A stretch of 64,000 nt of DNA from Anaerolineae bacterium (GTDB lineage Bacteria; Chloroflexota; Anaerolineae; 4572-78; J111). The stretch lies in the NCBI GenBank assembly GCA_022071955.1, contig JAJVIM010000011.1, forward strand, positions 186,001 through 250,000. The letters are read 5' to 3'. A program made the translations under genes and the position numbers. Under the pieces are notes generated by a model. That model was not told the DNA's origin, made no database searches, and worked only from the letters and a program-made list of their open reading frames with translations. Positions 1 to 64,000 of the stretch are shown here, piece by piece (position 1 is the stretch's first letter; every line of letters begins with the position of its first letter).

Positions 1-242
1 GTATCAATGGAGGCATAAATTGCTTCGGAGCGGTCCTCGGCGCGAAGAATGGTTCCGTTAGCCCGCAAGGTGATTTGCACTACGTTTCTGTCTCTGGCGC
101 TCTTCGTTTTTTCCTGGGTAATTTCAACCCGGGCTTCGGAAATATCGGGCAAGTAACGGTCCAATTTTTCAACTTTCTTTTCCACGTAGTCCCGAATCCG
201 ATCTGAAATAACAAAGTTTTTGCCTTTTAGAACAACTTGCAT
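1..242 (-). CDS. hpf: Ribosome hibernation promoting factor (HPF/RaiA family), N-terminal part only
   Basis: The gene runs off the left edge, so only about the first 80 residues are seen. They start MQVVLKGKNFVISDRIRDYV and continue through VEKKVEKLDRYLPD to LRAEDRSEAIYASID, the beta-alpha-beta pattern of the HPF/RaiA S30AE domain. Proteins of this family bind the 30S subunit and drive 100S dimer formation and ribosome inactivation in stationary phase. A purine-rich AGGAAAG lies just before the ATG. Whether it is the long form with a C-terminal dimerisation domain cannot be seen. It follows comF by about 33 bp on the same strand and could be cotranscribed with it. Confidence 0.9.
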   Translation of the reverse strand, partial: MQVVLKGKNFVISDRIRDYVEKKVEKLDRYLPDISEARVEITQEKTKSARDRNVVQITLRANGTILRAEDRSEAIYASID

Positions 243-275
243 TTTTCTTTCCTTTCTCGGACAAAGATTTTTGAA

Positions 276-983
276 TTAAAGAGCCTTGGCCAGCGTTAAG
301 CCCCACACCGTGGCAGCGTTGCCCGCTTTGAGCGCCGCGGCGCAAGCGTCTGACGTGGCTCCAGTAGTGCACACATCATCAATGAGAAATACCCTCTGGC
401 CGGCCAACCGATTGTTGTGAGCGGCAAACGCATCGGCTACATTTTGGCGTCTTTCCTGTACCCCCAACGACATTTGAGATTTTGTCTGGCGGGTTCGTTC
501 CAATGTTGTAGTATTAACCGGCAAATTTAGCAAATCACCCAAATGTTTTGCCAGGAGATAGCTTTGATTATAACCGCGCGCCTTTTGCCGGGATCGATGC
601 AACGGCACCGGGACAATCACGTCGGCGGCCAACTGGTGGCGGGCAACTGTATCGGCCAAAAATTGGGCCAAAACAGCCGCTACCGCTTTGTGGTTTCTAT
701 ATTTGAGCTGATGGATTGCCGACCGAATCGGGTTATCATCAAAATAAGCGGCCGATCTGATTCCGTCGATGTACTGCAAAGGGTGAATAAAGCATTGCTG
801 ACATTTCAAAGTGGCGTCGATGGGTGTACCACACCGGTGGCAAACAGCAGTATCAATAAACTGAATTTGGTTGAAACATTCATCGCACAGCCAACTACCT
901 GCGGCTTCGCAATGAAAGCAGCGAGGGGGCAGCAATAAGTCGAGTAAAAATTGACCGGATTGTTGTATCCAGCTTGCCGGCAT
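276..983 (-). CDS. comF: ComF family phosphoribosyltransferase-like protein
   Basis: A 235-residue protein, the usual length for ComF. The N-terminal part carries four CxxC-type pairs (Cys22/25, 33/36, 48/51, 61/64), as in the zinc-finger region of the family. The C-terminal part is a type I phosphoribosyltransferase domain with the PRPP-binding signature FLIDDVCTTGAT near residues 199-210. ComF proteins take part in DNA uptake in naturally competent bacteria, but are also present in many non-competent ones. A Tad pilus cluster lies directly upstream on the same strand, so a link to DNA uptake is possible but not shown. An AGGTG motif about 9 nt before the ATG supports this start. Confidence 0.9.
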   Translation of the reverse strand: MPASWIQQSGQFLLDLLLPPRCFHCEAAGSWLCDECFNQIQFIDTAVCHRCGTPIDATLKCQQCFIHPLQYIDGIRSAAYFDDNPIRSAIHQLKYRNHKAVAAVLAQFLADTVARHQLAADVIVPVPLHRSRQKARGYNQSYLLAKHLGDLLNLPVNTTTLERTRQTKSQMSLGVQERRQNVADAFAAHNNRLAGQRVFLIDDVCTTGATSDACAAALKAGNAATVWGLTLAKAL

Positions 984-1030
984 GGATAATCACACCTTTG
1001 TGAGAATTTGGCGAGCTGATCGGCGGCTAT

Positions 1031-1375
1031 CTAAACTTCAAATTTTAGCTGATCGCCCACCTGAGTAGAGGTTTGGGTAATAACACCCACCGGCATCTCC
1101 AGCACATAGGCCGACCGGGCCACAAACGGCCCCAGGCGATAAGGCACCATATTTGGTGTTGTGCGAATAACGGAATAATCTTTATCAACATACACCACAT
1201 CAATGGGGAACCTCATAAACAGCGTGTGTATGCTTTTTTCACCGGCTAAAATCAGGCCTTCGCCATGTTGCAGAGCATCGGTTCCCAGCAGCCCCCGCAG
1301 GCGAGTCCAAAAGGTGTTGGCCAGCCGCCCGCGAGAGATCAGGGCTATGTGGCGTGTTTGGTTCAAAACGCGCAT
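1031..1375 (-). CDS. DUF192 family protein
   Basis: A 114-residue protein matching the DUF192 family over nearly its whole length. Conserved pieces include TRLRGLLG, GLIL, IHTLFMRFPIDVVYVD and YVLEMPVG near the C-terminus. The family is small and often exported in other bacteria. Its biochemical role is not known, and no signal peptide is visible here. The start codon lies only 5 bp after the TAG stop of tadC, so it is probably translated from the same mRNA as the pilus genes. In many Chloroflexota and other phyla DUF192 genes sit beside Tad genes, which suggests a role in that system, but this is inference. Confidence 0.85.
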   Translation of the reverse strand: MRVLNQTRHIALISRGRLANTFWTRLRGLLGTDALQHGEGLILAGEKSIHTLFMRFPIDVVYVDKDYSVIRTTPNMVPYRLGPFVARSAYVLEMPVGVITQTSTQVGDQLKFEV

Positions 1376-1380
1376 ATCGC

Positions 1381-2325
1381 CTAAAAAAGCCCCGGGGTTT
1401 CCATAATAATCAACACCGCCGGCCCCAACAAAATGATAAAGAGCGCCGGAAAGATTAAAAAGACCATCGGGAACAGCATTTTGATGGGGGCTTTGTTGGC
1501 CATTTCTTCGGCGCGCTGGCGGCGTTTGATGCGCATTTGCTCGGATTGAACCCGCAGAATTTTGGCAATGCTCACCCCGAGTTGTTCAGCCTGAATAATG
1601 GCCGCCACAAAGGTGGTGATATCCGGCACGCCCATGTTCCTGTCCATATTTTTCAGGGCGTCGCGGCGAGGAATACCCAGGCGCATTTCCTGCACAACTT
1701 TGGAGAAGCCTTTGGCCAGTTCGTTATCCCATTTTTCGGCTACTTTTTGAATGGCGCCATCAAAGCCCATCCCGGCTTCAACGGTGATCGTCAACAGGTC
1801 GAGGGCATCGGGCAGAGATTTAATAATTTCGGTCTGCCGGTTTCTGATTTTTGAGCGAATCCACAAAATTGGGGCTAAATAGCCAACAAGCGCGCCCAAC
1901 AAAGAGCCGGCCAGTCCAAACAAAAACCCCTGCGAAATAGTGATGGCCAAAAACAGCAGTACACCCAGCAGCAGAGCGATAAAAATCCGCAGACCCAAAA
2001 ACTCGGTAGCACCCCAGTTGTAGGGCCGACCGGCCAGTTCGAGCTGGTTTTCGGCGGCGGCCCGCGATTTTGCCGGCGATAACCGGCCCACACCTCGTGA
2101 CAGGTTGATGAGCATTGGCCGGATAACCCGCTGGGCAAACGGCTGCGAAAGCTCAATTTCTTCCAGGGAAAGCGGCGCGCCGGAGCGGCTGGCGTATTCT
2201 TCAAGGCGGTTCTGGATGTCGCTGGACTCGCTGGATATGCTCAACCCATACCGAATCAGCAGAATCATCCCGATGACGCCAAAGATAACCACAACTCCGC
2301 CGATAATGATATACGCTACAGGCAT
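1381..2325 (-). CDS. tadC: Tad pilus inner-membrane platform protein TadC (type II secretion F family)
   Basis: A 314-residue protein with an N-terminal membrane helix, a central hairpin of two hydrophobic segments (about residues 110-155) and a C-terminal one (FPMVFLIFPALFIILLG). The T2SSF domain runs from about residue 170 to 290 and includes LPDALDLLTITVEAGMGFD, typical of TadC rather than TadB. With TadB it should form the membrane platform that couples the TadA ATPase to pilin movement. It follows tadB by 15 bp and precedes DUF192 by 5 bp, consistent with one transcript. Confidence 0.93.
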   Translation of the reverse strand: MPVAYIIIGGVVVIFGVIGMILLIRYGLSISSESSDIQNRLEEYASRSGAPLSLEEIELSQPFAQRVIRPMLINLSRGVGRLSPAKSRAAAENQLELAGRPYNWGATEFLGLRIFIALLLGVLLFLAITISQGFLFGLAGSLLGALVGYLAPILWIRSKIRNRQTEIIKSLPDALDLLTITVEAGMGFDGAIQKVAEKWDNELAKGFSKVVQEMRLGIPRRDALKNMDRNMGVPDITTFVAAIIQAEQLGVSIAKILRVQSEQMRIKRRQRAEEMANKAPIKMLFPMVFLIFPALFIILLGPAVLIIMETPGLF

Positions 2326-2340
2326 AGGACAACTCCCAAA

Positions 2341-3351
2341 CTACACGTCAATATCAATGATCTTTTGAATTGCAAAGAAACCGGTAATAATCCCAAAGGC
2401 CATAACACCCATCATCACCCAACCACAAGGCTGCGAACAGATTGCCGGGTCAACGCCGCGGACGTCGCAACTAAAAACCATGCGGCCAATATATTCCTTG
2501 TTCATGGCGTACAGCAATAAGCCCATAATTACCGGCAGCGCCGAAATAACGTACCCGGATAACTGGCCCTGAGCCGTGAGCACCTGGATTTCACCCTTGA
2601 TTCGGATGCGCTCACGAATAACAAAGCCGATGATTTCCAGAATTTCGGCCAGGTTACCGCCAACCTCCTGCTGCACATTGATCGCGGTGACCATCAAATC
2701 CAGGTCGTCGCTGGGCACGCGGCGAAGCAGGTTGTTAAAAGCCCGGTCGTTGTCAATGCCCAGACCAACTTCTCGCACAACCCGCCGGAACTCCAGCGAA
2801 ATAGGCGGCGGCATTTCCCGACCTACCGCATCCATTGCTTGCAGCAGCGAATAGCCGGCCCGCAGCCCGTTAGCCATCAGCGTAATCCCATCGCCAAGCT
2901 GGCCGTTAAAGCGATTGAGCCGGCGGCGCTGGCGAAATTTAACAAAAATTCTGGGGATGAAAAAGCCAACGATCAGGCCAATCAACGGAAACAGAAAGCC
3001 GCCATAAATCAACCAGCCCAAGCCGGCTACCGCGATCATAGAAATTACAATGAGCGACCAGTACTCGGCTACAGTAATTTTCAAGTCGGCGCGGGCCAGT
3101 TCGGTTGATATATTTTTGCCCAGGCCGCGCTCTTCGATGACCTGTTCCAGCTTTTGGGTAAGGATCGATTCCTGAGGGCGACTTTTTTCGCTGGATTCTT
3201 CTTCGGTCCGATCATCGGCCAGACCAGCCCCGCCAACAAACTGGCCCAACCGTTCCTGGGTGGCCGTGTCGCCTCGCCGCGAAATAACTACCGCCGCGGT
3301 TAACGTGCCCACGGTTAACAGAAACAGAACTGCCACAATTGCTATTGCCAT
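2341..3351 (-). CDS. tadB: Tad pilus inner-membrane platform protein TadB (type II secretion F family)
   Basis: A 336-residue protein with an N-terminal helix, a charged segment rich in Glu/Ser (about residues 45-65), a hydrophobic hairpin (about residues 95-135) and a T2SSF domain. That domain includes LGDGITLMANGLRAGYSLLQAMDAVGREMPPP and QEVGGNLAEILE (the latter is the characteristic GNL motif). The C-terminal stretch has two more hydrophobic segments, making it longer than a minimal TadB. It is the first of the tandem tadB-tadC pair and lies about 42 bp after tadA. It should pair with TadC as the platform for pilus assembly. Confidence 0.93.
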   Translation of the reverse strand: MAIAIVAVLFLLTVGTLTAAVVISRRGDTATQERLGQFVGGAGLADDRTEEESSEKSRPQESILTQKLEQVIEERGLGKNISTELARADLKITVAEYWSLIVISMIAVAGLGWLIYGGFLFPLIGLIVGFFIPRIFVKFRQRRRLNRFNGQLGDGITLMANGLRAGYSLLQAMDAVGREMPPPISLEFRRVVREVGLGIDNDRAFNNLLRRVPSDDLDLMVTAINVQQEVGGNLAEILEIIGFVIRERIRIKGEIQVLTAQGQLSGYVISALPVIMGLLLYAMNKEYIGRMVFSCDVRGVDPAICSQPCGWVMMGVMAFGIITGFFAIQKIIDIDV

Positions 3352-3393
3352 ACATCAACCTCCAGAGTGGCGGTCAACCGCCCCAGCCGCGCA

Positions 3394-4791
3394 TCAATAC
3401 CGGGCCGATGCGCCAAAAATATTGGGGGGCAGGCTGATGCCAGCCGCTTCAATCCGGTCATAAAACTTGGGCCGAATACCGGTGGGTTTGAGTCGACCAA
3501 TAATTTTTCCGTTTTCCATGCCTTGCTGTTCAAAAGCAAAAATATCAGACATAACAATAACATCACCTTCCATGCCCTGCACTTCGGTGATGCTGATAAT
3601 TTTACGGCTGCCATCGCGCATACGGGCTTGCTGGATAATCAAATCCACCGCCGAGGCAATCTGCTCGCGAATAGCCCGCACCGGCAAGTCCATCCCGGCC
3701 ATCAAACACATTGTTTCCAACCGGGATAACATATCGCGGGGGCTGTTGGCGTGGGCGGTAGTCAGGCTGCCATCGTGGCCGGTATTCATTGCCTGCAACA
3801 TGTCCAGCGTTTCGCCACCGCGACATTCGCCCACCACAACCCGGTCGGGGCGCATGCGCAGGGTGTTAATGACCAAATCCCGAATGGTGACCTCGCCTTT
3901 GCCTTCAATGTTGGGCGGGCGGGATTCCAGAGTGACCACGTGTTCCTGCCTCAACTGCAATTCGGCGGCGTTTTCAACGGTTACAATGCGCTCATCGTTG
4001 GGGATAAAAGACGACAGCACGTTGAGCAGCGTAGTTTTACCGGAACCCGTGCCGCCGGAGACCACCACATTGAGCCGGGCGATAACGCAGGCGCGCATAA
4101 ATTCGGCGGTTTCGCTGGTCATCGAACCAAAGCGAACCAGGTCATCGATGGTGAGCGGGTCTTTTTCAAACTTGCGGATGGTCAGGGTAGGGCCGTTGAG
4201 GGCCAGCGGGGGGATGATGGCATTTACGCGGGAGCCATCGGGCAGGCGGGCGTCAACATAGGGCGAGCTTTCGTCAACGCGGCGGCCCAGCGGCGAAACA
4301 ATCCGGTCGATCACCCGCATCACGTGCTCGTTATTTTCAAAAGTGATGGTTGTCAGCGACAGCTTGCCTTTGCGTTCAACAAACACTTTTTCCGGGCCAT
4401 TCACCATAATTTCGCTGACGCTCTCATCAGACAGCAACGCTTCGAGCGGGCCAAAGCCCAGAATTTCGGCGACAATGCCTTCAAACAGTCTTTCCCGCTC
4501 GGAGCGGCTCAGGATAATGTTTTCCTGAGTCAGAATCTGGTCGTACATATCCTGAATGGTGCGGCGCACTTCATCGGTGCGAGACACATCCATAGCCGGG
4601 TCCAATTCGGCCACCAGTTTGTCTTGAATTCGCTCTTTCAACTCCTTGAACGCATCTCGCTGCGTGGCCGACGGCGCCCGGTGAATTTTTTTATCCGGTC
4701 CTTTGGGTTTGAGCGGGCCGGCGGGCGCGCCCGGGCGGGTTACACCGCCGGTTGTAGTTTGCCCATCTTTAATGCGCTTTAGCAACGACAT
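3394..4791 (-). CDS. tadA: Tad pilus assembly ATPase TadA/CpaF
   Basis: A 465-residue secretion ATPase of the CpaF/TadA type. The N-terminal about 60 residues are a Pro/Gly/Lys-rich, probably disordered leader. The N-terminal domain is followed by the RecA-like ATPase with Walker A GGTGSGKTT near residue 250, the Asp box around LRMRPDRVVVGECRGGE and the His box TGHDGSLTTAHANS (about residues 310-350). It powers assembly, and in some species retraction, of Flp pili at the cytoplasmic face of the platform. Its position between tadZ and tadB is the usual Tad gene order. Confidence 0.95.
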   Translation of the reverse strand: MSLLKRIKDGQTTTGGVTRPGAPAGPLKPKGPDKKIHRAPSATQRDAFKELKERIQDKLVAELDPAMDVSRTDEVRRTIQDMYDQILTQENIILSRSERERLFEGIVAEILGFGPLEALLSDESVSEIMVNGPEKVFVERKGKLSLTTITFENNEHVMRVIDRIVSPLGRRVDESSPYVDARLPDGSRVNAIIPPLALNGPTLTIRKFEKDPLTIDDLVRFGSMTSETAEFMRACVIARLNVVVSGGTGSGKTTLLNVLSSFIPNDERIVTVENAAELQLRQEHVVTLESRPPNIEGKGEVTIRDLVINTLRMRPDRVVVGECRGGETLDMLQAMNTGHDGSLTTAHANSPRDMLSRLETMCLMAGMDLPVRAIREQIASAVDLIIQQARMRDGSRKIISITEVQGMEGDVIVMSDIFAFEQQGMENGKIIGRLKPTGIRPKFYDRIEAAGISLPPNIFGASARY

Positions 4792-4832
4792 ACACTCAAC
4801 CCCCTATGGTAATCTATCTGATGAATTATACG

Positions 4833-6071
4833 TTACTCAACTTCTTTTTCGTCTAACAGAGACATCAATCGTTTACCCAACTGCACTGTAGCCTGGGCCA
4901 AAGGGCTGTTTTTGCTGCCTAACACGTAGGGTACGCCCTGGTTTACGGCGGTCGTTACAGTTCTTTCATCGAGCGGCAACTGCCCGTGGATCGCGTATTT
5001 AATGTTGGCCTCAATGTCTTCGGCCCGGATGTTAATCCGTTTGTCGGCTTTATTGAGCACAAACATAATCCGCTCGCGCTCGTATTCCAGGGCTTCGGTC
5101 ACTTCAAAAAAGAGCTTGGCGTCTTTGATCGCCGGGATTTCTGGTGTTGTTACTACTATAATTTTATCAGATAGGTCGAGAACATTCAAGACAACATCAT
5201 CGAGCATACTGCCGGTGTCAACAATAACCACATCGAACATTGTTTTGAGGCGGCGCAACACTTCTGACACCAGCGACGGGGTGACGGTGTCGGCCACTTC
5301 CGGGCGCGGCGGGGCCAGCATGGCCTTAATCCCGGAACTGTGGGCAATAAACACATCGGCGATCAGTTCGTCGTCTAATTCATCAACGTTAGAGGCCAAA
5401 TCGGCGATGGTGCGGCTGGCGTACAGGTTGAGCAGCACGCCCACATCGCCAAATTGCAGGCTGGTATCAAGCACGGCCACTTTAATTGCCACATTCTGTT
5501 GCAGCGCAATAGCCAGGTTAACCGCAATGGTGCTACAGCCAACGCCGCCTTTGGCGCTAAAAACGCTCACTACCCGGCCAATTTTCCGGGGCATTGGCTC
5601 GGCCACGCCGCCCTTGCCGGCGGGCATCTTGGTAGTGGCCGGCATCGCCTGGCGGCGGCTGGCGCCAAGCTGATACACCCGCCTGATACTGCTAACCAGT
5701 TCGTCGCTGGAGAACGGCTTTATCAGAAACTCGCGCGCGCCGGCCAGCATCGAGCGGCGCAGGTAGTCGGCTTCGCCCTGAACCGACATCATGATGATTT
5801 GGGTAAACGGAACTTGCAGGCTGATGCGTTCGCTGGCGGTAATGCCATCGACGCCCGGCATGTTGATGTCCATCAGCACAATATCTGGCTGAAGCTCAAC
5901 TGCCATCTGGATGCCTTCTTCACCGTTGGTTGCGGCTCCAACTACTTCAATATCTGACTCAAAGAAAAGAAGTTTCCGCAGGTTCTCACGGGTTTCGGGA
6001 ATATCATCTACCAGTAACAGACGAATTTTGTGTTCTCCATCATCTCGGAGCGGCGCAACTGATTCTGCCAT
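4833..6071 (-). CDS. tadZ: CpaE/TadZ-like protein: receiver domain fused to a ParA/MinD-type ATPase
   Basis: 412 residues in two domains. Residues about 15-135 form a response-regulator receiver: the acidic pair in LLLVDD, the phosphoacceptor Asp in IVLMDINMPGVDG (near residue 67) and the Lys in FLIKPFSSDEL are all present, so it looks phosphorylatable. After a linker, residues about 160-400 form a ParA/MinD-like ATPase with the deviant P-loop FSAKGGVGCSTIAVN and a conserved VIVDTGSMLDD segment. TadZ/CpaE proteins place the Tad machine in the cell, often at a pole. The intact receiver suggests that placement or assembly responds to a phosphorelay. No partner kinase lies next to it; the nearest kinases are about 15 kb away (21308-24089). 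Confidence 0.92.
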   Translation of the reverse strand: MAESVAPLRDDGEHKIRLLLVDDIPETRENLRKLLFFESDIEVVGAATNGEEGIQMAVELQPDIVLMDINMPGVDGITASERISLQVPFTQIIMMSVQGEADYLRRSMLAGAREFLIKPFSSDELVSSIRRVYQLGASRRQAMPATTKMPAGKGGVAEPMPRKIGRVVSVFSAKGGVGCSTIAVNLAIALQQNVAIKVAVLDTSLQFGDVGVLLNLYASRTIADLASNVDELDDELIADVFIAHSSGIKAMLAPPRPEVADTVTPSLVSEVLRRLKTMFDVVIVDTGSMLDDVVLNVLDLSDKIIVVTTPEIPAIKDAKLFFEVTEALEYERERIMFVLNKADKRINIRAEDIEANIKYAIHGQLPLDERTVTTAVNQGVPYVLGSKNSPLAQATVQLGKRLMSLLDEKEVE

Positions 6072-6200
6072 GTTTTACTTTCCTGGAATGAATTGTTTTG
6101 ATGAGGCTTTACTAGAATTGTATGCGAAGTGAGTGAAAAGTTCAAGAGTAGGTAGAAAATTGGTTGTTACAGCAAAAATGCCAAGTTCCACAAACAAAAG

Positions 6201-6236
6201 AACCGGCTGTGAGACCTGATGCCTCTCACAGCCAGT
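6201..6236 (-). terminator. Stem-loop downstream of cpaB, probable terminator
   Basis: Inverted repeat with 14-bp arms and one mismatch (6201-6214 and 6223-6236, core GGCTGTGAGA/TCTCACAGCC). Read on the minus strand, the stem is followed by the T-rich TTCTTTTGTTTG. A second stem-loop (TGCCTCCA/TGGAGGCA, 6255-6276) precedes it in transcription order. Together they could end or reduce transcription after cpaB, which would leave tadZ-tadC to their own promoter. The 250-bp gap 6072-6321 holds no gene that I can support. Confidence 0.6.
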
Positions 6237-6321
6237 TATCGAGCAAACAACAAGTGCCTCCAATTTCTTGGAGGCAACTCATTGTAGAAAGGAAGATGTT
6301 CAACAGTGACCGTAAAACACC

Positions 6322-7401
6322 TTATTGTTGCGGCGTGGTGGGATTTACTTCTTGCACTACCGAAACATCCTTAAATTGTGATTGAATATCGGTGACAGAA
6401 GAGGTCATCACAAATTCAATCTTGGGCGGCACCGCAATGTTAAAGCGGGTCAGCATGTATTGCAGGGTTACGGCTTCGGTCAGGTGATCGGCCTGATCCT
6501 CACCGGCGGCCCGGAGCGCCATTTCGGTGTAAATACCGCTCTGGCGGAGCCACAACATTACCAGGGCATCCTGCGGCGTTACAGCCAGGGTGGTAATATC
6601 TGGCGGCGGCGGGGGCGGCGGCGGGCTGCCATCTTCGGGCGGGGCCGGCTGTGGTTCTTCAATCCAGGGGCCAACCCGCAATACTTTGGCCGCCTGCACG
6701 GTGAGCTGGGCCACACGCCGCGGAATTTGCTCGGAGCGGGCATTAACAATAGAGGCCACATCGCCGGCGCCAAGCTCAAAGCGGCCTTCATCAATCGGTT
6801 CGCTTAGCTGAACACCGGTTTGCACCCCGGTTTCCTGATCATAAGTGGGGAAGAAGAACCGGGTTTTATTGGGCAGCGGCGATTGAAATTCTTCATCAAC
6901 GTCAATGAAAAATGAGGTGATCAAAATATCAACCGAGTCGCCGGGTTGGATAGCATAGGCCACGCTGGTTTGGCGGTTCATAGGATAGGCCACCGCCACG
7001 CGGCCGGGCGGAATATTGAGCGAGGCCTCGCCGGAGACGCCTTTATCAACCAGCATACTGCGCACCAGCACCTGCCCCTGCACAATTTCTGTTTTGGCTA
7101 CCTTGCCGATGGTTTCGGCTTCGTCGGCAATGATATCCGGCGGCACGTTGTTGGCCGGCCAATCGCGGCGGCCAATAGACCCGGCCACAAATTCAGAACC
7201 ACGGGCGATGGGTTGCAAAGCCACAATCACCTGAGTCGTGGGGATACCCGTCGCCTCTGGCTGTGGCCCTTGCGCTACGGAGGTTGGCTGGGCCTCACCG
7301 CCGGGTGCGCCTCCCCCGCCCAATACCAGAAAAGCGACTGCGCCAAGGGTGGCTAAACCAAGAATAATGCCGAGTATAATGAGTAATCGGCCACGTTGCA
7401 T
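6322..7401 (-). CDS. cpaB: Flp pilus assembly protein CpaB (SAF domain)
   Basis: 359 residues. One N-terminal membrane helix (LLIILGIILGLATLGAVAFL), a Gly/Pro-rich linker, then a SAF domain (about residues 55-120: IVALQPIARGSEFV to KTEIVQGQVLVRSML). A longer RcpC/CpaB domain follows, interrupted near residue 257 by a run of eight prolines. CpaB/RcpC is a periplasmic or wall-side component that in diderms works with the RcpA secretin; no secretin is present here. In a single-membrane cell it may guide the pilus through the wall (inference). The C-terminus is predicted soluble and exposed. Confidence 0.9.
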   Translation of the reverse strand: MQRGRLLIILGIILGLATLGAVAFLVLGGGGAPGGEAQPTSVAQGPQPEATGIPTTQVIVALQPIARGSEFVAGSIGRRDWPANNVPPDIIADEAETIGKVAKTEIVQGQVLVRSMLVDKGVSGEASLNIPPGRVAVAYPMNRQTSVAYAIQPGDSVDILITSFFIDVDEEFQSPLPNKTRFFFPTYDQETGVQTGVQLSEPIDEGRFELGAGDVASIVNARSEQIPRRVAQLTVQAAKVLRVGPWIEEPQPAPPEDGSPPPPPPPPDITTLAVTPQDALVMLWLRQSGIYTEMALRAAGEDQADHLTEAVTLQYMLTRFNIAVPPKIEFVMTSSVTDIQSQFKDVSVVQEVNPTTPQQ

Positions 7402-7500
7402 CTTTTCCTCTCCTTTCCGTCGAAGATGCGAAAAGGACGCTAGCAGTTTTATAATACCACCTTAGTGTGAAAAGTCAAGGCTTGACATAAAAAAACTACA

Positions 7501-7544
7501 TAAAATACCGGCTCAAATTCCTTAAAAATTGAGCCGGTATTTTA
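7501..7544 (-). terminator. Long perfect stem-loop between tadG and cpaB
   Basis: Perfect 16-bp arms (7501-7516 and 7529-7544, TAAAATACCGGCTCAA and its complement) around a 12-nt loop. The arms end in AAAATA/TATTTT, so the structure looks like a bidirectional terminator. It lies in the 222-bp gap between the tadG-like gene and cpaB. I see nothing else in this gap except the palindrome at 7547-7577 and a low-complexity tail. Confidence 0.6.
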
Positions 7545-7546
7545 GT

Positions 7547-7577
7547 GGAGGCCGGGCGGCTAAGCCGCCCGGCCTCC
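7547..7577. repeat. 31-bp palindrome, member of a dispersed GGCCGGGCGGC family
   Basis: Perfect 15-bp arms (GGAGGCCGGGCGGCT and complement) around one base. A close relative with 18-bp arms is at 59667-59705. Both are followed by a similar single-stranded tail (GCTAAATTCTTTG here, GCTAAATCCTTTG there), so the repeat is larger than the palindrome. A third, more distant palindrome with the same plan (GGCGCGGC-ATA-GCCGCGCC) is at 55519-55555. Confidence 0.75.
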
Positions 7578-7623
7578 ATGCTAAATTCTTTGTTCCTTGG
7601 GGTAGCGGAGAGCACAATTGCCC

Positions 7624-10410
7624 TTATTGAAGCAACCGCACAAAGGTATTAGATAGAATCTGATCAAAAATAGCGTTGAGTTGCGAAGCCGTGAGCACAA
7701 AGTAGGCCTTGGCGTTGGTCTGGTCGGCGATGGCGTTGAGCAAATCACGATCAACACCCGCCCCCAAACCGATGGTATAGATCAGGATACCGTTATCTGC
7801 CGCAATTTTAGTGTAGTACATCACGCAGTTAAAGTTATTGATCCGCGTAGTATCAGTCGTGTTAGCTGTGGTGGGGAAACCTTCGTAGGGCAGTGGTGAG
7901 GGCACCACTTTACACTCAGAATTATCACCCGGATCACCGTTGTTAGGCTCACCATCAGTGAGCAGCACAATAATGCCGGTGGCCGCCTGGCCGCGGGCGC
8001 AGTGCGAGATGATGGGAGTGGATTTGCTGTCCGCGCCGGGTTGATTCAAATAGGTACCATTACTCCTGCGTACCTGCCACCAGGGAGTGCCACTCCGCCG
8101 CCAATCGCAGTCGTTTTGATGGTTTCCACCGTCATCGTTATCGGTGTTAATGCCCAGCAGGTGCAGCCCCCGCCGCATACCGTCGGCAATATCGGTGCCA
8201 TCTTTGGGGGGGTAAACATCTTCAATGGCCACAAAAACGTTGGTAAAGCTGATAGGTTTGGTGCCGGCGATGGCCGCATCTTTATCAAAACAGGTCAGCT
8301 CATCGTACTCGCCGTAGGTGGCGGCGTTGAGCGGATAGTTGTTGATCTGGCTGCCGGCCGCAGCGCGGGCGCGGGAGGCCCGCAAACATTCCAACTGTGA
8401 GCGCTGAACGGCATCGGGGGCAAAGCTGGCAAAGCCAGCCTGATCCAGTTTGGGGTCCAGCCGGGCCACAAAAGCCCGGATTGATTCCTGCGCGCCGCGG
8501 ATGGGGTCCAGAGCATTAAACAGCGAGTCGTCCAGATTGTTCAGCGGCTGGCTCACATCGATGCGACCGCCGCCGTAGGGGTTGCAGTCGCTGGGCAGCA
8601 CGCTTTTGCCAAAAATGGGGTTGCAGGGGTCAGAGGCCAGCCCCCGGGCCGAACCGGGCGTAGCTTCCCGGCTGGCCAGATAACTGGTGTTGGGATCAAT
8701 ATTGCGTTTGGTGATGAGGATACGGTCCATGCCAAAACCGGGCTGGCCGGCGTAGACGCGCAGCCGGTAGGGCTGGCTGGGGTTGGGCGTCAGCGAAATT
8801 GGGCCAAGTTTAACCCACGTCCAGGCATCGGCCATCGGCCCGTAATAGTAGGTCCAGTTACTTGCCGGCGAACTGGAAGCCGTAGCCGTAGCGACCGTCG
8901 TCTGATCAGCGCCGGCGCTGTCTACCACATTCCAGTAAAACTGGCCAACGGGCGAACCACCGTAATATGAACCCATGCCCTGGGCCCGGATGTAAATGTA
9001 GGTGCTGCCGGTCCAGGTGGGATAAAATTCGTATTCCAGCCGGGGCGCGGCGCCGTTTTGGGCTTCGGCCTGGGTATAAAAGTGACCAAACGGGTTGGGG
9101 CCGTTATTCTGAACCAGCGGATTGTGACGCACCGCGCCGGACAGGCGATAGCCGCTGAAACCGACGCCGCCGTAACCGTAGCCATCAATGGCGTAGCCTT
9201 TGGCGCCCCAGTTGCGCTGAACAGCCCAGTACCCCTTACCGGCGCTGCGAAAGGCCGGCGCCCAGTTGGAGCTGTTGTTACTGTAAAACTCGGCCTCAAG
9301 CATAATGTAGTCTTCGTCGGTGTCATTAAAGTTGCCGTTGCTGTTCCAGTCTACCGGACGAGGCAGCCGGTTGTTGCCAGTGATGAGACCTTGCATGGTA
9401 GAGCCATCGTAATTAAAGGGGAAGACGCGGCCGTTTTCCGGGTAGGGTTTGTAGCGGTCGGTATTGCTACAACTGCCGGTACCGCTGGTAGGAATAAGAA
9501 AGGCGTTGTTGCCAACGTAGTAGCGGTAATCGGCGCTGTAAATATCTGTACTGGTGCCGGTATCGCCGCAGCGGGCCCAGCAGCCGTAGCAAATGGTGTC
9601 AAACTCCATTGAACCGGTTGTGTCCAGCGAAACGGCCACATCCAGGGTGGAGGAGTTTTCGGCGGTGGCCGAGTCACTGATGGTTACGGTTTCAAAGCCA
9701 AAAAACTGCATAAAATTCATGCGCACCGGCACCTGGCCGGTTACTTTTAATTTTGACGCGCCGCCATAACTGCCGGCAGTGCTGCCGGCCATTTTGCCCG
9801 CATCGCACAGTTCGGAAACGCCGGGGGTGGTGCGGTCCTGAAAAGAGCGGGTGTCGATGAAAAAGCTTGGCGCCGGGCCTTCAACAGCCAGGCTGTACTG
9901 GCCATCGTTGTTGGTGTCGTAGATGACGTAGGGGTAATAATCGGCCGGAATAAGGGGGTAAGTTTCGTTGGCCTTTAAATTTTGGGCGGCCATTTTGTTT
10001 TTGTCGGGCAGATTCACCAGGTCCCGGCTTTCTGTGGTATCGGTCACGTAAGTCCCGTCGGCCTGATATTTGAGCCTGTTGCGGATATCCCGGGTGCAGC
10101 CGGCCACATAAACATTGCTGCTGGTCAGCGGGTAACCGTTGGCGTTCAGGTAATTCATGGCCCGTACCGCGGCCTCTTCTTCGGAGGGCAGTTCGGTAAC
10201 GGCTGCCAGCGCCGCCGCATCGACGGTGCGTTTGAGCCGGACTCGCTCAATGTAAACCAGCCCTACATCCAACGCAATGCCCAGCATAGCAATCAATCCC
10301 AAAAAGGCAAAGGTAATGATAATAATACTCTGGCCTTTTTCATTGAGTTTGGCGGCCGGCACCCAGCGCGGAAATTTGGCTTTAGATACAATCCACTTTA
10401 TTAAGTTCAT
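7624..10410 (-). CDS. TadG-like pilus protein with a split von Willebrand A domain
   Basis: 928 residues, far longer than a usual TadG. After a positively charged N-terminus comes one membrane helix (IIIITFAFLGLIAMLGIALDVGLVYI, about residues 29-54) and the TadE/G-type segment with VDAAALAAVTELP. The vWA MIDAS motif DTTGS is near residue 257, but the expected first helix of the domain (IRAFVARLDPKLDQAGFASFA) appears only near residue 640. The end of the domain has VLLTDGEPNNGDPGDN near residue 820. About 360 residues are thus inserted in the vWA fold. Part of the insert (about 437-570) reads like a beta-sandwich carbohydrate-binding module. TAGGAG six nt before the ATG supports the start. Likely a surface or tip component of the Tad apparatus. 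Confidence 0.8.
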   Translation of the reverse strand: MNLIKWIVSKAKFPRWVPAAKLNEKGQSIIIITFAFLGLIAMLGIALDVGLVYIERVRLKRTVDAAALAAVTELPSEEEAAVRAMNYLNANGYPLTSSNVYVAGCTRDIRNRLKYQADGTYVTDTTESRDLVNLPDKNKMAAQNLKANETYPLIPADYYPYVIYDTNNDGQYSLAVEGPAPSFFIDTRSFQDRTTPGVSELCDAGKMAGSTAGSYGGASKLKVTGQVPVRMNFMQFFGFETVTISDSATAENSSTLDVAVSLDTTGSMEFDTICYGCWARCGDTGTSTDIYSADYRYYVGNNAFLIPTSGTGSCSNTDRYKPYPENGRVFPFNYDGSTMQGLITGNNRLPRPVDWNSNGNFNDTDEDYIMLEAEFYSNNSSNWAPAFRSAGKGYWAVQRNWGAKGYAIDGYGYGGVGFSGYRLSGAVRHNPLVQNNGPNPFGHFYTQAEAQNGAAPRLEYEFYPTWTGSTYIYIRAQGMGSYYGGSPVGQFYWNVVDSAGADQTTVATATASSSPASNWTYYYGPMADAWTWVKLGPISLTPNPSQPYRLRVYAGQPGFGMDRILITKRNIDPNTSYLASREATPGSARGLASDPCNPIFGKSVLPSDCNPYGGGRIDVSQPLNNLDDSLFNALDPIRGAQESIRAFVARLDPKLDQAGFASFAPDAVQRSQLECLRASRARAAAGSQINNYPLNAATYGEYDELTCFDKDAAIAGTKPISFTNVFVAIEDVYPPKDGTDIADGMRRGLHLLGINTDNDDGGNHQNDCDWRRSGTPWWQVRRSNGTYLNQPGADSKSTPIISHCARGQAATGIIVLLTDGEPNNGDPGDNSECKVVPSPLPYEGFPTTANTTDTTRINNFNCVMYYTKIAADNGILIYTIGLGAGVDRDLLNAIADQTNAKAYFVLTASQLNAIFDQILSNTFVRLLQ

Positions 10411-10465
10411 GCGGTACTCCTATAAAAATAAGCGAATCTACAAACGAGCGAATCTGCGAGATGCG

Positions 10466-10487
10466 GGGGCGCTTCGCGAAGCGCCCC
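10466..10487. repeat. 22-bp perfect palindrome GGGGCGCTTCG/CGAAGCGCCCC
   Basis: Perfect palindrome just upstream of the tadG-like gene. An imperfect copy is at 35678-35706 (GACGCTTCGTGAAGCGCCC). It has the look of a REP-type element. It lies in the 399-bp gap 10411-10809, which holds only repeats. Confidence 0.7.
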
Positions 10488-10541
10488 TACTCCATTCTTG
10501 TTTTTCGTTGCGGTATCGTCAATAAGGTTCCGCACCGTCGC

Positions 10542-10653
10542 ATGTCATTCTGAGCAAAGCGACCTGTGCCCATTAGGGTAAGAATCTCTCCAATCGCTGC
10601 CCAATTAAACCGATAACATGGTGATTCTTCGGCCTACGGCCTCAGAATGACAT
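10542..10653. repeat. MITE-like element A with 13-bp terminal inverted repeats
   Basis: The ends ATGTCATTCTGAG (10542-10554) and CTCAGAATGACAT (10641-10653) are perfect inverted repeats enclosing about 86 bp with no coding potential. The ends match a repeat family common in many bacterial genomes, which is often mistranslated as CHSERSEES. It lies in the gap between tadE and the tadG-like gene. Confidence 0.65.
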
Positions 10654-10684
10654 AACGGAAATCTAGCTGTCTGACACTTTTGAC

Positions 10685-10794
10685 ATGTCACTCTGAGCGA
10701 AGCGAAGAGTCTCTTGTTTTGAGCTGGAAATCAGCCCAAATTGGAGATTCTCACCAGCACTGCGCACAGGCGCAAGTGCCGCTCAGCGTAACAT
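10685..10794. repeat. MITE-like element B, second tandem copy of the same type
   Basis: The ends ATGTCACTCTGAGCG (10685-10699) and CGCTCAGCGTAACAT (10780-10794) are inverted repeats with two mismatches, related to element A 31 bp away. Inside it, at about 10756-10779, is a copy of the CACTTGCGCCTGnGCGCAGTGC repeat that also occurs at 25861-25905 and 34564-34590. It ends 15 bp from the tadE stop codon. Confidence 0.6.
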
Positions 10795-10809
10795 TGCTGC
10801 CGGCGCTGG

Positions 10810-12312
10810 TTACGGCGGGTCGCAGGCCGGGCCATCGGTCTCCGGGTTACACTGGCAAACGTTTTGGTCAAAGCCGATAAACCGGATTGTAAGTCCTTTT
10901 GGGTTGCCCGTAGTTTGATAACCGGTAACCTGGGCAACCAGATAGGTGCTCACCTTGTATTTGGCATTAGAACCGGTGCCAGACTGTTCCGTCCCGCAGT
11001 TGCGGTTGCCGCCGCTGCCGGTGCAGTTTGAGTCGTTCCAGACCGGGAAATAGAGCCGGCTATAGGTTTTTAATTTGTCCAGTTCATCCTCTATCGAGTT
11101 TCCAAAGACGCCGGTTGAACCGTTGATATAATCGCCAATGTTCAAAATATTATCAACAGGCGACGTGCCGGGCGGCTCTTTGTACACCTTTGAGGCGCGT
11201 GACGGGTCCAACAGGTTGGCCTCTAATTCTCCGGTACTGGTAGTGCCCGAGCCGGGGTCCCAGGATAATAAACCAAAATTGCCGGCCTCGTTGCCGTTGG
11301 CAAACTCCCTGAAAACTTCGACGCCGGGGCTGACGCCCCCCGAAAAAGCGCTGTAGGGAAAAATAACCGGCACCAACTGGCAGGCCTGCGCCTGCTCGGT
11401 ATCGCGCAGGTCTGTGGTAAGACGCATGGCAGTATGGCTGTACAGCGGCACCGGGTTGGGCACAAAGGCCGTAATCAGGGGCAGCCCTACCAGCATCTCC
11501 TGGTTGTAACTGGTTTCAACAATAATTACGTTGTCGCCAACGGTAGATAATTTTTTCTGGGTGAGCTGGCAGTTGAGCTGGTTCACCGCGCCGCGGAGTT
11601 TTTCAACCTGGTCTTTGGGGTTGATGCGGCTAAAATAGGGGCCGCCGGTATGGTAGGCATATTTGGTGAGGGCGGTGGTATTGGTAATGGCAAAATTTTT
11701 ATCATAAAAGGCCGGTTTATTGGGGCTGCCGTCAAGCGCCGAATCGTATTTAACCGATAGAATGGGGTACTGCACGCTGGCCAGGTTTTCACCGGAAATA
11801 TAGCCGGAGGGGTGACTCTTGTTAGAAAAGCGGGTGCAGTCAAATGGTACGTTATTACTGGCCCCGGTAAAACAATCGGAATCGCCCAGGCAGTTAAAAT
11901 TGGGGTCGGGCGCAATATCATAATAGGTGACAATAATCGAGGCGTTGCCGGTGCTGTTGCCGTAATCGGCGGCAAGCTGGCCGGCCAGGCTTTGGGTAGC
12001 GTGGCTGATTACCTTGCAGTAGCCCACCCCAAACGGGTCTCTGGCCGTATCAAAAGCGCACACCGAGTTGGATTTCATCGCCTGGCTGTCAAAATCCAGA
12101 TAAACGCCTCTGACGGCAAAACGGGTGGCTTCGCGGTCCATGTTTACCAGGGTTAAGTATCCCCGCAACGCCCAGCCTACCTCAAAAACGCCGAGCATCA
12201 TCAATATCAAAATCGGCAGGGCAATGGCCGTTTCTACCAGGCTTTGACCGTGGGGGACACGCCGACTGATCGAAGTAAGAAATTTTGATATGAATCGACT
12301 CAATTGCTGCAT
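10810..12312 (-). CDS. TadE family minor pilin-like protein
   Basis: 500 residues starting MQQLSRFISKF. The TadE motif GQSLVETAIALPILILMMLGVFEVGW (about residues 24-49) is the membrane helix with its conserved Glu, followed by LVNMDREATRFAVRG. The remaining 440 residues are a long extracytoplasmic part with several Cys, much larger than classical TadE pseudopilins of about 150-200 residues. A longer reading frame begins with TTG four codons upstream, but the strong GAGGTG lies inside that stretch, 4 nt before the ATG used here. The protein is probably inserted into or beside the Tad pilus and exposed to the outside. Confidence 0.85.
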   Translation of the reverse strand: MQQLSRFISKFLTSISRRVPHGQSLVETAIALPILILMMLGVFEVGWALRGYLTLVNMDREATRFAVRGVYLDFDSQAMKSNSVCAFDTARDPFGVGYCKVISHATQSLAGQLAADYGNSTGNASIIVTYYDIAPDPNFNCLGDSDCFTGASNNVPFDCTRFSNKSHPSGYISGENLASVQYPILSVKYDSALDGSPNKPAFYDKNFAITNTTALTKYAYHTGGPYFSRINPKDQVEKLRGAVNQLNCQLTQKKLSTVGDNVIIVETSYNQEMLVGLPLITAFVPNPVPLYSHTAMRLTTDLRDTEQAQACQLVPVIFPYSAFSGGVSPGVEVFREFANGNEAGNFGLLSWDPGSGTTSTGELEANLLDPSRASKVYKEPPGTSPVDNILNIGDYINGSTGVFGNSIEDELDKLKTYSRLYFPVWNDSNCTGSGGNRNCGTEQSGTGSNAKYKVSTYLVAQVTGYQTTGNPKGLTIRFIGFDQNVCQCNPETDGPACDPP

Positions 12313-12341
12313 AATACACCTCAATAATTGCTACAAATAAA

Positions 12342-13022
12342 TTAGTTTAGCACCTCGCCGCTGTTGGCGCTGATTGGCACATAGTGCATTTGCGACTGGT
12401 CTGAACTAAAACCGATGACTTCCCACACCAATCCCTGAGAAGTTGGCCGCAACAGTAATTCTACCTGATTTTCAGTGTACGCCTGTAAAAATGGGCCGCC
12501 GCCCTGGTTAAACCAGGTACGCAGAGCCTCATCGCTGTCAACCAGCCACTCGGTGGGGTCAACCAGCAACGGGCCTTGCCGTAACTCTCTAAAATGAGCG
12601 CGTCCCAACACTTTGCCCTCCGGCGTAATCACTACAAAATAAAGGCGTTTATGCCGGGGTGAGTAAAATCTGAAATCCCAGTTGCCCGGCTGCCCCAACG
12701 AACTGCCCGTACTGTTAACCCACTGCGTAGACAGAGCGACCAGCGCCACGTCATCGGACCAGCTTTGGGCGTTGGCCAGCGCCTTTAGATAGACAATCTT
12801 GGCCGTATCGCCAGAAAATTCAACCGTGTACGTGGCCACCGGCTGGGGCGTAGGCAGCTCTTGCGGGCTGATATTACTGTAGAAAAACCCAACCAAAATG
12901 GCTACAATAGCGCAACCGGCCAGCCAGAACCCAAGTAGAATAAGAATATCTCGGCGTCTGATCGGAATGCGTTTTGGCGGTGCTGCTTTGGTTCTGGCAT
13001 CTCGTTTTTTTTGAGCAGACAT
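12342..13022 (-). CDS. Membrane-anchored protein of unknown function in the Tad region
   Basis: 226 residues: a strongly basic N-terminus (AQKKRDARTKAAPPKRIPIRRR), one membrane helix (ILILLGFWLAGCAIVAILVGFFY, about residues 30-52), a short Pro-rich linker and a soluble domain of about 160 residues. The tail, with LVWEVIGFSSDQSQMHYVPISANSGEVLN, resembles the end of PepSY-type domains (VxxxTGEVL pattern), but the match is too weak to name. It lies 30 bp before tadE in the same orientation, so it probably belongs to the pilus transcript. No good ribosome binding site is seen close to the ATG. Confidence 0.65.
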   Translation of the reverse strand: MSAQKKRDARTKAAPPKRIPIRRRDILILLGFWLAGCAIVAILVGFFYSNISPQELPTPQPVATYTVEFSGDTAKIVYLKALANAQSWSDDVALVALSTQWVNSTGSSLGQPGNWDFRFYSPRHKRLYFVVITPEGKVLGRAHFRELRQGPLLVDPTEWLVDSDEALRTWFNQGGGPFLQAYTENQVELLLRPTSQGLVWEVIGFSSDQSQMHYVPISANSGEVLN

Positions 13023-13100
13023 TAAAGTGACAATAACTCCCTGGACGTTGTTGGGGTGACAACACGGTTGTTAAAAGTATTGAATAAACCTCCAGCCACG

Positions 13101-14957
13101 CTAATTTTTAAGGACAACCGGCAGAAAAACCCCACCCGCTGTTGAATATTCAGTCGGCGTCGAGTCCACGTCATCGGCTAAAAAGTCACCATCCGAGTTA
13201 GAGTCCAAAAAGTCGGGCACGTAATCACCGGGCGGGTTGGGCAAAAATTTGCCGTCACAGTTGGCATTATTGGTGGGCTGGCCAAACACATAAATATTAA
13301 ACACTGTCTGGCAGCCGGGCACTACCGGTAATTCCGTAGAGTCTTTCCGGGTATCGCAATCTGAGTCCTGTTGAGTGCGCAGCGGCGTGACAAAATTATC
13401 GCCCAATTCCCAACCGTTGTACCGCACCTGAATTTTGCTGGTGATATTGTTCAAACTGCCGTAAACCACTTGCAACCGGTTATGATGAGCGCCAAAGTTG
13501 CCAAACAATATTTTAGGCCGCAGTTTAGAAATATTGGCGGTGTGATCCATACTTTTTTCTGAATAACCGTAATAATCGGTAACGTTGGTCCGGGTCAGGC
13601 CGGTCGTGCCGGATAAAATAGGCGTGCCGGCCCAGGCCGAGCTTCCTTTTTTGTATGAGTACATCACGTCTGTGCGCTGGGTGGTATCAACATAACTCCC
13701 CTCATTATAAACCACCAACGGTGATTGCTGGTGCCAGGCCAGGTGGATCACCAAGTTGTTATCAACCTGGGAGCCGTCATAATGCAGGGCCACCGCCGGG
13801 TGAATATCTATTGTTTTATCCCCACTTTGCGGGTCGATACCATTAATCCGATCATTAGGGCTGGGGGTCGCTGAAATGGTGGCATTACTGTCGGACAGCC
13901 AGTAGCGGTAAATGCCGGTGCCCGCATCGGGCGTCCAGTTAACGCCGGCGTCGGCGGATTGGCTGTAGGCCAGATAAAATTTGGTGGGATCGGGTATCCA
14001 GGTAAGCTGCCAAGCCAGCACCACCTTGCCGTTGCTCAACGCCGCCAGCGCCGGAAAATCGGGGTCCCGGGTGTCCCGGCCCGGCCCAAAATTGCGGCTC
14101 GCCAGAGGAGCCAAGGCCGTTGCCAGCGGGCCGCCACTCATAGCTGCTCTGGCAATATTCATTTTGCGGTAGCTGATCTGCTCGTTAATCTCGTTAGAGC
14201 CGGCATCCTCGGTATTGGCCACATGCAGCACATCGCCCACCGCTTTCAGGCTGATCGCGGTCTCGCTGACGTTATCGCCGCCAAACACATTGGCGCCGCC
14301 TGCCGGCAGCCCGCCGCCTTCAAACTTTAGAAAATTACTGTTGACAGTTGTATTGAAGTAGGCATAACTGAGCCAGCGATAAATCCCGCTTTTTTCCACG
14401 TAAAAAACCACCGGATCGCCGGTAGAATTCACGGCGATGGCCGGGGTGGCCCGCTCCAAAGCACGGACCGTAACCGATGTTGCCACCTGTTTGGGGGTGT
14501 CGCACGCGCCGCCCAGGGTGCAGCGGGTGTAATAGACATCACCGTTGTCGCTGGCCACACTCACTTTACGCACCCAGGCAATATGCACCCGGTTATTGGT
14601 GGTGGGGTCAAACACAATGGCCGGCTCGGTGGCCAGGCCGCTGCTATCGATAACACCATTGGTGTTGGTATTGAGCTGCCACGTGCGAGCTGTGGTAATG
14701 GCCTGAGAATAGGCCAGTTTGATGTTCCCCCGGCCACCGGTGCCTTCGCTCCAGACAATGGCCGTGTAGGTGTGGTTGGCATCGTTTGAGGCTGCAATAT
14801 CCGGGAAGCCGGAGTCCTGTGAGCCACCGACCACATCGTTGCCGCAGTTGGGCAGAGCCGCCGGCGCAGCCAGGCTGGGCGAATAAACCATAAAGATTGA
14901 GGCTGTAAAAATACTGGCCACAACAACTGTTGGCAGTATTTTAACCAGTTTCCACAT
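13101..14957 (-). CDS. Secreted beta-propeller-like protein with a C-terminal FLPVVLKN motif
   Basis: About 618 residues. A signal peptide (LPTVVVASIFTASIFMVYSPSLA) is followed by repeated sialidase/BNR-like pieces such as IVWSEGTGGRGNIKLAYSQA, VHIAWVRKVS, VVLAWQLTWIPDPTKFYLAYSQSADAGVNW and VIHLAWHQQSPLVVYNEG, so a beta-propeller is likely. Near the end are Asp-rich PDFLDSNSDGDFLADDVDSTP repeats of the calcium-binding thrombospondin type-3 kind. The last residues are VFLPVVLKN; many secreted Chloroflexota proteins end in a similar YLPLV-type motif. The start used is the ATG 9 nt after GAGGGA; a GTG three codons earlier (14966) is the alternative. No catalytic residues were identified. Confidence 0.6.
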   Translation of the reverse strand: MWKLVKILPTVVVASIFTASIFMVYSPSLAAPAALPNCGNDVVGGSQDSGFPDIAASNDANHTYTAIVWSEGTGGRGNIKLAYSQAITTARTWQLNTNTNGVIDSSGLATEPAIVFDPTTNNRVHIAWVRKVSVASDNGDVYYTRCTLGGACDTPKQVATSVTVRALERATPAIAVNSTGDPVVFYVEKSGIYRWLSYAYFNTTVNSNFLKFEGGGLPAGGANVFGGDNVSETAISLKAVGDVLHVANTEDAGSNEINEQISYRKMNIARAAMSGGPLATALAPLASRNFGPGRDTRDPDFPALAALSNGKVVLAWQLTWIPDPTKFYLAYSQSADAGVNWTPDAGTGIYRYWLSDSNATISATPSPNDRINGIDPQSGDKTIDIHPAVALHYDGSQVDNNLVIHLAWHQQSPLVVYNEGSYVDTTQRTDVMYSYKKGSSAWAGTPILSGTTGLTRTNVTDYYGYSEKSMDHTANISKLRPKILFGNFGAHHNRLQVVYGSLNNITSKIQVRYNGWELGDNFVTPLRTQQDSDCDTRKDSTELPVVPGCQTVFNIYVFGQPTNNANCDGKFLPNPPGDYVPDFLDSNSDGDFLADDVDSTPTEYSTAGGVFLPVVLKN

Positions 14958-14980
14958 CAGATTCACTCCCTCGCAAATAG

Positions 14981-15008
14981 GAGCCAGGAGTTAGGAAATA
15001 GGAGTTAG
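14981..15008. repeat. Heptamer array, four units (GAGTTAG type)
   Basis: Units GAGCCAG, GAGTTAG, GAAATAG, GAGTTAG in exact 7-bp register, about 24 bp before the start codon of the beta-propeller-like gene. It belongs to the window-wide class of 7-bp-period arrays. The rest of the gap 14958-15161 holds one stem-loop and no gene. Confidence 0.7.
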
Positions 15009-15042
15009 AGGATTCCCGTTCCGACTCTAAAAGTTTGTGACC

Positions 15043-15070
15043 GGAGTCCAAAACTGTTGTTTTGGACTCC
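15043..15070. terminator. Stem-loop GGAGTCCAAAAC with T-run on the plus strand
   Basis: Perfect 12-bp arms (15043-15054, 15059-15070) around TGTT, followed on the plus strand by TTTTTTATTT. It has the form of an intrinsic terminator for plus-strand transcription, yet both neighbouring genes are on the minus strand. It may block antisense transcription or be a dispersed palindrome; the same GGAGTC end reappears at 43362-43411. Confidence 0.5.
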
Positions 15071-15161
15071 TTTTTTATTTCTTACACCGTAAACGTTTGC
15101 ATTATCAGTGTAGACCATTTGTCCCGGTCCGGTTATAAGACAGTTGTACCAACCGGCCAGA

Positions 15162-18100
15162 TCAGTTAAACAGCGTTGAGCCACCGCCCAGCAGATCCTT
15201 TCTCAGGATCAGGTTGCGGTTTACGGTTTGATTGGCCGTGACCTTGACATTCGATTCACTGACGCCAAAGGGCGTTCCGTCGGTGTTATAAAATTCTGAA
15301 TAGAGCACGTAGGTAGCCCCTGGCGTTACGTTGTAAAAACTGTAGTACCCCAACGGTGTGCCGCTGGTTGTACCCGCAATACTATAAGTTACCTGAACCG
15401 GGCCGGGCGGGTCAAGCTGGAGCAGCCAGACCGTTGCCCCGGCCACAGCTTGCTCGGTTTGGTTAACCGCAATTTTTATCTGCCCCTGAATGATACCCCT
15501 ACCAGACTGCGCAATTGGTACCGGTTGCGCGGTACAAACTTGCAACTTCAAGGTGTCGATGTAGAAGTCGGTTGAGGCCGGGTAGTTGGGATCACTGGGG
15601 CTGTTGGGCATGTAGAAATAAGCCACGGCAGATTTACCGGCCAGCCGCTCGATATTGCTATCCAGCGCCACACCACTGGCAAACAAATTGTTTTGCTGCG
15701 AACTGTCGGCGGGGAAGGCGCGGAAATCAGAGAACGCCGGGAAACCACCGCCCACATCCGGCAAATCAGCGCCGGTGCCCAAAACCAATGGCGTGGTCAG
15801 GTTTTGGCCGGTTTCATCGCGCAGTACCATGTACAATTTATCAGCAGCCGTACTGGCGCCGCGACGGTCTACAGCTTTATCCAGGCTCAGTTTGGCCGTG
15901 CTGGTGCCGTTGTTGAGCCAGTTGGGGAACGTGAATTGCTGGGAGAGATACGGGTTGTTCCGGGCCGTACCGCTTTCGTTAAAGGAAAAGAATCCCATCC
16001 CAAAGCTATCGTCGCCATTGGAGGGGAAGCTACTGTATGTGGCCCGGTTCCCCGGAGGGCCAGTTTTCCAGTTAAGGGCAAAGCCAACGCCATCGCTATC
16101 TTTAAAGCCGGCGTTTTGCAGCACGTTGGTACATTGTTCCAGCTTGGCAGGCAGTTCGGCCGGCACCGGGGCCAAACAGGCCGATTGGTTGTAGAACTGG
16201 CTTTGCGGGGTGAAGCTGGGCCTGTTGGTAAGCAAAACCTGTATCAGTTCAAAACCATCTTCGGCTTCCCAGAAGTTCAGGATATGGACTCCCTGTTCCA
16301 GATAAGCCTGGGTAGGCCGGCCGCTGAGATTGGTTGTAAACCAGCGCAACCCACTACCGCTGGCCTGATCTTCCATTGTGCCAAAATCAAGGCGTTTGCC
16401 GTTCAACCCCACCTGGATAGTATCGCCGCTATCATTAGGGCTGTAACCGTACACCCAGATAAAGTAGTTACCGGGTTGGGCGATATTCACGGCGTACTCC
16501 AGCATCGGCGCGTTGGGGAAGTTGGTTTGGTCAAAACTATTGCCCGCATCGGACACGTACACCGCCGGCAGGCTGACACCGCTAACCGTGCGGGTTTTGT
16601 TCAGCCAGTCATACGTGGGTGAGGTGTTGCTGCTGGGATATTTGTCAACATAATTAACGGCGTTGACGACTGCCTGCCCGGTTTGCTCGTTTACCGCGCC
16701 GCAGCTCACCGCCGCGCCCACCTGCTCCAACGGGCACGACAACCGGAAGTTGGTCCACACTGATTGGCCGAGCAGGTTATTGGTGCCGGTGGCGTTGATC
16801 ATCCCCACCGACACATTTTGGCCGAGCACATCTGTAGTGCTGCCCAGCAGTTCCCAGGCGCCATAAACGGGCACCTCTGTGTCAACGGCGTTGTAGTAAA
16901 AATAGAAGCTGCCATTGGCCCGCACAATTCGCAGCCAGGTTGGGATTTGCAGGCTGGCGTTCGGTGTGCCGCCGGTAGATTGCCAGCTACCGGTGGGGCT
17001 GACACTCCCACGGGTAAACACCCGCACAGTTTTATCCTGGTTACGCATAACAAGCTGAACTTTATTGGCCGTATTACTGGCAACGCTGTCTCGCACCTCC
17101 AGACCGGCCAGGGCCTGGGCGGTTTGGGTTGGCACCGACATCAGCCGGATCACCATATCAAAGGCAAAACTGTTTACCGGCCGGTAAATAAAACCGTAGC
17201 CGCCGTTGGCGTCGCTGGCCTGGGTAATGCTGCTGCCGGCGCTGCACAATGTAAGACTGCCGCTCTGTTCTCTGCTGCCGGTACAGGTGCTCACCGGGCA
17301 GTTACCCGTTGTAGCGTTGCTGGTGTTAGAAAAATCAGAGAGCACATCCGGCGTGCGGAACCCCTGCACCCGGTACGAGTGCAATTGGCCGCCGCAGATA
17401 GCCGCGGCATCGGTATAATTGGTGACATCGCGGCCAACCGTGGCAATCTGCACCCAACTGCCGCCGGCCACCGAGCGCCAGATGATAAAGCCATCTTCCT
17501 CCGCGCCACTGCCTTCGTTGCCACTGTTGTCTTTCCATGTCAGGTTGATTTGGTCAGACTGCCCCGCCACCAACGTCGCTGTCAGAGGATTCGGCGGGGT
17601 AAAACTGGCCGGCGGAACCGGTGTAGCCGGAGGCAATGGGGTTGGCGTGTTGGTAGGCACCGGCGTGGTTGTGTTTGTCGGTGTACTGGTGGGCGTATTG
17701 GTTGGAGTAGGTGTTCTGGTTGGCGTAGGCGTTGGCGTAGGCGTATTGCCGCCGCGGCGATATTGAATATGCAAAATTGGAATGCCGGAGCCGTTATCGT
17801 AAGTTTGCGCCCGCCGCTGGCCATTGGCATCAATTAAAAAGACCATCGCCTTGCTGGAGCTATTCCAGTTGGCCTGGCCGATAATTTCGGTCACAATCGC
17901 CGAAAGATCGGGGGTTTGGAAAGTTCTGTTACCAGACCAGTTTGGAACAGGATTCCAGTTGACCGAATTTGACGTGGCCGAGCTACTGAGCCGGGTAGAA
18001 ATATCCCAGTTACCGGAAAAGGTGCCAGGGCTGAGTGATTTTTGGCCCCGAATCAGCATACTGGTGCTGGTATTATCATTGGCGGCGGTTGCAAATTCAA

Positions 18101-21100
18101 TGTAAGCGCTTTCAATAGTATCGCCGGCCTGCAGGTTTACGCCGGTAAAGCGCAATCCAACATAATGGGTCGAGTCAAAATCAAGTGTAGTGCTGTTGGT
18201 GCTCAGGAACCCGTTGAAGAACCACCACGAATTTCTAATTTCTTCTGCATCGTCGCTACTGGCGCCAATGGGAATATCCAGCACAACGGATTGCAGGTTA
18301 GGCACGGCCGCGGCATTGGCCTGCACCACAGCCGGCTGGGCCGCTACGGCTGCCGGGTTTTGGGTGATGGTATTGGGCTGTACCGTTGACCGGGGTACGG
18401 CCAAAGCCGGCGGCTGCGCCGCTGATCCGCTGGAATAAGCCGCCGCCGGCAGCACCAGTGCCTTGCTCGGCGCGGGCTGCCAGTAAAAACTGAGCACACC
18501 GCCGCCGCCGTTACCAAAATATTTAATGGGCTGCCACGGGCTATCAATGATACCGTTGGCAAAGTCATCGCTTTGAGGCGTTAGCGTACAGGCAATAACC
18601 AGGGTAGCCGGGGTAATATTGTTGTCTTCGCGGCTTTCAACAACCTTGTTCGAGGTGTCAGTTCGGCCGTAAACGCTGTACGTACCCCGGTTGTAAACAT
18701 TGATCACCGGCGTAATGACCAGGGTTTGCTGCGGTCCAATCTGGTCAATCCAGATTTTGGCCTCACCCGGCGGAAGCACCTGAGAGGCCGACGGCGGCGA
18801 AGCAGGCGCCGGATCAACATACAGGTCGTTGTCAAAAGCAAAGTTGGTCAGGGTAATGGTTGATGAGTTGGTTACAGATACCTGTACCGGCATATCAAGC
18901 CCCGGCTGCGGGTTGGCCGGAAAGGTGATTTTGGTCACCATCAAATCAGCTTCAACAATGATAAGCTGGGTAGTAGCTACTTCTGGGTCGCCGGTATCGT
19001 TGGCGTCTTCATCCCACTGTTTGGAGGCCACTTTTCGCGGAACGGTTAAATTACTGCCCAGGTCTGCCGATTTGGGCAGTTTGTAACTGATTTCAGCATT
19101 ACCAATGCTATCGGTCACCACGTTTGCAGCTATTTTTTCAGTGGTGTCGCTCAATACCCCATCGCCATTCAAATCAATATAAATGTCGTAAGCGGTGTTG
19201 GGCGTATGGTCAAGCACGTAAATAGTGATTTTTTCTTCCGGAAAATGCTTGTCGCCGTCTTTAATGACCAGTCGCGCTTTGGGCAAAATTTGGATGGTTT
19301 GTGTAGCCGAATAAACTGTCGACTGGCCAGCCAGGTAAGAAATGAACATTCGGTTACCGGCAGTGGCCGTGTTTGGAATTTGGTAGGGGAAGCGGACGCT
19401 ATCGCCGGTAGTGCCGGTTGAAATGGTTTGGGCCGTACCAATCGGCGAGCCGGAACTGGTATCAACCGCCAGCCAGACACTGTAATTAGTATTGGGAGTG
19501 TGATTGCGCAAATACATATCCACCACATCACCCGCCGAGCGCTGGGGGGCGCCCACCAAATCGATAAACGGGGCAGTGTTCAACTGCACAGTGATACTGG
19601 TATCGGCAATTTCACGGACCAGCGAGGTGGGCACGCCATATTTGGTTTGGGCTTCATCAACGTCAAACGTATGGACTCTCTGCACACCGGTCAGATTTTT
19701 GGGGATGTACATATCAATCACCGCCGCGCCCTGAGCGTTGGTGGTAAACGCCTTTCTAGATGTACTTCCCAGATACATGTAGTACTGGGTATTGGGCGCG
19801 TGGTCACGCACATTAACCCGGATGGTGCTGTTATCAAAGCGGGTTGAACTCCCCTGCACCGTTAACGAGGCGGTTTTTACCTGCACCGTACCGGTGGCGT
19901 AGCCGCTGGTTACCAGATAGCCCCCGGCCGACAGGCCATTGGGTACGGCACAAATGGCGGAGCCGCTTCGCTGTAAATCGGTGGTAATCTGGCAAAGTGT
20001 CGAGGTACCATCACCCACCGGCATATTTACACCGTTAAATTTTACTGTATATGTCTTGTTCTGATCGTGGGCAAATACCTTGACCAGCACCAACGAATTA
20101 TCGGGCCAGGTGTAATCGGTGTGATTGCCGCCGGCAATATCGCTGACCGTGATAATGGGGCCAACGGGAATGGTTACATCCACAGACGTTTGAGCCGCCT
20201 GAGTCCCGGAACCGCAGCCGGGGTCGTTGAGGTGAGACGTAAAGGTGTGCGAACCGGGCGACACGGTTAGGGGGATAGCGTAATTGCTGATATTGGCGTT
20301 ACCGCTGGAATTGGTGGTAACCGGGTTACCACTGGCGCCAATGGAAACGAAATCGAGACAAACATAGTAAGTTTTAGTAAAATCGTGCTGAGAAAGTTGC
20401 AGGTCGATCAATTCACCGGCCGGCACCGAAGTTACCGGCGAACCCTGATAGTACACAGCCAGTTGCGGCGAGTTCCCCTGCGCGCCGCCCGAACCCTGGT
20501 TACTGGCGTTTGGGGGGGCAAATTCCGGCAGTTCACCGCCCAGGGCCAGGTTCAGCCCTTCGTTTTGCAGGGTTACGTTCCCCTGCAAGTGAATGGAGCG
20601 CCCGCCCATAATTGTGTCATACAACGGATCGAGCATGTTCACGTTGTAGTAGGTTTGCACGTTAATATTTAAACCGCGCAAACCGGGGTGGTACGGCGTG
20701 CCTTCGCTATCGCTTGGCGAGGTTTGGCCTCTAAACAAAATACCAAACATGCGGGGCCGGCCAATATTGCTGGTAGAGCTATAATCGGCCAGACGTTGAG
20801 CGCCGGTTTTGGGGCTGACTGGGTCATCGATACCGGGCCAGCCATCGACAGGCAGGTTTGAGGCCCGGGCGAATTCTTGCCCGGTTGCAAAGATCGCCTT
20901 GGCGCGTTCTTCGGCCGTCAGCGTCCACGGTGAGCCGTCATCATTTAAGGGTTGACCGGTAACGGCGTAACGGGCTGTTTCTCTGGCCACGTTCTGCACT
21001 GAAATATAGGCCCAAATCACCCACGCTGCTTCAATGATACCCAATAACACCAGCAGCAGAATCGGTAAAATAAGCGCGAATTCAACAAGTCCCTGGCCTT

Positions 21101-21125
21101 TTTTTCTTTTTCCCAACACAGCCAT
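15162..21125 (-). CDS. Giant TadE-anchored multidomain surface protein
   Basis: About 1987 residues. The N-terminus KKGQGLVEFALILPILLLVLLGIIEAAWVIW is a TadE membrane segment followed by VARETARYAVTG. Then come five repeats of about 90-107 residues with the motif DHTPNTxY or a variant (about 240-700), a CARDB-like domain (about 730-840), a beta-sandwich with the GDTIESAYIEF pattern (about 950-1120), a Thr/Pro linker (about 1125-1175), a fibronectin type III-like domain (about 1175-1280), a laminin G/DUF1349-like sandwich (about 1285-1460), a CBM/malectin-like domain (about 1490-1635), a further unknown sandwich and a CNA-B/carboxypeptidase-regulatory-like C-terminal domain. AAGGAG sits only 1 nt before this ATG; the GTG two codons later (21119) is better spaced. 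It is probably a pilus-linked adhesin. Confidence 0.8.
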   Translation of the reverse strand: MAVLGKRKKGQGLVEFALILPILLLVLLGIIEAAWVIWAYISVQNVARETARYAVTGQPLNDDGSPWTLTAEERAKAIFATGQEFARASNLPVDGWPGIDDPVSPKTGAQRLADYSSTSNIGRPRMFGILFRGQTSPSDSEGTPYHPGLRGLNINVQTYYNVNMLDPLYDTIMGGRSIHLQGNVTLQNEGLNLALGGELPEFAPPNASNQGSGGAQGNSPQLAVYYQGSPVTSVPAGELIDLQLSQHDFTKTYYVCLDFVSIGASGNPVTTNSSGNANISNYAIPLTVSPGSHTFTSHLNDPGCGSGTQAAQTSVDVTIPVGPIITVSDIAGGNHTDYTWPDNSLVLVKVFAHDQNKTYTVKFNGVNMPVGDGTSTLCQITTDLQRSGSAICAVPNGLSAGGYLVTSGYATGTVQVKTASLTVQGSSTRFDNSTIRVNVRDHAPNTQYYMYLGSTSRKAFTTNAQGAAVIDMYIPKNLTGVQRVHTFDVDEAQTKYGVPTSLVREIADTSITVQLNTAPFIDLVGAPQRSAGDVVDMYLRNHTPNTNYSVWLAVDTSSGSPIGTAQTISTGTTGDSVRFPYQIPNTATAGNRMFISYLAGQSTVYSATQTIQILPKARLVIKDGDKHFPEEKITIYVLDHTPNTAYDIYIDLNGDGVLSDTTEKIAANVVTDSIGNAEISYKLPKSADLGSNLTVPRKVASKQWDEDANDTGDPEVATTQLIIVEADLMVTKITFPANPQPGLDMPVQVSVTNSSTITLTNFAFDNDLYVDPAPASPPSASQVLPPGEAKIWIDQIGPQQTLVITPVINVYNRGTYSVYGRTDTSNKVVESREDNNITPATLVIACTLTPQSDDFANGIIDSPWQPIKYFGNGGGGVLSFYWQPAPSKALVLPAAAYSSGSAAQPPALAVPRSTVQPNTITQNPAAVAAQPAVVQANAAAVPNLQSVVLDIPIGASSDDAEEIRNSWWFFNGFLSTNSTTLDFDSTHYVGLRFTGVNLQAGDTIESAYIEFATAANDNTSTSMLIRGQKSLSPGTFSGNWDISTRLSSSATSNSVNWNPVPNWSGNRTFQTPDLSAIVTEIIGQANWNSSSKAMVFLIDANGQRRAQTYDNGSGIPILHIQYRRGGNTPTPTPTPTRTPTPTNTPTSTPTNTTTPVPTNTPTPLPPATPVPPASFTPPNPLTATLVAGQSDQINLTWKDNSGNEGSGAEEDGFIIWRSVAGGSWVQIATVGRDVTNYTDAAAICGGQLHSYRVQGFRTPDVLSDFSNTSNATTGNCPVSTCTGSREQSGSLTLCSAGSSITQASDANGGYGFIYRPVNSFAFDMVIRLMSVPTQTAQALAGLEVRDSVASNTANKVQLVMRNQDKTVRVFTRGSVSPTGSWQSTGGTPNASLQIPTWLRIVRANGSFYFYYNAVDTEVPVYGAWELLGSTTDVLGQNVSVGMINATGTNNLLGQSVWTNFRLSCPLEQVGAAVSCGAVNEQTGQAVVNAVNYVDKYPSSNTSPTYDWLNKTRTVSGVSLPAVYVSDAGNSFDQTNFPNAPMLEYAVNIAQPGNYFIWVYGYSPNDSGDTIQVGLNGKRLDFGTMEDQASGSGLRWFTTNLSGRPTQAYLEQGVHILNFWEAEDGFELIQVLLTNRPSFTPQSQFYNQSACLAPVPAELPAKLEQCTNVLQNAGFKDSDGVGFALNWKTGPPGNRATYSSFPSNGDDSFGMGFFSFNESGTARNNPYLSQQFTFPNWLNNGTSTAKLSLDKAVDRRGASTAADKLYMVLRDETGQNLTTPLVLGTGADLPDVGGGFPAFSDFRAFPADSSQQNNLFASGVALDSNIERLAGKSAVAYFYMPNSPSDPNYPASTDFYIDTLKLQVCTAQPVPIAQSGRGIIQGQIKIAVNQTEQAVAGATVWLLQLDPPGPVQVTYSIAGTTSGTPLGYYSFYNVTPGATYVLYSEFYNTDGTPFGVSESNVKVTANQTVNRNLILRKDLLGGGSTLFN

Positions 21126-21256
21126 ACTCCTTGAGGTGTTTGAAAACAATCTAAAGTATTCTCGATTAAGAGTCCAATCTAGCCAGAAAAAAGATACGGG
21201 CAGGCCCATTTTGAGTTTGCGAATTTTAAGGTTTTGGCCGGGCCGGCCAACAAAAA

Positions 21257-21280
21257 GCCCCCGAGGGCAACTTCGGGGGC
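21257..21280 (-). terminator. Intrinsic terminator after the kinase/regulator operon
   Basis: GCCCCCGA (21257-21264) and TCGGGGGC (21273-21280) form a stem with an 8-nt loop. On the minus strand the stem is followed by TTTTTG. It stands 28 bp after the stop codon of the histidine kinase at 21308 and separates the signalling genes from the giant TadE gene. The 182-bp gap 21126-21307 shows no gene. Confidence 0.8.
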
Positions 21281-21307
21281 GGAGATCTGCGGAGGTGAGA
21301 ATTGCGG

Positions 21308-22420
21308 TTAAAGGGCCGGCAGCCAAAAATCTATGCGGGTGCCCTTGCCAACCGCGCTATCAACATTAAACTGCCCCCCGAGCATTTCTATCTGCTCCTG
21401 CATGCTGCTCAGACCAATAGTTTTGCGCTGCTGCGAGGAGTACATCGCTTCGTTCACGTCAAAGCCGTTGCCATCGTCTTCAACAACAACGGTGGCTTTG
21501 CCGTCTTCAATGGTCAGCGAAACCTGAATGTGGGTGGCCTGAGCGTGTTTTTTTACGTTGCTGAGCAAATGCTGAATAGCGCGAAAAACAGTTACTTCGG
21601 TGTGGGGTGGCAAACGCTGGTCGCTGCCGGTCACAGTCAGATTACAGGCAATACCGGTTTTCTGCTCAAAATCCTCAATACTCTTTTTCAGAGTGGGGTT
21701 TAAGCCCAAATCATCGAGCATCATGGGGCGCAGGTCAAAAATAAATTCGCGCACTTTCTGAAAGGTGCCGGAGACGGCGTTTTTCAATTCGGTCAGTTCC
21801 GTGCGCGCCCGCAGCGGGTCGCTGTCAAACAGGCGCTCGCAGATTTCGGCCTGCAAAATGAGGTTGGTCAGCGATTGAGCCGGGCCATCGTGTAACTGGT
21901 TGGCCAGATGCAGGCGCTCGTTTTCCTGAGCGTCAATAATCCGAATAATGCCGGAACCTTCTACCGGGCCGGCCGCGCCCCCGTGGGCCGCGCCCTCGTC
22001 GGCGGCGCTGAGCAACTCGCCGGAAATTGACAGAATTTTGCGCAGGCTTTCGGCGTAGCGCTGTAAGTTTTCCTGCCGGCTCTGCAATTGTTCTACCTGG
22101 CCGCGCATCATAAACAGGCGCATCTGCGCTTCCTGAGCCGCGGTGTAAATCTCTTTGATATCCTGGCGTGGTAAAGTATCGATATTGGCTTCCATTGTGC
22201 GCAATTTGTTGGTGAGCGTGGCGTTGCGCTGGGCCAGCTTCTCAACTTCTGAGGTGCTCTGCTTTACCAGAATATCGATTTCACTCAACTCTTTTTGAAT
22301 CTGCTCGTGTTCCTGTTGAGTCAGTTCCAACACCTGGGTTGGAGTTGGCGGCGCTGCTTTGGGTTTGGCCCGGTCGTCGGGCAGGCCGGCGTCTAAATTG
22401 CTCAATCGTCGCAAGCTCAT
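21308..22420 (-). CDS. Cytoplasmic sensor histidine kinase of the DegS/LiaS type
   Basis: 370 residues without membrane helices. Residues about 30-150 are coiled-coil rich (ELTQQEHEQIQKELSEIDILV and on), as in DegS. The HisKA_3 dimerisation domain has the phosphoacceptor in NQLHDGPAQSL (His near residue 178). The HATPase domain has the N box in HLLSNVKKHAQATHI and the G box VVEDDGNGFD, ending with GGQFNVDSAVGKGTRIDFWLP. It should phosphorylate the response regulator 13 bp upstream. AAAGGA before the ATG supports the start. The signal it senses is unknown; with no membrane or sensor domain, regulation is probably through the coiled coil. Confidence 0.92.
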   Translation of the reverse strand: MSLRRLSNLDAGLPDDRAKPKAAPPTPTQVLELTQQEHEQIQKELSEIDILVKQSTSEVEKLAQRNATLTNKLRTMEANIDTLPRQDIKEIYTAAQEAQMRLFMMRGQVEQLQSRQENLQRYAESLRKILSISGELLSAADEGAAHGGAAGPVEGSGIIRIIDAQENERLHLANQLHDGPAQSLTNLILQAEICERLFDSDPLRARTELTELKNAVSGTFQKVREFIFDLRPMMLDDLGLNPTLKKSIEDFEQKTGIACNLTVTGSDQRLPPHTEVTVFRAIQHLLSNVKKHAQATHIQVSLTIEDGKATVVVEDDGNGFDVNEAMYSSQQRKTIGLSSMQEQIEMLGGQFNVDSAVGKGTRIDFWLPAL

Positions 22421-22433
22421 CGGCGTTTCCTTT

Positions 22434-23132
22434 TTAAAGTTGCGTTTCTTCCTCGTCGTGCAGCCGAATCCAGCCGCGCCGCACGGCGTACAGGGCGGCC
22501 TGGGTGCGGTCGTTAACGGCCAGTTTTCTGAGGATGCTGGTCATATGGTTTTTAACGGTCTGGCGGCTGATACCCAGTTCGTAGGCTACTTCTTTGTTGC
22601 TTTGGCCTTTGGCAATATGCTGCAAAATTTCCATTTCACGCGGCGACAGCGGGGCAAACATTTCGTTGGGCATGCCGTCAATGTAGGCCACTTTGTCAAA
22701 CTGCTGCAGCAGCCAACTGGCAACTTCCGGTTTGTCCAGCACTTCGTCGTCAATTACATAATTACCTTTGCCCACCTGCCGAATGGCTTCTACCAGCCGG
22801 CGGGGGGTAATATCTTTGGGGAAGTACGCTGCCGCGCCGGCCCGCACCGAGTGAAAAATCTGCTCGTCATCATGGTAGGCGGTGAGCATAATCACGGCCA
22901 CTTCCGGCACCACCTGCTTCAATTCACGGGTTACTTGCAGGCCGTTCATATGGGGCAGATTAATGTCCATAATAACCACATCGGGCGTGAGCTGTTTGGC
23001 CAGCCGCAGCGCCTCTTCACCATCGGACACTTCCATAATAACTTCCAGGTCTTCCTGAGACTCCAATACACGCCGCAGCCCCTGCCGAAACAGAGGGTGG
23101 TCGTCTACCAACATCACACTGATTTTTGACAT
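22434..23132 (-). CDS. NarL/FixJ-type response regulator
   Basis: 232 residues. Receiver domain with the acidic pair LVDDHP, phosphoacceptor Asp in VVIMDINLPHMNG (near residue 56), Thr in IMLTAYHD and Lys in YFPKDI. The C-terminal LuxR-type HTH reads LSPREMEILQHIAKGQSNKEVAYELGISRQTVKNHMTSILRKL, all canonical. It is a DNA-binding transcription factor activated by phosphorylation. It lies between two kinase-like genes, with gaps of 24 and 13 bp, so the three form one operon. Target genes are unknown; CAGGAGAAAGAAT before the ATG is a good ribosome binding site. Confidence 0.95.
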   Translation of the reverse strand: MSKISVMLVDDHPLFRQGLRRVLESQEDLEVIMEVSDGEEALRLAKQLTPDVVIMDINLPHMNGLQVTRELKQVVPEVAVIMLTAYHDDEQIFHSVRAGAAAYFPKDITPRRLVEAIRQVGKGNYVIDDEVLDKPEVASWLLQQFDKVAYIDGMPNEMFAPLSPREMEILQHIAKGQSNKEVAYELGISRQTVKNHMTSILRKLAVNDRTQAALYAVRRGWIRLHDEEETQL

Positions 23133-23156
23133 ATTCTTTCTCCTGCGTGGGGCTAA

Positions 23157-24089
23157 TTAAAAGGTCTGGTAGGGAACAGCTAACAGTACATGCGTGCCGT
23201 GATCGGGTTCACTGAACACTCTGAGCTGGCCGTTGATGAGGTCGGCGTAATCGACCATGCGGGCCAATCCGAAATTCTTTTTGGAAATATCGACCCGATC
23301 CGAGGCCATGCCCGTGCCATTGTCTATCACGCTGAACTCAAAGCAGCCGTCGGCCTCTTCAAACACCACCTCTACCCGCGAGGCGTGAGCGTGGCGATGC
23401 ACATTTTGCAGCGCTTCCTGAATGACCCGAAAAATGGCCACTTCGATGGTATTGGGCAGCCGGCCAATATTGGTATTAATCCGCAACCGGGTTTGCATCC
23501 CGGTGCGGGTTTCGTACTGTTCCAGATAGCGCCGAATGCCGCCGCCCAGGCCAAAATTGCTCAAAATCGCGGCCGGTTCCAAATCGGTGATCACGTATCG
23601 AATATCGGCCAACCCCTGCTCCAGCTCGCGTTGCAGGGCGTTGAGCCCCTCGGCCACGGCTTTGTTGTCACTGGAAAGCAGGTGGCGGCTCGAGGCCAGT
23701 TCAAACACGGCGTTGGCCAGCAGTTGGCCCACTCCGTCTTCCAGTTCACGGGCCAGTTGGGTGCGTTCTTCTTCCTGGCTCTGCAGAATTTTTATCTGGG
23801 GCCAGTGATCGTCATCAGCAGGAGGGGCCTCCAGCCCGTTTTGCAGGTAGGTGTGAAGGGTGTTGCTGCGCTGCGAAAGTTTGGCCAATTGCTGGCCAAT
23901 TTGCAACAGCCGCAGCGCGGAATCGTTGGGGGAAACGCCGGCATTTTGCCCGTTTTCCTGGCTGGCCCGGTGCTGCTCGTACTGGGCAAACGCCACCTCA
24001 GCCAACTTTTCAAGGTTGGCCTCGGTTTCACGCAACAGAGCGGCAGCCTGGGCGACAATTTGCTCCAGCGCTTGTTTTTGGTCACTCAT
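23157..24089 (-). CDS. Histidine kinase-like protein with Glu in place of the phosphoacceptor His
   Basis: 310 residues from MSDQKQALEQIV, with coiled-coil N-terminus and no membrane helix. It aligns with the DegS/LiaS family, but the HisKA_3 motif reads ARELEDGVGQLL where ARELHDGVGQ is expected. The codon is GAA (Glu, near residue 112). The ATPase half looks intact: N box EALQNVHRHAHASRV, G box SVIDNGTGM and a GTHVLLAVPY end. It therefore cannot autophosphorylate in the usual way, but may bind ATP, form heterodimers with the neighbouring true kinase or act as a regulator. The longer reading frame upstream (to 24245) lacks support and the family-like part begins at this Met. Confidence 0.85.
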   Translation of the reverse strand: MSDQKQALEQIVAQAAALLRETEANLEKLAEVAFAQYEQHRASQENGQNAGVSPNDSALRLLQIGQQLAKLSQRSNTLHTYLQNGLEAPPADDDHWPQIKILQSQEEERTQLARELEDGVGQLLANAVFELASSRHLLSSDNKAVAEGLNALQRELEQGLADIRYVITDLEPAAILSNFGLGGGIRRYLEQYETRTGMQTRLRINTNIGRLPNTIEVAIFRVIQEALQNVHRHAHASRVEVVFEEADGCFEFSVIDNGTGMASDRVDISKKNFGLARMVDYADLINGQLRVFSEPDHGTHVLLAVPYQTF

Positions 24090-24219
24090 CCTAGGAAAAC
24101 TCCGGCAGGACAGCTTAAGGCGGTTAATTATACCACATGCTTTTAAGATGTTGCAAGCAAAATTTAAGGTTAGCCGTAACCCGGCGGGCATTGGATAAAC
24201 AGAAAGAATTTGGGTGACA

Positions 24220-24243
24220 CCCCCAATCCCCCCGGCCTGCGGC
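24220..24243. repeat. 24-bp dispersed repeat, inverted copy at 61170-61193
   Basis: This 24-bp stretch (CCCCCAATCCCCCC followed by GGCCTGCGGC) is the exact reverse complement of 61170-61193. Both lie in gaps next to gene ends. The gap 24090-24250 holds nothing else that I recognise. Confidence 0.7.
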
Positions 24244-24250
24244 ACCTTCT

Positions 24251-25822
24251 TTAAGGTTGGATAATCCGGTACACGGTCATATTATCGCCGCCGAGCTGCC
24301 GCGCCCAGGGCGAATCGGTGACAAACTGGCGGCTGAGCGCGGGATTCTGGCTGAGCTGCGGATACCACGACGGGAACGTGACCAGATATTCCGCGCCATA
24401 AGCCTGCATAAAATGCCACAGGGCTGCCTGATCCCGAATGATGGGGATGACTTCCGGCGTGACCAGCCCGGCCAGGTCGATGAGCGGGCGGCGGCTAAAG
24501 TAGCCAATCGCGCCGATATCGTGGGCGGCAACAACCGCATCCGGCGGCGTATTGAGGTGAAGCCAGCGCGCCGCAGCCACCATTTCGGTTTCAATAAAAC
24601 GGACATCGCGGCCATAAGCCTGCGCCCCCACGCCCACAAACAGCACCACCAGCAGCCCCAGCGAAACCACCAGCGCCCGGCTCGCCACCCGCCGCGGCAG
24701 CCCCGCTTTTTGCGGCGCGGCTACCAGCCGGGCCGTCCCCCACACTCCCAACAACACCACCCAAATAATGACCGGCATCTGGTAGCGGCCGTGTTGGTAG
24801 GTGACCGGCAGCCGCAGCGCGTACAGCAGCAAATAGCCCGGCCACCACACCCAGATAAACCAGAGTTCGCCCCGCCGTTCTGTAACGCTGAGCCAGGCGG
24901 CAAAGGCCAGGCCGGGCAACAGCAAAAGCTGTGGGCCAATAAAAATCACCCGGAAGACGCCCTGCACGGTTTCAACCGGCGGGCCAAAATTGCCAAACAA
25001 GCGCCACCAGAGCGGAAAATCACGCAGAATCTGGCCGTATTCGGCCTGTTTGGCGTAAAATGTACTGGGGAAGGGCATGCCCGTGAGTCGCAGGTGAAAC
25101 AACACATACGGCCCCAGCAGCAGCGCCGCGCCCACGCCGATGGCCAGCCAGCGGGCCAGCAACCAGCCCCAACCTGGCCGCGGCGATTGCCGCCGCCAGC
25201 GCCAGGCCAGGTCAAGCCCCAGCAAGCCCACCAGCCCCGCGCCTTCGGGCCGGGTGAGAATGAGCAGGCCGCCGATCAACCCCAGCCGCAACGCCCGGCG
25301 GGCAGAAATCGGCTGGGCCGACAGGTAATGTTCCACCAGCAGCGCCGATAGCCAGACAAACAGCATCGTTTCCATGCCGGATACCGCCGCCCAAACCAGA
25401 TGCCACTCCAGCAGACAAAACAAGCCGGCCCACAGCCCCACCGCCGGCCGCCGCGGGAAAAGCCGTTGCGCCAGCCGGTTCACCGTCCAGCCGGTCAAGC
25501 CCAAAAAGAGGATGCCCAGGCCGTATGTCCAGGCCCGGTAAGGCAGGCGCAGCCAGTAGCCCGCCCCCAGCAACAGCGACCACAGCGGCGCGGTTGAGCC
25601 GGCGCTTGGCACGCCGGTAACAAACGCCAGTTGGCCGGATTCGGCCAGATTGCGGGCGTAAGTCTGGTGAATCCAGGCGTCGTCCAGCGGAAAGCCCACG
25701 TAGCCGTAGCCCCAGGCCGACACCGCCAGATAAAACAACCCGGCCACCACGGCCAATCCCAGCCAAACCGGCAGATTTGATTTTCGATTTTCGATTTTCG
25801 ATTTTCGATTAGGCAGGTTCAA
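24251..25822 (-). CDS. GT-C-like polytopic membrane glycosyltransferase with repeat-derived N-terminus
   Basis: About 523 residues with roughly ten membrane helices. The first luminal loop has PLDDAWIHQTYARNLAESGQ and GSTAPLWSLLLGAGY, the acidic motif and TSPLW-like pattern of GT-C enzymes related to AftB/PMT. The C-terminal soluble part has VAAHDIGAIGYFSRRPLIDLAGL. Such enzymes transfer sugars from polyprenyl phosphate donors on the outer face of the membrane. The apparent start is a TTG inside a heptamer array, giving the odd leader NRKSKIENRKS. There is no clear ribosome binding site, so the true start may be a few codons further in. It is the last gene of the long minus-strand membrane cluster. 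Confidence 0.75.
   Translation of the reverse strand: MNLPNRKSKIENRKSNLPVWLGLAVVAGLFYLAVSAWGYGYVGFPLDDAWIHQTYARNLAESGQLAFVTGVPSAGSTAPLWSLLLGAGYWLRLPYRAWTYGLGILFLGLTGWTVNRLAQRLFPRRPAVGLWAGLFCLLEWHLVWAAVSGMETMLFVWLSALLVEHYLSAQPISARRALRLGLIGGLLILTRPEGAGLVGLLGLDLAWRWRRQSPRPGWGWLLARWLAIGVGAALLLGPYVLFHLRLTGMPFPSTFYAKQAEYGQILRDFPLWWRLFGNFGPPVETVQGVFRVIFIGPQLLLLPGLAFAAWLSVTERRGELWFIWVWWPGYLLLYALRLPVTYQHGRYQMPVIIWVVLLGVWGTARLVAAPQKAGLPRRVASRALVVSLGLLVVLFVGVGAQAYGRDVRFIETEMVAAARWLHLNTPPDAVVAAHDIGAIGYFSRRPLIDLAGLVTPEVIPIIRDQAALWHFMQAYGAEYLVTFPSWYPQLSQNPALSRQFVTDSPWARQLGGDNMTVYRIIQP
25779..25810. repeat. Heptamer array GATTTTC, 4.5 units, overlapping a gene start
   Basis: Four and a half perfect GATTTTC units. 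On the minus strand they encode the leader NRKSKIENRKS of the GT-C-like protein. Confidence 0.85.
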
Positions 25823-25860
25823 TATTTAAATCGCCCCACATTTTTGCAGGCAGTCATTTA

Positions 25861-25945
25861 TCGCACCTGCACTGCGACCGAAGGGAGAGCAGGCGCAAGT
25901 GTTACTTGCTTCTTGCGAATGACAAATGACCAATGACGAATGACC
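25861..25945. repeat. CACTTGCGCCTG-type repeat followed by a GACnAAT heptamer array
   Basis: The stretch 25861-25905 contains CACCTGCACTGCG and AGGCGCAAGTG, the two halves of a repeat also seen at 10756-10779 and 34564-34590, here split by GACCGAAGGGAG. It is followed at 25915-25945 by units GACAAAT, GACCAAT, GACGAAT. The gap 25823-25991 has no gene. Confidence 0.6.
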
Positions 25946-25991
25946 GCGTGTTCAGATTTTTGGGATAATTATTTTCTTGGGAATCCCGCAC

Positions 25992-27638
25992 TCACCGATC
26001 TACCTGAAAAATAACCACATCGCCCAGGCGTTCCACAATCGTCAATCCCGCCGCCGATTCTGGCCGGGCGAACACCTCGGCCAGGGGCGCGGGCCGGTTG
26101 CTGTCCAGTACCAGATACCGCACCCCGTAACGCCGGGCCGCCTGCAGCGTAATGTCCAGATTTTCGTTGGGTACCACCACGCTCGGCCCGCCGCCGTGAT
26201 AACGATAGGCCGGCGGGTTGCCAATCATCACCACCGCGGTAGCATCGTGCGCCATCACCCAGGCCGCGATGGCCGGATAAGCGGCGTCGGCGCCGTTCCA
26301 GGCGTTGTTTTTGAGCACGCGCTGGTTGTACAAAAACAGGCTCAAAGTGACGGCTATCGCAACCAACCCAACGCCAAATACCTGCCGGGCGCTGTTGGCC
26401 CGCCAGCCGCGCCGCCGGGCCGCCACCCACCCCACAACCACTTCCAAACCGATGGCCGTCGTGGCGTAAATTACCGGCAGCAGCGCCGCCCCGGAATGGA
26501 ACAGCCCGCCCCGCGCGCCGGGAAACGGAAAAACAAGGGTCATCACCGCCAGCAGCAGCCCGGCATACAGCGCATTGAGCTGCACCGCCCCGCGCCGCCG
26601 CAAATGCCAGCCGCCCACCAGCGCCAGCGGCAGCAGAATAATCATCCCCCACACCGCCAGCACCGTTTGCAAATTGACCATTAACGCCCACCAGCGCCCG
26701 GCCAGCACCGGCCCCAGCCCCGCCGCCAACAACGTCGCCGGCGAGTGCTCACGCCCGTAACTGAACAGGTCATCGTAACTGGCCAGCCAGATAGTCTGCG
26801 AGCCGGCCACCGGCAGCGGCGCGCCGGCCACCTGCCAGTTGCGCCAAAACCAGGGCAGCATCACCAGCAGATAGCCGAGCAGCGGCAACACCAAAATTCG
26901 CAATTCGTAATTCGTAATTCGTAATTTTTTATGCGTTGCACGTTGCGTGTTGCGTGTTGCAGATCGTACCAACTGCACCAGCAAAAATAATTCAATACTG
27001 ACGAAAATGAGCACGCCATCGGCGCGGGTCAGATGGGCCAGCCCGGCCAGCAGACCGGCAAAAAACAAGGATGAAGGCGGAAGGCAGAAGGCGGAAAAAT
27101 TCATCCTTCCGCCTTCAACTTTGATCCTTTCGCTTTCGCTGGCCAGCAGCAGCGCCAGCGAGCCGGTCACCCCAAACAGGGCAAAGCTATCGATAGCGGT
27201 CCAGTAGGGAAAATAAAAGCCGCTGAAAATGGCCAGCAATCCGGCCAGCCAGGCGTGCCAGCGCCGCCCGCCCAGCGCGATGGCCGAATAAGCCGCCAGC
27301 GGGGCCAACAGCGCCGACACCAGCACAAACCCGATCTGCGCCGCGCGGTAGTTATCGCCGCCCAACAGCATCCCTGCCGCGGCCAGCAGCGAGGTTAGCG
27401 GCGGCCAATACAGGTGGCTCGGCTGCGGCGGCGAGCCGGGATTGCCCAGATAATTCCAAACAAAATCCTCAACAAAACCGCGCCCCTGAGCCAGATTTTG
27501 CCCGGTAACAGTGTAATAGGCCGCATCCATATAATTGGGCTGCTGCTGCGGCCAGGCCGCCAGCCCCCGCACCAGCAGCGCCAGCGTCAACAGCCAGATA
27601 TAATCTGATTTTTTGCTGTTCACGACCACGTTTTTCAT
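25992..27638 (-). CDS. GT39/GT-C family membrane glycosyltransferase carrying in-frame heptamer insertions
   Basis: 548 residues, polytopic. The first loop has NYMDAAYYTVTGQNLAQGRGF and HLYWPPLTSLLAAAGML, with the acidic residue and P-L-x-S pattern of GT-C enzymes. The C-terminal part is soluble (VVMIGNPPAYRYHGGGPSVVVPNENLDI). Two internal segments are encoded by heptamer repeats and look foreign: SESERIKVEGGRMNFSAFCLPPSS (from 27069-27140) and RSATRNTQRATHKKLRITNYELRI (from 26896-26962). Both lie between membrane helices and keep the frame. The ATG directly abuts another heptamer array and has no Shine-Dalgarno sequence. The enzyme may still fold if the inserts are in loops. Confidence 0.75.
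   Translation of the reverse strand: MKNVVVNSKKSDYIWLLTLALLVRGLAAWPQQQPNYMDAAYYTVTGQNLAQGRGFVEDFVWNYLGNPGSPPQPSHLYWPPLTSLLAAAGMLLGGDNYRAAQIGFVLVSALLAPLAAYSAIALGGRRWHAWLAGLLAIFSGFYFPYWTAIDSFALFGVTGSLALLLASESERIKVEGGRMNFSAFCLPPSSLFFAGLLAGLAHLTRADGVLIFVSIELFLLVQLVRSATRNTQRATHKKLRITNYELRILVLPLLGYLLVMLPWFWRNWQVAGAPLPVAGSQTIWLASYDDLFSYGREHSPATLLAAGLGPVLAGRWWALMVNLQTVLAVWGMIILLPLALVGGWHLRRRGAVQLNALYAGLLLAVMTLVFPFPGARGGLFHSGAALLPVIYATTAIGLEVVVGWVAARRRGWRANSARQVFGVGLVAIAVTLSLFLYNQRVLKNNAWNGADAAYPAIAAWVMAHDATAVVMIGNPPAYRYHGGGPSVVVPNENLDITLQAARRYGVRYLVLDSNRPAPLAEVFARPESAAGLTIVERLGDVVIFQVDR
26896..26962. repeat. Composite heptamer array inside a gene (ATTCGTA then GTTGCGT)
   Basis: Units ATTCGCA, ATTCGTA x3 (26896-26923), a short spacer, then GTTGCAC, GTTGCGT x2, GTTGCAG (26935-26962). 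It is read in frame on the minus strand as NTQRAT-type and ITNYELR-type peptide. Confidence 0.85.
27069..27140. repeat. Heptamer array GAAGGCG / TCATCCT inside a gene
   Basis: Units GAAGGCG, GAAGGCA, GAAGGCG, GAAAAAT, followed by TCATCCT, TCCGCCT, TCAACTT, TGATCCT, TTCGCTT. The two halves are roughly inverted relative to each other, so they could form a hairpin. Confidence 0.7.
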
Positions 27639-27640
27639 TT

Positions 27641-27727
27641 ACGAATTACGAATGACGAATTACGAATTACGAATTACGAATGAACGAATCAGCGAGTCAT
27701 CCTTCATCCTTCATCCTTCTGCCTTCT
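27641..27727. repeat. Composite heptamer array ACGAATT / ATCCTTC between two genes
   Basis: Six ACGAATT/ACGAATG units, one slipped unit, then ATCCTTC x3 and TGCCTTC. The array fills the whole gap between the start codon at 27638 and the stop codon at 27727, with no room for a separate promoter or ribosome binding site. Confidence 0.85.
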
Positions 27728-29805
27728 CACAACCTGTCCAATGCCGATTGAACTTCCACCGCCGCCGGCTCAATGGCCAGCAGCCGCCGGTAAACAGCCG
27801 CCGCGCGATCCACTTCACCGGCCTGTTGCAGCGCCTGCCCCTCGGCCAACGTCAGCGCGATGAGCCGGGCCGTGGGCAGCACCGGCCGCAAACAGGGCAG
27901 CCGGCTGGCCGGCAGCGGTCGCCGCCGGGCCACTTCGGTGGCGTAGCGCCCCTCATTTGGCGATGGAGCCGTGGCCGCGGCAAATTCGCGCTCCAGCGCC
28001 GGAATATCGGCGGGCAGGGGCGCGGTGGGCGGAGTCACCTGTTTGGCCAGCGCGGCCCGGGCCGGTGTTGCCTGCCAAAAACCGGCGGCGGCAAAATCCG
28101 GCTGGGCGGCCAGCACGGCGGCAAATTCCTGCGCCGCCCCGGAGTCATCGCCCATTTGCTCCAACATTTCACCCAGCGCCAGCCGGACGGTCAGGTTGGT
28201 GAGTTCCAACTGCCTGGCCTGCTCCAATTCCCGGATTGCAGCGGCGGGCTGGCCGTCTGCGTGCAGCAGGCAGGCCAGATTGGCGTGATCGATGGCCAGC
28301 CGGTCAACTGTGGCCAGCGCCGCCCGATACAGCTCGATGGCTTGCCGGCGAGCCGACTCATCCCGGCTGGCGGCCATCCCCAACGCAAAGGCCAGTTGGC
28401 GCTGAAAAAAAGGGTTGTCCGGGGCAAAAGCGCGAACATCGGCCAACTGCCGGGCCGCGCCGGCCCAATCATTTTGCCCGGCGGCGCTGACCGCCTGATT
28501 GTAGCTGCTGATATTTTGCCCCCCCCGCCATCCGAGCGCAAACAGCACGGCCAGCCCCACCAGCGCCGCCGCCGCAACTGGCCGGCCCCAACTGCGGGCG
28601 GACTCGGCCGGCGAAGCCAGCCAAAAACCGGCCAGCACCGCCACCAGCAGCATAATCGCCGGATATTTGAGCTGGGAATCGACCAGATTGTGGGCGGCGA
28701 ACCCCAGCAGGCCGGCGGCGCAGGCCAGCGGCAGCACATCGACGGGCCGGGCAACATCGCGCCACAGCCGCCGCGCCGCCGCCAGCAGCAGCCAGCCCAA
28801 CCCCGCCGCGCCGAGCAGCCCGGTTTCGGCGACAAACGTCAGGTACAAATTATGGGCATCGGGCCAGATTTGATCCAGCGTCAGCGGCTGCTGGAGCAGC
28901 GCCTGCCCCAGCGCGCCCGGCCCCACGCCAAACAACGGGTGGGCCTGCCACGCCCGCAACGCGCCGAGCATCACCTGCTGGCGGATATCGACGCCATCAT
29001 TCAGCCCGCGCAGGCCCAACCCCAGCGCCAACAGCCCGCCCACCAGCAGCAGACCGGCGCCGGCCAGCGCCCACTGCCAGCGGCGGGCGAACGCGCCACC
29101 GGCCGCCCGAAACCAGCTCAGGCCGAAAAAGCCGCCGGCCACCACCAGCGCCAGCAACCCGCCCCGCGATTGGGTGAGCAGCAGCGCGGCCACCAGCAGC
29201 AGCGCCCAGCCGCCGAGCGCAATTTTCAGCAGCGGGTTTTTGGCCGCGCCGAGCCGGGCCAGCCCCAGCGGAAAAACCAGCGCCAAAAAGCTGGCCATCG
29301 TATTGGGATTACCCAACACCGACAGCCGGGGCAGGCCCGCCGCCGGATCGGTGAGCCACCACCACAATTGCAGCCCGCCAAAAGCCAGCACCAAACCGGC
29401 AACCAGTACAATGGCATTGATTGCCAGTTCCGTGAACCAGCGCCGGCGGCCAAAATCGGCGGCGGCGTAAAACGCGGCCAGGTACATGCCCCAAAACACC
29501 AGCGTTTCGTGGCTGTACACCGGATTTTGCGAAAAGAACGCGGCCAGCCCCGCCGCCACGGCCAGCAGCAGCAGCGGCCCATCGAGTGGAGTGCGCGGCA
29601 GCCGCTCCCGGCCCAGCAGCCGCCAGCCCAGCCACAGGCCAATCAGCCCGGTCATCACCAGCAGCGTGTTGCGCCGCCAAACGGCATCGAAAATACCCTG
29701 CGCCGTTTGCCCGCCAATAAACGTAAAAAACACAAAAAAGAGCAGCAGCCCCAACTGGACGGCGGTAATTTTTAACGGTGAGCGGCGGAAAATTTGGCTG
29801 GTCAT
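27727..29805 (-). CDS. O-antigen ligase/polymerase-like membrane protein with C-terminal TPR repeats (copy 1)
   Basis: 692 residues. About eleven membrane helices hold the Wzy_C/WaaL region with QSRGGLLALVVAGGFFG and the periplasmic loop motif GVGPGALGQALL...DAHNLYLTFVAETGLLGA (H-N-x-Y-L). From about residue 430 the chain is soluble and Ala-rich with TPR-like repeats (QAIELYRAALATVDRLAIDHANLACLLHADG and others), ending AAAVYRRLLAIEPAAVEVQSALDRL. Such proteins join lipid-linked glycans to an acceptor or polymerise them outside the membrane. It is a tandem paralogue of the next gene, sharing the FTFIGG start region and LP-T-LD motif, and overlaps it by 4 bp. The Pro/Gln-rich frame on the opposite strand is its shadow. 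Confidence 0.85.
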   Translation of the reverse strand: MTSQIFRRSPLKITAVQLGLLLFFVFFTFIGGQTAQGIFDAVWRRNTLLVMTGLIGLWLGWRLLGRERLPRTPLDGPLLLLAVAAGLAAFFSQNPVYSHETLVFWGMYLAAFYAAADFGRRRWFTELAINAIVLVAGLVLAFGGLQLWWWLTDPAAGLPRLSVLGNPNTMASFLALVFPLGLARLGAAKNPLLKIALGGWALLLVAALLLTQSRGGLLALVVAGGFFGLSWFRAAGGAFARRWQWALAGAGLLLVGGLLALGLGLRGLNDGVDIRQQVMLGALRAWQAHPLFGVGPGALGQALLQQPLTLDQIWPDAHNLYLTFVAETGLLGAAGLGWLLLAAARRLWRDVARPVDVLPLACAAGLLGFAAHNLVDSQLKYPAIMLLVAVLAGFWLASPAESARSWGRPVAAAALVGLAVLFALGWRGGQNISSYNQAVSAAGQNDWAGAARQLADVRAFAPDNPFFQRQLAFALGMAASRDESARRQAIELYRAALATVDRLAIDHANLACLLHADGQPAAAIRELEQARQLELTNLTVRLALGEMLEQMGDDSGAAQEFAAVLAAQPDFAAAGFWQATPARAALAKQVTPPTAPLPADIPALEREFAAATAPSPNEGRYATEVARRRPLPASRLPCLRPVLPTARLIALTLAEGQALQQAGEVDRAAAVYRRLLAIEPAAVEVQSALDRL

Positions 29806-32267
29806 TGGCCAGAGTCAACGTTTAAAGTGGCCGGCGAGAAAAAATCGTCCTGCCCGGCCAGCCAACTGCGAACAGAATCGGCCTCTTCCGGCTGGTCGCT
29901 GGTTTGATACAGTTGAATTAACGCCAGCGCCGGCTCAATCTGCCCGGCTCCGGCCAGCCGCACAAGCTGCGGCGCCGGCTCGTTGCCGGCCAGCCGGCCG
30001 TAAATGATCACCTCGATATTTTCCGGCTGGCTGAGCAGCAGCGCCTGCCGGTACGCGGCAACGGCCGCGGCCAGATTATTCTGCTGTTGGTAAAGCTGAC
30101 CCAGCGGATAATAGGCCCGGCTGTCGCCCAGAAAAACGGCCGTTTTGAGCAGCCGCTCGGCCGTGGCCGCGTCGCCGGTCAGCCGGGCGAGCTGGCCGCG
30201 CCCAAAATAATCGTGCGGCGGTAAAGTGGCGGTCAGCGCGGCCGCAACCGCCGGATCGAGGGGGTGATGCTGGCGCAGCGCCAGCTCCAGTTGGGCCATT
30301 TGCCCGGACGGCTCGTCCGCCGCGCCGGGGACAGCCAGCAGTTGGGCCAACGCCTCGTCATCGCGCCGGGCCAGATAGATGCCGATTAGCGCCGACCGGC
30401 CGGCCACCGACTCGGCGGCGGCCAGCACCGCCGGCCAGTGTTCGGCGCGGGGCGGCTGTTGCCAAAATGGCGAAGCCGCCAGCCCCGTTGACGCGCCGAG
30501 GGCGTGGCCGTAAGCCCGGGCCGCGGACTCCCAGTTGGCCTGCTGCTCAAAAAAATAGCCCAGATTCAGCCAGTATTGGGGATCGCTTTCAACAGCCACC
30601 GTGCGGGTCAGCAAATCGATGGCTTCAGTTTGCTGGCCGTTTTGCCACAGCAGCGCCGCCAGATTGGCCGAATTCAACCCCAAAATTGGCTCCCGGGCCA
30701 GGCCGGTTTGGTAATGATCAATCGCTGCCTGCCGCAGGGCGACATCGCCGCTTTGATGGGCCAGCCGGGCTTCGAGCAGAGCCAGCCGGAACAGCCGCAG
30801 CGCCAGCGCCGGATCGAGTTGGTAGGCCTGTTCGGCTTCAGCCACGGCCTCGGGCAGATTGCCGGCCTGCTCGCGTCGAAAGGTGCTTTCGTAGTGCCAG
30901 TCGGCCCGAGCCAGCCACAGCCAGCCGGCCAAACTCGCCAGCAGCACGGCCAGGGCCAGCCCCGCCGGAGCCAGTTTGAGCCGGCCGAGATGCTCAATTT
31001 TGAGCGGCGCGACCACGCCGGCCAGCAGCGCCATCGTGACCAAAATGTTGGGCGTGGCGGCGTAACTGTCGGCCAGCAACTGCACGGCCAGCCCCGCCAG
31101 CGCCGCCCCCAGCCCAATCAGCCGGATTTTGGCCGCCGGCGTAGTCAGCCTCCGCCAGTGCGCCAGCCAACTCCGGGCGGTGAAATAATAGAGAGTCGCG
31201 CCGGCCAGCAAGCCGACCAGCCCCAGTTCGGCGGCGGTGTTGAGGTAAATGTTGTGGGCCGACCCCACCTGCTGCCGCGGCAGGGTGCTGTCGTTCAGCC
31301 GCAGCAGCGCCCGGCCAAAATTGCCCGGCCCAACCCCCAGCAGCCACTCCTGCTGAAAAATTTGGAGCGCCGCCTGCCACAAATTAAACCGAAAACCGAT
31401 GCTGTAAGTGCGCTGGGTAAAGGCTCGCACCAGCCACCAGCCGGCCAGCACAATCACCAGCAGCAGCACCAGCAGCGCGGCCCAGCGCTGCCAGCGCGGC
31501 TGGCCGGCCCACTGCTGCCGCAGCCGCGCGCCTTGCTGGCGATAAACCACCAGCCAGCCCGCCAGCAACAGCAACAGCGATACCCCCAGCCCAATCACAC
31601 CCGTGCGGGAAAAAGTTAAAATCTCAACCGGCACGGCCAGCGCCAGCCACACCAGCAACGCCGGCCGGTTTTGGTCGCGGCGGGGCAGGCTGATGACCAG
31701 CGCCAGCGCCGGGGTGATCAGCAGCGACAGGTAATTGGCCAGCGGCGTCGAGCCGTTGAGGGTGATGTTGAGCCGGTAGATCACCGGCGGGAGGGGCTGA
31801 CGCCAGCCGCCCACCTCGAACCAGCCCATTGCAAAGGGGCCAACGCCGGCATACCAGGCCGCAAACTCGGCCAGCCCAACCAAACAGACCACAGCCGAAG
31901 CCATGTAAAAGGCCCAGACCAGTTTGGGCGTGTAACCGCGACGGGCCAGATCGACGAGCAGATAAAAGGCCAGCACGTGCGCCAGCGATAGCCACAGGCT
32001 TTCAAAGCTGAAACGCGCCGACTGGCCAAAAATCGCGCTGAGCAGGCCGGCGGCCAGGTACAGCCCCAGCGCCGCATCCAGCGACGTGTGCGGCAGGCCG
32101 AGTTGCTGTTTCAGCCGCCAGATCAGCCAGCCGCCCAGCAACCCGGTAACGATAATCTGATTGGCTACGCGCAAAAAATAATGGAGCTGGCTGTAAAATG
32201 TACCGCCAATAAACGTAAAATAGAGAATGACCGCCAGCAGGACAAAATCAAATTTGGTAAGTTTCAT
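29802..32267 (-). CDS. O-antigen ligase/polymerase-like membrane protein with long TPR tail (copy 2)
   Basis: 821 residues. An O-antigen ligase-type membrane domain (about residues 1-440) has TFSRTGVIGLGVSLLLL and the loop motif GVGPGNFGRALLRLND...GSAHNIYLNTAAELGLVG. A soluble tail of about 370 residues follows, with TPR-like units (AVAEAEQAYQLDPALALRLFRLAL, AIDLLTRTVAVESDPQYWLNLGYFFEQQANW, AVAAYRQALLLS). The tail probably faces the outside and could bind acceptor proteins, as in pilin or protein O-oligosaccharyltransferases of this superfamily (inference). It is upstream of copy 1 with a 4-bp overlap, which indicates translational coupling. Its start follows the next gene upstream by 26 bp. 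Confidence 0.85.
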   Translation of the reverse strand: MKLTKFDFVLLAVILYFTFIGGTFYSQLHYFLRVANQIIVTGLLGGWLIWRLKQQLGLPHTSLDAALGLYLAAGLLSAIFGQSARFSFESLWLSLAHVLAFYLLVDLARRGYTPKLVWAFYMASAVVCLVGLAEFAAWYAGVGPFAMGWFEVGGWRQPLPPVIYRLNITLNGSTPLANYLSLLITPALALVISLPRRDQNRPALLVWLALAVPVEILTFSRTGVIGLGVSLLLLLAGWLVVYRQQGARLRQQWAGQPRWQRWAALLVLLLVIVLAGWWLVRAFTQRTYSIGFRFNLWQAALQIFQQEWLLGVGPGNFGRALLRLNDSTLPRQQVGSAHNIYLNTAAELGLVGLLAGATLYYFTARSWLAHWRRLTTPAAKIRLIGLGAALAGLAVQLLADSYAATPNILVTMALLAGVVAPLKIEHLGRLKLAPAGLALAVLLASLAGWLWLARADWHYESTFRREQAGNLPEAVAEAEQAYQLDPALALRLFRLALLEARLAHQSGDVALRQAAIDHYQTGLAREPILGLNSANLAALLWQNGQQTEAIDLLTRTVAVESDPQYWLNLGYFFEQQANWESAARAYGHALGASTGLAASPFWQQPPRAEHWPAVLAAAESVAGRSALIGIYLARRDDEALAQLLAVPGAADEPSGQMAQLELALRQHHPLDPAVAAALTATLPPHDYFGRGQLARLTGDAATAERLLKTAVFLGDSRAYYPLGQLYQQQNNLAAAVAAYRQALLLSQPENIEVIIYGRLAGNEPAPQLVRLAGAGQIEPALALIQLYQTSDQPEEADSVRSWLAGQDDFFSPATLNVDSGQ

Positions 32268-32293
32268 GCAATACCGTTTTCAGGTTTTGAGTA

Positions 32294-34366
32294 TTATTTC
32301 AATTGATAAAGCTGATACGCGCCGGCAACATCGGCGACCAGTTGCAGGTGATTGGCCAGCAGTTGCGCCAGCACGGGTTCATCGACCGCGGCGGGCTGGT
32401 GCTGGCGCATAAACTCAAGGCCGGCGCGATGGATCAGCACGTGGGTTACACCTTCGGCCTGCCACTGGCGGGCGATGGCCGCCGCGCTGCCGTGCCGGTA
32501 AACCAGATGGGCAAATTCATCCAAAATGCTGTCCGGGCGGCAATCGCGCTGGCAGTAGTAGCTGCGCGGCTCCCACAAAAAAACAATTTTGGCCGCCGGC
32601 GGCAACTGGTTGATCTGTTCGATGGCGGCGTAGTGCGCGCCCAGCCGCCGGGTTAAATAATCGGCCCGCGACTCGAAGCCGGCCAGCGCCGGCAGGGGGT
32701 CGATTTTGAGCGTTAGCAGAGCCACATCGGCCAGCGTAAGCGCGAGCGTGAGCGCCACGGCAATGTTCACAAAACGGCTCAATGAAAAGCGGGGCAGGTT
32801 GAAGCCGGGCAGGCTGGCCCAAACCCAGCCGCTGACCGGCGCGAGCGCCGCCAGCCCCGGCAGCAGCAGCCGGCTCTGCCACAGACTCTGCGACCAAACC
32901 ACACCGAGCGTCCAAACCAGGTAGTGGGCCAGCGCAAAAACCAGCAGAATTTTGGCCGCCGCTGGCACCGGCCGGCCGGCAAATCTGCGAGAGAGGCCGG
33001 CCCCAATCACCAGCGGCAAAAAGAGCAGCAGCAGCGGCCCGGTGCGGCCATCCCAGTAGTTGGCGTCACGGGTACCCAGCGTGAGCAGCCACGGCAGCGC
33101 CGCCAGCGTGCCCGGCTGCCAACCCACGCCCGTGCCTGCCGCAGCGTACCAACTCGCGCGAAAGCTGTCCCACTGCGCGCCGCCAAACACATTAAACAAA
33201 AAAGGGTAAACCGGGTTACCGGTCAACGCCCAATTTTTCAAATACCACGGCGTGGCCACCAGCAGCGCCGGCAGGGCAAAAATGGCGACAGAGCGAATGA
33301 CGAGTGGCGAATTGCGAGCGGCGAATGGCGGGTAGCGGGTGGCGTCACGTGTTGCGTGTTGTGTGTTGCGTAACGCATAATATGTGATAAGCGCTACACC
33401 AAACAGCGGGGTAACAAAGCTGGTGTATTTCAGGCTCATGGCCAGCCCGGCGAACACGCCGCCAATAATTAATGGTGAATTACCTTTCTCCGGATTTTCA
33501 TTCGTAATTCGTAATTCGTAATTCGTAATTGCGTAGATCGCGGCCAGTTGGTAAAAAGCCAGCGCCAGATCGTTGTAGGCCCAGCCGGCCAGGGTGGCGA
33601 GCATTGGCATGCTGGCCAACAGTATAACCGCCGGCCAGCCGGCGCGGCGATCCAGCAACCGGCTCGCCGCCAGATAGACTACTCCCGTCAGTAAAAAGCC
33701 GTAGCCGGCGTGCAGCAGCTTGGCCGCGACATCGCCGCGCAGGAGCATGGCCCAGGCAAAGAGCATTTCCATCAGCGCCGGGAAGTTGAAGTGCGGCACA
33801 TCGACGCCGCCGACAATGCGGCCAGCCTCGATGGCCAATTTGGGGCTGGTGAGGTGATAAAACAGGCCGTCCCAATCGGTGGGCGGCAGCAGCGCCGGCA
33901 GCAGCGCCAGCGCCGCGTACGCCGACAGATAGACTGCCGCCAGTCGGGACGGTCGGTTGGCCGGCCGCCAGCGGCGCAAATCGACCCACAGACGGCGCAG
34001 TTGGGGCAGCGCGACCAAAGTTAAAATCAAGGTGATGGCGTAAGCCGCGGGTCGATTAAACCAGCCGGTCAGCCCCACCCCCAGCGAGACCATGCCCAGC
34101 GCGCCCAACCCCAGCCCGACGCCAAAAATCAGCCGCTCGCCCGGCGAAAGCGATGCCAGCCGCAGCCAGCGCAAGCCCCACAAACCCAGCCCCAGCGCCA
34201 GCAGCAGCAGCCAGCCGGCAGTCAGCCCATCGAGCAGCAGGCCGGCCAACGCCGCCGCAGTGGCCGGGGCAAACGGCTTTTGCACGGCAAAAAACGAGGC
34301 CAGCACAAAAAACAGCCACACAATAAAAGCAGCGGGAAGCAGCCAGGCGAGTCGGGCGCGGGTCAT
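32294..34366 (-). CDS. GT-C-like membrane glycosyltransferase with two in-frame heptamer insertions
   Basis: 690 residues, about twelve membrane helices. The luminal loop PTDWDGLFYHLTSPKLAIEAGR and HFNFPALMEMLFAWAML form the DWDxLxYHL motif of a GT-C-like family. The C-terminal soluble end has FLWEPRSYYCQRDC and THVLIHRAGLEF. Heptamer DNA is read through twice: YAITNYELRITNENPEKG (33499-33533) and LRNTQHATRDATRYPPFAARNSPLVIRS (33293-33376). These inserts flank the short hydrophobic segment GGVFAGLAMSLKYTSFVTPLFGVALI, so both are in loops. It overlaps the upstream gene by 4 bp. Confidence 0.75.
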   Translation of the reverse strand: MTRARLAWLLPAAFIVWLFFVLASFFAVQKPFAPATAAALAGLLLDGLTAGWLLLLALGLGLWGLRWLRLASLSPGERLIFGVGLGLGALGMVSLGVGLTGWFNRPAAYAITLILTLVALPQLRRLWVDLRRWRPANRPSRLAAVYLSAYAALALLPALLPPTDWDGLFYHLTSPKLAIEAGRIVGGVDVPHFNFPALMEMLFAWAMLLRGDVAAKLLHAGYGFLLTGVVYLAASRLLDRRAGWPAVILLASMPMLATLAGWAYNDLALAFYQLAAIYAITNYELRITNENPEKGNSPLIIGGVFAGLAMSLKYTSFVTPLFGVALITYYALRNTQHATRDATRYPPFAARNSPLVIRSVAIFALPALLVATPWYLKNWALTGNPVYPFLFNVFGGAQWDSFRASWYAAAGTGVGWQPGTLAALPWLLTLGTRDANYWDGRTGPLLLLFLPLVIGAGLSRRFAGRPVPAAAKILLVFALAHYLVWTLGVVWSQSLWQSRLLLPGLAALAPVSGWVWASLPGFNLPRFSLSRFVNIAVALTLALTLADVALLTLKIDPLPALAGFESRADYLTRRLGAHYAAIEQINQLPPAAKIVFLWEPRSYYCQRDCRPDSILDEFAHLVYRHGSAAAIARQWQAEGVTHVLIHRAGLEFMRQHQPAAVDEPVLAQLLANHLQLVADVAGAYQLYQLK
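33293..33376. repeat. Twelve-unit composite heptamer array inside a gene (GCGAATG then GTGTTGC)
   Basis: Exactly twelve 7-bp units in register: GCGAATG, ACGAGTG, GCGAATT, GCGAGCG, GCGAATG, GCGGGTA, GCGGGTG, GCGTCAC, GTGTTGC, GTGTTGT, GTGTTGC, GTAACGC. The total of 84 bp is divisible by three, so the host frame is kept. Confidence 0.85.
33499..33533. repeat. Heptamer array CATTCGT/AATTCGT inside a gene
   Basis: CATTCGT, AATTCGT x3, AATTGCG. It encodes the ITNYELRITNE segment on the minus strand, the same peptide as in the gene at 25992-27638. Confidence 0.85.
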
Positions 34367-35664
34367 AGGGTAACCTGCTCCAAAGATTCAGCCGCTCGCC
34401 ACAGGCCGCGCCAATCGAGCGTGTACAGCGCCAGCAGCAGCGCCGGCAGCAGGCCGTGCAGCATAATGTTTTCGTAGTTACCCACCAGCGTGATGGCAAA
34501 CACGATCCACATCGAAATAAAAAGGCCAACAAGAATGACGAATGACGAATGACGAATGACGAACACTTGCGCCTGCGCGCAGTGCAGGTGTGACGAACGA
34601 CCGACAGCTTGATTGGATGGGCAAAGTAGTGCCAGTCGATAGAAGAAAAAGAACAGCGGCAGGTACAAAATCACCTGATTGGTGGTGGCCGAACGAAAGG
34701 TAATCAGGCTGCCAACGATCAGCGTGGAGAGCAGCGCCCAGGTGTAGGCTCCCGGCCGGCCTTTGATGGCCAGCCACCAGCCGGGCAGCAGCGCCCCAAA
34801 AAACAGCAGCGACAACACCGGCGTGAGCAGGCCGGCGCTGGCCGGCGGCAAAAAATAGTGCAGCAGATTTTCCAGCGGCGTGCCGTGCTGTACATATTCG
34901 CTATACGCAAAAATATTGATCACAAAATCGAGCGGCCAGCGCGGCACCAGCAGCATACTGCTCAATATCAGCGCGGCCAGACTCAGCCCAAAACTGACGA
35001 CGATTCGCTGCCGCCGGTTGAACAGCGCCCACAACAGAATGAACAGCAGCGCCAAAAAAACCATCTGCGGTTTGATGGTGGTTGCGGCCAGCAGCACGCC
35101 GGCCCAATTGTCGCGCCGGTGAGCGATGGCCGCCAGCGCCAGCAGCAGCGCCAGCCCCACCAGCACCGAAAATTGCCCCAGAATGATGGCCCGCGCGCCA
35201 TTGTAAAACACAATACCCCACAGAATAGTTGCCACAAACAGCCCGCGCGGCGGCCGCCAACCCGACAGGTGAATCGATAGCAGGGTGACGGCCAGCAGCA
35301 TAAATTGCAGCAGCGTCATCCAGATGGCCTGCGCCCAATCGTAGCGAACCAGACTCAGCGGCCAGAAAAAATAGAGCGTATACAGCGGATAGGCAAAATA
35401 GGCCTCGTCTTTGTCGGTGGGGCGGGCCAGCCGGCCAAACATCGCTTTTTGGGCCTCTTCGGCCACGCTGCGATCAAAGGGGTTGACGCCGTGCAAAATC
35501 AGCGCCCGCCCACCCAGCCAGCGCACAAAAAAATCGTTGGCCCCGGGATATTTGCTGGTAAAAACCGAATGCAGCGCTACGGATTCGGCGGCGATGAGCA
35601 CCAACAGCAGCAACCCCAGCACCAGCCAGACGCGATAGGATTTGAGCAGGTAAGAGTTAGACAT
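34363..35664 (-). CDS. GT87 (DUF2029)-like membrane glycosyltransferase with a repeat insertion
   Basis: 433 residues. The first luminal loop has NDFFVRWLGGRALILHGVNPFDRSVAEEAQ and AYFAYPLYTLYFFWPLSLVRYDWA, the pattern of polyprenyl-phosphate-mannose-dependent alpha-mannosyltransferases (GT87). Later comes NGARAIILGQFSVLVGLALLLAL and a KPQ motif (ATTIKPQMVFLALLF), also family-typical. Near the C-terminus a foreign segment, QAVGRSSHLHCAQAQVFVIRHSSFVIL, is encoded by the dispersed repeat at 34564-34590 plus a GAATGAC array. It lies between two helices and keeps the frame. The gene overlaps the downstream one by 4 bp. Confidence 0.8.
   Translation of the reverse strand: MSNSYLLKSYRVWLVLGLLLLVLIAAESVALHSVFTSKYPGANDFFVRWLGGRALILHGVNPFDRSVAEEAQKAMFGRLARPTDKDEAYFAYPLYTLYFFWPLSLVRYDWAQAIWMTLLQFMLLAVTLLSIHLSGWRPPRGLFVATILWGIVFYNGARAIILGQFSVLVGLALLLALAAIAHRRDNWAGVLLAATTIKPQMVFLALLFILLWALFNRRQRIVVSFGLSLAALILSSMLLVPRWPLDFVINIFAYSEYVQHGTPLENLLHYFLPPASAGLLTPVLSLLFFGALLPGWWLAIKGRPGAYTWALLSTLIVGSLITFRSATTNQVILYLPLFFFFYRLALLCPSNQAVGRSSHLHCAQAQVFVIRHSSFVILVGLFISMWIVFAITLVGNYENIMLHGLLPALLLALYTLDWRGLWRAAESLEQVTL
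34533..34600. repeat. GAATGAC heptamer array plus CACTTGCGCCTGCGCGCAGTG repeat inside a gene
   Basis: GAATGAC x4 (34533-34560), GAACACT, then the dispersed element at 34564-34590 with related copies at 10756-10779 and 25861-25905. The peptide from this element reads HLHCAQAQV. Confidence 0.85.
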
Positions 35665-35677
35665 ATCGATGAATTTA

Positions 35678-35706
35678 CGGTAGCGACGCTTCGTGAAGCG
35701 CCCTTA
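35678..35706. repeat. Imperfect copy of the GGGGCGCTTCG palindrome
   Basis: GTAGCGACGCTTCGTGAAGCGCCC followed by TTAC. It is related to the perfect palindrome at 10466-10487. It lies in the short gap between two membrane-protein genes and touches the stop codon of the upstream one. Confidence 0.6.
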
Positions 35707-37269
35707 CGCTGAATTGCGCCAGATTCCCGCCGCGCCCCAGCCGAGCAGCGCCAGCCACGGCAGCGCCAGCAGCGCCGCCAACCCCGGCGACACGCCCCAC
35801 AGCGGCAGGTGCGCCCACCACAACGCCGGCAGGTTCAGCCGGATAAATTCGGTTTGCAGCACCCGCTGGGCGCTGACTCGATTGGCCGGGCTGCCGGCCG
35901 GCGGCAGGCCCATCGCGCCGATAATTTGTGTCGCGGCGGCCCGCCTGTCGGCCCGCCCATAATTGGCCAGCACCTCTGCCGCGCTGGCCCACTGCCGCAA
36001 AATGGGACTCTGGCCGGGCTGGTACAGAGTCTGGTCGTAAAATTTCTCGTCGCCGGTTTCGCGCTGCTGCTCCAAATAGCGCACGTGATCGACCACGACC
36101 GCCGGCAGTTGGATCAGCACGCCCAGCGCCAGCAGCAGGGCAAACAGCGGCCCGGCCAGCCGGCTGCGGCCATCACTTAAAATTGCCGGCAGCGGCAGCA
36201 GCGACACCGGCAGCAGCGGCAGCAAAAAGCGCGGCCCCCAATTGACGCCGCCCGTCCAGAAATTGTAGGGCGCGTAAAAGGCCAGGTATGCCACCCACCA
36301 CAGCGTGATCAGCAGCGCCAGCCGTCGCTGTTGTTGAAAAAAGACTGGCAGGCCGCCCACAGCCAGCAGCAGCAGCGGCGTGTACAAAAATACGCCTTTG
36401 CCCGAGCTGACCAGCAGCCCGTACAACCCCAGCAGCGGCGGCGTTGTCCAGGCCACCTCATAATACCCGCTATCGAGCGGCTGGCCAAAACGCAGCCAGT
36501 TATAGCCCAACGTGAGGGCGACAGCCCCGCCCAGCGGCAGCCCCACCCGCGCCGCAATGCGCCGGCGCTCCGGCCACGAGCGCGACTCCAGCCACAGCAC
36601 CAGCGCCACGCCCGGCAACGCAATCGCCGAAGTTGAGCGCAGCAGTAAAGCCGCGCCCAGCGCCGCCCCCAGCCAGCCCAGCCAACCCGCCGCCCGGCTG
36701 CGCCGCCAGCGTTCAAAACTGAATACGGCCAGCAGCAAAAAAAAGCCGGTCGCCGGCTGCGGATACCAGGTATTAACATACGGCCAGGCCATCGACCCCA
36801 GCCCAAAAGCCAGCGCCGTCCAGCGCGCCCATTTGGCCGGATAGCCCAACACCCGCACGGTGTGATACAACAGCCAGCCGGTGGCCGCCAGCGCCAGCGG
36901 GTTGAGCAGCGACAACACCAGCCGCGGGCCGAGCTGCGGCCACTGCGGCCACAACGCATCGAGCAGGCGGCCGGCGGCAAACAGCGGCAGCCCCAACAGC
37001 GACTGGCCCAGCCCGTATTTTGAATACAACTCGCCGCCCACGCCCGGCACCGCCGAAGTGGTGTCGAGGCCCAGCGGTGTGGCCGGCAAAAAACCGCCCG
37101 CTAACTGCGCCGGTAGCACCACCGACTCGCGGCCAACGGCCAGCCCCGCGCCGCCGGCCAGATTGCGCGTGACCCGGAACATGGTCTCCTCGTCGCCCAT
37201 TGCCAGGTAACCGGCGGCGGTGAGAGCGTAAATGGCCAGCAGCAGGGCAAACAATCGCGCGCCGGTCAT
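35704..37269 (-). CDS. GT-C-like polytopic membrane protein
   Basis: 521 residues with about ten membrane helices. The first loop reads GYLAMGDEETMFRVTRNLAGG and, further on, GGELYSKYGLGQSLLGLPLF. The GDExxMF and SKYGLGQSL motifs mark a family of putative GT-C glycosyltransferases widespread in Chloroflexota and Actinobacteria. A later loop has SLDSGYYEVAWTTPPLLGLYGLLVSSGKGVFLYTPLL. There is little soluble C-terminal sequence. The sugar and acceptor are unknown. It starts 4 bp after the end of the upstream gene at 37274 and is part of the same run. Confidence 0.75.
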   Translation of the reverse strand: MTGARLFALLLAIYALTAAGYLAMGDEETMFRVTRNLAGGAGLAVGRESVVLPAQLAGGFLPATPLGLDTTSAVPGVGGELYSKYGLGQSLLGLPLFAAGRLLDALWPQWPQLGPRLVLSLLNPLALAATGWLLYHTVRVLGYPAKWARWTALAFGLGSMAWPYVNTWYPQPATGFFLLLAVFSFERWRRSRAAGWLGWLGAALGAALLLRSTSAIALPGVALVLWLESRSWPERRRIAARVGLPLGGAVALTLGYNWLRFGQPLDSGYYEVAWTTPPLLGLYGLLVSSGKGVFLYTPLLLLAVGGLPVFFQQQRRLALLITLWWVAYLAFYAPYNFWTGGVNWGPRFLLPLLPVSLLPLPAILSDGRSRLAGPLFALLLALGVLIQLPAVVVDHVRYLEQQRETGDEKFYDQTLYQPGQSPILRQWASAAEVLANYGRADRRAAATQIIGAMGLPPAGSPANRVSAQRVLQTEFIRLNLPALWWAHLPLWGVSPGLAALLALPWLALLGWGAAGIWRNSA

Positions 37270-37273
37270 GGTA

Positions 37274-38782
37274 TCACTGCCCGCATTGCCAGGCTACAAT
37301 CTGCGGCAAAACGTCCGGCGAAGCCAGCCGGTAGCCGTAAGCCGACAGATTGGCCTGAGAAATAACCTGCTGCAAATTGGCTCGATGCCATTTTGCTGCG
37401 ACGGGCGGCAGCTCCGATTCGTCCAGCGCCGGCGGGTTGGGTTTGGCCAGATAGTGGCCGGAAGCCCGGCTCGAATTGAGCCGCACCAGCCACACCGTGT
37501 GCGCCGACGCCGGTACCTGCCCCAATTGGGCCGCAAACAGCACCCGGTCGGCGGGTAAATTGTGATGGGGCAGGTAATAGTCCAGCGCCAGATGATAGCC
37601 ATCGGTGCAGGTGATGGCCGCGTCGGCCGGCCCGGCCCGCTCGTCAAGCTGGCGGGCGAGCGCGCGCCAGTCATCTTTACGAAAATCAGTCGCGTCAAAA
37701 TAAACTTGCCACAGGCCGAAACAGGTCAGGGCCACAAAAGCCGCCGTCAGCCCCCAACGCAGCCAGTTGCGCTGAAAGCCCAGCAAACCGGCGGCAACCA
37801 GCAACAGCAGCGGCGGCGATGTGACCAAAAAATAGCGGTCCACGTACAGCGATACCGGGCTAAACTTCATTAATAACAGCACCACGGCAAACGGAAAAAA
37901 CAACCACAACCCCAATAAATAAAAGGCTGACCGGTTTAGCCAGGCGCGGTAACAGCCGGCAATCAGACTCGCCAGCAGCACCAGCGCGCCGGCCAGCGCC
38001 GGAAATCCGGCCAATTCCGGCCAGGCAAAGGCAAAATTCATCAACGTGCGCAGCGGGTCGGCCCAAGCGGGGAACGGCACCCAGCCCACGCCAATAGCAA
38101 AATGACGCTGGTAAATTATAAATCCCCACCAGGGCAGCAGCGGCAGCGCAGCGGCAATCTGGGCGACCACCCATTTTCTGAGCAGGGAATAAGTTTGTTT
38201 AAAAGTGACGAGCAACACCAAAAACTGAACAGTGGCCACTAAAAACATAAAGTAGTGGGCCAAAAAACCAACCATATTAAAACCGGCCAACGCCCACCAA
38301 TCGCGGCGCTGCTCCCGGCGCAAAAGCCGGCCAAACGCCCACATCGAGCCGGCTGCCGCCAGCGGCAGCAACGCGTACAATCTCAACTCCTGCCCGTACC
38401 AAACCTGATAGGGGTTAATGGCAAACAACAGGGCGGCCAGCAGCCCCACCCGCCGGTTAAAATAAACCCGGCCCAGTTGAAAAATAAGCGGGACGGTCAG
38501 CGTGCCCACCACCGCCGCCGGAAACCGCAGCAGCCATTCGGCATCACCCAGCGGCAGCCACAGTTTTACGGCCCAGTGAAACAGCGGCGTCAATTGTATG
38601 CCCTGCCCCAACAGCGCCAGCAAGCCATCGTACCAGGAAAGCTGGGCCATATAAACGGTGACAATCTCATCAAACCACAAACTCTGCGCCCCAAGCCGGA
38701 ACAACCGCAGGGCAAACGCCAGCGCGACCATCGGGATGAGCCAGAATGTTAACGGAAGGTGTTGAAATGAGCTTCTGCGCAT
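37274..38782 (-). CDS. GT39-like (PMT/ArnT-type) membrane glycosyltransferase
   Basis: 502 residues. RLGAQSLWFDEIVTVYMAQL holds the catalytic-type Asp-Glu of the PMT/ArnT family. It is followed by LTPLFHWAVKLWLPLG, LLRFPAAVVGTLTVPLIFQLG and NPYQVWYGQELRLYALL, a clear match to the family's successive conserved segments. The C-terminal third is soluble (DDWRALARQLDERAGPADAAITCTDGYHLALDYYL). These enzymes move a sugar from polyprenyl phosphate to a lipid or protein on the outer side of the membrane. This is among the best-supported glycosyltransferase assignments in the cluster. Confidence 0.85.
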   Translation of the reverse strand: MRRSSFQHLPLTFWLIPMVALAFALRLFRLGAQSLWFDEIVTVYMAQLSWYDGLLALLGQGIQLTPLFHWAVKLWLPLGDAEWLLRFPAAVVGTLTVPLIFQLGRVYFNRRVGLLAALLFAINPYQVWYGQELRLYALLPLAAAGSMWAFGRLLRREQRRDWWALAGFNMVGFLAHYFMFLVATVQFLVLLVTFKQTYSLLRKWVVAQIAAALPLLPWWGFIIYQRHFAIGVGWVPFPAWADPLRTLMNFAFAWPELAGFPALAGALVLLASLIAGCYRAWLNRSAFYLLGLWLFFPFAVVLLLMKFSPVSLYVDRYFLVTSPPLLLLVAAGLLGFQRNWLRWGLTAAFVALTCFGLWQVYFDATDFRKDDWRALARQLDERAGPADAAITCTDGYHLALDYYLPHHNLPADRVLFAAQLGQVPASAHTVWLVRLNSSRASGHYLAKPNPPALDESELPPVAAKWHRANLQQVISQANLSAYGYRLASPDVLPQIVAWQCGQ

Positions 38783-38815
38783 GGGTCACTCAGTTTGCCG
38801 GACTAAAACAACGAT

Positions 38816-40429
38816 TTAACCCGGGATTTTCACCACTTCAAAAATGGCGACCTCTCCATTATCGTAAACTTTGTGCAAATAGGAAACCTGCCCCGGCAAA
38901 AATTGGCCGAGCGCCCGCTCCTCCGGCCCCCAAAAAACAAGGTCGATGCCGTACTGCGCCAGAAACTGCTGCCGCCAATCGTTGGGGGTGGCGGCGGCGT
39001 AAAACTGCTGCACCAGCGTGCTTTTCTGCTCGGGGTGAATGGTTTCCGGCCCGTGGCCGATGAACATGCGCCCCGGCGCGTGGGTGGGCAAAAAGTTGGC
39101 CGTATTGTAGGCGGCCAACACCACGGTATCCGGGCTGGAGACGCCGGCCAGCCAATCCGCCGCCGCAACGATAGCGCCGGGCTGGAACACCGGCTGCGCG
39201 CGGCGGCCGGTCTCGAACGCGGTGCCGGCCAAAATCAGCAAATTCGACAGGCTGAACAGCGCCACCAGCGCCAGCGCCGCCAGCGGCCAACGCCGCCGCA
39301 GCCGCGGCCAGCGCCCCGAAATCTGCTCGCACCACAGCCAGGCCGCGCCCTGCGCCGCCAGCACCGCCAGCGCCACCTGCAAACCAAAGGCCAGCCGTCG
39401 CTGGAGGGTGACCAGCGGCACGTACAGCAACAACGGACTCACCACCAGCCAGCCCACCAGCAGCAAACCGGGCCGGCTGCCGGCCAGCCAAGTTCGCCAC
39501 GCGCCGATGATGGCCAGCGCGGCCAGCGGGCCAAATGCCAGCAAATAATGAACGGGGGCCGGCGATTGAAAATTGTGCTGCTGCGCCCAAATCCCAAACA
39601 CGGGAATAGTCGCGGCGATAGTGGCGTAGTACAACGGCAGCGGCGCAGCGATGGCCAGCGGCAGGGCCAACTGGCCGGCTTCGCGCCAGTGAAAAGCAAT
39701 TCGCGGCCAGCGCAGCAGCAGGGTAACGCCCAGCACCGCGGCAAACACAAAGTAGTAAAACGCGGCGATCGCGGCCAGCAGCAGCAGCGCCAGCCCGGCC
39801 AGCCCGGCCCAAAGCCATCGACCCGACTCCCAGGCGTGCAGGGTGAGCAGCAGCGCCGCCAGCAGCAAACTCAGCGCCAGCGACAGGTGGGGCAAGGCCA
39901 GCAGCAAATGAAAGACAAACGCTTCGGGCAGGTAAAAATCGAGGGGCAGGCCGAGCCGGTCCAACTGCCCCAGAGCAATGACCAGCCAGCCCAACCCGCT
40001 GCCAACGGCCACCAGCCCCAAACTCAGCCGCCGCAGCGATACGTTCGGGGTAAAATGGGCGGCAAACAGGTAAACCATCGCCAGCAGCAGCAGGCCAAAC
40101 AGCAGCCGGGCGGCGTGGTAAACCGCCAGCAACGGCAGATGCGCCAGTCGCGCCAGCTTTCCCAGCAGCAGGTGAAACAGAAACAGGGTCGCGCCCTCGT
40201 GCGGCTCGCTGGTGTAAAAGAGGTGAAACTGCCACGCGCCGTCCGCGCCCAGCCGCATTTTGGCCAGGTACGAGTTGCCGTCATCGACGCCCAGCACAAA
40301 GCCGCTGAACTGGTTGGCCGGCGTGGACAGCGCCGCGCCGTACAGATAAGGCAGGCTGGTGAGCAGCAGCAACAGCAGCGCCCAGCCGGCCACCCACAGC
40401 CACTCGCGGCGAGAGATGGTGGGGGTCAT
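38816..40429 (-). CDS. Polytopic membrane protein of a GT-C-like family
   Basis: About 537 residues starting MTPTISRREWLWVAGW. The start overlaps the stop of the upstream gene by ATGA, which I prefer to a longer frame reaching 40528. The luminal loop contains FVLGVDDGNSYLAKMRLGADGAWQFHLFYTSEPHEGATLFLFH. This acidic DDGxSYLAKM motif recurs in a family of large membrane proteins without a proven function. A soluble C-terminal domain (LAGVSSPDTVVLAAYNTANFLPTHAPGRMFIGHGPET) resembles the tails of other members here. It is probably a glycosyltransferase, by company and topology only. Confidence 0.65.
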   Translation of the reverse strand: MTPTISRREWLWVAGWALLLLLLTSLPYLYGAALSTPANQFSGFVLGVDDGNSYLAKMRLGADGAWQFHLFYTSEPHEGATLFLFHLLLGKLARLAHLPLLAVYHAARLLFGLLLLAMVYLFAAHFTPNVSLRRLSLGLVAVGSGLGWLVIALGQLDRLGLPLDFYLPEAFVFHLLLALPHLSLALSLLLAALLLTLHAWESGRWLWAGLAGLALLLLAAIAAFYYFVFAAVLGVTLLLRWPRIAFHWREAGQLALPLAIAAPLPLYYATIAATIPVFGIWAQQHNFQSPAPVHYLLAFGPLAALAIIGAWRTWLAGSRPGLLLVGWLVVSPLLLYVPLVTLQRRLAFGLQVALAVLAAQGAAWLWCEQISGRWPRLRRRWPLAALALVALFSLSNLLILAGTAFETGRRAQPVFQPGAIVAAADWLAGVSSPDTVVLAAYNTANFLPTHAPGRMFIGHGPETIHPEQKSTLVQQFYAAATPNDWRQQFLAQYGIDLVFWGPEERALGQFLPGQVSYLHKVYDNGEVAIFEVVKIPG

Positions 40430-41679
40430 GGCGCGGCGGCTCCGGCGGGAGATAGCTGTAAATCGCGGGCCAACCGCCCGGCCACAATTTGCTGCGCGGC
40501 AGCGGTGGGATGGCCGTCGGGTTGCCACAGATTGGCCTGCTCGCGGCTGATCAACGTGGAATAATCCAGCACGCGCAGGCCGAGTTGAGTCAATTGCGGC
40601 TGTATCTGCCCGGCGCAGCCCGACGAATCGGGGTAGAGCAGTACGTAAAATTGGTTTGAGCCGAACTGCCGCTCAAACTCGGCGGCGGCTTCGGCGACAA
40701 TGCGGGCAGTCAGCGCGTAATGGGCCTCGGTGAGGCGGGGGATTTGCAGGCCAAAATAGGCAACGGTCTGGCTCATGCCCAGCAGCGAGTAAACCGTCGC
40801 CAGCACCGGCCGGCCGGAAACAAAATCGCCGCGGCGAACGAGTTGGTTACCCTCCAGCCGGTAGTAGGGCATACTGCTGCCCCAGGTGTTGATCACATCC
40901 ATTGAGCCGATGGCCCGGTTGACGTGGGGGCAGATAAACGTGTAAATGGCCACGCCCTCGGCCTGGCTCACCTGGGCCGGCAGCGGCCAGTTTTGAAACT
41001 GGGCCAGCATGTGCTGCGGGCCGTAGCCGGACGCGCCATAATTGTAAGGCATCACCCCCGGCGCGGCGCGGCCAAAGGCGGCGGGCAGGGTGGCGTCATC
41101 GGGCAGGCCATCGCCAAAGGTGAACGAGCCGCCAAAAAAGAGAGCAAACTGCTGCCGCCCGATGGGGTTTTCAACCGGGGTCAGCCGGCGGCGAAGGGCG
41201 TCGGTGGTGTAAATACGCTGGTAAATAATCGTATCGCCGGCGGTTTGGGTGGCAGTCACCCAAATTGATGGCTTGAGCACGTACCCCAAATCGGGGTCGG
41301 GTTCAACGTAGGGCGCGGAAAACTGGGTCGATAAACCGGGCGCGGCGGCCGGCGGGCGGCGGCTGTTGAGCAGCGCGAAAACGCCCTCGATGGCCAGCAG
41401 GGTGACCACCAGCAGCACCAGCCCAATGGACAGATCGAACAGCCAGCGGAGGCGAGTGGTGGTTCGCAGCCGGTAAACCAGCAGGGGCAAGCCCATCGTT
41501 ATAAAAATGAGTTTGAGCAGCCAGATGCGGGCCGCACCCTGGCCGCCGCCCAGATTGACCGGTACTCCCAGCGCCGCGCCCACCGCCGACACCGTGGCCG
41601 GGGTAAGCAGCACGCCCAGCGCCAGAAGCAGCAGCCCGGTGATCAGAATCATTCGTTTGGGTGTGGCTGATCGTGTCAC
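40426..41679 (-). CDS. Membrane-anchored SGNH hydrolase-like protein (block I GGS)
   Basis: 417 residues. Three N-terminal hydrophobic segments (about residues 10-120) anchor an extracytoplasmic SGNH-type domain. Block I reads LFFGGSFTFGDGLPDD, with GGS where GDS is usual. The glycine/asparagine blocks are represented by YNYGASGYGPQHML, and block V by DGHPTAAAQQIVAGRLA, which supplies the Asp-x-x-His pair. The nucleophile Ser is therefore present. Such proteins remove or transfer acyl groups on cell-surface glycans (AlgX/DltD/O-acetyl esterase relatives). Its place among glycosyltransferases supports a glycan-modifying role. It is divergent from the plus-strand gene at 41717. Confidence 0.75.
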   Translation of the reverse strand: MTRSATPKRMILITGLLLLALGVLLTPATVSAVGAALGVPVNLGGGQGAARIWLLKLIFITMGLPLLVYRLRTTTRLRWLFDLSIGLVLLVVTLLAIEGVFALLNSRRPPAAAPGLSTQFSAPYVEPDPDLGYVLKPSIWVTATQTAGDTIIYQRIYTTDALRRRLTPVENPIGRQQFALFFGGSFTFGDGLPDDATLPAAFGRAAPGVMPYNYGASGYGPQHMLAQFQNWPLPAQVSQAEGVAIYTFICPHVNRAIGSMDVINTWGSSMPYYRLEGNQLVRRGDFVSGRPVLATVYSLLGMSQTVAYFGLQIPRLTEAHYALTARIVAEAAAEFERQFGSNQFYVLLYPDSSGCAGQIQPQLTQLGLRVLDYSTLISREQANLWQPDGHPTAAAQQIVAGRLARDLQLSPAGAAAP

Positions 41680-41716
41680 TGCTTGTGTTCCAACTTTCTT
41701 TTCATATAATGAGCCT
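41680..41716 (+). promoter_or_regulatory. Divergent 37-bp gap with a TATAAT -10 box 6 nt before the ATG
   Basis: TATAAT at 41705-41710 is followed by GAGCCT and the ATG at 41717. With a normal 6-7 nt distance from the -10 box to the first transcribed base, the transcript would begin at or next to the A of the ATG, so the mRNA would be leaderless. No convincing -35 hexamer or Shine-Dalgarno sequence is seen. Confidence 0.55.
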
Positions 41717-43306
41717 ATGATTCACCGACCGCCCGCCGCCCGGCGCTGGCCCTACTGGCTGGCGCTCATCGCCCCATTTGGAGTAACGATTGCCCTGCGC
41801 TGGTACGTGATGCCCACCAGCCGGATGCCGTTTGACTCCGACGAGGCCATTTTTGTGCTGCTGGCCCGCCACATTTTGCACGGCGAGCGGCCCTTCTTTT
41901 TTTACGGCGAAGCCTACGGCGGCAGCACCGACTCGTATTTGACCGCGTTGTTTTACGCCATTTTTGGCGGCAGCATCGCCGTGACCCGCTGGGTGCAAAC
42001 GCTGGAATACGCTATCGGGATGCTGTTCACTTATCTGCTGGCGCGACGGCTCCTGCCCGGCAGTCGTTTTGGTCCGGCGGCGGCGCTGTGGCTGCTGGCC
42101 CTGCCGCCGCTGCTGCTGACCACCTGGACCACCCCGGCGGTACTGTACGCGGTGGTATTTATGCTGGGCAGCGTCATCACTTATCTGGGCCACCGGCTGC
42201 TGTTTGAAGACGCCGACCGGTGGTGGGCCTGGCTGCTGTTTGGCGCGGTCTGCGGCATTGCCTTTTGGACCTTCGGCATTTTGGTGGTGTACATGCTGCC
42301 GGTGTTTGCCCTGTTTTTATGGCGATTCAGCCGGCGGCGGCTGCCGCTGTATCTGTTATCGGCGCTGGCCTTCTTTTTGTTTAGCCTGCCGTGGTGGACG
42401 CAAGCCCTGCCCGGCCTGCTGGTCGTTTACAACCCGGAACAACCCGCGCCGCTGCCGCCCTTTTGGCTGCGACTTTTTGCTTTTGCGGCCATCACCCTGC
42501 CCGGCTTTGTGGGCATCCGCGAGCCGTGGGCGGCGGAACTGCTGTGGCCGCTGGCCAGCCTGCCGGTGCTGCTGTTTTATCTGGCGGCCGGGCTGTACCT
42601 GCTGCCGTGGCTGCGCCGCCGCGATTCCGCCGCGCCGCGGTTTGAGTCGATTGGGCTGGCGCTGTTGGGCCTGCAAATTGTCGCCTGGCTGGCGCTCTAT
42701 TTTGGGACCCGCTTCAGCCTTGATGCGACCGGCCGCTACAGTTTGCCGCTGTACCCGGTGCTGCTGCTGGCCGCCGGGCTGCTGCTGGAGCGACTCTATC
42801 GCTGGCGAGCCGCCGCGGCGGTTGGCGTGCTGGCGGCGGTGCTGACCTTCAATTTGGCGGCGCACCTCAAAGCAGTGCAGCAGGTGCCGCCGGGCATCAC
42901 CGCGCAGATGAACGCCGCGCTGATGTTTGGCAACGATTTTGACCAGCAACTCATCGATTTTGTCAAAGAGCAGGGCGGGCGCGGCTACAGCCATCACTGG
43001 ATCAGCTACAAAATTGCCGCGCTGTCTGACGAGCAGGTGATATTGGCCTCGTTTTTGCCGTTCCGGCCCGATTTGCGCTGGAACGCGCTCGATGACCGTT
43101 ACCCGCCGTATGTGGCCGCGGTGAACGCCGCGCCCAACCGGGTATACGTCACCCACCGCGAACCGCATTTGGAAACGTATTTGCAGCAGCAGTTTGCCGC
43201 CCGCGGCATCAGCTACCAAACCCGCGACATCGGCCCGTACCGGGTCTACTACAAGCTATCGGCCCTGATTACCCCGCCGGAAATGGGATTGGGGCCGGGG
43301 CAGTAG
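41717..43306 (+). CDS. GT-C-like membrane glycosyltransferase, the only plus-strand gene of the cluster
   Basis: 529 residues from MIHRPPAARRWPYWL; the frame is open further upstream but that part overlaps the divergent gene and has no signals. About ten membrane helices. The first loop reads MPFDSDEAIFVLLARHILHGERPFFFYGEAYGGSTDSYLTALFY, with the Asp-Ser-Asp-Glu acidic motif of GT-C/ArnT-like enzymes. The C-terminal soluble part has SHHWISYKIAALSDEQVILASFLPFRPDLRW. It is preceded by its own promoter, so it can be expressed independently from the flanking minus-strand genes. Confidence 0.78.
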   Translation: MIHRPPAARRWPYWLALIAPFGVTIALRWYVMPTSRMPFDSDEAIFVLLARHILHGERPFFFYGEAYGGSTDSYLTALFYAIFGGSIAVTRWVQTLEYAIGMLFTYLLARRLLPGSRFGPAAALWLLALPPLLLTTWTTPAVLYAVVFMLGSVITYLGHRLLFEDADRWWAWLLFGAVCGIAFWTFGILVVYMLPVFALFLWRFSRRRLPLYLLSALAFFLFSLPWWTQALPGLLVVYNPEQPAPLPPFWLRLFAFAAITLPGFVGIREPWAAELLWPLASLPVLLFYLAAGLYLLPWLRRRDSAAPRFESIGLALLGLQIVAWLALYFGTRFSLDATGRYSLPLYPVLLLAAGLLLERLYRWRAAAAVGVLAAVLTFNLAAHLKAVQQVPPGITAQMNAALMFGNDFDQQLIDFVKEQGGRGYSHHWISYKIAALSDEQVILASFLPFRPDLRWNALDDRYPPYVAAVNAAPNRVYVTHREPHLETYLQQQFAARGISYQTRDIGPYRVYYKLSALITPPEMGLGPGQ

Positions 43307-43315
43307 CCAGTAGTC

Positions 43316-43357
43316 TCAGACGTCAGAAGTCAGAGTCCAGATGTCAGAATCCAGACA
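43316..43357. repeat. Heptamer array TCAGAnn, six units
   Basis: TCAGACG, TCAGAAG, TCAGAGT, CCAGATG, TCAGAAT, CCAGACA, starting 9 bp after a stop codon, between convergent genes. Confidence 0.75.
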
Positions 43358-43361
43358 AAAA

Positions 43362-43411
43362 GGAGTCAAAAAGCTGCGCTTTTTGTTCCGAAAGCTTTGC
43401 TTTCGGACTCC
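43362..43411. terminator. Cloverleaf-like inverted repeat between convergent genes
   Basis: Outer arms GGAGTC (43362-43367) and GACTCC (43406-43411) enclose two perfect hairpins, AAAAAGC-TGC-GCTTTTT (43368-43384) and CCGAAAG-CTTTG-CTTTCGG (43388-43406). It stands between two convergent stop codons, so it may end transcription from both sides. Confidence 0.6.
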
Positions 43412-43421
43412 TGATTGCTGA

Positions 43422-45119
43422 TCATTGCGCTGCTGCGGGCTGCGTTTTGTCCAGATCAAACGGCAGCCATTTGTATTCATCAAACCCAAACAACGCGCCA
43501 TGAAAATAGTACCGATCCACCGAGTCGACTGACCGGGCTGTTAACAATGAGGGCTGGTAATGGTAGGCGCGCTCGTTGTGCGGAAAATTCATCAAATCAA
43601 GCGCGGTAGCAAACATATTGAAATGCGAAGCGCGAAATCCAACATCGACATTAAATGTACCGGGGCTGGCGATCATAAACAACGGGACAACCGCTTCGGG
43701 TTGGGTTTCGCCACAGTGAGGGTAGGTTTCGGCGCCTAATGTTTGCCCGTGATCAGATGTATACAAAATCACCGTGTTATTCAGAATATCTTTGTTGGCG
43801 AGTAACGTTTGAAAAAAGGTGTCCAGGTTGTAGGTTAGGCCGTTATCGTAGGAATTGATAATGGCCGGGATATTATCAGAAACAATCTGCTCGCCGCTCA
43901 ACACCGGCGTATAAATGGCGGCATTGGCCGGATAGTTGTTGTTGTAGGGAAAATGATTGCCGCGCTTGAACACCAACATAAAGTTGCCAGCCGTCCCCTG
44001 AGCGACAGCAGCCAATTGGGCGGCCAATCGCTGGTCCGTATCGATCCCATCCCCCAACTCTTCCTGATTAATCCAGTTATCCACAAACCCGAAATCTTCC
44101 GCCGTTATCCCGAAGCGGGGTGTCCGGCTTTGCGCCTCAAAGTAATGGGTTTTGTAGTTCATCGCTCTGGCATATTGAAACAGGGTTGGCTGTTTTTTGA
44201 GGTTAAAATTGGTATCCGGTAGCTCACTAACGCCGGTGAGCAGTAATATCACCGAGCGATAGGTACACGTTGACCCGGCCGAAGCAATCCCCCAGTTGTA
44301 AAGCAACCCCCGCCGAGCCAGCTCTTCAAGATAGGGCGTGGTCGGGCGCTTGTATCCGTTCAAACTCAGGTGGTCACCCCGAATGGACTCGTCGATGATA
44401 AAAATGATGTTATTTTCCGGCGCGGATTTAGCCTGATAGCCAACCGCGGCTCGGGAACCGTGATAGGCAAATACCTGTTCCAGCAGCGAATAAGTGCCCA
44501 TCCGAAAAAATGACTGCACCGAAAGCGTTGGGCCGGCTGAATAAATGCGCAGTTTGGTTTCAAGCTGATCCAGTCCGGTATAAAAATAGATAACTGAATA
44601 AACACCGATCAAGCCGGTGATAACCGTTAAAAATAAGCCAACCCCATATTTTTGCGCCGACGGCAGGCCAAACAGACTTGCGCCATACAGGGCTATCGGG
44701 ACAACCGCCCACCAATTGAAATAGGCCGGAATGGCATGGGGCCAATTTTGTGGTGCGCCAATCGCCGCCTGCAAATCGTAAAGCGCCATAAAATTATGGT
44801 TGGCGTTTTGGTAGCCATATTCAATCAGCAGCAGCGCGCTGAAGAATAAAAAATAAACCCACCTGACTCCCCGTTTCGATACCAGGGACGCCAAAATAAA
44901 GAGAAATGTCAACAAGCCCAGCAATGCAAACAAAATCACCATTTTTTCAAGGGCCAAATAAAAATCAAGCGTTTCATCATAAATTAAAGCGAAAGTTTCC
45001 AGATAACTCATCCGGAACAACCAGCGCTCAAACCAAAACAAAAACAGGGTCAAGCCCGCCGCCACCCATAATTCCACACCGAACACAGATCGTTTCAAAA
45101 AATGTAACCCGGTTTTCAT
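43422..45119 (-). CDS. Phosphoethanolamine transferase-like sulfatase-fold membrane enzyme
   Basis: 565 residues. Four or five N-terminal helices (about residues 1-190) precede a sulfatase-type catalytic domain: NNIIFIIDESIRGDHLSLNGYKRPTTPYLEEL, then GSTCTYRSVILLLTGVSELP around the expected nucleophile Thr, FKRGNHFPY, and VILYTSDHGQTLGAETYPHCG with the metal-binding Asp-His. This is the EptA/CptA arrangement. Such enzymes add phosphoethanolamine, or a related group, to lipid-linked glycans on the outer face of the membrane. The donor and acceptor cannot be read from the sequence. The start overlaps the end of the upstream gene by 4 bp. Confidence 0.85.
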   Translation of the reverse strand: MKTGLHFLKRSVFGVELWVAAGLTLFLFWFERWLFRMSYLETFALIYDETLDFYLALEKMVILFALLGLLTFLFILASLVSKRGVRWVYFLFFSALLLIEYGYQNANHNFMALYDLQAAIGAPQNWPHAIPAYFNWWAVVPIALYGASLFGLPSAQKYGVGLFLTVITGLIGVYSVIYFYTGLDQLETKLRIYSAGPTLSVQSFFRMGTYSLLEQVFAYHGSRAAVGYQAKSAPENNIIFIIDESIRGDHLSLNGYKRPTTPYLEELARRGLLYNWGIASAGSTCTYRSVILLLTGVSELPDTNFNLKKQPTLFQYARAMNYKTHYFEAQSRTPRFGITAEDFGFVDNWINQEELGDGIDTDQRLAAQLAAVAQGTAGNFMLVFKRGNHFPYNNNYPANAAIYTPVLSGEQIVSDNIPAIINSYDNGLTYNLDTFFQTLLANKDILNNTVILYTSDHGQTLGAETYPHCGETQPEAVVPLFMIASPGTFNVDVGFRASHFNMFATALDLMNFPHNERAYHYQPSLLTARSVDSVDRYYFHGALFGFDEYKWLPFDLDKTQPAAAQ

Positions 45120-46981
45120 TGAGGCTTACTACTCTGAACAAATAACCGCAGTTGATAAACGGTATACCCACCAACCACCAGCACCGTCAGCGCTGAAACC
45201 ACCAACCCCAGCCCAAAACTGGCCGGGCGATAGACCAGCTCCACCTGCCGGTCGGTGGGGCCAACCGGCACGGCCAGCAGCCCATCGACGGACGTTACCT
45301 CACGCGCTTTGGGGGCAAAGGCGCGCCAGCCGCTGTAAAAATTCTGGTTGACAACCAGATAGCCCGGCGACTGCGCCCGCACATCCACCACCCAGCGGTT
45401 GGGCGACCAAGTGTTGAAGGCCGCGCTGCCGCCGGTATCGCGCAGATACACCTCGCCGCGATAATTATCGGCAGAAATTGGCACGGCTTGCCGCGGCACG
45501 TTGGCCGATTCGTAGCCGTTGATCACGCCAATATTGGCCTGATAGGCCGGGTACATCGCCCCCAGCGAACTGTGCAGCGATTGGGTGTAAGCCGCACGCG
45601 CATCCTGGCTATCCGGCTGCGGCGCGTCAGTAAGCCAGCCGGCCCGATTGTACGAAGGCATCTCCCAAACCTGATAAAAGGCATCGCTGCGGGGCAGGGC
45701 CAGCGGCGGAATGGGAAAGGCATCGGCCCAAATGGGCAGGCTCACCGCCAGCAGATCGACAAGAATAAAGGCCGGCAGCGCCGCCAGCGCCCGCGCCCAG
45801 CCCCGGCCCCACCGCCGCGATAGCTCATTGCGCAGCCACTGAAAACCAAAACCGGCGAAAATGGCCGCCGCCAGCAGCGCCACAATCCGAAACCGCTGGG
45901 CAATGCGCATGGAATTATACACCGGCAGCAAATGCAGCAGCGACCACAACTCGGCGCGGGGGCGATTGCCAAAACTGAGCCACAAAAAGATGAGCAGCGT
46001 CACCAGCAGCGCAAAGCGGCGGCGGTCGCTCAACCGCAGCCCCAGTACGGCCAGCGCCAGCGGCAGCAGGCCCACGTACATGCCGTTTTCGTCCATACCG
46101 GCGGTGACGCCCGCCCAAAAACCGCGTTGCTCGATGGGCAGGTTGGCGATGGCATCCACAGTTTGGTTGCGGCTGAGCAGCGCGGTCGCCAGCCCGGTCA
46201 GGCTGTAGCCGGAATAATCGTATACCAGCCGGGGATACTGTCGCTGAAACTCGATGGACGGCAGAAATTTGACCGCGCCCAAACAAAACATAAACAGCAG
46301 GGCGATGGCCAACCCTCGAACCAGCCGCCCAAAAGGAGCCGCGCGCAAAAATCCGGCCAGCAGCGAATAGACCGCCAAAAATAGCAGCGTAATCGCCAGC
46401 GGATAGACTCCGCCGCCAAAATACATCAGCGTTAAACATGCGCCGCCGGCCAGCGCGTAGCGCCAGTTTTGCGCCGATCGCAAAAAAAACAGAAACGCCC
46501 ACGGCAGGTAGGCCACGGCCATAAACCAGGTCATCCCCACCGTCAGGTTGAGGGCGAAAATGCTGCTCAAATTAAAAACAAAGGTCGATACCAGCGCGGC
46601 GGCGCGGCCCAGCCGGTAGTGGCGGGCCAGCAAAAACATCCCCAGTAAGCCGATGACCGCGTGCAGCCAGATATCGATTTTCAGGCCGATGACCGGGCCA
46701 AAGGCCAGAATCAGCAAAAACGATGGCTCCAGCAGCCGCGATTGAGGGTTGGCCAGCAGCACCGTGCCGCCGACGTAGTAGGGATTCCACAGCGGAATCT
46801 GGCCGTACTGGAGAATGGTGTTAGCCGGCACACCGTGATAAAACAGGTGCTGGTCCCAATCCTGAATGCCAAAATAGGTGGGGTTGCGAAAAATGGGCAG
46901 GGTGTAAACCAGCGCCACCAACGCCAAAAAGAGCGCCAGCACAACTTTATTTTGAACGACCCCGGTAAATTTTTGAGTCAT
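45116..46981 (-). CDS. YfhO-like large membrane protein
   Basis: 621 residues, with about eleven helices then a C-terminal extracytoplasmic domain and a last helix. The first loop reads TYFGIQDWDQHLFYHGVPANTILQYGQIPLWNPYYVGGTVLLANPQS, and the tail has YLVVNQNFYSGWRAFAPKAREVTSVDGLLAVPVGPTDRQVELVYRP. This corresponds to the YfhO family, in which a Gram-positive member glycosylates lipoteichoic acid from a polyprenyl-phosphate sugar. A GT-C-type transferase is the likely role. Overlaps of 4 bp on both sides tie it to its neighbours. Confidence 0.8.
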   Translation of the reverse strand: MTQKFTGVVQNKVVLALFLALVALVYTLPIFRNPTYFGIQDWDQHLFYHGVPANTILQYGQIPLWNPYYVGGTVLLANPQSRLLEPSFLLILAFGPVIGLKIDIWLHAVIGLLGMFLLARHYRLGRAAALVSTFVFNLSSIFALNLTVGMTWFMAVAYLPWAFLFFLRSAQNWRYALAGGACLTLMYFGGGVYPLAITLLFLAVYSLLAGFLRAAPFGRLVRGLAIALLFMFCLGAVKFLPSIEFQRQYPRLVYDYSGYSLTGLATALLSRNQTVDAIANLPIEQRGFWAGVTAGMDENGMYVGLLPLALAVLGLRLSDRRRFALLVTLLIFLWLSFGNRPRAELWSLLHLLPVYNSMRIAQRFRIVALLAAAIFAGFGFQWLRNELSRRWGRGWARALAALPAFILVDLLAVSLPIWADAFPIPPLALPRSDAFYQVWEMPSYNRAGWLTDAPQPDSQDARAAYTQSLHSSLGAMYPAYQANIGVINGYESANVPRQAVPISADNYRGEVYLRDTGGSAAFNTWSPNRWVVDVRAQSPGYLVVNQNFYSGWRAFAPKAREVTSVDGLLAVPVGPTDRQVELVYRPASFGLGLVVSALTVLVVGGYTVYQLRLFVQSSKPQ

Positions 46982-48102
46982 AATGATGCCGGCCGGTCGC
47001 CGCCCCGCTTGTGGAATCGAGCGCGCACGGCCCGCAGTTGGCGGCCCACAAACTCGTTAACGGTGATGTCTTCATCGCTGCGAGCGCCGGGCCGGGCCAG
47101 GCAGGCCAGCGCCAACCCAAAGCCGATGATGCCCAGGTTGTAAATATCCAGGTAGGTTTTGTAAAACATGTGCGCATCGGTAACGCCGGGCGGCGGGGCC
47201 ACAAACCAGGTGAGCGCCACCAGCCCCGCCGAAAAAATGATCACGACCGGCACAGCCGCCAGCGAAGGAACGGCGGTCAGCATGAAAAAAAACGGCACCG
47301 CCGGCATGCCATACGGGGCTAAAATCGCGGCCAGCGCGCCGCCCAACTGCCAGTATTTCCAGCGGCGGGACACGGCGACCAGCCCGGCCACAACAATCGC
47401 CGCGGCCGGGCCAAACCCGGCCCAAATGCTGTGGCTCACCGTACCGGTTGTTATAACCGGAGATTGAGCCATAGCAGCCAACCATGACGAATTGAGGGGG
47501 AAAAAGCAAATCCCATAAATAAAAACAGAAAGCGCTAACCCCTTCCAGTCGCGGCGCAGCAGAAAATAGAGGCCGGCAATAAATGCCCCCCCTTGCGGCT
47601 TAATCATCAAAAAACCATAACCCAACGTGCGTAGCCCAAGACCTCGTTTAGTACGATATAATTTGTCGCCAGCAAACAACAATAGTACGCCGCCGCCCAT
47701 CATAACCATATCAACATTGCCGGTGCCGATGACCCACAGCACCGAATTGGTTAAAAACCAGGCCAGCGCCACCCAAACCTTTTTGTAAAAAATGATGGCC
47801 AACAGCAGCGCCCCGCCCAACACCTGCAAAACAGAGGGGGTAACAAACAACAACGGCCACAAAAACAACACCGAATGCGGCGGATTGTAATATTCGGTCC
47901 AGTCCGACAGAGGCTCCCAGGGATTATCAAATGCCACCAACATGCGGATGCCGCGTTGAATTACACCAAAATCGTAGGAATTTATAGTGGTAAACCGCAC
48001 CAGCACCGACATAATGGCCAGCCCCAGCAAAAACCCAAATAGCGCCCGCTGGCTATCGGTGGGTGGGGAACTTTGCCGCTGCTGAAAAATACCGAGGTTC
48101 AT
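46978..48102 (-). CDS. GT87 (DUF2029)-like membrane glycosyltransferase
   Basis: 374 residues from MNLGIFQQRQ; a longer frame starts with TTG 12 codons upstream, without support. The luminal loop YDFGVIQRGIRMLVAFDNPWEPLSDWTEYYNPPHSVLFLWPLLFVTP holds the N-P-W and PP-H pattern of GT87-like proteins, and GYGFLMIKPQGGAFIAGLYFLL the KPQ motif. About nine membrane helices. It is the first gene of a block of three that overlap by 4 bp each (46978, 45116, 43422). The 205-bp gap upstream holds a dispersed inverted repeat only. Confidence 0.75.
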   Translation of the reverse strand: MNLGIFQQRQSSPPTDSQRALFGFLLGLAIMSVLVRFTTINSYDFGVIQRGIRMLVAFDNPWEPLSDWTEYYNPPHSVLFLWPLLFVTPSVLQVLGGALLLAIIFYKKVWVALAWFLTNSVLWVIGTGNVDMVMMGGGVLLLFAGDKLYRTKRGLGLRTLGYGFLMIKPQGGAFIAGLYFLLRRDWKGLALSVFIYGICFFPLNSSWLAAMAQSPVITTGTVSHSIWAGFGPAAAIVVAGLVAVSRRWKYWQLGGALAAILAPYGMPAVPFFFMLTAVPSLAAVPVVIIFSAGLVALTWFVAPPPGVTDAHMFYKTYLDIYNLGIIGFGLALACLARPGARSDEDITVNEFVGRQLRAVRARFHKRGGDRPASL

Positions 48103-48169
48103 TGCGAGTTGCCGCTCCGACCAATAGGCCCTTATCAATCAGATTCTAGCCCAATGAGTAAGAAAATTT

Positions 48170-48239
48170 ACCACAGAGGCACAGAGAACACGGAGGATAA
48201 AAATTTTTAAAAACTCCGTGCCCTCCGTGTCTCAGTGGT
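48170..48239. repeat. 70-bp inverted repeat of the ACCACnGAGnCACnGAG type
   Basis: Arms of 26 bp (48170-48195 and about 48214-48239) are inverted with about five mismatches, around an A/T-rich loop. Each arm has a 9-bp sub-period (CACGGAGGG). The family is common in many environmental genomes. The remaining gap 48103-48307 has no gene. Confidence 0.7.
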
Positions 48240-48307
48240 TCACTCTTTTTTGGCTCCGATTCGTCCAGGTTAGGTTACAAAATTGAGTCCAATTTGAGCG
48301 GCCAAAG

Positions 48308-49792
48308 TTACGGCAGCGGCGACTGCCGGCCAAAAATGGCGGCCTGTTCGTCGCGGTGCAGTTGGAGCCAGCCCGGCTCGCGGCGTAAAAATTTGGCCAG
48401 CGTGCTGTTGGCTTCGATAACCACCACATTGACGCCATCGGCGGCGAGTTTGTCCTGCCAGCCGTCATCGGCGGCGGCAATGCTGAGGTAGCGGCGGATA
48501 AAGGCGTCGTCGTACAGATCGGTGCGGCCATCAATGTAAACCGGGTACTGCGGCCACAGTTTGAACAGCAAATAACCGCCCCAGTTGTAACTGTTGAACA
48601 GCGGGCCGGGCGGCTGTTCGGTTTGAATAAATTCCACCGCCGCCAGCGGCATCCCCTCCCGCTCGGCTTTGAGGTTGGCCGCCGGCGTGAGCGGCACAAT
48701 AATTTTCACAAGCGCCGCCAGACAAACCAGCGCCAGCAGCAGCCAGTTGAGCGCCGAGCCGCGCCGTCGCTCGGCGGCAAAGGGCGGCGTTTTGCCCCAC
48801 ACCTGCCACTGCCCCACCCAGGCCGCGTCGGCGTAGCGGGCCAGCACCGGCGCACAAACCAGCCCAAACACGGCAATATTGCGCGCCGCGGCCAGCCCGG
48901 CCAGCGCCCACAGCCCCACCAGCGCCAAATCAGTCCAATCAGCCGGGCGATTGGCGCGGGCCAGCGCCGCCAGAATCAGCAGCAGCATCACGGCAAAGGG
49001 CATCACATACGGCAGGTGAAAGTTGGGGCTTTGCCATTCCTGAATAAAATCGCGCAGAGCATCGATGCCCACGGTTTGAAACGGGTACAGCCACATGCGC
49101 CATGTGTGCGGGTTGACCACCACCGCGGCCACGCACAGCGCCAGCACCAGCAACAAATGGCGCAGCCCGGCCCACGAGACAACCGGGTCGGACGGGTGGC
49201 GGGTGAGGTGATTGACGGCTTCGCCCAGCAAATAGGCCAATAACAGCATCAGCCCAATGGCAAAGCCGCCGTGAACGTTGGCCCACAGCAGCAGCACCAG
49301 CGGCAGCCACGGCAGCAGCCGCCCACCGTGCCGCTTGTAACGATGCAACAGCCAGGCCACCAACGCCGTGAGCAAAAAAGAGACCATTTGCGGCCGTGCC
49401 GCCCACACCACCGACGACACAATTGCCCCCAAAATCAGCGCGGCGGCGGCCACAAACACGTTGGCGTTGTCCATTTGCCGCCACACCAGCCAAAACGAGG
49501 CTGTTACCAATGCCGCCAGCGCCAGCGACACCAGCGCCCAGCCGCCCAGCGCATACAGCCCGTACCAAAAAATCTGGGCCAGCCAGCCGTGGTCAATCCA
49601 CAACTTGCCGGCCTGCGTGTGTGAAAACGGATCGGTGGTGGGGATGGTTAAATTCTGCACAATGTAACGGCCCGACAGCAGATGCCACCACGTGTCGGAA
49701 TCGGCGGGGATGCGCACGGCCATTGTAAAAATGGCCACAAAAGCAACGGCAACCAGCAATTTTGGCGTGGTCAGTTGGGGTAATTTTGGCAT
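48308..49792 (-). CDS. Polytopic membrane protein of unknown function (GT-C-like topology)
   Basis: 494 residues with about ten helices. The N-terminal loop PADSDTWWHLLSGRYIVQNLTIPTTDPFSHTQAGKLWIDHGWLAQIFWYGLY contains the D-x-WWHL...P-x-x-D-x-F-S...HGWL series that defines a family of uncharacterised membrane proteins. The C-terminal soluble part has PGPLFNSYNWGGYLLFKLWPQYPVYIDGRTDLY, common to the same family. Topology and loop acidity fit a GT-C transferase, but no member has a function known to me. It is followed by an SGNH gene ending 1 bp before its start. Confidence 0.65.
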   Translation of the reverse strand: MPKLPQLTTPKLLVAVAFVAIFTMAVRIPADSDTWWHLLSGRYIVQNLTIPTTDPFSHTQAGKLWIDHGWLAQIFWYGLYALGGWALVSLALAALVTASFWLVWRQMDNANVFVAAAALILGAIVSSVVWAARPQMVSFLLTALVAWLLHRYKRHGGRLLPWLPLVLLLWANVHGGFAIGLMLLLAYLLGEAVNHLTRHPSDPVVSWAGLRHLLLVLALCVAAVVVNPHTWRMWLYPFQTVGIDALRDFIQEWQSPNFHLPYVMPFAVMLLLILAALARANRPADWTDLALVGLWALAGLAAARNIAVFGLVCAPVLARYADAAWVGQWQVWGKTPPFAAERRRGSALNWLLLALVCLAALVKIIVPLTPAANLKAEREGMPLAAVEFIQTEQPPGPLFNSYNWGGYLLFKLWPQYPVYIDGRTDLYDDAFIRRYLSIAAADDGWQDKLAADGVNVVVIEANSTLAKFLRREPGWLQLHRDEQAAIFGRQSPLP

Positions 49793-49793
49793 G

Positions 49794-50774
49794 TTATTTG
49801 GTCAAAACATCCAGCAGAGCCTGGGCGGTGAGCCGGTGGGCCAGCGCATTGGGATGGCCATCTGTGCCGGAAACCCGCAGTTCTGCCGGCGGGTAGGCCG
49901 AAAAATAATCGCGCAGGTCGAGCACGGTAAAGCCATCGGCCTGAGCCAGCGCCGCCACCTGAGCGTGAATATCGGCGTAAGGATAATTGTCCCAATCGTG
50001 CCATAAATCGGGAAAAAGTACAACGATGACCCGCGCGTCGCTGCCGGCAGCCATCGTTTTGATCTGGCCAAAGCCGTTAACCACGCTGTCCCAACTGGCG
50101 GGATCGTTGTGCAAATAGCGATAGTAGTTGCCGCCGCCGCTGGCCAGCATCTTGACTCGCTTAACGCCCTGGGCTATCAGCCGCAGTACGTGCGAATATT
50201 GCCACCAGCTTGCCTGCCGGAAATAGGCCGGAATTTGCTGGATCGGCTCAATTTCGGGGTCGTTCATTACATACCCCAAAATGATAACCTCCGGCCGCCA
50301 CTGCATCCCTTTGTATTTGAGTACGGCCACCTCGTCTTTGGTGGCGTAGCCGGATACCGACAGGTTGAGCACTTCAACCGTGGGGTCAACCTGCTGCAGT
50401 TTTTGCTCCAGCAATTGGGTAAATACTTCGTCCTGGGGCAGATAAAATCCAAAAGAAAACGAGTCGCCCAGCACCACAATTTTTCGGGGACGGGCCGGGT
50501 CCGGCTCGTCGTCGCGCATGCCGTAGCTGTTGGTAGTTACCAGCGCGCCGTGGGCCTCGGTGTGAACATTGGGCGCCAGCTCGTAATCCAGCCCCGGCGT
50601 TTGCGAGGCCTGATAGATGATGTCACGGGCCACGTTGGGCAGTTCGCTGGCCGGCGGCCGGTAATCGACGGGCATAAACAGCCGCAAAAACAGCTCGATG
50701 ACCAGCAGAGTGACCAGCAGCGTCGCCAGCAGCACCAGTCCGTTGAGCAGCGTTTTGCCAACCCGGTAAGACAT
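49794..50774 (-). CDS. Membrane-anchored SGNH/GDSL hydrolase
   Basis: 326 residues starting MSYRVGKTLLNGLVLL; the ATG shares one base with the TGA of the upstream gene (TGATG). A longer frame to 51101 only overlaps that gene. One N-terminal helix (LVLLATLLVTLLVIELFLRLF), then a canonical SGNH fold: block I VVLGDSFSFGFYLPQDEVF, LNLSVSGYATKDEV, block III ILGYVMNDPEIEP and block V GTDGHPNALAHRLTAQAL. It should act outside the membrane on an acyl ester of a glycan or lipid. It is the second SGNH protein of the cluster and has intact catalytic residues. Confidence 0.85.
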   Translation of the reverse strand: MSYRVGKTLLNGLVLLATLLVTLLVIELFLRLFMPVDYRPPASELPNVARDIIYQASQTPGLDYELAPNVHTEAHGALVTTNSYGMRDDEPDPARPRKIVVLGDSFSFGFYLPQDEVFTQLLEQKLQQVDPTVEVLNLSVSGYATKDEVAVLKYKGMQWRPEVIILGYVMNDPEIEPIQQIPAYFRQASWWQYSHVLRLIAQGVKRVKMLASGGGNYYRYLHNDPASWDSVVNGFGQIKTMAAGSDARVIVVLFPDLWHDWDNYPYADIHAQVAALAQADGFTVLDLRDYFSAYPPAELRVSGTDGHPNALAHRLTAQALLDVLTK

Positions 50775-51973
50775 CAGCGCCGCCCCCGCAGCCGCCGGAA
50801 CAGCTCCAGCGCCAGCAGCGCCAGCACCAGCGTCCGGGCGATGATGGTCAGCGGCAGCAGCGCGGTTAGCCCCCGCGACAGGATAACCGGCCATTCCAGA
50901 AAATTGATAAAGCCCAGCACAATGATAAACAAAATGGCCCGGCCCGGCGGCAGGGCCAGCAGCAGCAGCGGGATGAGAAACGTTTGCCACTGCGGGCTCC
51001 AGCCCGGCGACCACAGGACAAACAAAATAAAGGTGAAAGCGGCAAAAATCGCGGTGTCCAGTTTGTCGTCCGGCAGGGCGCGCGGGCGAGTGAGCACCCA
51101 CAGCCCCAGCGCGGCAAACGGCAGCAGAGTCAGCCAGCCGGGGACAACCGGCGGATTGTTGAGCGGGGTGGTGGCTTTGGCCGGGTCAAAATGATCATCG
51201 AGCGGGCCAAAGTTGCCGGTGGTAAAGTTGCCATCGAGCAGCGCCCACACGCTCTCGTAGCTGGATTTGTGGGCCTGGGCCTGCACCGAAGCCAGCGTCG
51301 TGGTGGGGTTGACGGCGGCAAATGGGGCAAACAACATCACCCCGATGAGCGCCGCCCCGGCCACGGTAAGCAGCGCGATTTTCAGGCCGCGTAACCGCCA
51401 CGCCGCCGCCGAAAGGATGATCGGCACAAATTTAACCATCGCCCCCAACCCCAGCGCCACCGCCAGCAGCCGATTTTGGCCGCGTACCAGCGCCAGCAGC
51501 GCCAGCAGTACAAAAAACGTGGTCAGGCTATCAAAATTGCCCAGCCAGAAAAAGACCGGCACAAACAGGGCGGTGTAAATCCAGGCTGCGGTGATGGCGC
51601 GCGCCCGGCCGTAAATCAAAAACGACAGCCGGTACAGCAGATACAGGTTGGCGCATTCCACCAACAGCAGCACCGCCGCCAGCAGCACAATATAATTTTT
51701 GAGCTGCTGCCCGGCCAAAAAATAGACGCCAATATTCAAATAGGGGAAAATGGGCGGGAATTCGTACCAGTAGTGGATAAAGGGGTAGTACCCCTGGCGG
51801 GTCATGCTGGCCAGATTAAAATAGTGCTGGTAGTCGCCGTAAGTGATCAGGTTTTCCGGAGGAAAGGCCAGCAGCAGCATCAATCGGCTGGAAAAAAACA
51901 GGGCCAAAATATGCCAGATGCCCAAACTATGCCGGTAACTGCGGTCGTCTGCGTCCACCTGCCTGGTGGTCAT
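50774..51973 (-). CDS. GT87 (DUF2029)-like membrane glycosyltransferase
   Basis: 399 residues from MTTRQVDADDRSY; an upstream TTG would add 11 residues without a ribosome binding site. The first loop NLITYGDYQHYFNLASMTRQGYYPFIHYWYEFPPIFPYL is typical of GT87-like polyprenyl-phosphate-mannose transferases (D-Y-x-x-Y, G-x-P, W-x-E-x-PP). GLGAMVKFVPIILSAAAWRLRGL matches the later KP/KF motif. About ten helices. The gap 51974-52270 upstream holds the inverted-repeat element at 52039-52206 and no gene. Confidence 0.8.
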   Translation of the reverse strand: MTTRQVDADDRSYRHSLGIWHILALFFSSRLMLLLAFPPENLITYGDYQHYFNLASMTRQGYYPFIHYWYEFPPIFPYLNIGVYFLAGQQLKNYIVLLAAVLLLVECANLYLLYRLSFLIYGRARAITAAWIYTALFVPVFFWLGNFDSLTTFFVLLALLALVRGQNRLLAVALGLGAMVKFVPIILSAAAWRLRGLKIALLTVAGAALIGVMLFAPFAAVNPTTTLASVQAQAHKSSYESVWALLDGNFTTGNFGPLDDHFDPAKATTPLNNPPVVPGWLTLLPFAALGLWVLTRPRALPDDKLDTAIFAAFTFILFVLWSPGWSPQWQTFLIPLLLLALPPGRAILFIIVLGFINFLEWPVILSRGLTALLPLTIIARTLVLALLALELFRRLRGRR

Positions 51974-52038
51974 AGTGAGTCGCTCTCGGTGATAAGTAAT
52001 TTTCAAAACTAACCTTTAAAATTGGCATAAAACAAATA

Positions 52039-52206
52039 GACAGGATTTACAGGATTTTCGGGATTAAAATAGCTGACTCCGCTGAAAAAAGGTTATTTTG
52101 CCCAAAAAGTATGTGTTTCTGACCAAATAACGCTGGTTAGTAGACCATTTTTTGAGTTTTTCAGTGGAGTCGTAGCTAAAATCAAATCAATCCTGTTAAT
52201 CCTGTC
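52039..52206. repeat. 168-bp MITE-like element with about 50-bp terminal inverted repeats
   Basis: The left end begins GACAGGATTTACAGGATT and continues to CTGACTCCGCTGAAAAA. The right end, read on the opposite strand, begins GACAGGATTAACAGGATT and continues to CGACTCCACTGAAAAA. The match is good over about 50 bp with small indels. The centre of about 65 bp has no coding capacity, so it is a non-autonomous element or a large hairpin. Confidence 0.7.
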
Positions 52207-52270
52207 CAATATAAAGTACCAATGTAGAGTTGAAAACAACTTATTGGGAAAATAACTGCGTTTTGAGCCA

Positions 52271-53365
52271 TTATAACATACCCGGCGCCATTATCAGCAA
52301 AATGCCGGATGGCGCCCACAAAATGGCCGCCGCGGGTAATAACCGGGGATGGTAGGCCGCCAGCCACACCAACACCACCGCGACCAACCCCAACGCCGTG
52401 CGAAACATTGCCAGCGGATCCGGCCACGTAAACTGCGGCAGCGTGGCAATTAACGCCGTGTTGGCCAGCACCAGAAAAATCAGATGCCCGGCTCGGGACC
52501 GCTGCGGCAACCGGCGCAAATCGAGTAGCGCCCACACGCTGCCGGCGATTGCCGGCAGCAGCACCCACAGGCTGACTACAATTCGGCTTATCGGCTCGGT
52601 AAGGTATTGGAACCCGGCAAATGGAATAAATGTGGGGGTTAACAGATGACTCGCCGCCCCATACTTAATATTCAAAAAAATGGACCAAAACAAATATGGC
52701 GTCGAGCTGCCGGCCAGCAGCAGCGCCGGTCGCCAGCGCCGGTTGAGCAGTTCCCAGGCCGCCAATCCCAACGGAATAACCAGGCCCATCTCTTTGGCCA
52801 AACCGGCCAGCCCAAACAACAACACCGCTACCCCCAGCCGCGAGCGTTCGTAAGCCAGCCAGCCGCCCAATGCCAGAGCCACGGCCAGCAACTCGTTAAG
52901 GTTGGCTCGCAGCGAAAAGACAAACCCAATATAGGCCATCAGCGTTAAGGCGTACCACGGTTTTGCCCCGCGCCGGGCCAGCAATTGAGCCAGCAGCGTC
53001 ACCGAGGCTGCGCCGGCCGCGCAATTGGTCAGTACCATTACCCACGGCAGCAGCAGCGGCTGCCCGCCCAGCGATATACCCCACGCCAGCATGGGCAGCA
53101 AAATCCGGCGATAACGATGCGCGGGCGGAGTCAAAAATTCGGCGGCGTTGAGGGGGTCGCGGGCAATATAATAAACAAACTGACCATCGTAACCGAGGGT
53201 GCCATCGGGATTTTTTTGGCTGATTTGGGAACCTTCATACACAAACACCATGGGGTTCCAGCGGTGATTGGCCAAAATCAGCCCCACAAACCCAAGCTGA
53301 AAAACCAGAGCCACAAGCCCTACCACGAGTGGCAAATGAGGGGATGATTTTTCAGATAAAGGCAT
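52271..53365 (-). CDS. Polytopic membrane protein, GT-C-like
   Basis: 364 residues, about nine helices. The first loop has KNPDGTLGYDGQFVYYIARDPLNAAEFLTPPAHRYRRILLPMLAW. The YDGQF-Y...HRYRRILLP pattern occurs in a family of putative membrane glycosyltransferases or flippases. Later, LAKEMGLVIPLGLAAWEL resembles the K-E/K-P motif of GT87-like proteins. The C-terminus is a hydrophobic run with no soluble domain. It lies 21 bp after the mannose-phosphate synthase-like gene, so donor synthesis and this protein are probably coexpressed. Confidence 0.65.
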   Translation of the reverse strand: MPLSEKSSPHLPLVVGLVALVFQLGFVGLILANHRWNPMVFVYEGSQISQKNPDGTLGYDGQFVYYIARDPLNAAEFLTPPAHRYRRILLPMLAWGISLGGQPLLLPWVMVLTNCAAGAASVTLLAQLLARRGAKPWYALTLMAYIGFVFSLRANLNELLAVALALGGWLAYERSRLGVAVLLFGLAGLAKEMGLVIPLGLAAWELLNRRWRPALLLAGSSTPYLFWSIFLNIKYGAASHLLTPTFIPFAGFQYLTEPISRIVVSLWVLLPAIAGSVWALLDLRRLPQRSRAGHLIFLVLANTALIATLPQFTWPDPLAMFRTALGLVAVVLVWLAAYHPRLLPAAAILWAPSGILLIMAPGML

Positions 53366-53386
53366 ACGCAGATAACCGGTGGAAGG

Positions 53387-54184
53387 TTAATCGGGTGAAA
53401 CCGGCTGGCCCGGCAGCGATGAATCAGCGGCAGAGTTGGCGGGAGCAGGCGGCAGTTTGGAAACATCGAGCTGTGGTTTGGGCTTGAGTCGACCCAGCGT
53501 TAACCGGCCCACCGTGTACATCGCCTTGTAAATCTCGCGCTGCGAGATTTTGCTGGTACCGCGCTCGCGGTTGGCAAAAATGATGGGGATTTCGCCCACG
53601 GTAAAACCGGCGCGCTGAGATTTAAACAGCATCTCCACTAAAAACGAATACCCATTGGAAAAAATGCGGTCCAGCTCAATGGTTTCCAGCACCTCGCGGT
53701 GGTAGCAGCGAAACCCGGCCGTGCAGTCTCGCGCTTTTAAGCCCAGCATGGTGCGAGCAAAGGCATTGGCGGCCCAGCTCAAAAAACGACGGCTCAGTTC
53801 CCAGTTTCGCACGCCGCCGCCGGGAATATAGCGCGAGCCAATGGTAATGTGGTGATAGCTACTCAACTCAACCAGCCCGGGAATGTACGAGGGATTGTGC
53901 GAAAAATCGGCGTCCATTGTAATCAGCCGGGTAGCACCTTCGGCCAGCCCCTTTTTAAAGCCGGCGATGTAAGCCGTGCCCAGCCCCAATTTGCCCGCCC
54001 GGTGAATCACCGCCACCCGCGGACTCTGCGCGGCCAGCGCAGCGGCGATTTGGCCGGTGCCATCCGGCGAATTGTCATCAACCACAATCACCCCGGCGTT
54101 AATCGGCAGCGCCAAAATCTGTCCAACCAGGTCGCTAATATTTTCTTTTTCGTTGTAAGTGGGAATTATAACTCGAATATCCAC
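53387..54184 (-). CDS. Polyprenol monophosphomannose synthase-like glycosyltransferase (GT2)
   Basis: 265 residues. GTG start preceded by GAGGAC. The GT2 domain has VIIPTYNEKENISDLV, VVDDNSPDGTGQIAA, LGTAYIAGFKKGL, TMDADFSHNP (the Asp-x-Asp metal motif), GSRYIPGGGVRNWELSRRFLSWAAN, RDCTAGFRCYHREVLE and ERGTSKISQREIYKA. This is a full match to DPM1-type polyprenyl-phosphate mannose (or glucose) synthases. The short C-terminal extension has no membrane helices. The enzyme makes the lipid-linked sugar that GT-C enzymes use, and it heads the membrane-enzyme cluster, so it probably feeds them. Confidence 0.92.
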   Translation of the reverse strand: MDIRVIIPTYNEKENISDLVGQILALPINAGVIVVDDNSPDGTGQIAAALAAQSPRVAVIHRAGKLGLGTAYIAGFKKGLAEGATRLITMDADFSHNPSYIPGLVELSSYHHITIGSRYIPGGGVRNWELSRRFLSWAANAFARTMLGLKARDCTAGFRCYHREVLETIELDRIFSNGYSFLVEMLFKSQRAGFTVGEIPIIFANRERGTSKISQREIYKAMYTVGRLTLGRLKPKPQLDVSKLPPAPANSAADSSLPGQPVSPD

Positions 54185-54345
54185 GTAGTCCTCGATGCTC
54201 CAAAATTCAGAATGGTTATCTTACCACAAAGCAAAACTTTGGGCGATTCCGTCACGGCCTCAATTTGACAAGCCACGCCGCCTCCCGATAATTGTTAAAC
54301 CGTTAGTGTCACAGAATGTTCGCCACCACATACTTGGCCGTAGTC

Positions 54346-54408
54346 GGTTGCGAGTTGCGGGTTGCAAGTTGCGCGTTTCACCCGCCACCCGCGACTTGCA
54401 ACTCGCAG
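54346..54408. repeat. Heptamer array GGTTGCG / CCCGCCA / CTTGCAA
   Basis: Units GGTTGCG, AGTTGCG, GGTTGCA, AGTTGCG, CGTTTCA, CCCGCCA, CCCGCGA, CTTGCAA, CTCGCAG. The two ends are inverted (GCGAGTTGC against GCAACTCGC), so it could fold on itself. Confidence 0.75.
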
Positions 54409-54434
54409 CTTTTTTGGGTGGCGAGTGATTAACA

Positions 54435-54466
54435 ATTCACAATTCATAATTCACAATTCATAATTG
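54435..54466. repeat. Heptamer array ATTCACA/ATTCATA
   Basis: Alternating ATTCACA, ATTCATA, ATTCACA, ATTCATA ending ATTG, 20 bp before the ATG of the esterase gene. The gap 54185-54486 holds the two heptamer arrays and no gene that I can support. Confidence 0.8.
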
Positions 54467-54486
54467 TATTTTTAACGGAGGCGACG

Positions 54487-55506
54487 ATGCCCGGCCAGAT
54501 TATCATTGAAACCATCAACAGCGAAGTTCTGCGCGATAACCCTCTGGGCGACCCATTTGAGCGCCGAGTGCCGGTCTATTTGCCGCCCGGCTACGCCAAC
54601 GACCAGCCCCGCTATCCCACCGTTTATCTGCTCACCGGCTTTACCGGCCGCGGCACGCTAATGATCAACGATGCCACCTTTGACGAGTCAATTCAGGAGC
54701 GGCTGGACCGGCTGATCGCTGCCGGCGACATCGCGCCGCTGATTGTGGTGATGCCCGATGCTTTTACCCGCTACGGCGGCAGCCAATACCTCAACTCCAG
54801 CGCCACCGGCCGCTACGAAGACCACCTCATCCACGAAGTAATCCCCTATATTGACCATCACTTTCACACCCGCCCCGAAGCCAACTTTAGGGCCATTGCC
54901 GGCAAGTCGTCCGGCGGCTTTGGCGCGCTGGTGCAGGCGATGCGCCATCCTCACCTGTTTGGTGTGGTGGCCTGCCACAGCGGTGATATGGCCTTTGACT
55001 ACTGCTACCAACCCGACTTTGTGAAATTTATCAACGCCGCCGCCCGCAACGGCATCAACTCGGCTGAGTCTTTGCGGGATTGGCTGGCCGGTTTTTCGCC
55101 AAAAATGCACCCCAAACCGCCCGCCTTTTTTGACGTGCTGCACATGGCCGCGATGTCAGCCTGTTACTCGCCCAACCCCGCCGCCCCCACCGGCTTCGAT
55201 TTGCCGTTTGACTTCCACACCGGCAAACTCAGGCCGGAGGTGTGGCAGCGCTGGCTGGCCCACGACCCGCTGGTTATGATCGAGCAGCCGGAGCACCGGG
55301 CCGCGCTGCGCCAAATGCGGCTGATCTATCTCGATTGCGGCAACCAGGATGAGTACGCCCTGCATTTGGGCGCGCGCCAGTTCAGCCAGCGCCTCACCGA
55401 ACTGGCCATGCCCCACCACTACGAAGAGTTTGACGGCGGCCACCGCAGCACCCAGTTCCGCTACGACGCTTCGCTCAAAGCCATCTCCCGCATTTTTTCA
55501 GAATAG
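54487..55506 (+). CDS. Alpha/beta-hydrolase esterase (esterase D/antigen 85-like family)
   Basis: 339 residues with a strong ribosome binding site (ACGGAGGCGACG before the ATG). The fold signature is RRVPVYLPPGYAND, YPTVYLLTGFTGRG, LIVVMPDAFTRYGGSQYLNS, then the nucleophile elbow AIAGKSSGGFGAL with the catalytic Ser near residue 142. A late Asp (YLDCGNQDEYALHLGA) and His (FDGGHRSTQFRYD) complete a plausible triad. There is no signal peptide, so it should act in the cytoplasm, perhaps on an acyl ester or S-formylglutathione-like substrate. It precedes the regulator/transporter genes by about 126 bp and has its own leader. Confidence 0.85.
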   Translation: MPGQIIIETINSEVLRDNPLGDPFERRVPVYLPPGYANDQPRYPTVYLLTGFTGRGTLMINDATFDESIQERLDRLIAAGDIAPLIVVMPDAFTRYGGSQYLNSSATGRYEDHLIHEVIPYIDHHFHTRPEANFRAIAGKSSGGFGALVQAMRHPHLFGVVACHSGDMAFDYCYQPDFVKFINAAARNGINSAESLRDWLAGFSPKMHPKPPAFFDVLHMAAMSACYSPNPAAPTGFDLPFDFHTGKLRPEVWQRWLAHDPLVMIEQPEHRAALRQMRLIYLDCGNQDEYALHLGARQFSQRLTELAMPHHYEEFDGGHRSTQFRYDASLKAISRIFSE

Positions 55507-55518
55507 TCAAAATTTGGG

Positions 55519-55555
55519 TTTGCCAGCGGCGCGGCATAGCCGCGCCGCTGACAAA
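55519..55555. repeat. Palindrome CAGCGGCGCGGC-ATA-GCCGCGCCGCTG, possible terminator
   Basis: Perfect 12-bp inner arms (55524-55535, 55539-55550), extended to about 17 bp with one mismatch. It lies 12 bp after the esterase stop codon. No T-run follows it, so it may be a dispersed palindrome related in plan to those at 7547 and 59667. Confidence 0.6.
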
Positions 55556-55573
55556 CATTCGTAGGTATTCTTT

Positions 55574-55626
55574 TTGCGCCTAAATAATAGTCCGGTATAA
55601 TAGACGCCAGTTTTTTATACTGGACT
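55574..55626 (+). promoter_or_regulatory. Promoter with an overlapping inverted-repeat operator before the HTH/PNPOx regulator
   Basis: TTGCGC (55574-55579) and TATAAT (55596-55601) are spaced by 16 bp. The arms AGTCCGGTATA (55589-55599) and TATACTGGACT (55616-55626) are inverted, 10 of 11 matching, with 27 bp between arm starts. One arm overlaps the -10 box and the other lies just before the ATG at 55633. This is the arrangement expected for negative autoregulation. Confidence 0.65.
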
Positions 55627-55632
55627 AAACCG

Positions 55633-56796
55633 ATGACCTACACCCAACAGGTTCCCGCCGCCGAGCGCACCCTGCACCTGCTCGAAGCACTGGTTGCCGC
55701 CCCGCAGGGGCTATCCGCCGCCGAGCTGATGGACCAACTCAATATCACCCGCAGCAGCCTGTTTGCCCTGCTCAACACGCTCAAGGCTCGCAACTACGTG
55801 GAGCAAACCGAGGGCCGCCGTTACCGCCCCGGCCCGGCTTTATTTGGGCTGATCCCCAGCCAGCAGCGCAGCCGGCAGGCGCTCATCGATGCTTTTCAGG
55901 CCGATGCCGAACTGGGCCTGCTGGGCGAAAGCGCCGCCCTCACCCGGCTCGATGGCCCGGAAACAGTGGTTATTGCCGCCCGCGAAAGCAGCCAGACCGT
56001 GCGCGCCGTACTGGCCATTGGCCAGCGTCGTCCGGCTGCCACCACCGCCGACGGGCTGGCGCTGCTGGCCGGGCTACCCGCCGGCGCGCTGGAGCGCAGT
56101 CAACCCCAAAACCGAGCGGCGCTGGCCCAGGTACGCCAAAATGGGCTGGCCCAAACCCAAACCGCCGATGTGGTTGAACTGGCCTGCCCCATCTGCCCGG
56201 ACGGCATTCAGCCGGATTCGGCGCTGCTGCTGGCGGTACCGGCCTACCGCTTTGGCTCCGCCGCCGGGCTGGTGCAGGGGCTGCGCAGCGCCGCCGCCCG
56301 GCTGTCGCTGCGGCTGGGCGCGCCGGTGTACCGCCCTTACGGTCACATCAACCCGGAACTGGTTGAACCGGCCGCCCCGCTGGAGCCGGACGAACTGGCC
56401 CGTTTTTTATACGGCGCGTGGGGCGCGCGGCTGGCCTGTGTTCGTGGCGATGGCTCGCCGCATGTGGTGCCGCTGTGGTACGAGTGGGACGGGCAATTTT
56501 TCTGGGTGACGGCCTCGCCCAGCGCCTCGTGGGCCGGCTACCTGCGCGAACACAACGGTGTGGCGCTGACCATCGACGAGCCGTGGCCGCCGCTGCGCCG
56601 CGCCCTCATCTCCGGCGAGGCGGCCGCCGTGCCGGCCGGCCAGGTTCCCGGCGGCGGGCTGGCGGCGCTCCGCCGGCGCATGGCCGCCCGCTACCTCGGC
56701 GAAGCCGGTCTGCCGGCCCCGGAATCGGATGCGGGCTGGGCGGCCTTCAAAATTACGCCCAAAAAAATCATCGGCCAGCGCGGATTGGTCAAATAA
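55633..56796 (+). CDS. IclR-type HTH regulator fused to a PNPOx-like (flavin-binding type) domain
   Basis: 387 residues. Residues about 5-65 form an IclR-type winged helix (ERTLHLLEALVAAPQGLSAAELMDQLNITRSSLFALLNTLKARNYVEQTEG). Residues about 75-235 look like a shortened IclR effector-binding region with LAIGQRRPAATTADGLALLAGL. Residues about 250-387 form a pyridoxamine 5'-phosphate oxidase-like split barrel (FLYGAWGARLACVRGDGSPHVVPLWYEWDGQFFWVTASP and VALTIDE). Such barrels bind FMN, F420 or heme. It directly precedes an ABC transporter of the RibXY/Thi type and probably controls it, perhaps sensing a flavin; this is inference. No enzymatic role can be excluded. Confidence 0.75.
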   Translation: MTYTQQVPAAERTLHLLEALVAAPQGLSAAELMDQLNITRSSLFALLNTLKARNYVEQTEGRRYRPGPALFGLIPSQQRSRQALIDAFQADAELGLLGESAALTRLDGPETVVIAARESSQTVRAVLAIGQRRPAATTADGLALLAGLPAGALERSQPQNRAALAQVRQNGLAQTQTADVVELACPICPDGIQPDSALLLAVPAYRFGSAAGLVQGLRSAAARLSLRLGAPVYRPYGHINPELVEPAAPLEPDELARFLYGAWGARLACVRGDGSPHVVPLWYEWDGQFFWVTASPSASWAGYLREHNGVALTIDEPWPPLRRALISGEAAAVPAGQVPGGGLAALRRRMAARYLGEAGLPAPESDAGWAAFKITPKKIIGQRGLVK

Positions 56797-57555
56797 ATGG
56801 CGGCCATCGATGTGGACATTGCCCGTGTAACGCACCACTTCGCCGGCCAGCCGCCGCTGACCGCGCTGCAAAACGTGTCGCTGACCGTGGCTCCCGGCGA
56901 GTTTGTGGCGCTGATCGGCCCCAGCGGCTGCGGCAAATCGACGCTGCTGCGGCTGGCAGCCGGGCTGCTGCAACCCAGCACGGGGCAGGTGCGGCTGGCC
57001 GGCCAGCCCGCCGCCGAGCTTCGCCGCCGGCAGGAGATTGGCTGGATGGCCCAGCAATCGGCCTTGCTGCCGTGGCGCACGGTGCTGGATAACGTGCGGC
57101 TGCCGCGCCAGCTCAAACGCAACGGCGCGTCGCCGGCCCAGTCGCCGGAGAAGTTGCTGGCGCGGGTGGGGCTGGCCCCGTTTGCCGGCGCTTACCCGGC
57201 CACGCTGTCCGGCGGTATGCAACAGCGAGTGGCGCTGGCCCGCACCCTGGCCGTTGACGCCTCGCTGTGGCTGATGGATGAACCGTTTGCCGCGCTGGAC
57301 GAGCTGACCCGCGAGGCGCTGGCCGGCGAGTTGCTGGCCATTTGGCAAACGGTGCGGCCCACGGTGCTGTGGGTCACGCATCACCTGAGTGAAGCGGTGC
57401 GGCTGGCCGACCGGGTGGTGGTGCTGTCGGCGCGGCCCGGCGCGGTGGCCGGCTGCGTGCCGGTGGCCCTGCCCCGCCCGCGCGATGACACCGGCCCGGC
57501 GTTTCAGGCGGTGGTGCGGCAGGTGCGCTGTCTGCTGACCGGAGGCGGGCAATGA
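56797..57555 (+). CDS. ABC transporter ATP-binding protein (SsuB/ThiZ/RibZ-like)
   Basis: 252 residues, complete ATPase: Walker A LIGPSGCGKSTLL, Q loop GWMAQQSALLPWRT, signature LSGGMQQRVALARTLAV, Walker B LWLMDEPFAALDELTRE and switch His in VLWVTHHLSEAVRLADRV. This is the subfamily that powers nitrate, sulfonate, taurine and thiamine-precursor importers. The ATG follows the regulator's stop codon directly, without a gap, and the end overlaps the permease by 4 bp, so the regulator, ATPase and permease form one translational unit. A longer leader is not needed. Confidence 0.92.
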   Translation: MAAIDVDIARVTHHFAGQPPLTALQNVSLTVAPGEFVALIGPSGCGKSTLLRLAAGLLQPSTGQVRLAGQPAAELRRRQEIGWMAQQSALLPWRTVLDNVRLPRQLKRNGASPAQSPEKLLARVGLAPFAGAYPATLSGGMQQRVALARTLAVDASLWLMDEPFAALDELTREALAGELLAIWQTVRPTVLWVTHHLSEAVRLADRVVVLSARPGAVAGCVPVALPRPRDDTGPAFQAVVRQVRCLLTGGGQ

Positions 57556-58307
57556 TGGTTCGCTGGCAACTGGCGGGGCGCGGGCTGGCCGCGGCGATGG
57601 TGCTGGCGGCGCTGCTGGGCTGGGAAACGGCGGTGCGGCTGGCGCAGACGCCGGTCTACCTGCTGCCGCCGCCGTCGCTCATTTTTCAAAAATTGACGGC
57701 CAATCTCGACACGCTGCTGGCGGCGGCGGGCGTAACCATGTTTGAGGCGCTGGCCGGGCTGCTGCTGGGCGCGGCGATTGGGCTGGGGCTGGCGGTGCTG
57801 CTCAATTTTTGGGCCGGGCTGGAAGCCGGGGTGCTGTCGCTGGCGATGCTGGTGAAGGCCACACCGCTCATCGCCATTGCCCCCATTTTGACCATCTGGC
57901 TGGGCTTTGGCCCCGCACCCAAAATTGTGGTCACGGCCCTGCTCACTTTTTTCCCGGTGCTGGTCAACACGCTGAGCGGCTTTCGCGCCGCCGACCGGGC
58001 CGCGCTGGAGCTGTTTGAGTCGCTGGCGGCCAGCCCCGCCGAAATTTTTATCCATTTGCGCTGGCCCGCCGCCCAACCCTATGTTTTTGCCGCGCTCAAA
58101 GTGAGCGGCCCGCTGGCGCTGATCGGCGCGGTGGTGGCCGAGTGGTTGGGCGCATCGAGCGGGCTGGGCCGCGAAATGTGGCTGGCCTACTCAAACCTCA
58201 ATATGCCGGCGCTGTTCGCCGCCGTGTTTGTGCTGGCCGGCTTTAGCACGGCGCTGTACCAGTTGATTTTGGTGCTGGAACAGCGCGTGATTTTTTGGAG
58301 CGAGTAA
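57552..58307 (+). CDS. ABC transporter permease (ThiX/RibX-like)
   Basis: 251 residues, six predicted membrane helices with the binding-protein-dependent transport motif. EISFxxx-type EAA loop: LFESLAASPAEIFIHLRWPAAQPYVFAALKVSGPLALIGAVVAEWLGASSGLG. The start overlaps the ATPase stop by ATGA. It is of the SsuC/ThiX/RibX type and should form the membrane channel with the ATPase and the lipoprotein encoded 290 bp downstream. Confidence 0.9.
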   Translation: MMVRWQLAGRGLAAAMVLAALLGWETAVRLAQTPVYLLPPPSLIFQKLTANLDTLLAAAGVTMFEALAGLLLGAAIGLGLAVLLNFWAGLEAGVLSLAMLVKATPLIAIAPILTIWLGFGPAPKIVVTALLTFFPVLVNTLSGFRAADRAALELFESLAASPAEIFIHLRWPAAQPYVFAALKVSGPLALIGAVVAEWLGASSGLGREMWLAYSNLNMPALFAAVFVLAGFSTALYQLILVLEQRVIFWSE

Positions 58308-58387
58308 GCTGGTTAGTGGTCAGTGCATTCCTCAACAGACCTGAATTGCGCCATTTAAATGGCTAATTAATGCCTGTTTTTTTCATT

Positions 58388-58541
58388 GTTCCCCTCCCCC
58401 TACCCCCCCCCCGCAAGCGGGGAGGGGGAAAAATTAATAAGGTTGTGGTTTTTGCCCGCAAAGCGGACAAAAACCACAACCGATACAGAATCCCCCCTCT
58501 TCTGTGGGAGAGGGGGCAGGGGGGTGAGGGACAACCCATGA
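58388..58541. repeat. Cluster of nested inverted repeats between permease and binding-protein genes
   Basis: Three structures: CCCCTCCCCC...GGGGAGGGGG (about 58391-58438), GGTTGTGGTTTTTG...CAAAAACCACAACC with 14-bp perfect arms (58441-58454, 58468-58481) and a C/G-rich block ending GGGGGGTGAGGGAC. They look like overlapping REP-type repeats. A direct repeat ACTGGTAA (58551-58558 and 58562-58569) follows. The gap 58308-58596 holds no gene. The structures may reduce read-through to the binding-protein gene. Confidence 0.6.
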
Positions 58542-58596
58542 ATTACTGTCACTGGTAAATTACTGGTAACAAATGATCAATCCTTTGGAGGGATTA

Positions 58597-59610
58597 ATGA
58601 AAATTTCGCACTACATTTTTATTTTGTTGCTGATCGCGCTGGCCGGCTGCCAGAGCGCGCCCGCGGCTACCCCGGCCCAGCCCAAATCGCTCACGTTTAT
58701 GGCCGGCTACAAACCGCAGGCCAACCTGCCCTTTGTAGGCGTGTACGTAGCCCAGGAAAAAGGCTTTTTTGCCAATGAAGGGCTAAACGTGACCATTGAA
58801 CATTCCGCCGGCGGCGGCGAGCATTTACAGCTACTTACCGCCGGCAAGGTCGATGTGACCACGCAGGACGCCGCCGTGCTGCTGCAACGCCGGGCCGACC
58901 CCGGCCTGCCGCTGGTGTCGCTGGCGCTGATTGGGCAGCGCGGCCAGCAGGCCTTTGTCGCACTGGCCGATTCCGGCATCAACTCGGTGCCGGATTGGGC
59001 CGGCAAAAAAGTGGGCTACAAAGGCAGCCCGCCGCCCGACCTGCTGGCGCTGCTGGCCGCCGCCGGGGTCGATCCCGCCGACATCGAGCTGATCAATGTC
59101 GGGTTCGACCCGCGCACGCTGACCGAAGGGCTGGTTGACGTGTACCCGGTTTTTAAATCCAACGAGCCAAATCTCATCCGCCAATGGGGGTTTGAGCTGA
59201 ACCAGTGGGACGCCGCCGAATTTGGCGTGCCAACGCTGGGGCTGGCTTATGTTTCCACGCCAGAGATTATCCAGCAGGACCCCGACCGCATGGCCCGTTT
59301 TGTGCGGGCGGCGCTGGCCGGCATCGACTACGCCCGCCAGCACCCGGACGAAGCCGTAGAGATTGTGCTCAAATATGCCGGCGACACCGCCGACCCGGCC
59401 CACATGCGCTACATGCTCGATACCGAGCTGGCCGACGCGGTTTCGCCGGTAACGGCCACCTTTGGGCCGGGCGGGCAAACCGTTGAGCAGTGGCAGGCGC
59501 TGCACGATATGCTGCTGCAATACGGCGCTATCGAAAAGCCCATCGATGTGCGGCAGGCGTTCACCACCGAATTTTTGCCGCCGCCCCCGGCGCAGGCGCA
59601 GGCCAAATAG
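58597..59610 (+). CDS. NMT1/THI5-like substrate-binding lipoprotein (RibY- or ThiY-type)
   Basis: 337 residues from MKISHYIFILLLIALAGCQS, preceded by GGAGG five nt before the ATG. The lipobox LAGC marks the acylated Cys. The body reads FMAGYKPQANLPFVGVYVAQEKGFFANEGLNV, EHLQLLTAGKVDVTTQDAAVLLQRR, LADSGINSVPDWAGKKVGYKG and YPVFKSNEPNL, close to the RibY/THI5 group. Members bind N-formylated pyrimidine precursors of thiamine, or, in Chloroflexota RibXY systems, are predicted to bind riboflavin. I cannot decide between the two from sequence alone, but the neighbouring PNPOx-like regulator favours a flavin. Confidence 0.82.
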   Translation: MKISHYIFILLLIALAGCQSAPAATPAQPKSLTFMAGYKPQANLPFVGVYVAQEKGFFANEGLNVTIEHSAGGGEHLQLLTAGKVDVTTQDAAVLLQRRADPGLPLVSLALIGQRGQQAFVALADSGINSVPDWAGKKVGYKGSPPPDLLALLAAAGVDPADIELINVGFDPRTLTEGLVDVYPVFKSNEPNLIRQWGFELNQWDAAEFGVPTLGLAYVSTPEIIQQDPDRMARFVRAALAGIDYARQHPDEAVEIVLKYAGDTADPAHMRYMLDTELADAVSPVTATFGPGGQTVEQWQALHDMLLQYGAIEKPIDVRQAFTTEFLPPPPAQAQAK

Positions 59611-59635
59611 AGGGCGATTGACCCCATCCCCCCTA

Positions 59636-59657
59636 CCCCCTTCCCCGGGGAAGGGGG
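59636..59657. repeat. CCCCCTTCCCCGGGGAAGGGGG palindrome
   Basis: Perfect 22-bp palindrome 26 bp after the binding-protein stop codon. It may be a terminator without a T-run or a dispersed palindrome. Confidence 0.6.
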
Positions 59658-59666
59658 ATTCTGGCA

Positions 59667-59705
59667 GCGCGAAGGCCGGGCGGCAAAGCCGCCCGGCCTT
59701 CGCGC
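59667..59705. repeat. 39-bp palindrome, second copy of the GGCCGGGCGGC family
   Basis: Perfect 18-bp arms (59667-59684, 59688-59705) around AAA. It shares the GGCCGGGCGGC core and the following GCTAAATnCTTTG tail with 7547-7577. It lies in the 160-bp gap between the binding-protein gene and the SH3/PA14 gene. Confidence 0.75.
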
Positions 59706-59732
59706 TAAATCCTTTGCCCCGTCGTTACTGAT

Positions 59733-59760
59733 TTGTTTGCCCCCCGGCGTGTGGTACAAT
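59733..59760 (+). promoter_or_regulatory. Promoter before the SH3/PA14 lipoprotein gene
   Basis: TTGTTT (59733-59738) and TACAAT (59755-59760), spaced by 16 bp. The ATG at 59771 is 10 nt beyond the -10 box, giving a transcript with a 5' leader of only a few bases. There is no room for a normal ribosome binding site except CCAGG. Confidence 0.55.
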
Positions 59761-59770
59761 TTCTGCCAGG

Positions 59771-61165
59771 ATGAACCAACCATTGGCCAAACACTCAAGT
59801 AAATTGGGGCTGGCAATCGTTGTGCTTCTGGCGGGCTGCGCCCCCACGCCGCCGCCAACCGTTACTCCAACGTCCACCCCGTCGTCGTCAACCAGTACCG
59901 CTACGCCAGCACCACCCACGCTCACACCCACTGCCGCCGCCCTGCAAGCCGTCCCCACCGATACCCCCACGGTCACGGCCACGCCGCAGGTTCGCCGCGC
60001 CGACGCCCTGCCCACACGCACAGTCACGCCAACACCGCTGCCCAGCGACACCCCTGTGCCGGGGCTGGCCTGCGTGGTGAGCGTCGCCAATCTCAACCTG
60101 CGCGAAGGACCGAGCACCGGCCATCGGGTGGTTGTCACTCTGCCATCCGGCTCAAACCTCACCGCCCGCAAACGGGTGGCCGATACCTCGTGGCTGCTGG
60201 TTTCAACCCCGGCTCAAACCATTGGCTGGGTGTACGCGCCGCTGATTGATTGCAGCGGGGTTACCACAACCCTGCCGCTGGCGCTGGGAGTGGTGGCCCT
60301 GGCCCTGGCCCCGGCCACCGCCACCCCGCTGCCGGTCACACCCACGGCGACAGCTTCGCCGCCAGCCGCCGCCGCGCCGCCGCCGGATATTCCCCTCAAC
60401 CGCTGGCGCGGCGAGTATTACGACAACGCCAGCCTGCTCGGCGAGCCGGTGTTTATCCGCGAAGACGCCGACCTGAATTTTAACTGGATACTGGACAGCC
60501 CCGATCCGCGCATTCCGGCCGATAATTTTTCGGTGCGCTGGACCGGCCAGTTCTTTTTTCCCGAAGCCGCCGACTATCGCTTTTTTGCCAACGCCGACGA
60601 CGGCGTGCGGCTGTACGTTGACGGCTGGCGAATCATCGACTCGTGGGAAACCAGTATCCCGGTAGACCGTTTTGGCACATTTGCCGACGTTTCGCCGGGG
60701 TGGCACACTGTCGTCGTTGAGTATTTTGAGTCGGGCGGGTACGCCAGAATCCACGTGTGGGCCGAAACCACAGTCCTCACCAGCAGCACCTGGTCGGGCG
60801 AATATTTTGCCAACCGCGACCTGCAAGACCCGGCAGCTTTTTACCGCGACGCCAACACCATTGATTTTGACTGGGGCAACGGTTCGCCGGACGATAGCAA
60901 ACTCAACCCCGATTTCTTTTCGGTGCGCTGGAAACGCACCCTGCCGATGACCTTTGGCAACTATAAATTTTTTGTTGAAACGAAAAAGGATGACTGGGTG
61001 CGGGTAAAAGTTGATGGCTGGACCGTGATTGAAGATTTTCGGGAAGACGGCGGCCGCATTGAAAGTGATTTTGCCAACATGGGCGGCGGCGACGTGACCA
61101 TTATTGTGGAATATCAGGAGCACGGCGGACGGGCAGGCATTAAATTTTGGTGGGAAAAACAATGA
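59771..61165 (+). CDS. Lipoprotein with SH3 domain and two PA14-like domains
   Basis: 464 residues. Signal ending LLAGC (acylated Cys near residue 22), then a long Thr/Pro/Ser linker (about residues 25-100). A bacterial SH3 domain follows (about 103-160: SVANLNLREGPSTGHRVVVTLPSGSNL to IGWVYAPLIDC). After a second linker come two PA14-like beta domains with NRWRGEYYDNASLLGEPVFIRED...FSVRWTGQFFFPEAADYRFFANADDGVRLYVDGWRIIDSWE and STWSGEYFANRDLQ...FFSVRWKRTLPMTFGNYKFFVETKKDDWVRVKVDGW. SH3 domains bind peptidoglycan and PA14 domains often bind sugars. The protein is probably tethered outside the cell membrane and attached to wall or glycans. It has its own promoter. Confidence 0.85.
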   Translation: MNQPLAKHSSKLGLAIVVLLAGCAPTPPPTVTPTSTPSSSTSTATPAPPTLTPTAAALQAVPTDTPTVTATPQVRRADALPTRTVTPTPLPSDTPVPGLACVVSVANLNLREGPSTGHRVVVTLPSGSNLTARKRVADTSWLLVSTPAQTIGWVYAPLIDCSGVTTTLPLALGVVALALAPATATPLPVTPTATASPPAAAAPPPDIPLNRWRGEYYDNASLLGEPVFIREDADLNFNWILDSPDPRIPADNFSVRWTGQFFFPEAADYRFFANADDGVRLYVDGWRIIDSWETSIPVDRFGTFADVSPGWHTVVVEYFESGGYARIHVWAETTVLTSSTWSGEYFANRDLQDPAAFYRDANTIDFDWGNGSPDDSKLNPDFFSVRWKRTLPMTFGNYKFFVETKKDDWVRVKVDGWTVIEDFREDGGRIESDFANMGGGDVTIIVEYQEHGGRAGIKFWWEKQ

Positions 61166-61169
61166 TAGC

Positions 61170-61209
61170 GCCGCAGGCCGGGGGGATTGGGGGGTGGTTC
61201 CCCCCCAAT
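61170..61209. repeat. Dispersed repeat plus hairpin between convergent genes
   Basis: 61170-61193 is the reverse complement of 24220-24243. Overlapping it, ATTGGGGGG (61186-61194) and CCCCCCAAT form a hairpin, so it may terminate transcription from both sides. The rest of the gap 61166-61287 has no recognisable feature. Confidence 0.6.
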
Positions 61210-61287
61210 TCTACCTTCCCAACTCACTTTGGGCACACCCTTTTTAATTGGCAGTGAAAACCGGTCTTTTTATCGCTCCGGCGAGTC

Positions 61288-62520
61288 CTATTCCGGTGTA
61301 ATCCCCACTACCAGCGCGGGGTCAAAGCCGGGCGGCCATTTGGTTTTATCGTTGTAGCGAGCCGACTTGAGACAGGTGCCGCGCAAATCAGTTTCCTGCA
61401 AATCGGCCATGCCCAGGCTGGCGTTTTGCAAATCTGCGCCCTGCAAATTGGCCCGCTGCAAATTGGCAGATTGAAGATCGGCCTGGGCCAAATCGGCTCC
61501 GGCCAGGTTAGCGTCCTGCAAATCCCCGGCGTAAAAAACACCAAACTCACATTTAGCTTGCTGCAAATTGGCTTCACGCAAGCTGGCCCCCTGCAGATCG
61601 GCTTCGCTCAGGTTGGCGCGTTGCAATTGAGCTTTGTGCAAAATGGCCTTTTGCAGATTGGTTTTTTCCAGGCTGGCCTGCTGTAAATTGGCCTCGACCA
61701 GTTGCGCTTCCAGCAATTGCGCCTCGCCCAGATCGGCTTTGGTCAGGTTGGCGGCAACGAGAACCGCTTTTTTGAAATTGACCTCGGTTAACCGCGCGCC
61801 GGTCAGGTTAGCGCCGCTCAGGTCGGCCTGGGCCAGATTGGTTTCGGTGGATTTATTGCCGCCAAATACTCCGCCAAACAGCGACGCCCCGCCAAGTTTG
61901 CTCAGATCGGCCTGCTCCAGATTGGCCTGCTTTAGCGATGCTCCAGCCATGTTAGCGCCTTGTAACACCGCCCCGGTCAGGTTGAAGCCATCAAAATTCC
62001 CCCCCGACAGGTCGGCGCCGGCCATTTTTACCCGTTGCAACTGGGCCGTGCTGAGGTTGACGCCCCGCAAATCGAGACCGCTCAAATCGGCCTCGCGCAA
62101 ATCGGTGTGGTCCAACTGAATATTGCTGACGGTTGCTTTTTGCAGGTTGGCCTGTTCCAGGTTGGCGCTTTGCAGGCTGGCATCTGTTAAATTTGCTTTT
62201 TCCAGACTGGCCCCCAGCAAGTTGGCCCCGTTCAAATTGGCCCCCAGCAGGTTAGCTCCCTTTAAATCCGCGCCCTGCAACTGGGCGTTTTGCAAATTTA
62301 CGTTTTGCAGGCTGGCGCTTTGCAGGTTGGCCCCCTGCAAATTTACGCCTTCAAGGCTGCACCCCTGCAAATCAGACCCCTGTAGCTTGACGCCCAGCAA
62401 ATCGGCGTCTTTCAGATTTTCGTTGTGCAACACTTTTTTGCTCAGATCGGGCGTTTTCTTTTTTTCACGGGCCGCTTTGATTTCTTCAAAAAGCTCTTGT
62501 TTGGTGATTTCGGTGGCCAT
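61288..62520 (-). CDS. Pentapeptide-repeat protein
   Basis: 410 residues starting MATEITKQELFEEIK, with AAAGGAG 6 nt upstream of the ATG. After about 35 residues of charged leader, nearly all of the rest is A(N/D)LxxA pentapeptide repeats (for example LQGANLQSASLQNVNLQNAQLQGADL). That predicts a long right-handed quadrilateral beta-helix. The repeat is interrupted near residues 210-225 by LGGASLFGGVFGGNKSTETN, which may be a loop between two helix segments. No signal peptide or catalytic motif. Some members mimic DNA and protect gyrase, but most have unknown roles. A heptamer array lies 22 bp before the start. Confidence 0.9.
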   Translation of the reverse strand: MATEITKQELFEEIKAAREKKKTPDLSKKVLHNENLKDADLLGVKLQGSDLQGCSLEGVNLQGANLQSASLQNVNLQNAQLQGADLKGANLLGANLNGANLLGASLEKANLTDASLQSANLEQANLQKATVSNIQLDHTDLREADLSGLDLRGVNLSTAQLQRVKMAGADLSGGNFDGFNLTGAVLQGANMAGASLKQANLEQADLSKLGGASLFGGVFGGNKSTETNLAQADLSGANLTGARLTEVNFKKAVLVAANLTKADLGEAQLLEAQLVEANLQQASLEKTNLQKAILHKAQLQRANLSEADLQGASLREANLQQAKCEFGVFYAGDLQDANLAGADLAQADLQSANLQRANLQGADLQNASLGMADLQETDLRGTCLKSARYNDKTKWPPGFDPALVVGITPE

Positions 62521-62542
62521 CTGATGCTCCTTTAACAATACA

Positions 62543-62612
62543 ATTACGAATTACGAATTACGAATTACGAATTACGAATTACGAATTACGAATTACGAAT
62601 TACGAAATGTGA
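62543..62612. repeat. ATTACGA heptamer array, about nine perfect units plus variants
   Basis: ATTACGA repeated with no errors from 62543 to about 62605, followed by diverging units (ATTATGA, ATGACCA, ATGACGA) to about 62650. It is the longest and cleanest array in the window. It fills the region just upstream of the pentapeptide-repeat gene, where its promoter would be expected. Confidence 0.9.
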
Positions 62613-62670
62613 ATTATGAATGACCAATGACGAATTGTTAATTACTTGCTACCCGTCGCTTACCAAATTT

Positions 62671-62804
62671 GCACCCGTCCCACGGAGAGACTTCGCTCTA
62701 CCGAAAACGGGCAGCCGCAGCGGGATCAAAATTCGCTTGGCCGGTGGCGATACTTACCCACGCGGGTGCGGTTTGGATTGAAAAACAACGGGGAAACTGC
62801 CCCC
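62671..62804 (+). other. Possible structured RNA or alternative-pairing region
   Basis: CGGAGAG-ACTTCG-CTCTACCG can fold as a hairpin (62683-62703), enclosed by CCCGT/ACGGG. GCACCCG (62671-62677) could instead pair with CGGGTGC (62763-62769). A second small hairpin GGGG-AAACTG-CCCC is at 62790-62803. The gap 62613-63011 holds no gene; this is the part with visible secondary structure. It might be a leader or an unrelated repeat; the evidence is weak. Confidence 0.25.
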
Positions 62805-62866
62805 ATCATAGCATATTTCCGTGTTTTTATCCACACCGGCCAGAATGTCTGCCATTTGAGCAGAAT

Positions 62867-62979
62867 ATGCATTGTATGCATACACTGCACACAAAATGCA
62901 TTTTATGCATCTTGTGACAAATGTCACGCATAATATGTGACATTTGTCACTATTTTATCTGCACATTATGCATTATACT
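62867..62979 (+). promoter_or_regulatory. Control region with paired ATGCAT palindromes and two GTGACA-type dyads
   Basis: ATGCAT occurs at 62867, 62876, 62896, 62905 and 62968. The first four form two pairs with a 9-bp step, ATGCATTGTATGCAT and ATGCATTTTATGCAT. Between the fourth and the fifth are GTGACAAATGTCAC (62914-62927) and its exact complement GTGACATTTGTCAC (62937-62950). These fit TGTGA-N6-TCAC sites of the CRP/FNR or Rex kind. A TATACT -10 box at 62974-62979 directly follows the last ATGCAT. No good -35 box is seen, which fits an activated promoter. Confidence 0.7.
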
Positions 62980-63011
62980 CAAGTTAATAATTTCACAAAC
63001 GGGTTGGAACA

Positions 63012-63767
63012 ATGGAAATGCTCACCGCCAAAGATATGCAAAACCTTTTACAGGTAGACCGCTCAACCATCTACCGCATGGCCGAAGCTGGCCGGCTGCC
63101 GGCGATCAAGGTAGGCAAGCAGTGGCGGTTTCCCAAACAGACGATTGACCAGTGGTTACAAACCAATGGTTCCGTCCCGGCCGCGCAGCCCCAACCGGCT
63201 TCCCTGGCCCCCCACACCGACTTTGCCGACCTTTTTCCTTTGGAATGCGTTCAGTTGATCCAGGATAGTTTCGCCGACGCACTGGGGGTGATGATTGTGG
63301 TTACAGACCTCGACGGCCGGCCGGTGACGCAGGTGAGCAATCCGTGCGGCCTGTTTGCCGCCATCAGCGATGTGCCGGCTGCACTGCAAAAATGCCTGGA
63401 AAGCTGGCGGCAACTGGCCAACGACATTAACCTTGAACCGAGATTTTTACCCAGCCACCTGGGGCTGCTGTGCGCCCGGGGGATGATCCGGGTTGGCCCG
63501 GAACTCAAGGGAATGGTTTTTGTGGGCGGTATCGCTCCCAAAAACTGGCCGCCCCCGGCCGAACACATCAAAGTGATGGCCGCTGAATTCGGTGTACCGG
63601 TAGAGCTGTTTGAACCGCACGTTAACGAAGTATTCCACCTGAGCAGCACCGAACAGACCCGCGTGCTAACGTTTGTGCAGCGCATCGCCAACATTGTGGC
63701 CCACATTATCAACGAGCGAAATAGTTTAATGGGTAAACTCGACGCCATTGCGCAGTTAACCCGCTAG
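63012..63767 (+). CDS. Excisionase-type HTH regulator with a PocR sensory domain
   Basis: 251 residues. Residues 1-50 are a HTH_17/MerR-like DNA-binding domain (MLTAKDMQNLLQVDRSTIYRMAEAGRLPAIKVGKQWRFPKQTIDQWL). Residues about 70-240 match the PocR ligand-binding domain, with FPLECVQLIQDSFADALGVMIVVTDLDGRPVTQVSNPCGLF and LLCARGMIRVG. Cys112, Cys128 and Cys154 fall where PocR domains usually have Cys, as does Cys79 nearby; they could bind a metal or a redox signal. The ATG is preceded by GGTTGGAACA. It lies 15 bp before the SQR-like gene, so it probably controls it, perhaps in response to sulfide or redox state (inference). Confidence 0.85.
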   Translation: MEMLTAKDMQNLLQVDRSTIYRMAEAGRLPAIKVGKQWRFPKQTIDQWLQTNGSVPAAQPQPASLAPHTDFADLFPLECVQLIQDSFADALGVMIVVTDLDGRPVTQVSNPCGLFAAISDVPAALQKCLESWRQLANDINLEPRFLPSHLGLLCARGMIRVGPELKGMVFVGGIAPKNWPPPAEHIKVMAAEFGVPVELFEPHVNEVFHLSSTEQTRVLTFVQRIANIVAHIINERNSLMGKLDAIAQLTR

Positions 63768-63782
63768 CAAAGGAGCTTAAAA

Positions 63783-64000
63783 ATGAAAAGACTTGTAGTA
63801 CTTGGCGCCGGCACGGCCGGCACAATGGTCGTCAACAAACTCAGCCACGAGCTCAACCGTGACGAATGGAAAATTACCATTGTTGATCAGGATGAAACCC
63901 ACTACTACCAACCCGGTTTCCTCTTTATCCCCTTTGGCATTTACGGCCCCAACGACGTTATCAAACCCAAACGAGATTTCATCCCCGCCGGCGTGGAAAT
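63783..64000 (+). CDS. Sulfide:quinone oxidoreductase-like FAD flavoprotein, N-terminal part
   Basis: The gene continues past the right edge; 72 residues are visible. MKRLVVLGAGTAGTMVVNKLSHELN is the FAD-binding Rossmann signature (G-x-G-x-x-G). ITIVDQDETHYYQPGFLFIPFGIYGPNDVIKP matches the Y-QPG region of sulfide:quinone oxidoreductases and related flavocytochrome/NDH-2 proteins. AAAGGAGCTTAAAA gives a strong ribosome binding site. SQR oxidises sulfide and passes electrons to quinone at the membrane. The catalytic Cys positions lie outside the window, so the SQR assignment rests on the N-terminus only. Confidence 0.82.
   Translation, partial: MKRLVVLGAGTAGTMVVNKLSHELNRDEWKITIVDQDETHYYQPGFLFIPFGIYGPNDVIKPKRDFIPAGVE

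Follow-up and report, generated by a model that had tools for sequence, protein, structure and literature searches.

The window analysed here, a stretch of 64,000 nucleotides from an Anaerolineae bacterium, contains a gene for a 548-residue membrane protein in which short tandem heptamers are read in frame (Table 1). The protein has the features of the GT-C/PMT families (PF02366, PF13231), being polytopic, with an acidic residue in the first extracytoplasmic loop and with a weak match to the PMT profile (E = 0.0028) that falls short of the curated cut-off. The gene product was matched in 45 of the 100 relatives searched; 11 of 20 orthologues match PMT_2, the best at 1e-11, and residues D38 and D150 are invariant among the aligned orthologues. 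The GT39-like label given to the gene in the earlier note is therefore a fair one. A profile search of the PDB with the protein returned no sequence match, its single-sequence AlphaFold model (pLDDT 47) is too weak for a fold search, and the gene is missing from G001, a genome of the same genus.

The arrays lie in two loops of the protein, between helices TM4 and TM5 (loop 1) and between TM6 and TM7 (loop 2). On the forward strand, loop 2 is written as (AATTCGT)4.6, adjoined by a GTGTTGC-type array, while loop 1 contains two head-to-head arrays of the GGNNGAA type, each of 28 nt and four units, which form an inverted pair at 27069-27127. The frame is open through all of them, the two array places being translated as RSATRNTQRATHKKLRITNYELRIL and SERIKVEGGRMNFSAFCLPPSS. 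The observation in the earlier note of in-frame heptamer arrays in an open glycosyltransferase gene is thus borne out by direct reading, by TRF and by the ORF; that note had counted two arrays, and two loops are indeed concerned, but the heptamer tracts number at least four. It was also correct in pointing out that 7 and 3 are coprime, from which it follows that, given enough array length, the three frames of a cyclic heptamer strand are either all free of stops or all blocked.

Table 1. Genes and heptamer arrays in the window (positions in the window; loops are those of the glycosyltransferase-like protein)
Feature	Position	Strand	Basis
GATTTTC array in the following gene (24251-25822), in its N-terminal coding part	25779-25810	-	TRF and ORF
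Open gene (548 aa) for a PMT/PMT_2 (GT-C)-like membrane glycosyltransferase	25992-27638	-	ORF call; profile matches
AATTACG array, 4.6 copies, loop 2, encodes LRITNYELRI	26895-26926	-	direct reading and TRF
GCAACAC/GCAACGT/GCAACGC array, loop 2, encodes RSATRNTQRATH (exact run 26942-26960)	26936-26965	-	direct reading
Loop 1 first arm, four heptamers GGATGAA-GGCGGAA-GGCAGAA-GGCGGAA; gene strand encodes FSAFCLPPSS	27069-27096	+	direct reading and TRF
Second arm of loop 1, in inverted orientation, with heptamers GGATCAA-AGTTGAA-GGCGGAA-GGATGAA; gene strand encodes RIKVEGGRMN	27100-27127	-	direct reading
TTACGAA array and TCATCCT array, intergenic, directly upstream of the start codon	27639-27726		TRF
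AATTACG array in frame in membrane protein gene 32294-34366 (AITNYELRITNE)	33500-33535	-	TRF and gene call
AATGACG-family array in frame in gene 34363-35664 (VIRHSSFVI)	34533-34563	-	TRF and gene call
AATTACG array, 13.6 copies, longest of the AATTACG arrays in the window	62542-62636	+	TRF

Heptamer blocks often come with an inverted copy no more than 120 bp away; in G006 this holds for 18 of 83 blocks, in G000 for 11 of 118 and in G010 for 1 of 60. Such copies, including the pair in loop 1 and those of the G006/G010 stretches L123-L142 and L259-L298, could be hairpin terminators or template-switch products. Elsewhere in the window, positions 61427-62339 hold many repeats with a period of 15 bp, as expected for pentapeptide-repeat proteins.

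The gene was aligned with 29 orthologues. The helices align, and the segment LRITNYE is absent from all 29 orthologues and is therefore lineage-specific. When the 30 coding sequences were scanned for period-7 runs with at least 9 matches, 31 of the 33 runs detected fell inside the two loops, which account for 12.6% of protein length, and each of the other periods from 4 to 13 gave at most five runs. A heptamer array is present in the two loops of 14 of the 30 sequences, with 30 different words; approximately half of the orthologues have no array in either loop, and the congeners L024 and L027, whose cores are 87% identical, have different words in loop 2. Residues, charge and length of the array-coded loops vary freely among orthologues. 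The comparison, which is the check set out in the earlier note, favours insertion, at sites that have been reused repeatedly. The insertion had been considered recent, and this holds for the word LRITNYE; the two sites, occupied by so many words in nearly half of the sequences, are instead old or recurrent. Other repeat-like inserts, with a period different from 7, were observed in the loops of L032 and L018 (PLRQAQGRP, VLSEAEG and a duplicated FVSGS..GGTPHAPR).

In the usual GT-C arrangement, used here to orient the helices, the active site is extracytoplasmic. The N-terminus, the TM2-3 loop and the two array loops, 1 and 2, are interleaved with the sides on which D38, D150, R205/D207 and N267 lie, all of these residues being invariant or nearly so among the aligned orthologues. 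In array-free orthologues the net charge per 100 aa of these four segments is +7, +18, +5 and +21, respectively, versus –6 (catalytic loop), –10, 0 and +1 on the opposite side, the positive charge of loop 1 being weak by itself. Helix order, the only point backed by the AlphaFold model of pLDDT 47, and positive-inside charge together place both array loops, by prediction, in the cytoplasm, so that the idea of a way to vary surface-exposed loops, advanced in the earlier note, is not supported. In other genes, the loop that carries an array is in some cases called outside, and in some the array is in a C-terminal soluble domain.

The arrays of this gene belong to a much larger population. A count of exact runs with at least 12 matches in 1.54 Mb of the window's genome gave 81 at period 7. 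The remaining periods below 28, multiples of 7 aside, gave 0-16 each, and a Markov-1 shuffle had no period-7 run at all. These are 7-nt tandem units enriched over other periods and over chance, as in heptameric SSRs, and the arrays are therefore real and part of a genome-wide class. In the genome G006, unlike the window's genome, period 8 is also raised (28 runs versus 71 at period 7; stretches L123-L132 and L259-L278).

With genes called by hexamer score and TM helices by hydropathy, the number of arrays per 100 kb is 0.7 for genes with no TM helix, 1.1 with 1-3, 2.6 with 4-6 and 20.6 with at least 7, so that the last group, mostly envelope glycosyltransferases, has arrays about 24 times denser than soluble or few-TM genes. 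Arrays almost never overlap TM helices, which, together with the aligned helices and the array-free orthologues, agrees with the earlier view that the inserts fall between membrane helices in tolerant loops. The polytopic array-bearing genes match PMT_2, PMT, Wzy_C, YfhO, GT87 and PTPS_related, and no transporter family is listed among them, whereas many are among the array-free polytopic genes; for glycosyltransferase-like against other polytopic genes Fisher p is 0.02 to 0.0001, depending on the overlap of matches. This strong preference for polytopic glycosyltransferase genes seems to be new. Intergenic DNA is also rich in arrays (57 of 107 arrays are wholly intergenic, about 26 per 100 kb). 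Where only one strand of a word is stop-free, that strand is in sense in 23 of 23 in-gene cases, part of this rule being built in because genes were called as open frames, and in a ratio of 16:19 between genes. A run of adjacent membrane glycosyltransferase-like genes of about 3 kb (G000:C8:293822-309524; L074, L114) has in-frame heptamer arrays in nearly all its members, up to six per gene. In-frame arrays are also found in soluble genes which, from their sequence, we take to be housekeeping genes resembling GltB, PurL and MiaA (G000:C2:3546-8276, C2:30786-33794 and C8:79230-80225).

The fate of individual sites was followed in the congeneric pair G006/G010 by flank matching, the flanks being mostly 70-87% identical; BLAST-anchored and gene-pair gap comparisons gave too few gaps and were abandoned. 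Sites persist while words are replaced. An array is also present in G010 at 20 of the 31 matched array sites of G006, 16 of these 20 lying in genes, against an off-site baseline of 1.8% of same-length segments within 3 kb, and none of 22 matched array-free intergenic sites has an array in the congener. At 14 of the 20 shared sites no word, by exact classes, is in common. The mean word distance at shared sites is 1.75 versus 3.25 at permuted sites (0 of 2000 permutations as low), and at some of them the words are quite unrelated, as GGGGACC and CCCAATT. In the window's genome, different-word neighbours within 60 bp number 25, neighbouring arrays often being joined in phase, one or two bases apart, and words also switch in phase inside arrays, as from AGGAATT to AGGAGTT and from CGAATGT to CGAATGA. 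Such in-phase joins and related words form the pattern that would be expected from slippage with spreading of mutated units, and the unit variants fit it, without being proof.

We consider it probable that the arrays are heptamer microsatellites grown by slippage and tolerated in cytoplasmic loops, with turnover of their units. Arrays would arise and change through slipped-strand copying throughout the lineage, and those in genes would last only where an extra flexible stretch is harmless; in the GT-C glycosyltransferase the harmless places would be the TM4-5 and TM6-7 loops, away from the extracytoplasmic active site. Selection would hold the total length at a multiple of three, with the stop-free strand in sense, and point changes in one unit would spread along the array, so that with time one word gives way to another at an unchanged site and period. 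The arrays, their period and sites, the turnover of words, the strand rule and the open frame are observed here, whereas slippage as the driving process, neutrality and the topology of the loops are inferred. Tolerance is the most economical account.

One difficulty for slippage from local seeds is that a small set of words keeps reappearing at scattered places: the 81 arrays are made of 36 words, where about 68 would be expected under a crude null. This and the different-word neighbours suggest that preformed arrays may be copied between sites, the process being templated synthesis, ectopic recombination or a mobile element, and that words from a genome-wide pool may thereby overwrite the loops. 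The loop words themselves are found elsewhere in the same genome (AATTACG 15, AACACGC 8, GATTTAC 7 and CTCACGC 5 times), and of 199 genomes from the class, 21 have three copies of AATTACG and none the reversed word, which at three copies is absent from 258 genomes. Exact (AATTACG)4 was observed in Cyanobacteria, Bacteroidota, Acidobacteriota, Verrucomicrobiota, Ignavibacteria, Vibrio sagamiensis, Endomicrobium and Shapirobacteria, and its occurrence in so many phyla also speaks for dispersal; Calothrix parasitica has 102 matches to three copies of the word. General word sharing between phyla is weak, since 7 of 40 cross-phylum genomes contain AATGACG and 2 of 40 its reversed control. However, inspection by eye revealed no element or target-site duplication, the words at shared sites are related and the switches keep phase, which fits local drift. 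Dispersal, the best placed of the alternatives, is thus improbable in our judgement.

The main functional rival is a phase-variable contingency locus, in which one 7-nt unit more or less would shift the frame and turn the glycosyltransferase off or on. By arithmetic from the sequence, gain or loss of one unit would leave a product of only 176-291 aa, whereas a change by three units would not close the frame, and the array-bearing genes are mostly envelope glycosyltransferases. An experimentally known heptanucleotide switch is neuO of Escherichia coli K1 and phage CUS-3, in which an (AAGACTC)n repeat in the coding sequence is ON only with n divisible by 3 (PMC13001214). An AAAACTC array in the window's genome is one base from the neuO word, and both systems share an in-frame heptanucleotide repeat with a three-unit frame rule; neuO, moreover, acts on a surface glycan. 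However, the neuO repeat is in the 5′ region, with 3-53 copies, its switching has been observed and it is OFF in 65.6% of neuO genomes (PMC13001214), whereas here the tracts are mid-gene, with 3-5 impure copies, and switching was not seen. In-gene arrays in general are short (median 3.1 copies, maximum 5.7) and impure rather than long pure tracts, and all 14 array-bearing orthologous sequences are in frame without stops, which would have a chance of 2e-7 if the frame were free; selection for an intact product is therefore clear. Arrays also occur several per gene and in genes that appear to be GltB, PurL and MiaA, and their intergenic density is similar. We regard a switch of this type as unlikely and rank it after dispersal.

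Tolerated slippage, still the preferred reading, gives no reason for period 7 and does not fully explain the unrelated word pairs and the concentration of words within a genome. More speculatively, a word-rewriting process with a fixed 7-nt step, common to distant phyla, might act at inherited intergenic and glycosyltransferase-loop sites, keeping period and position while the sequence is replaced wholesale from a genome-specific word pool; we give this slightly less credence than the phase switch. It is very improbable that the array-coded residues are selected for a function, such as loop length, partner binding or loop variability: across the class, arrays recur in these two loops, and congeners have kept their array sites, but about half of the orthologues do without arrays, the loops vary freely and they are predicted to be cytoplasmic. 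An assembly artefact can practically be dismissed, since the pattern of this metagenome-type draft (60 contigs, 7.45% contamination) recurs in many independent assemblies, including the few-contig G006 and G010 and complete cyanobacterial genomes.

Heptameric SSRs are over-represented in prokaryotes; related species have them between the same genes, with sequences that vary, and a polymerase-footprint cause has been proposed for them (PMC4692102). Those described, such as GGGAATC in Xanthomonas and GGGGAYT in Nostoc, belong to one G-rich word family that avoids coding sequence (PMC4692102), whereas here there are dozens of words and many arrays are in frame in membrane glycosyltransferase genes. 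In the same phylum, (GATAGRA)n of Chloroflexus aurantiacus is likewise a heptamer in scattered copies, but the available part of that report describes one word and mentions no recurrent in-gene sites (PMC6749651). TAACTGA of Beggiatoaceae, Cyanobacteria and Bacteroidetes is also common to several phyla, with some arrays inside ORFs, but it is found mainly just upstream of start codons and, in ORFs, mainly near the ends (PMC4679880), whereas the arrays described here are in mid-protein loops. None of the papers searched links heptanucleotides with Anaerolineae. It seems to be new that the same loops of a protein are occupied again and again by different words.

Heptamer repeats have been known for decades, and we know of no accepted cause for the number seven. 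The arrays look mostly like tolerated, fast-changing repeat DNA rather than a surface-variation device. They offer fixed sites with sequence turnover, and one gene family provides a readout at the same two loops across a whole bacterial class, so that the growth and replacement of repeats can be measured by comparing related genomes. They also carry a warning about membrane proteins, in which a heptad-like stretch of the LRITNYE kind is a repeat at the DNA level and not a protein motif.
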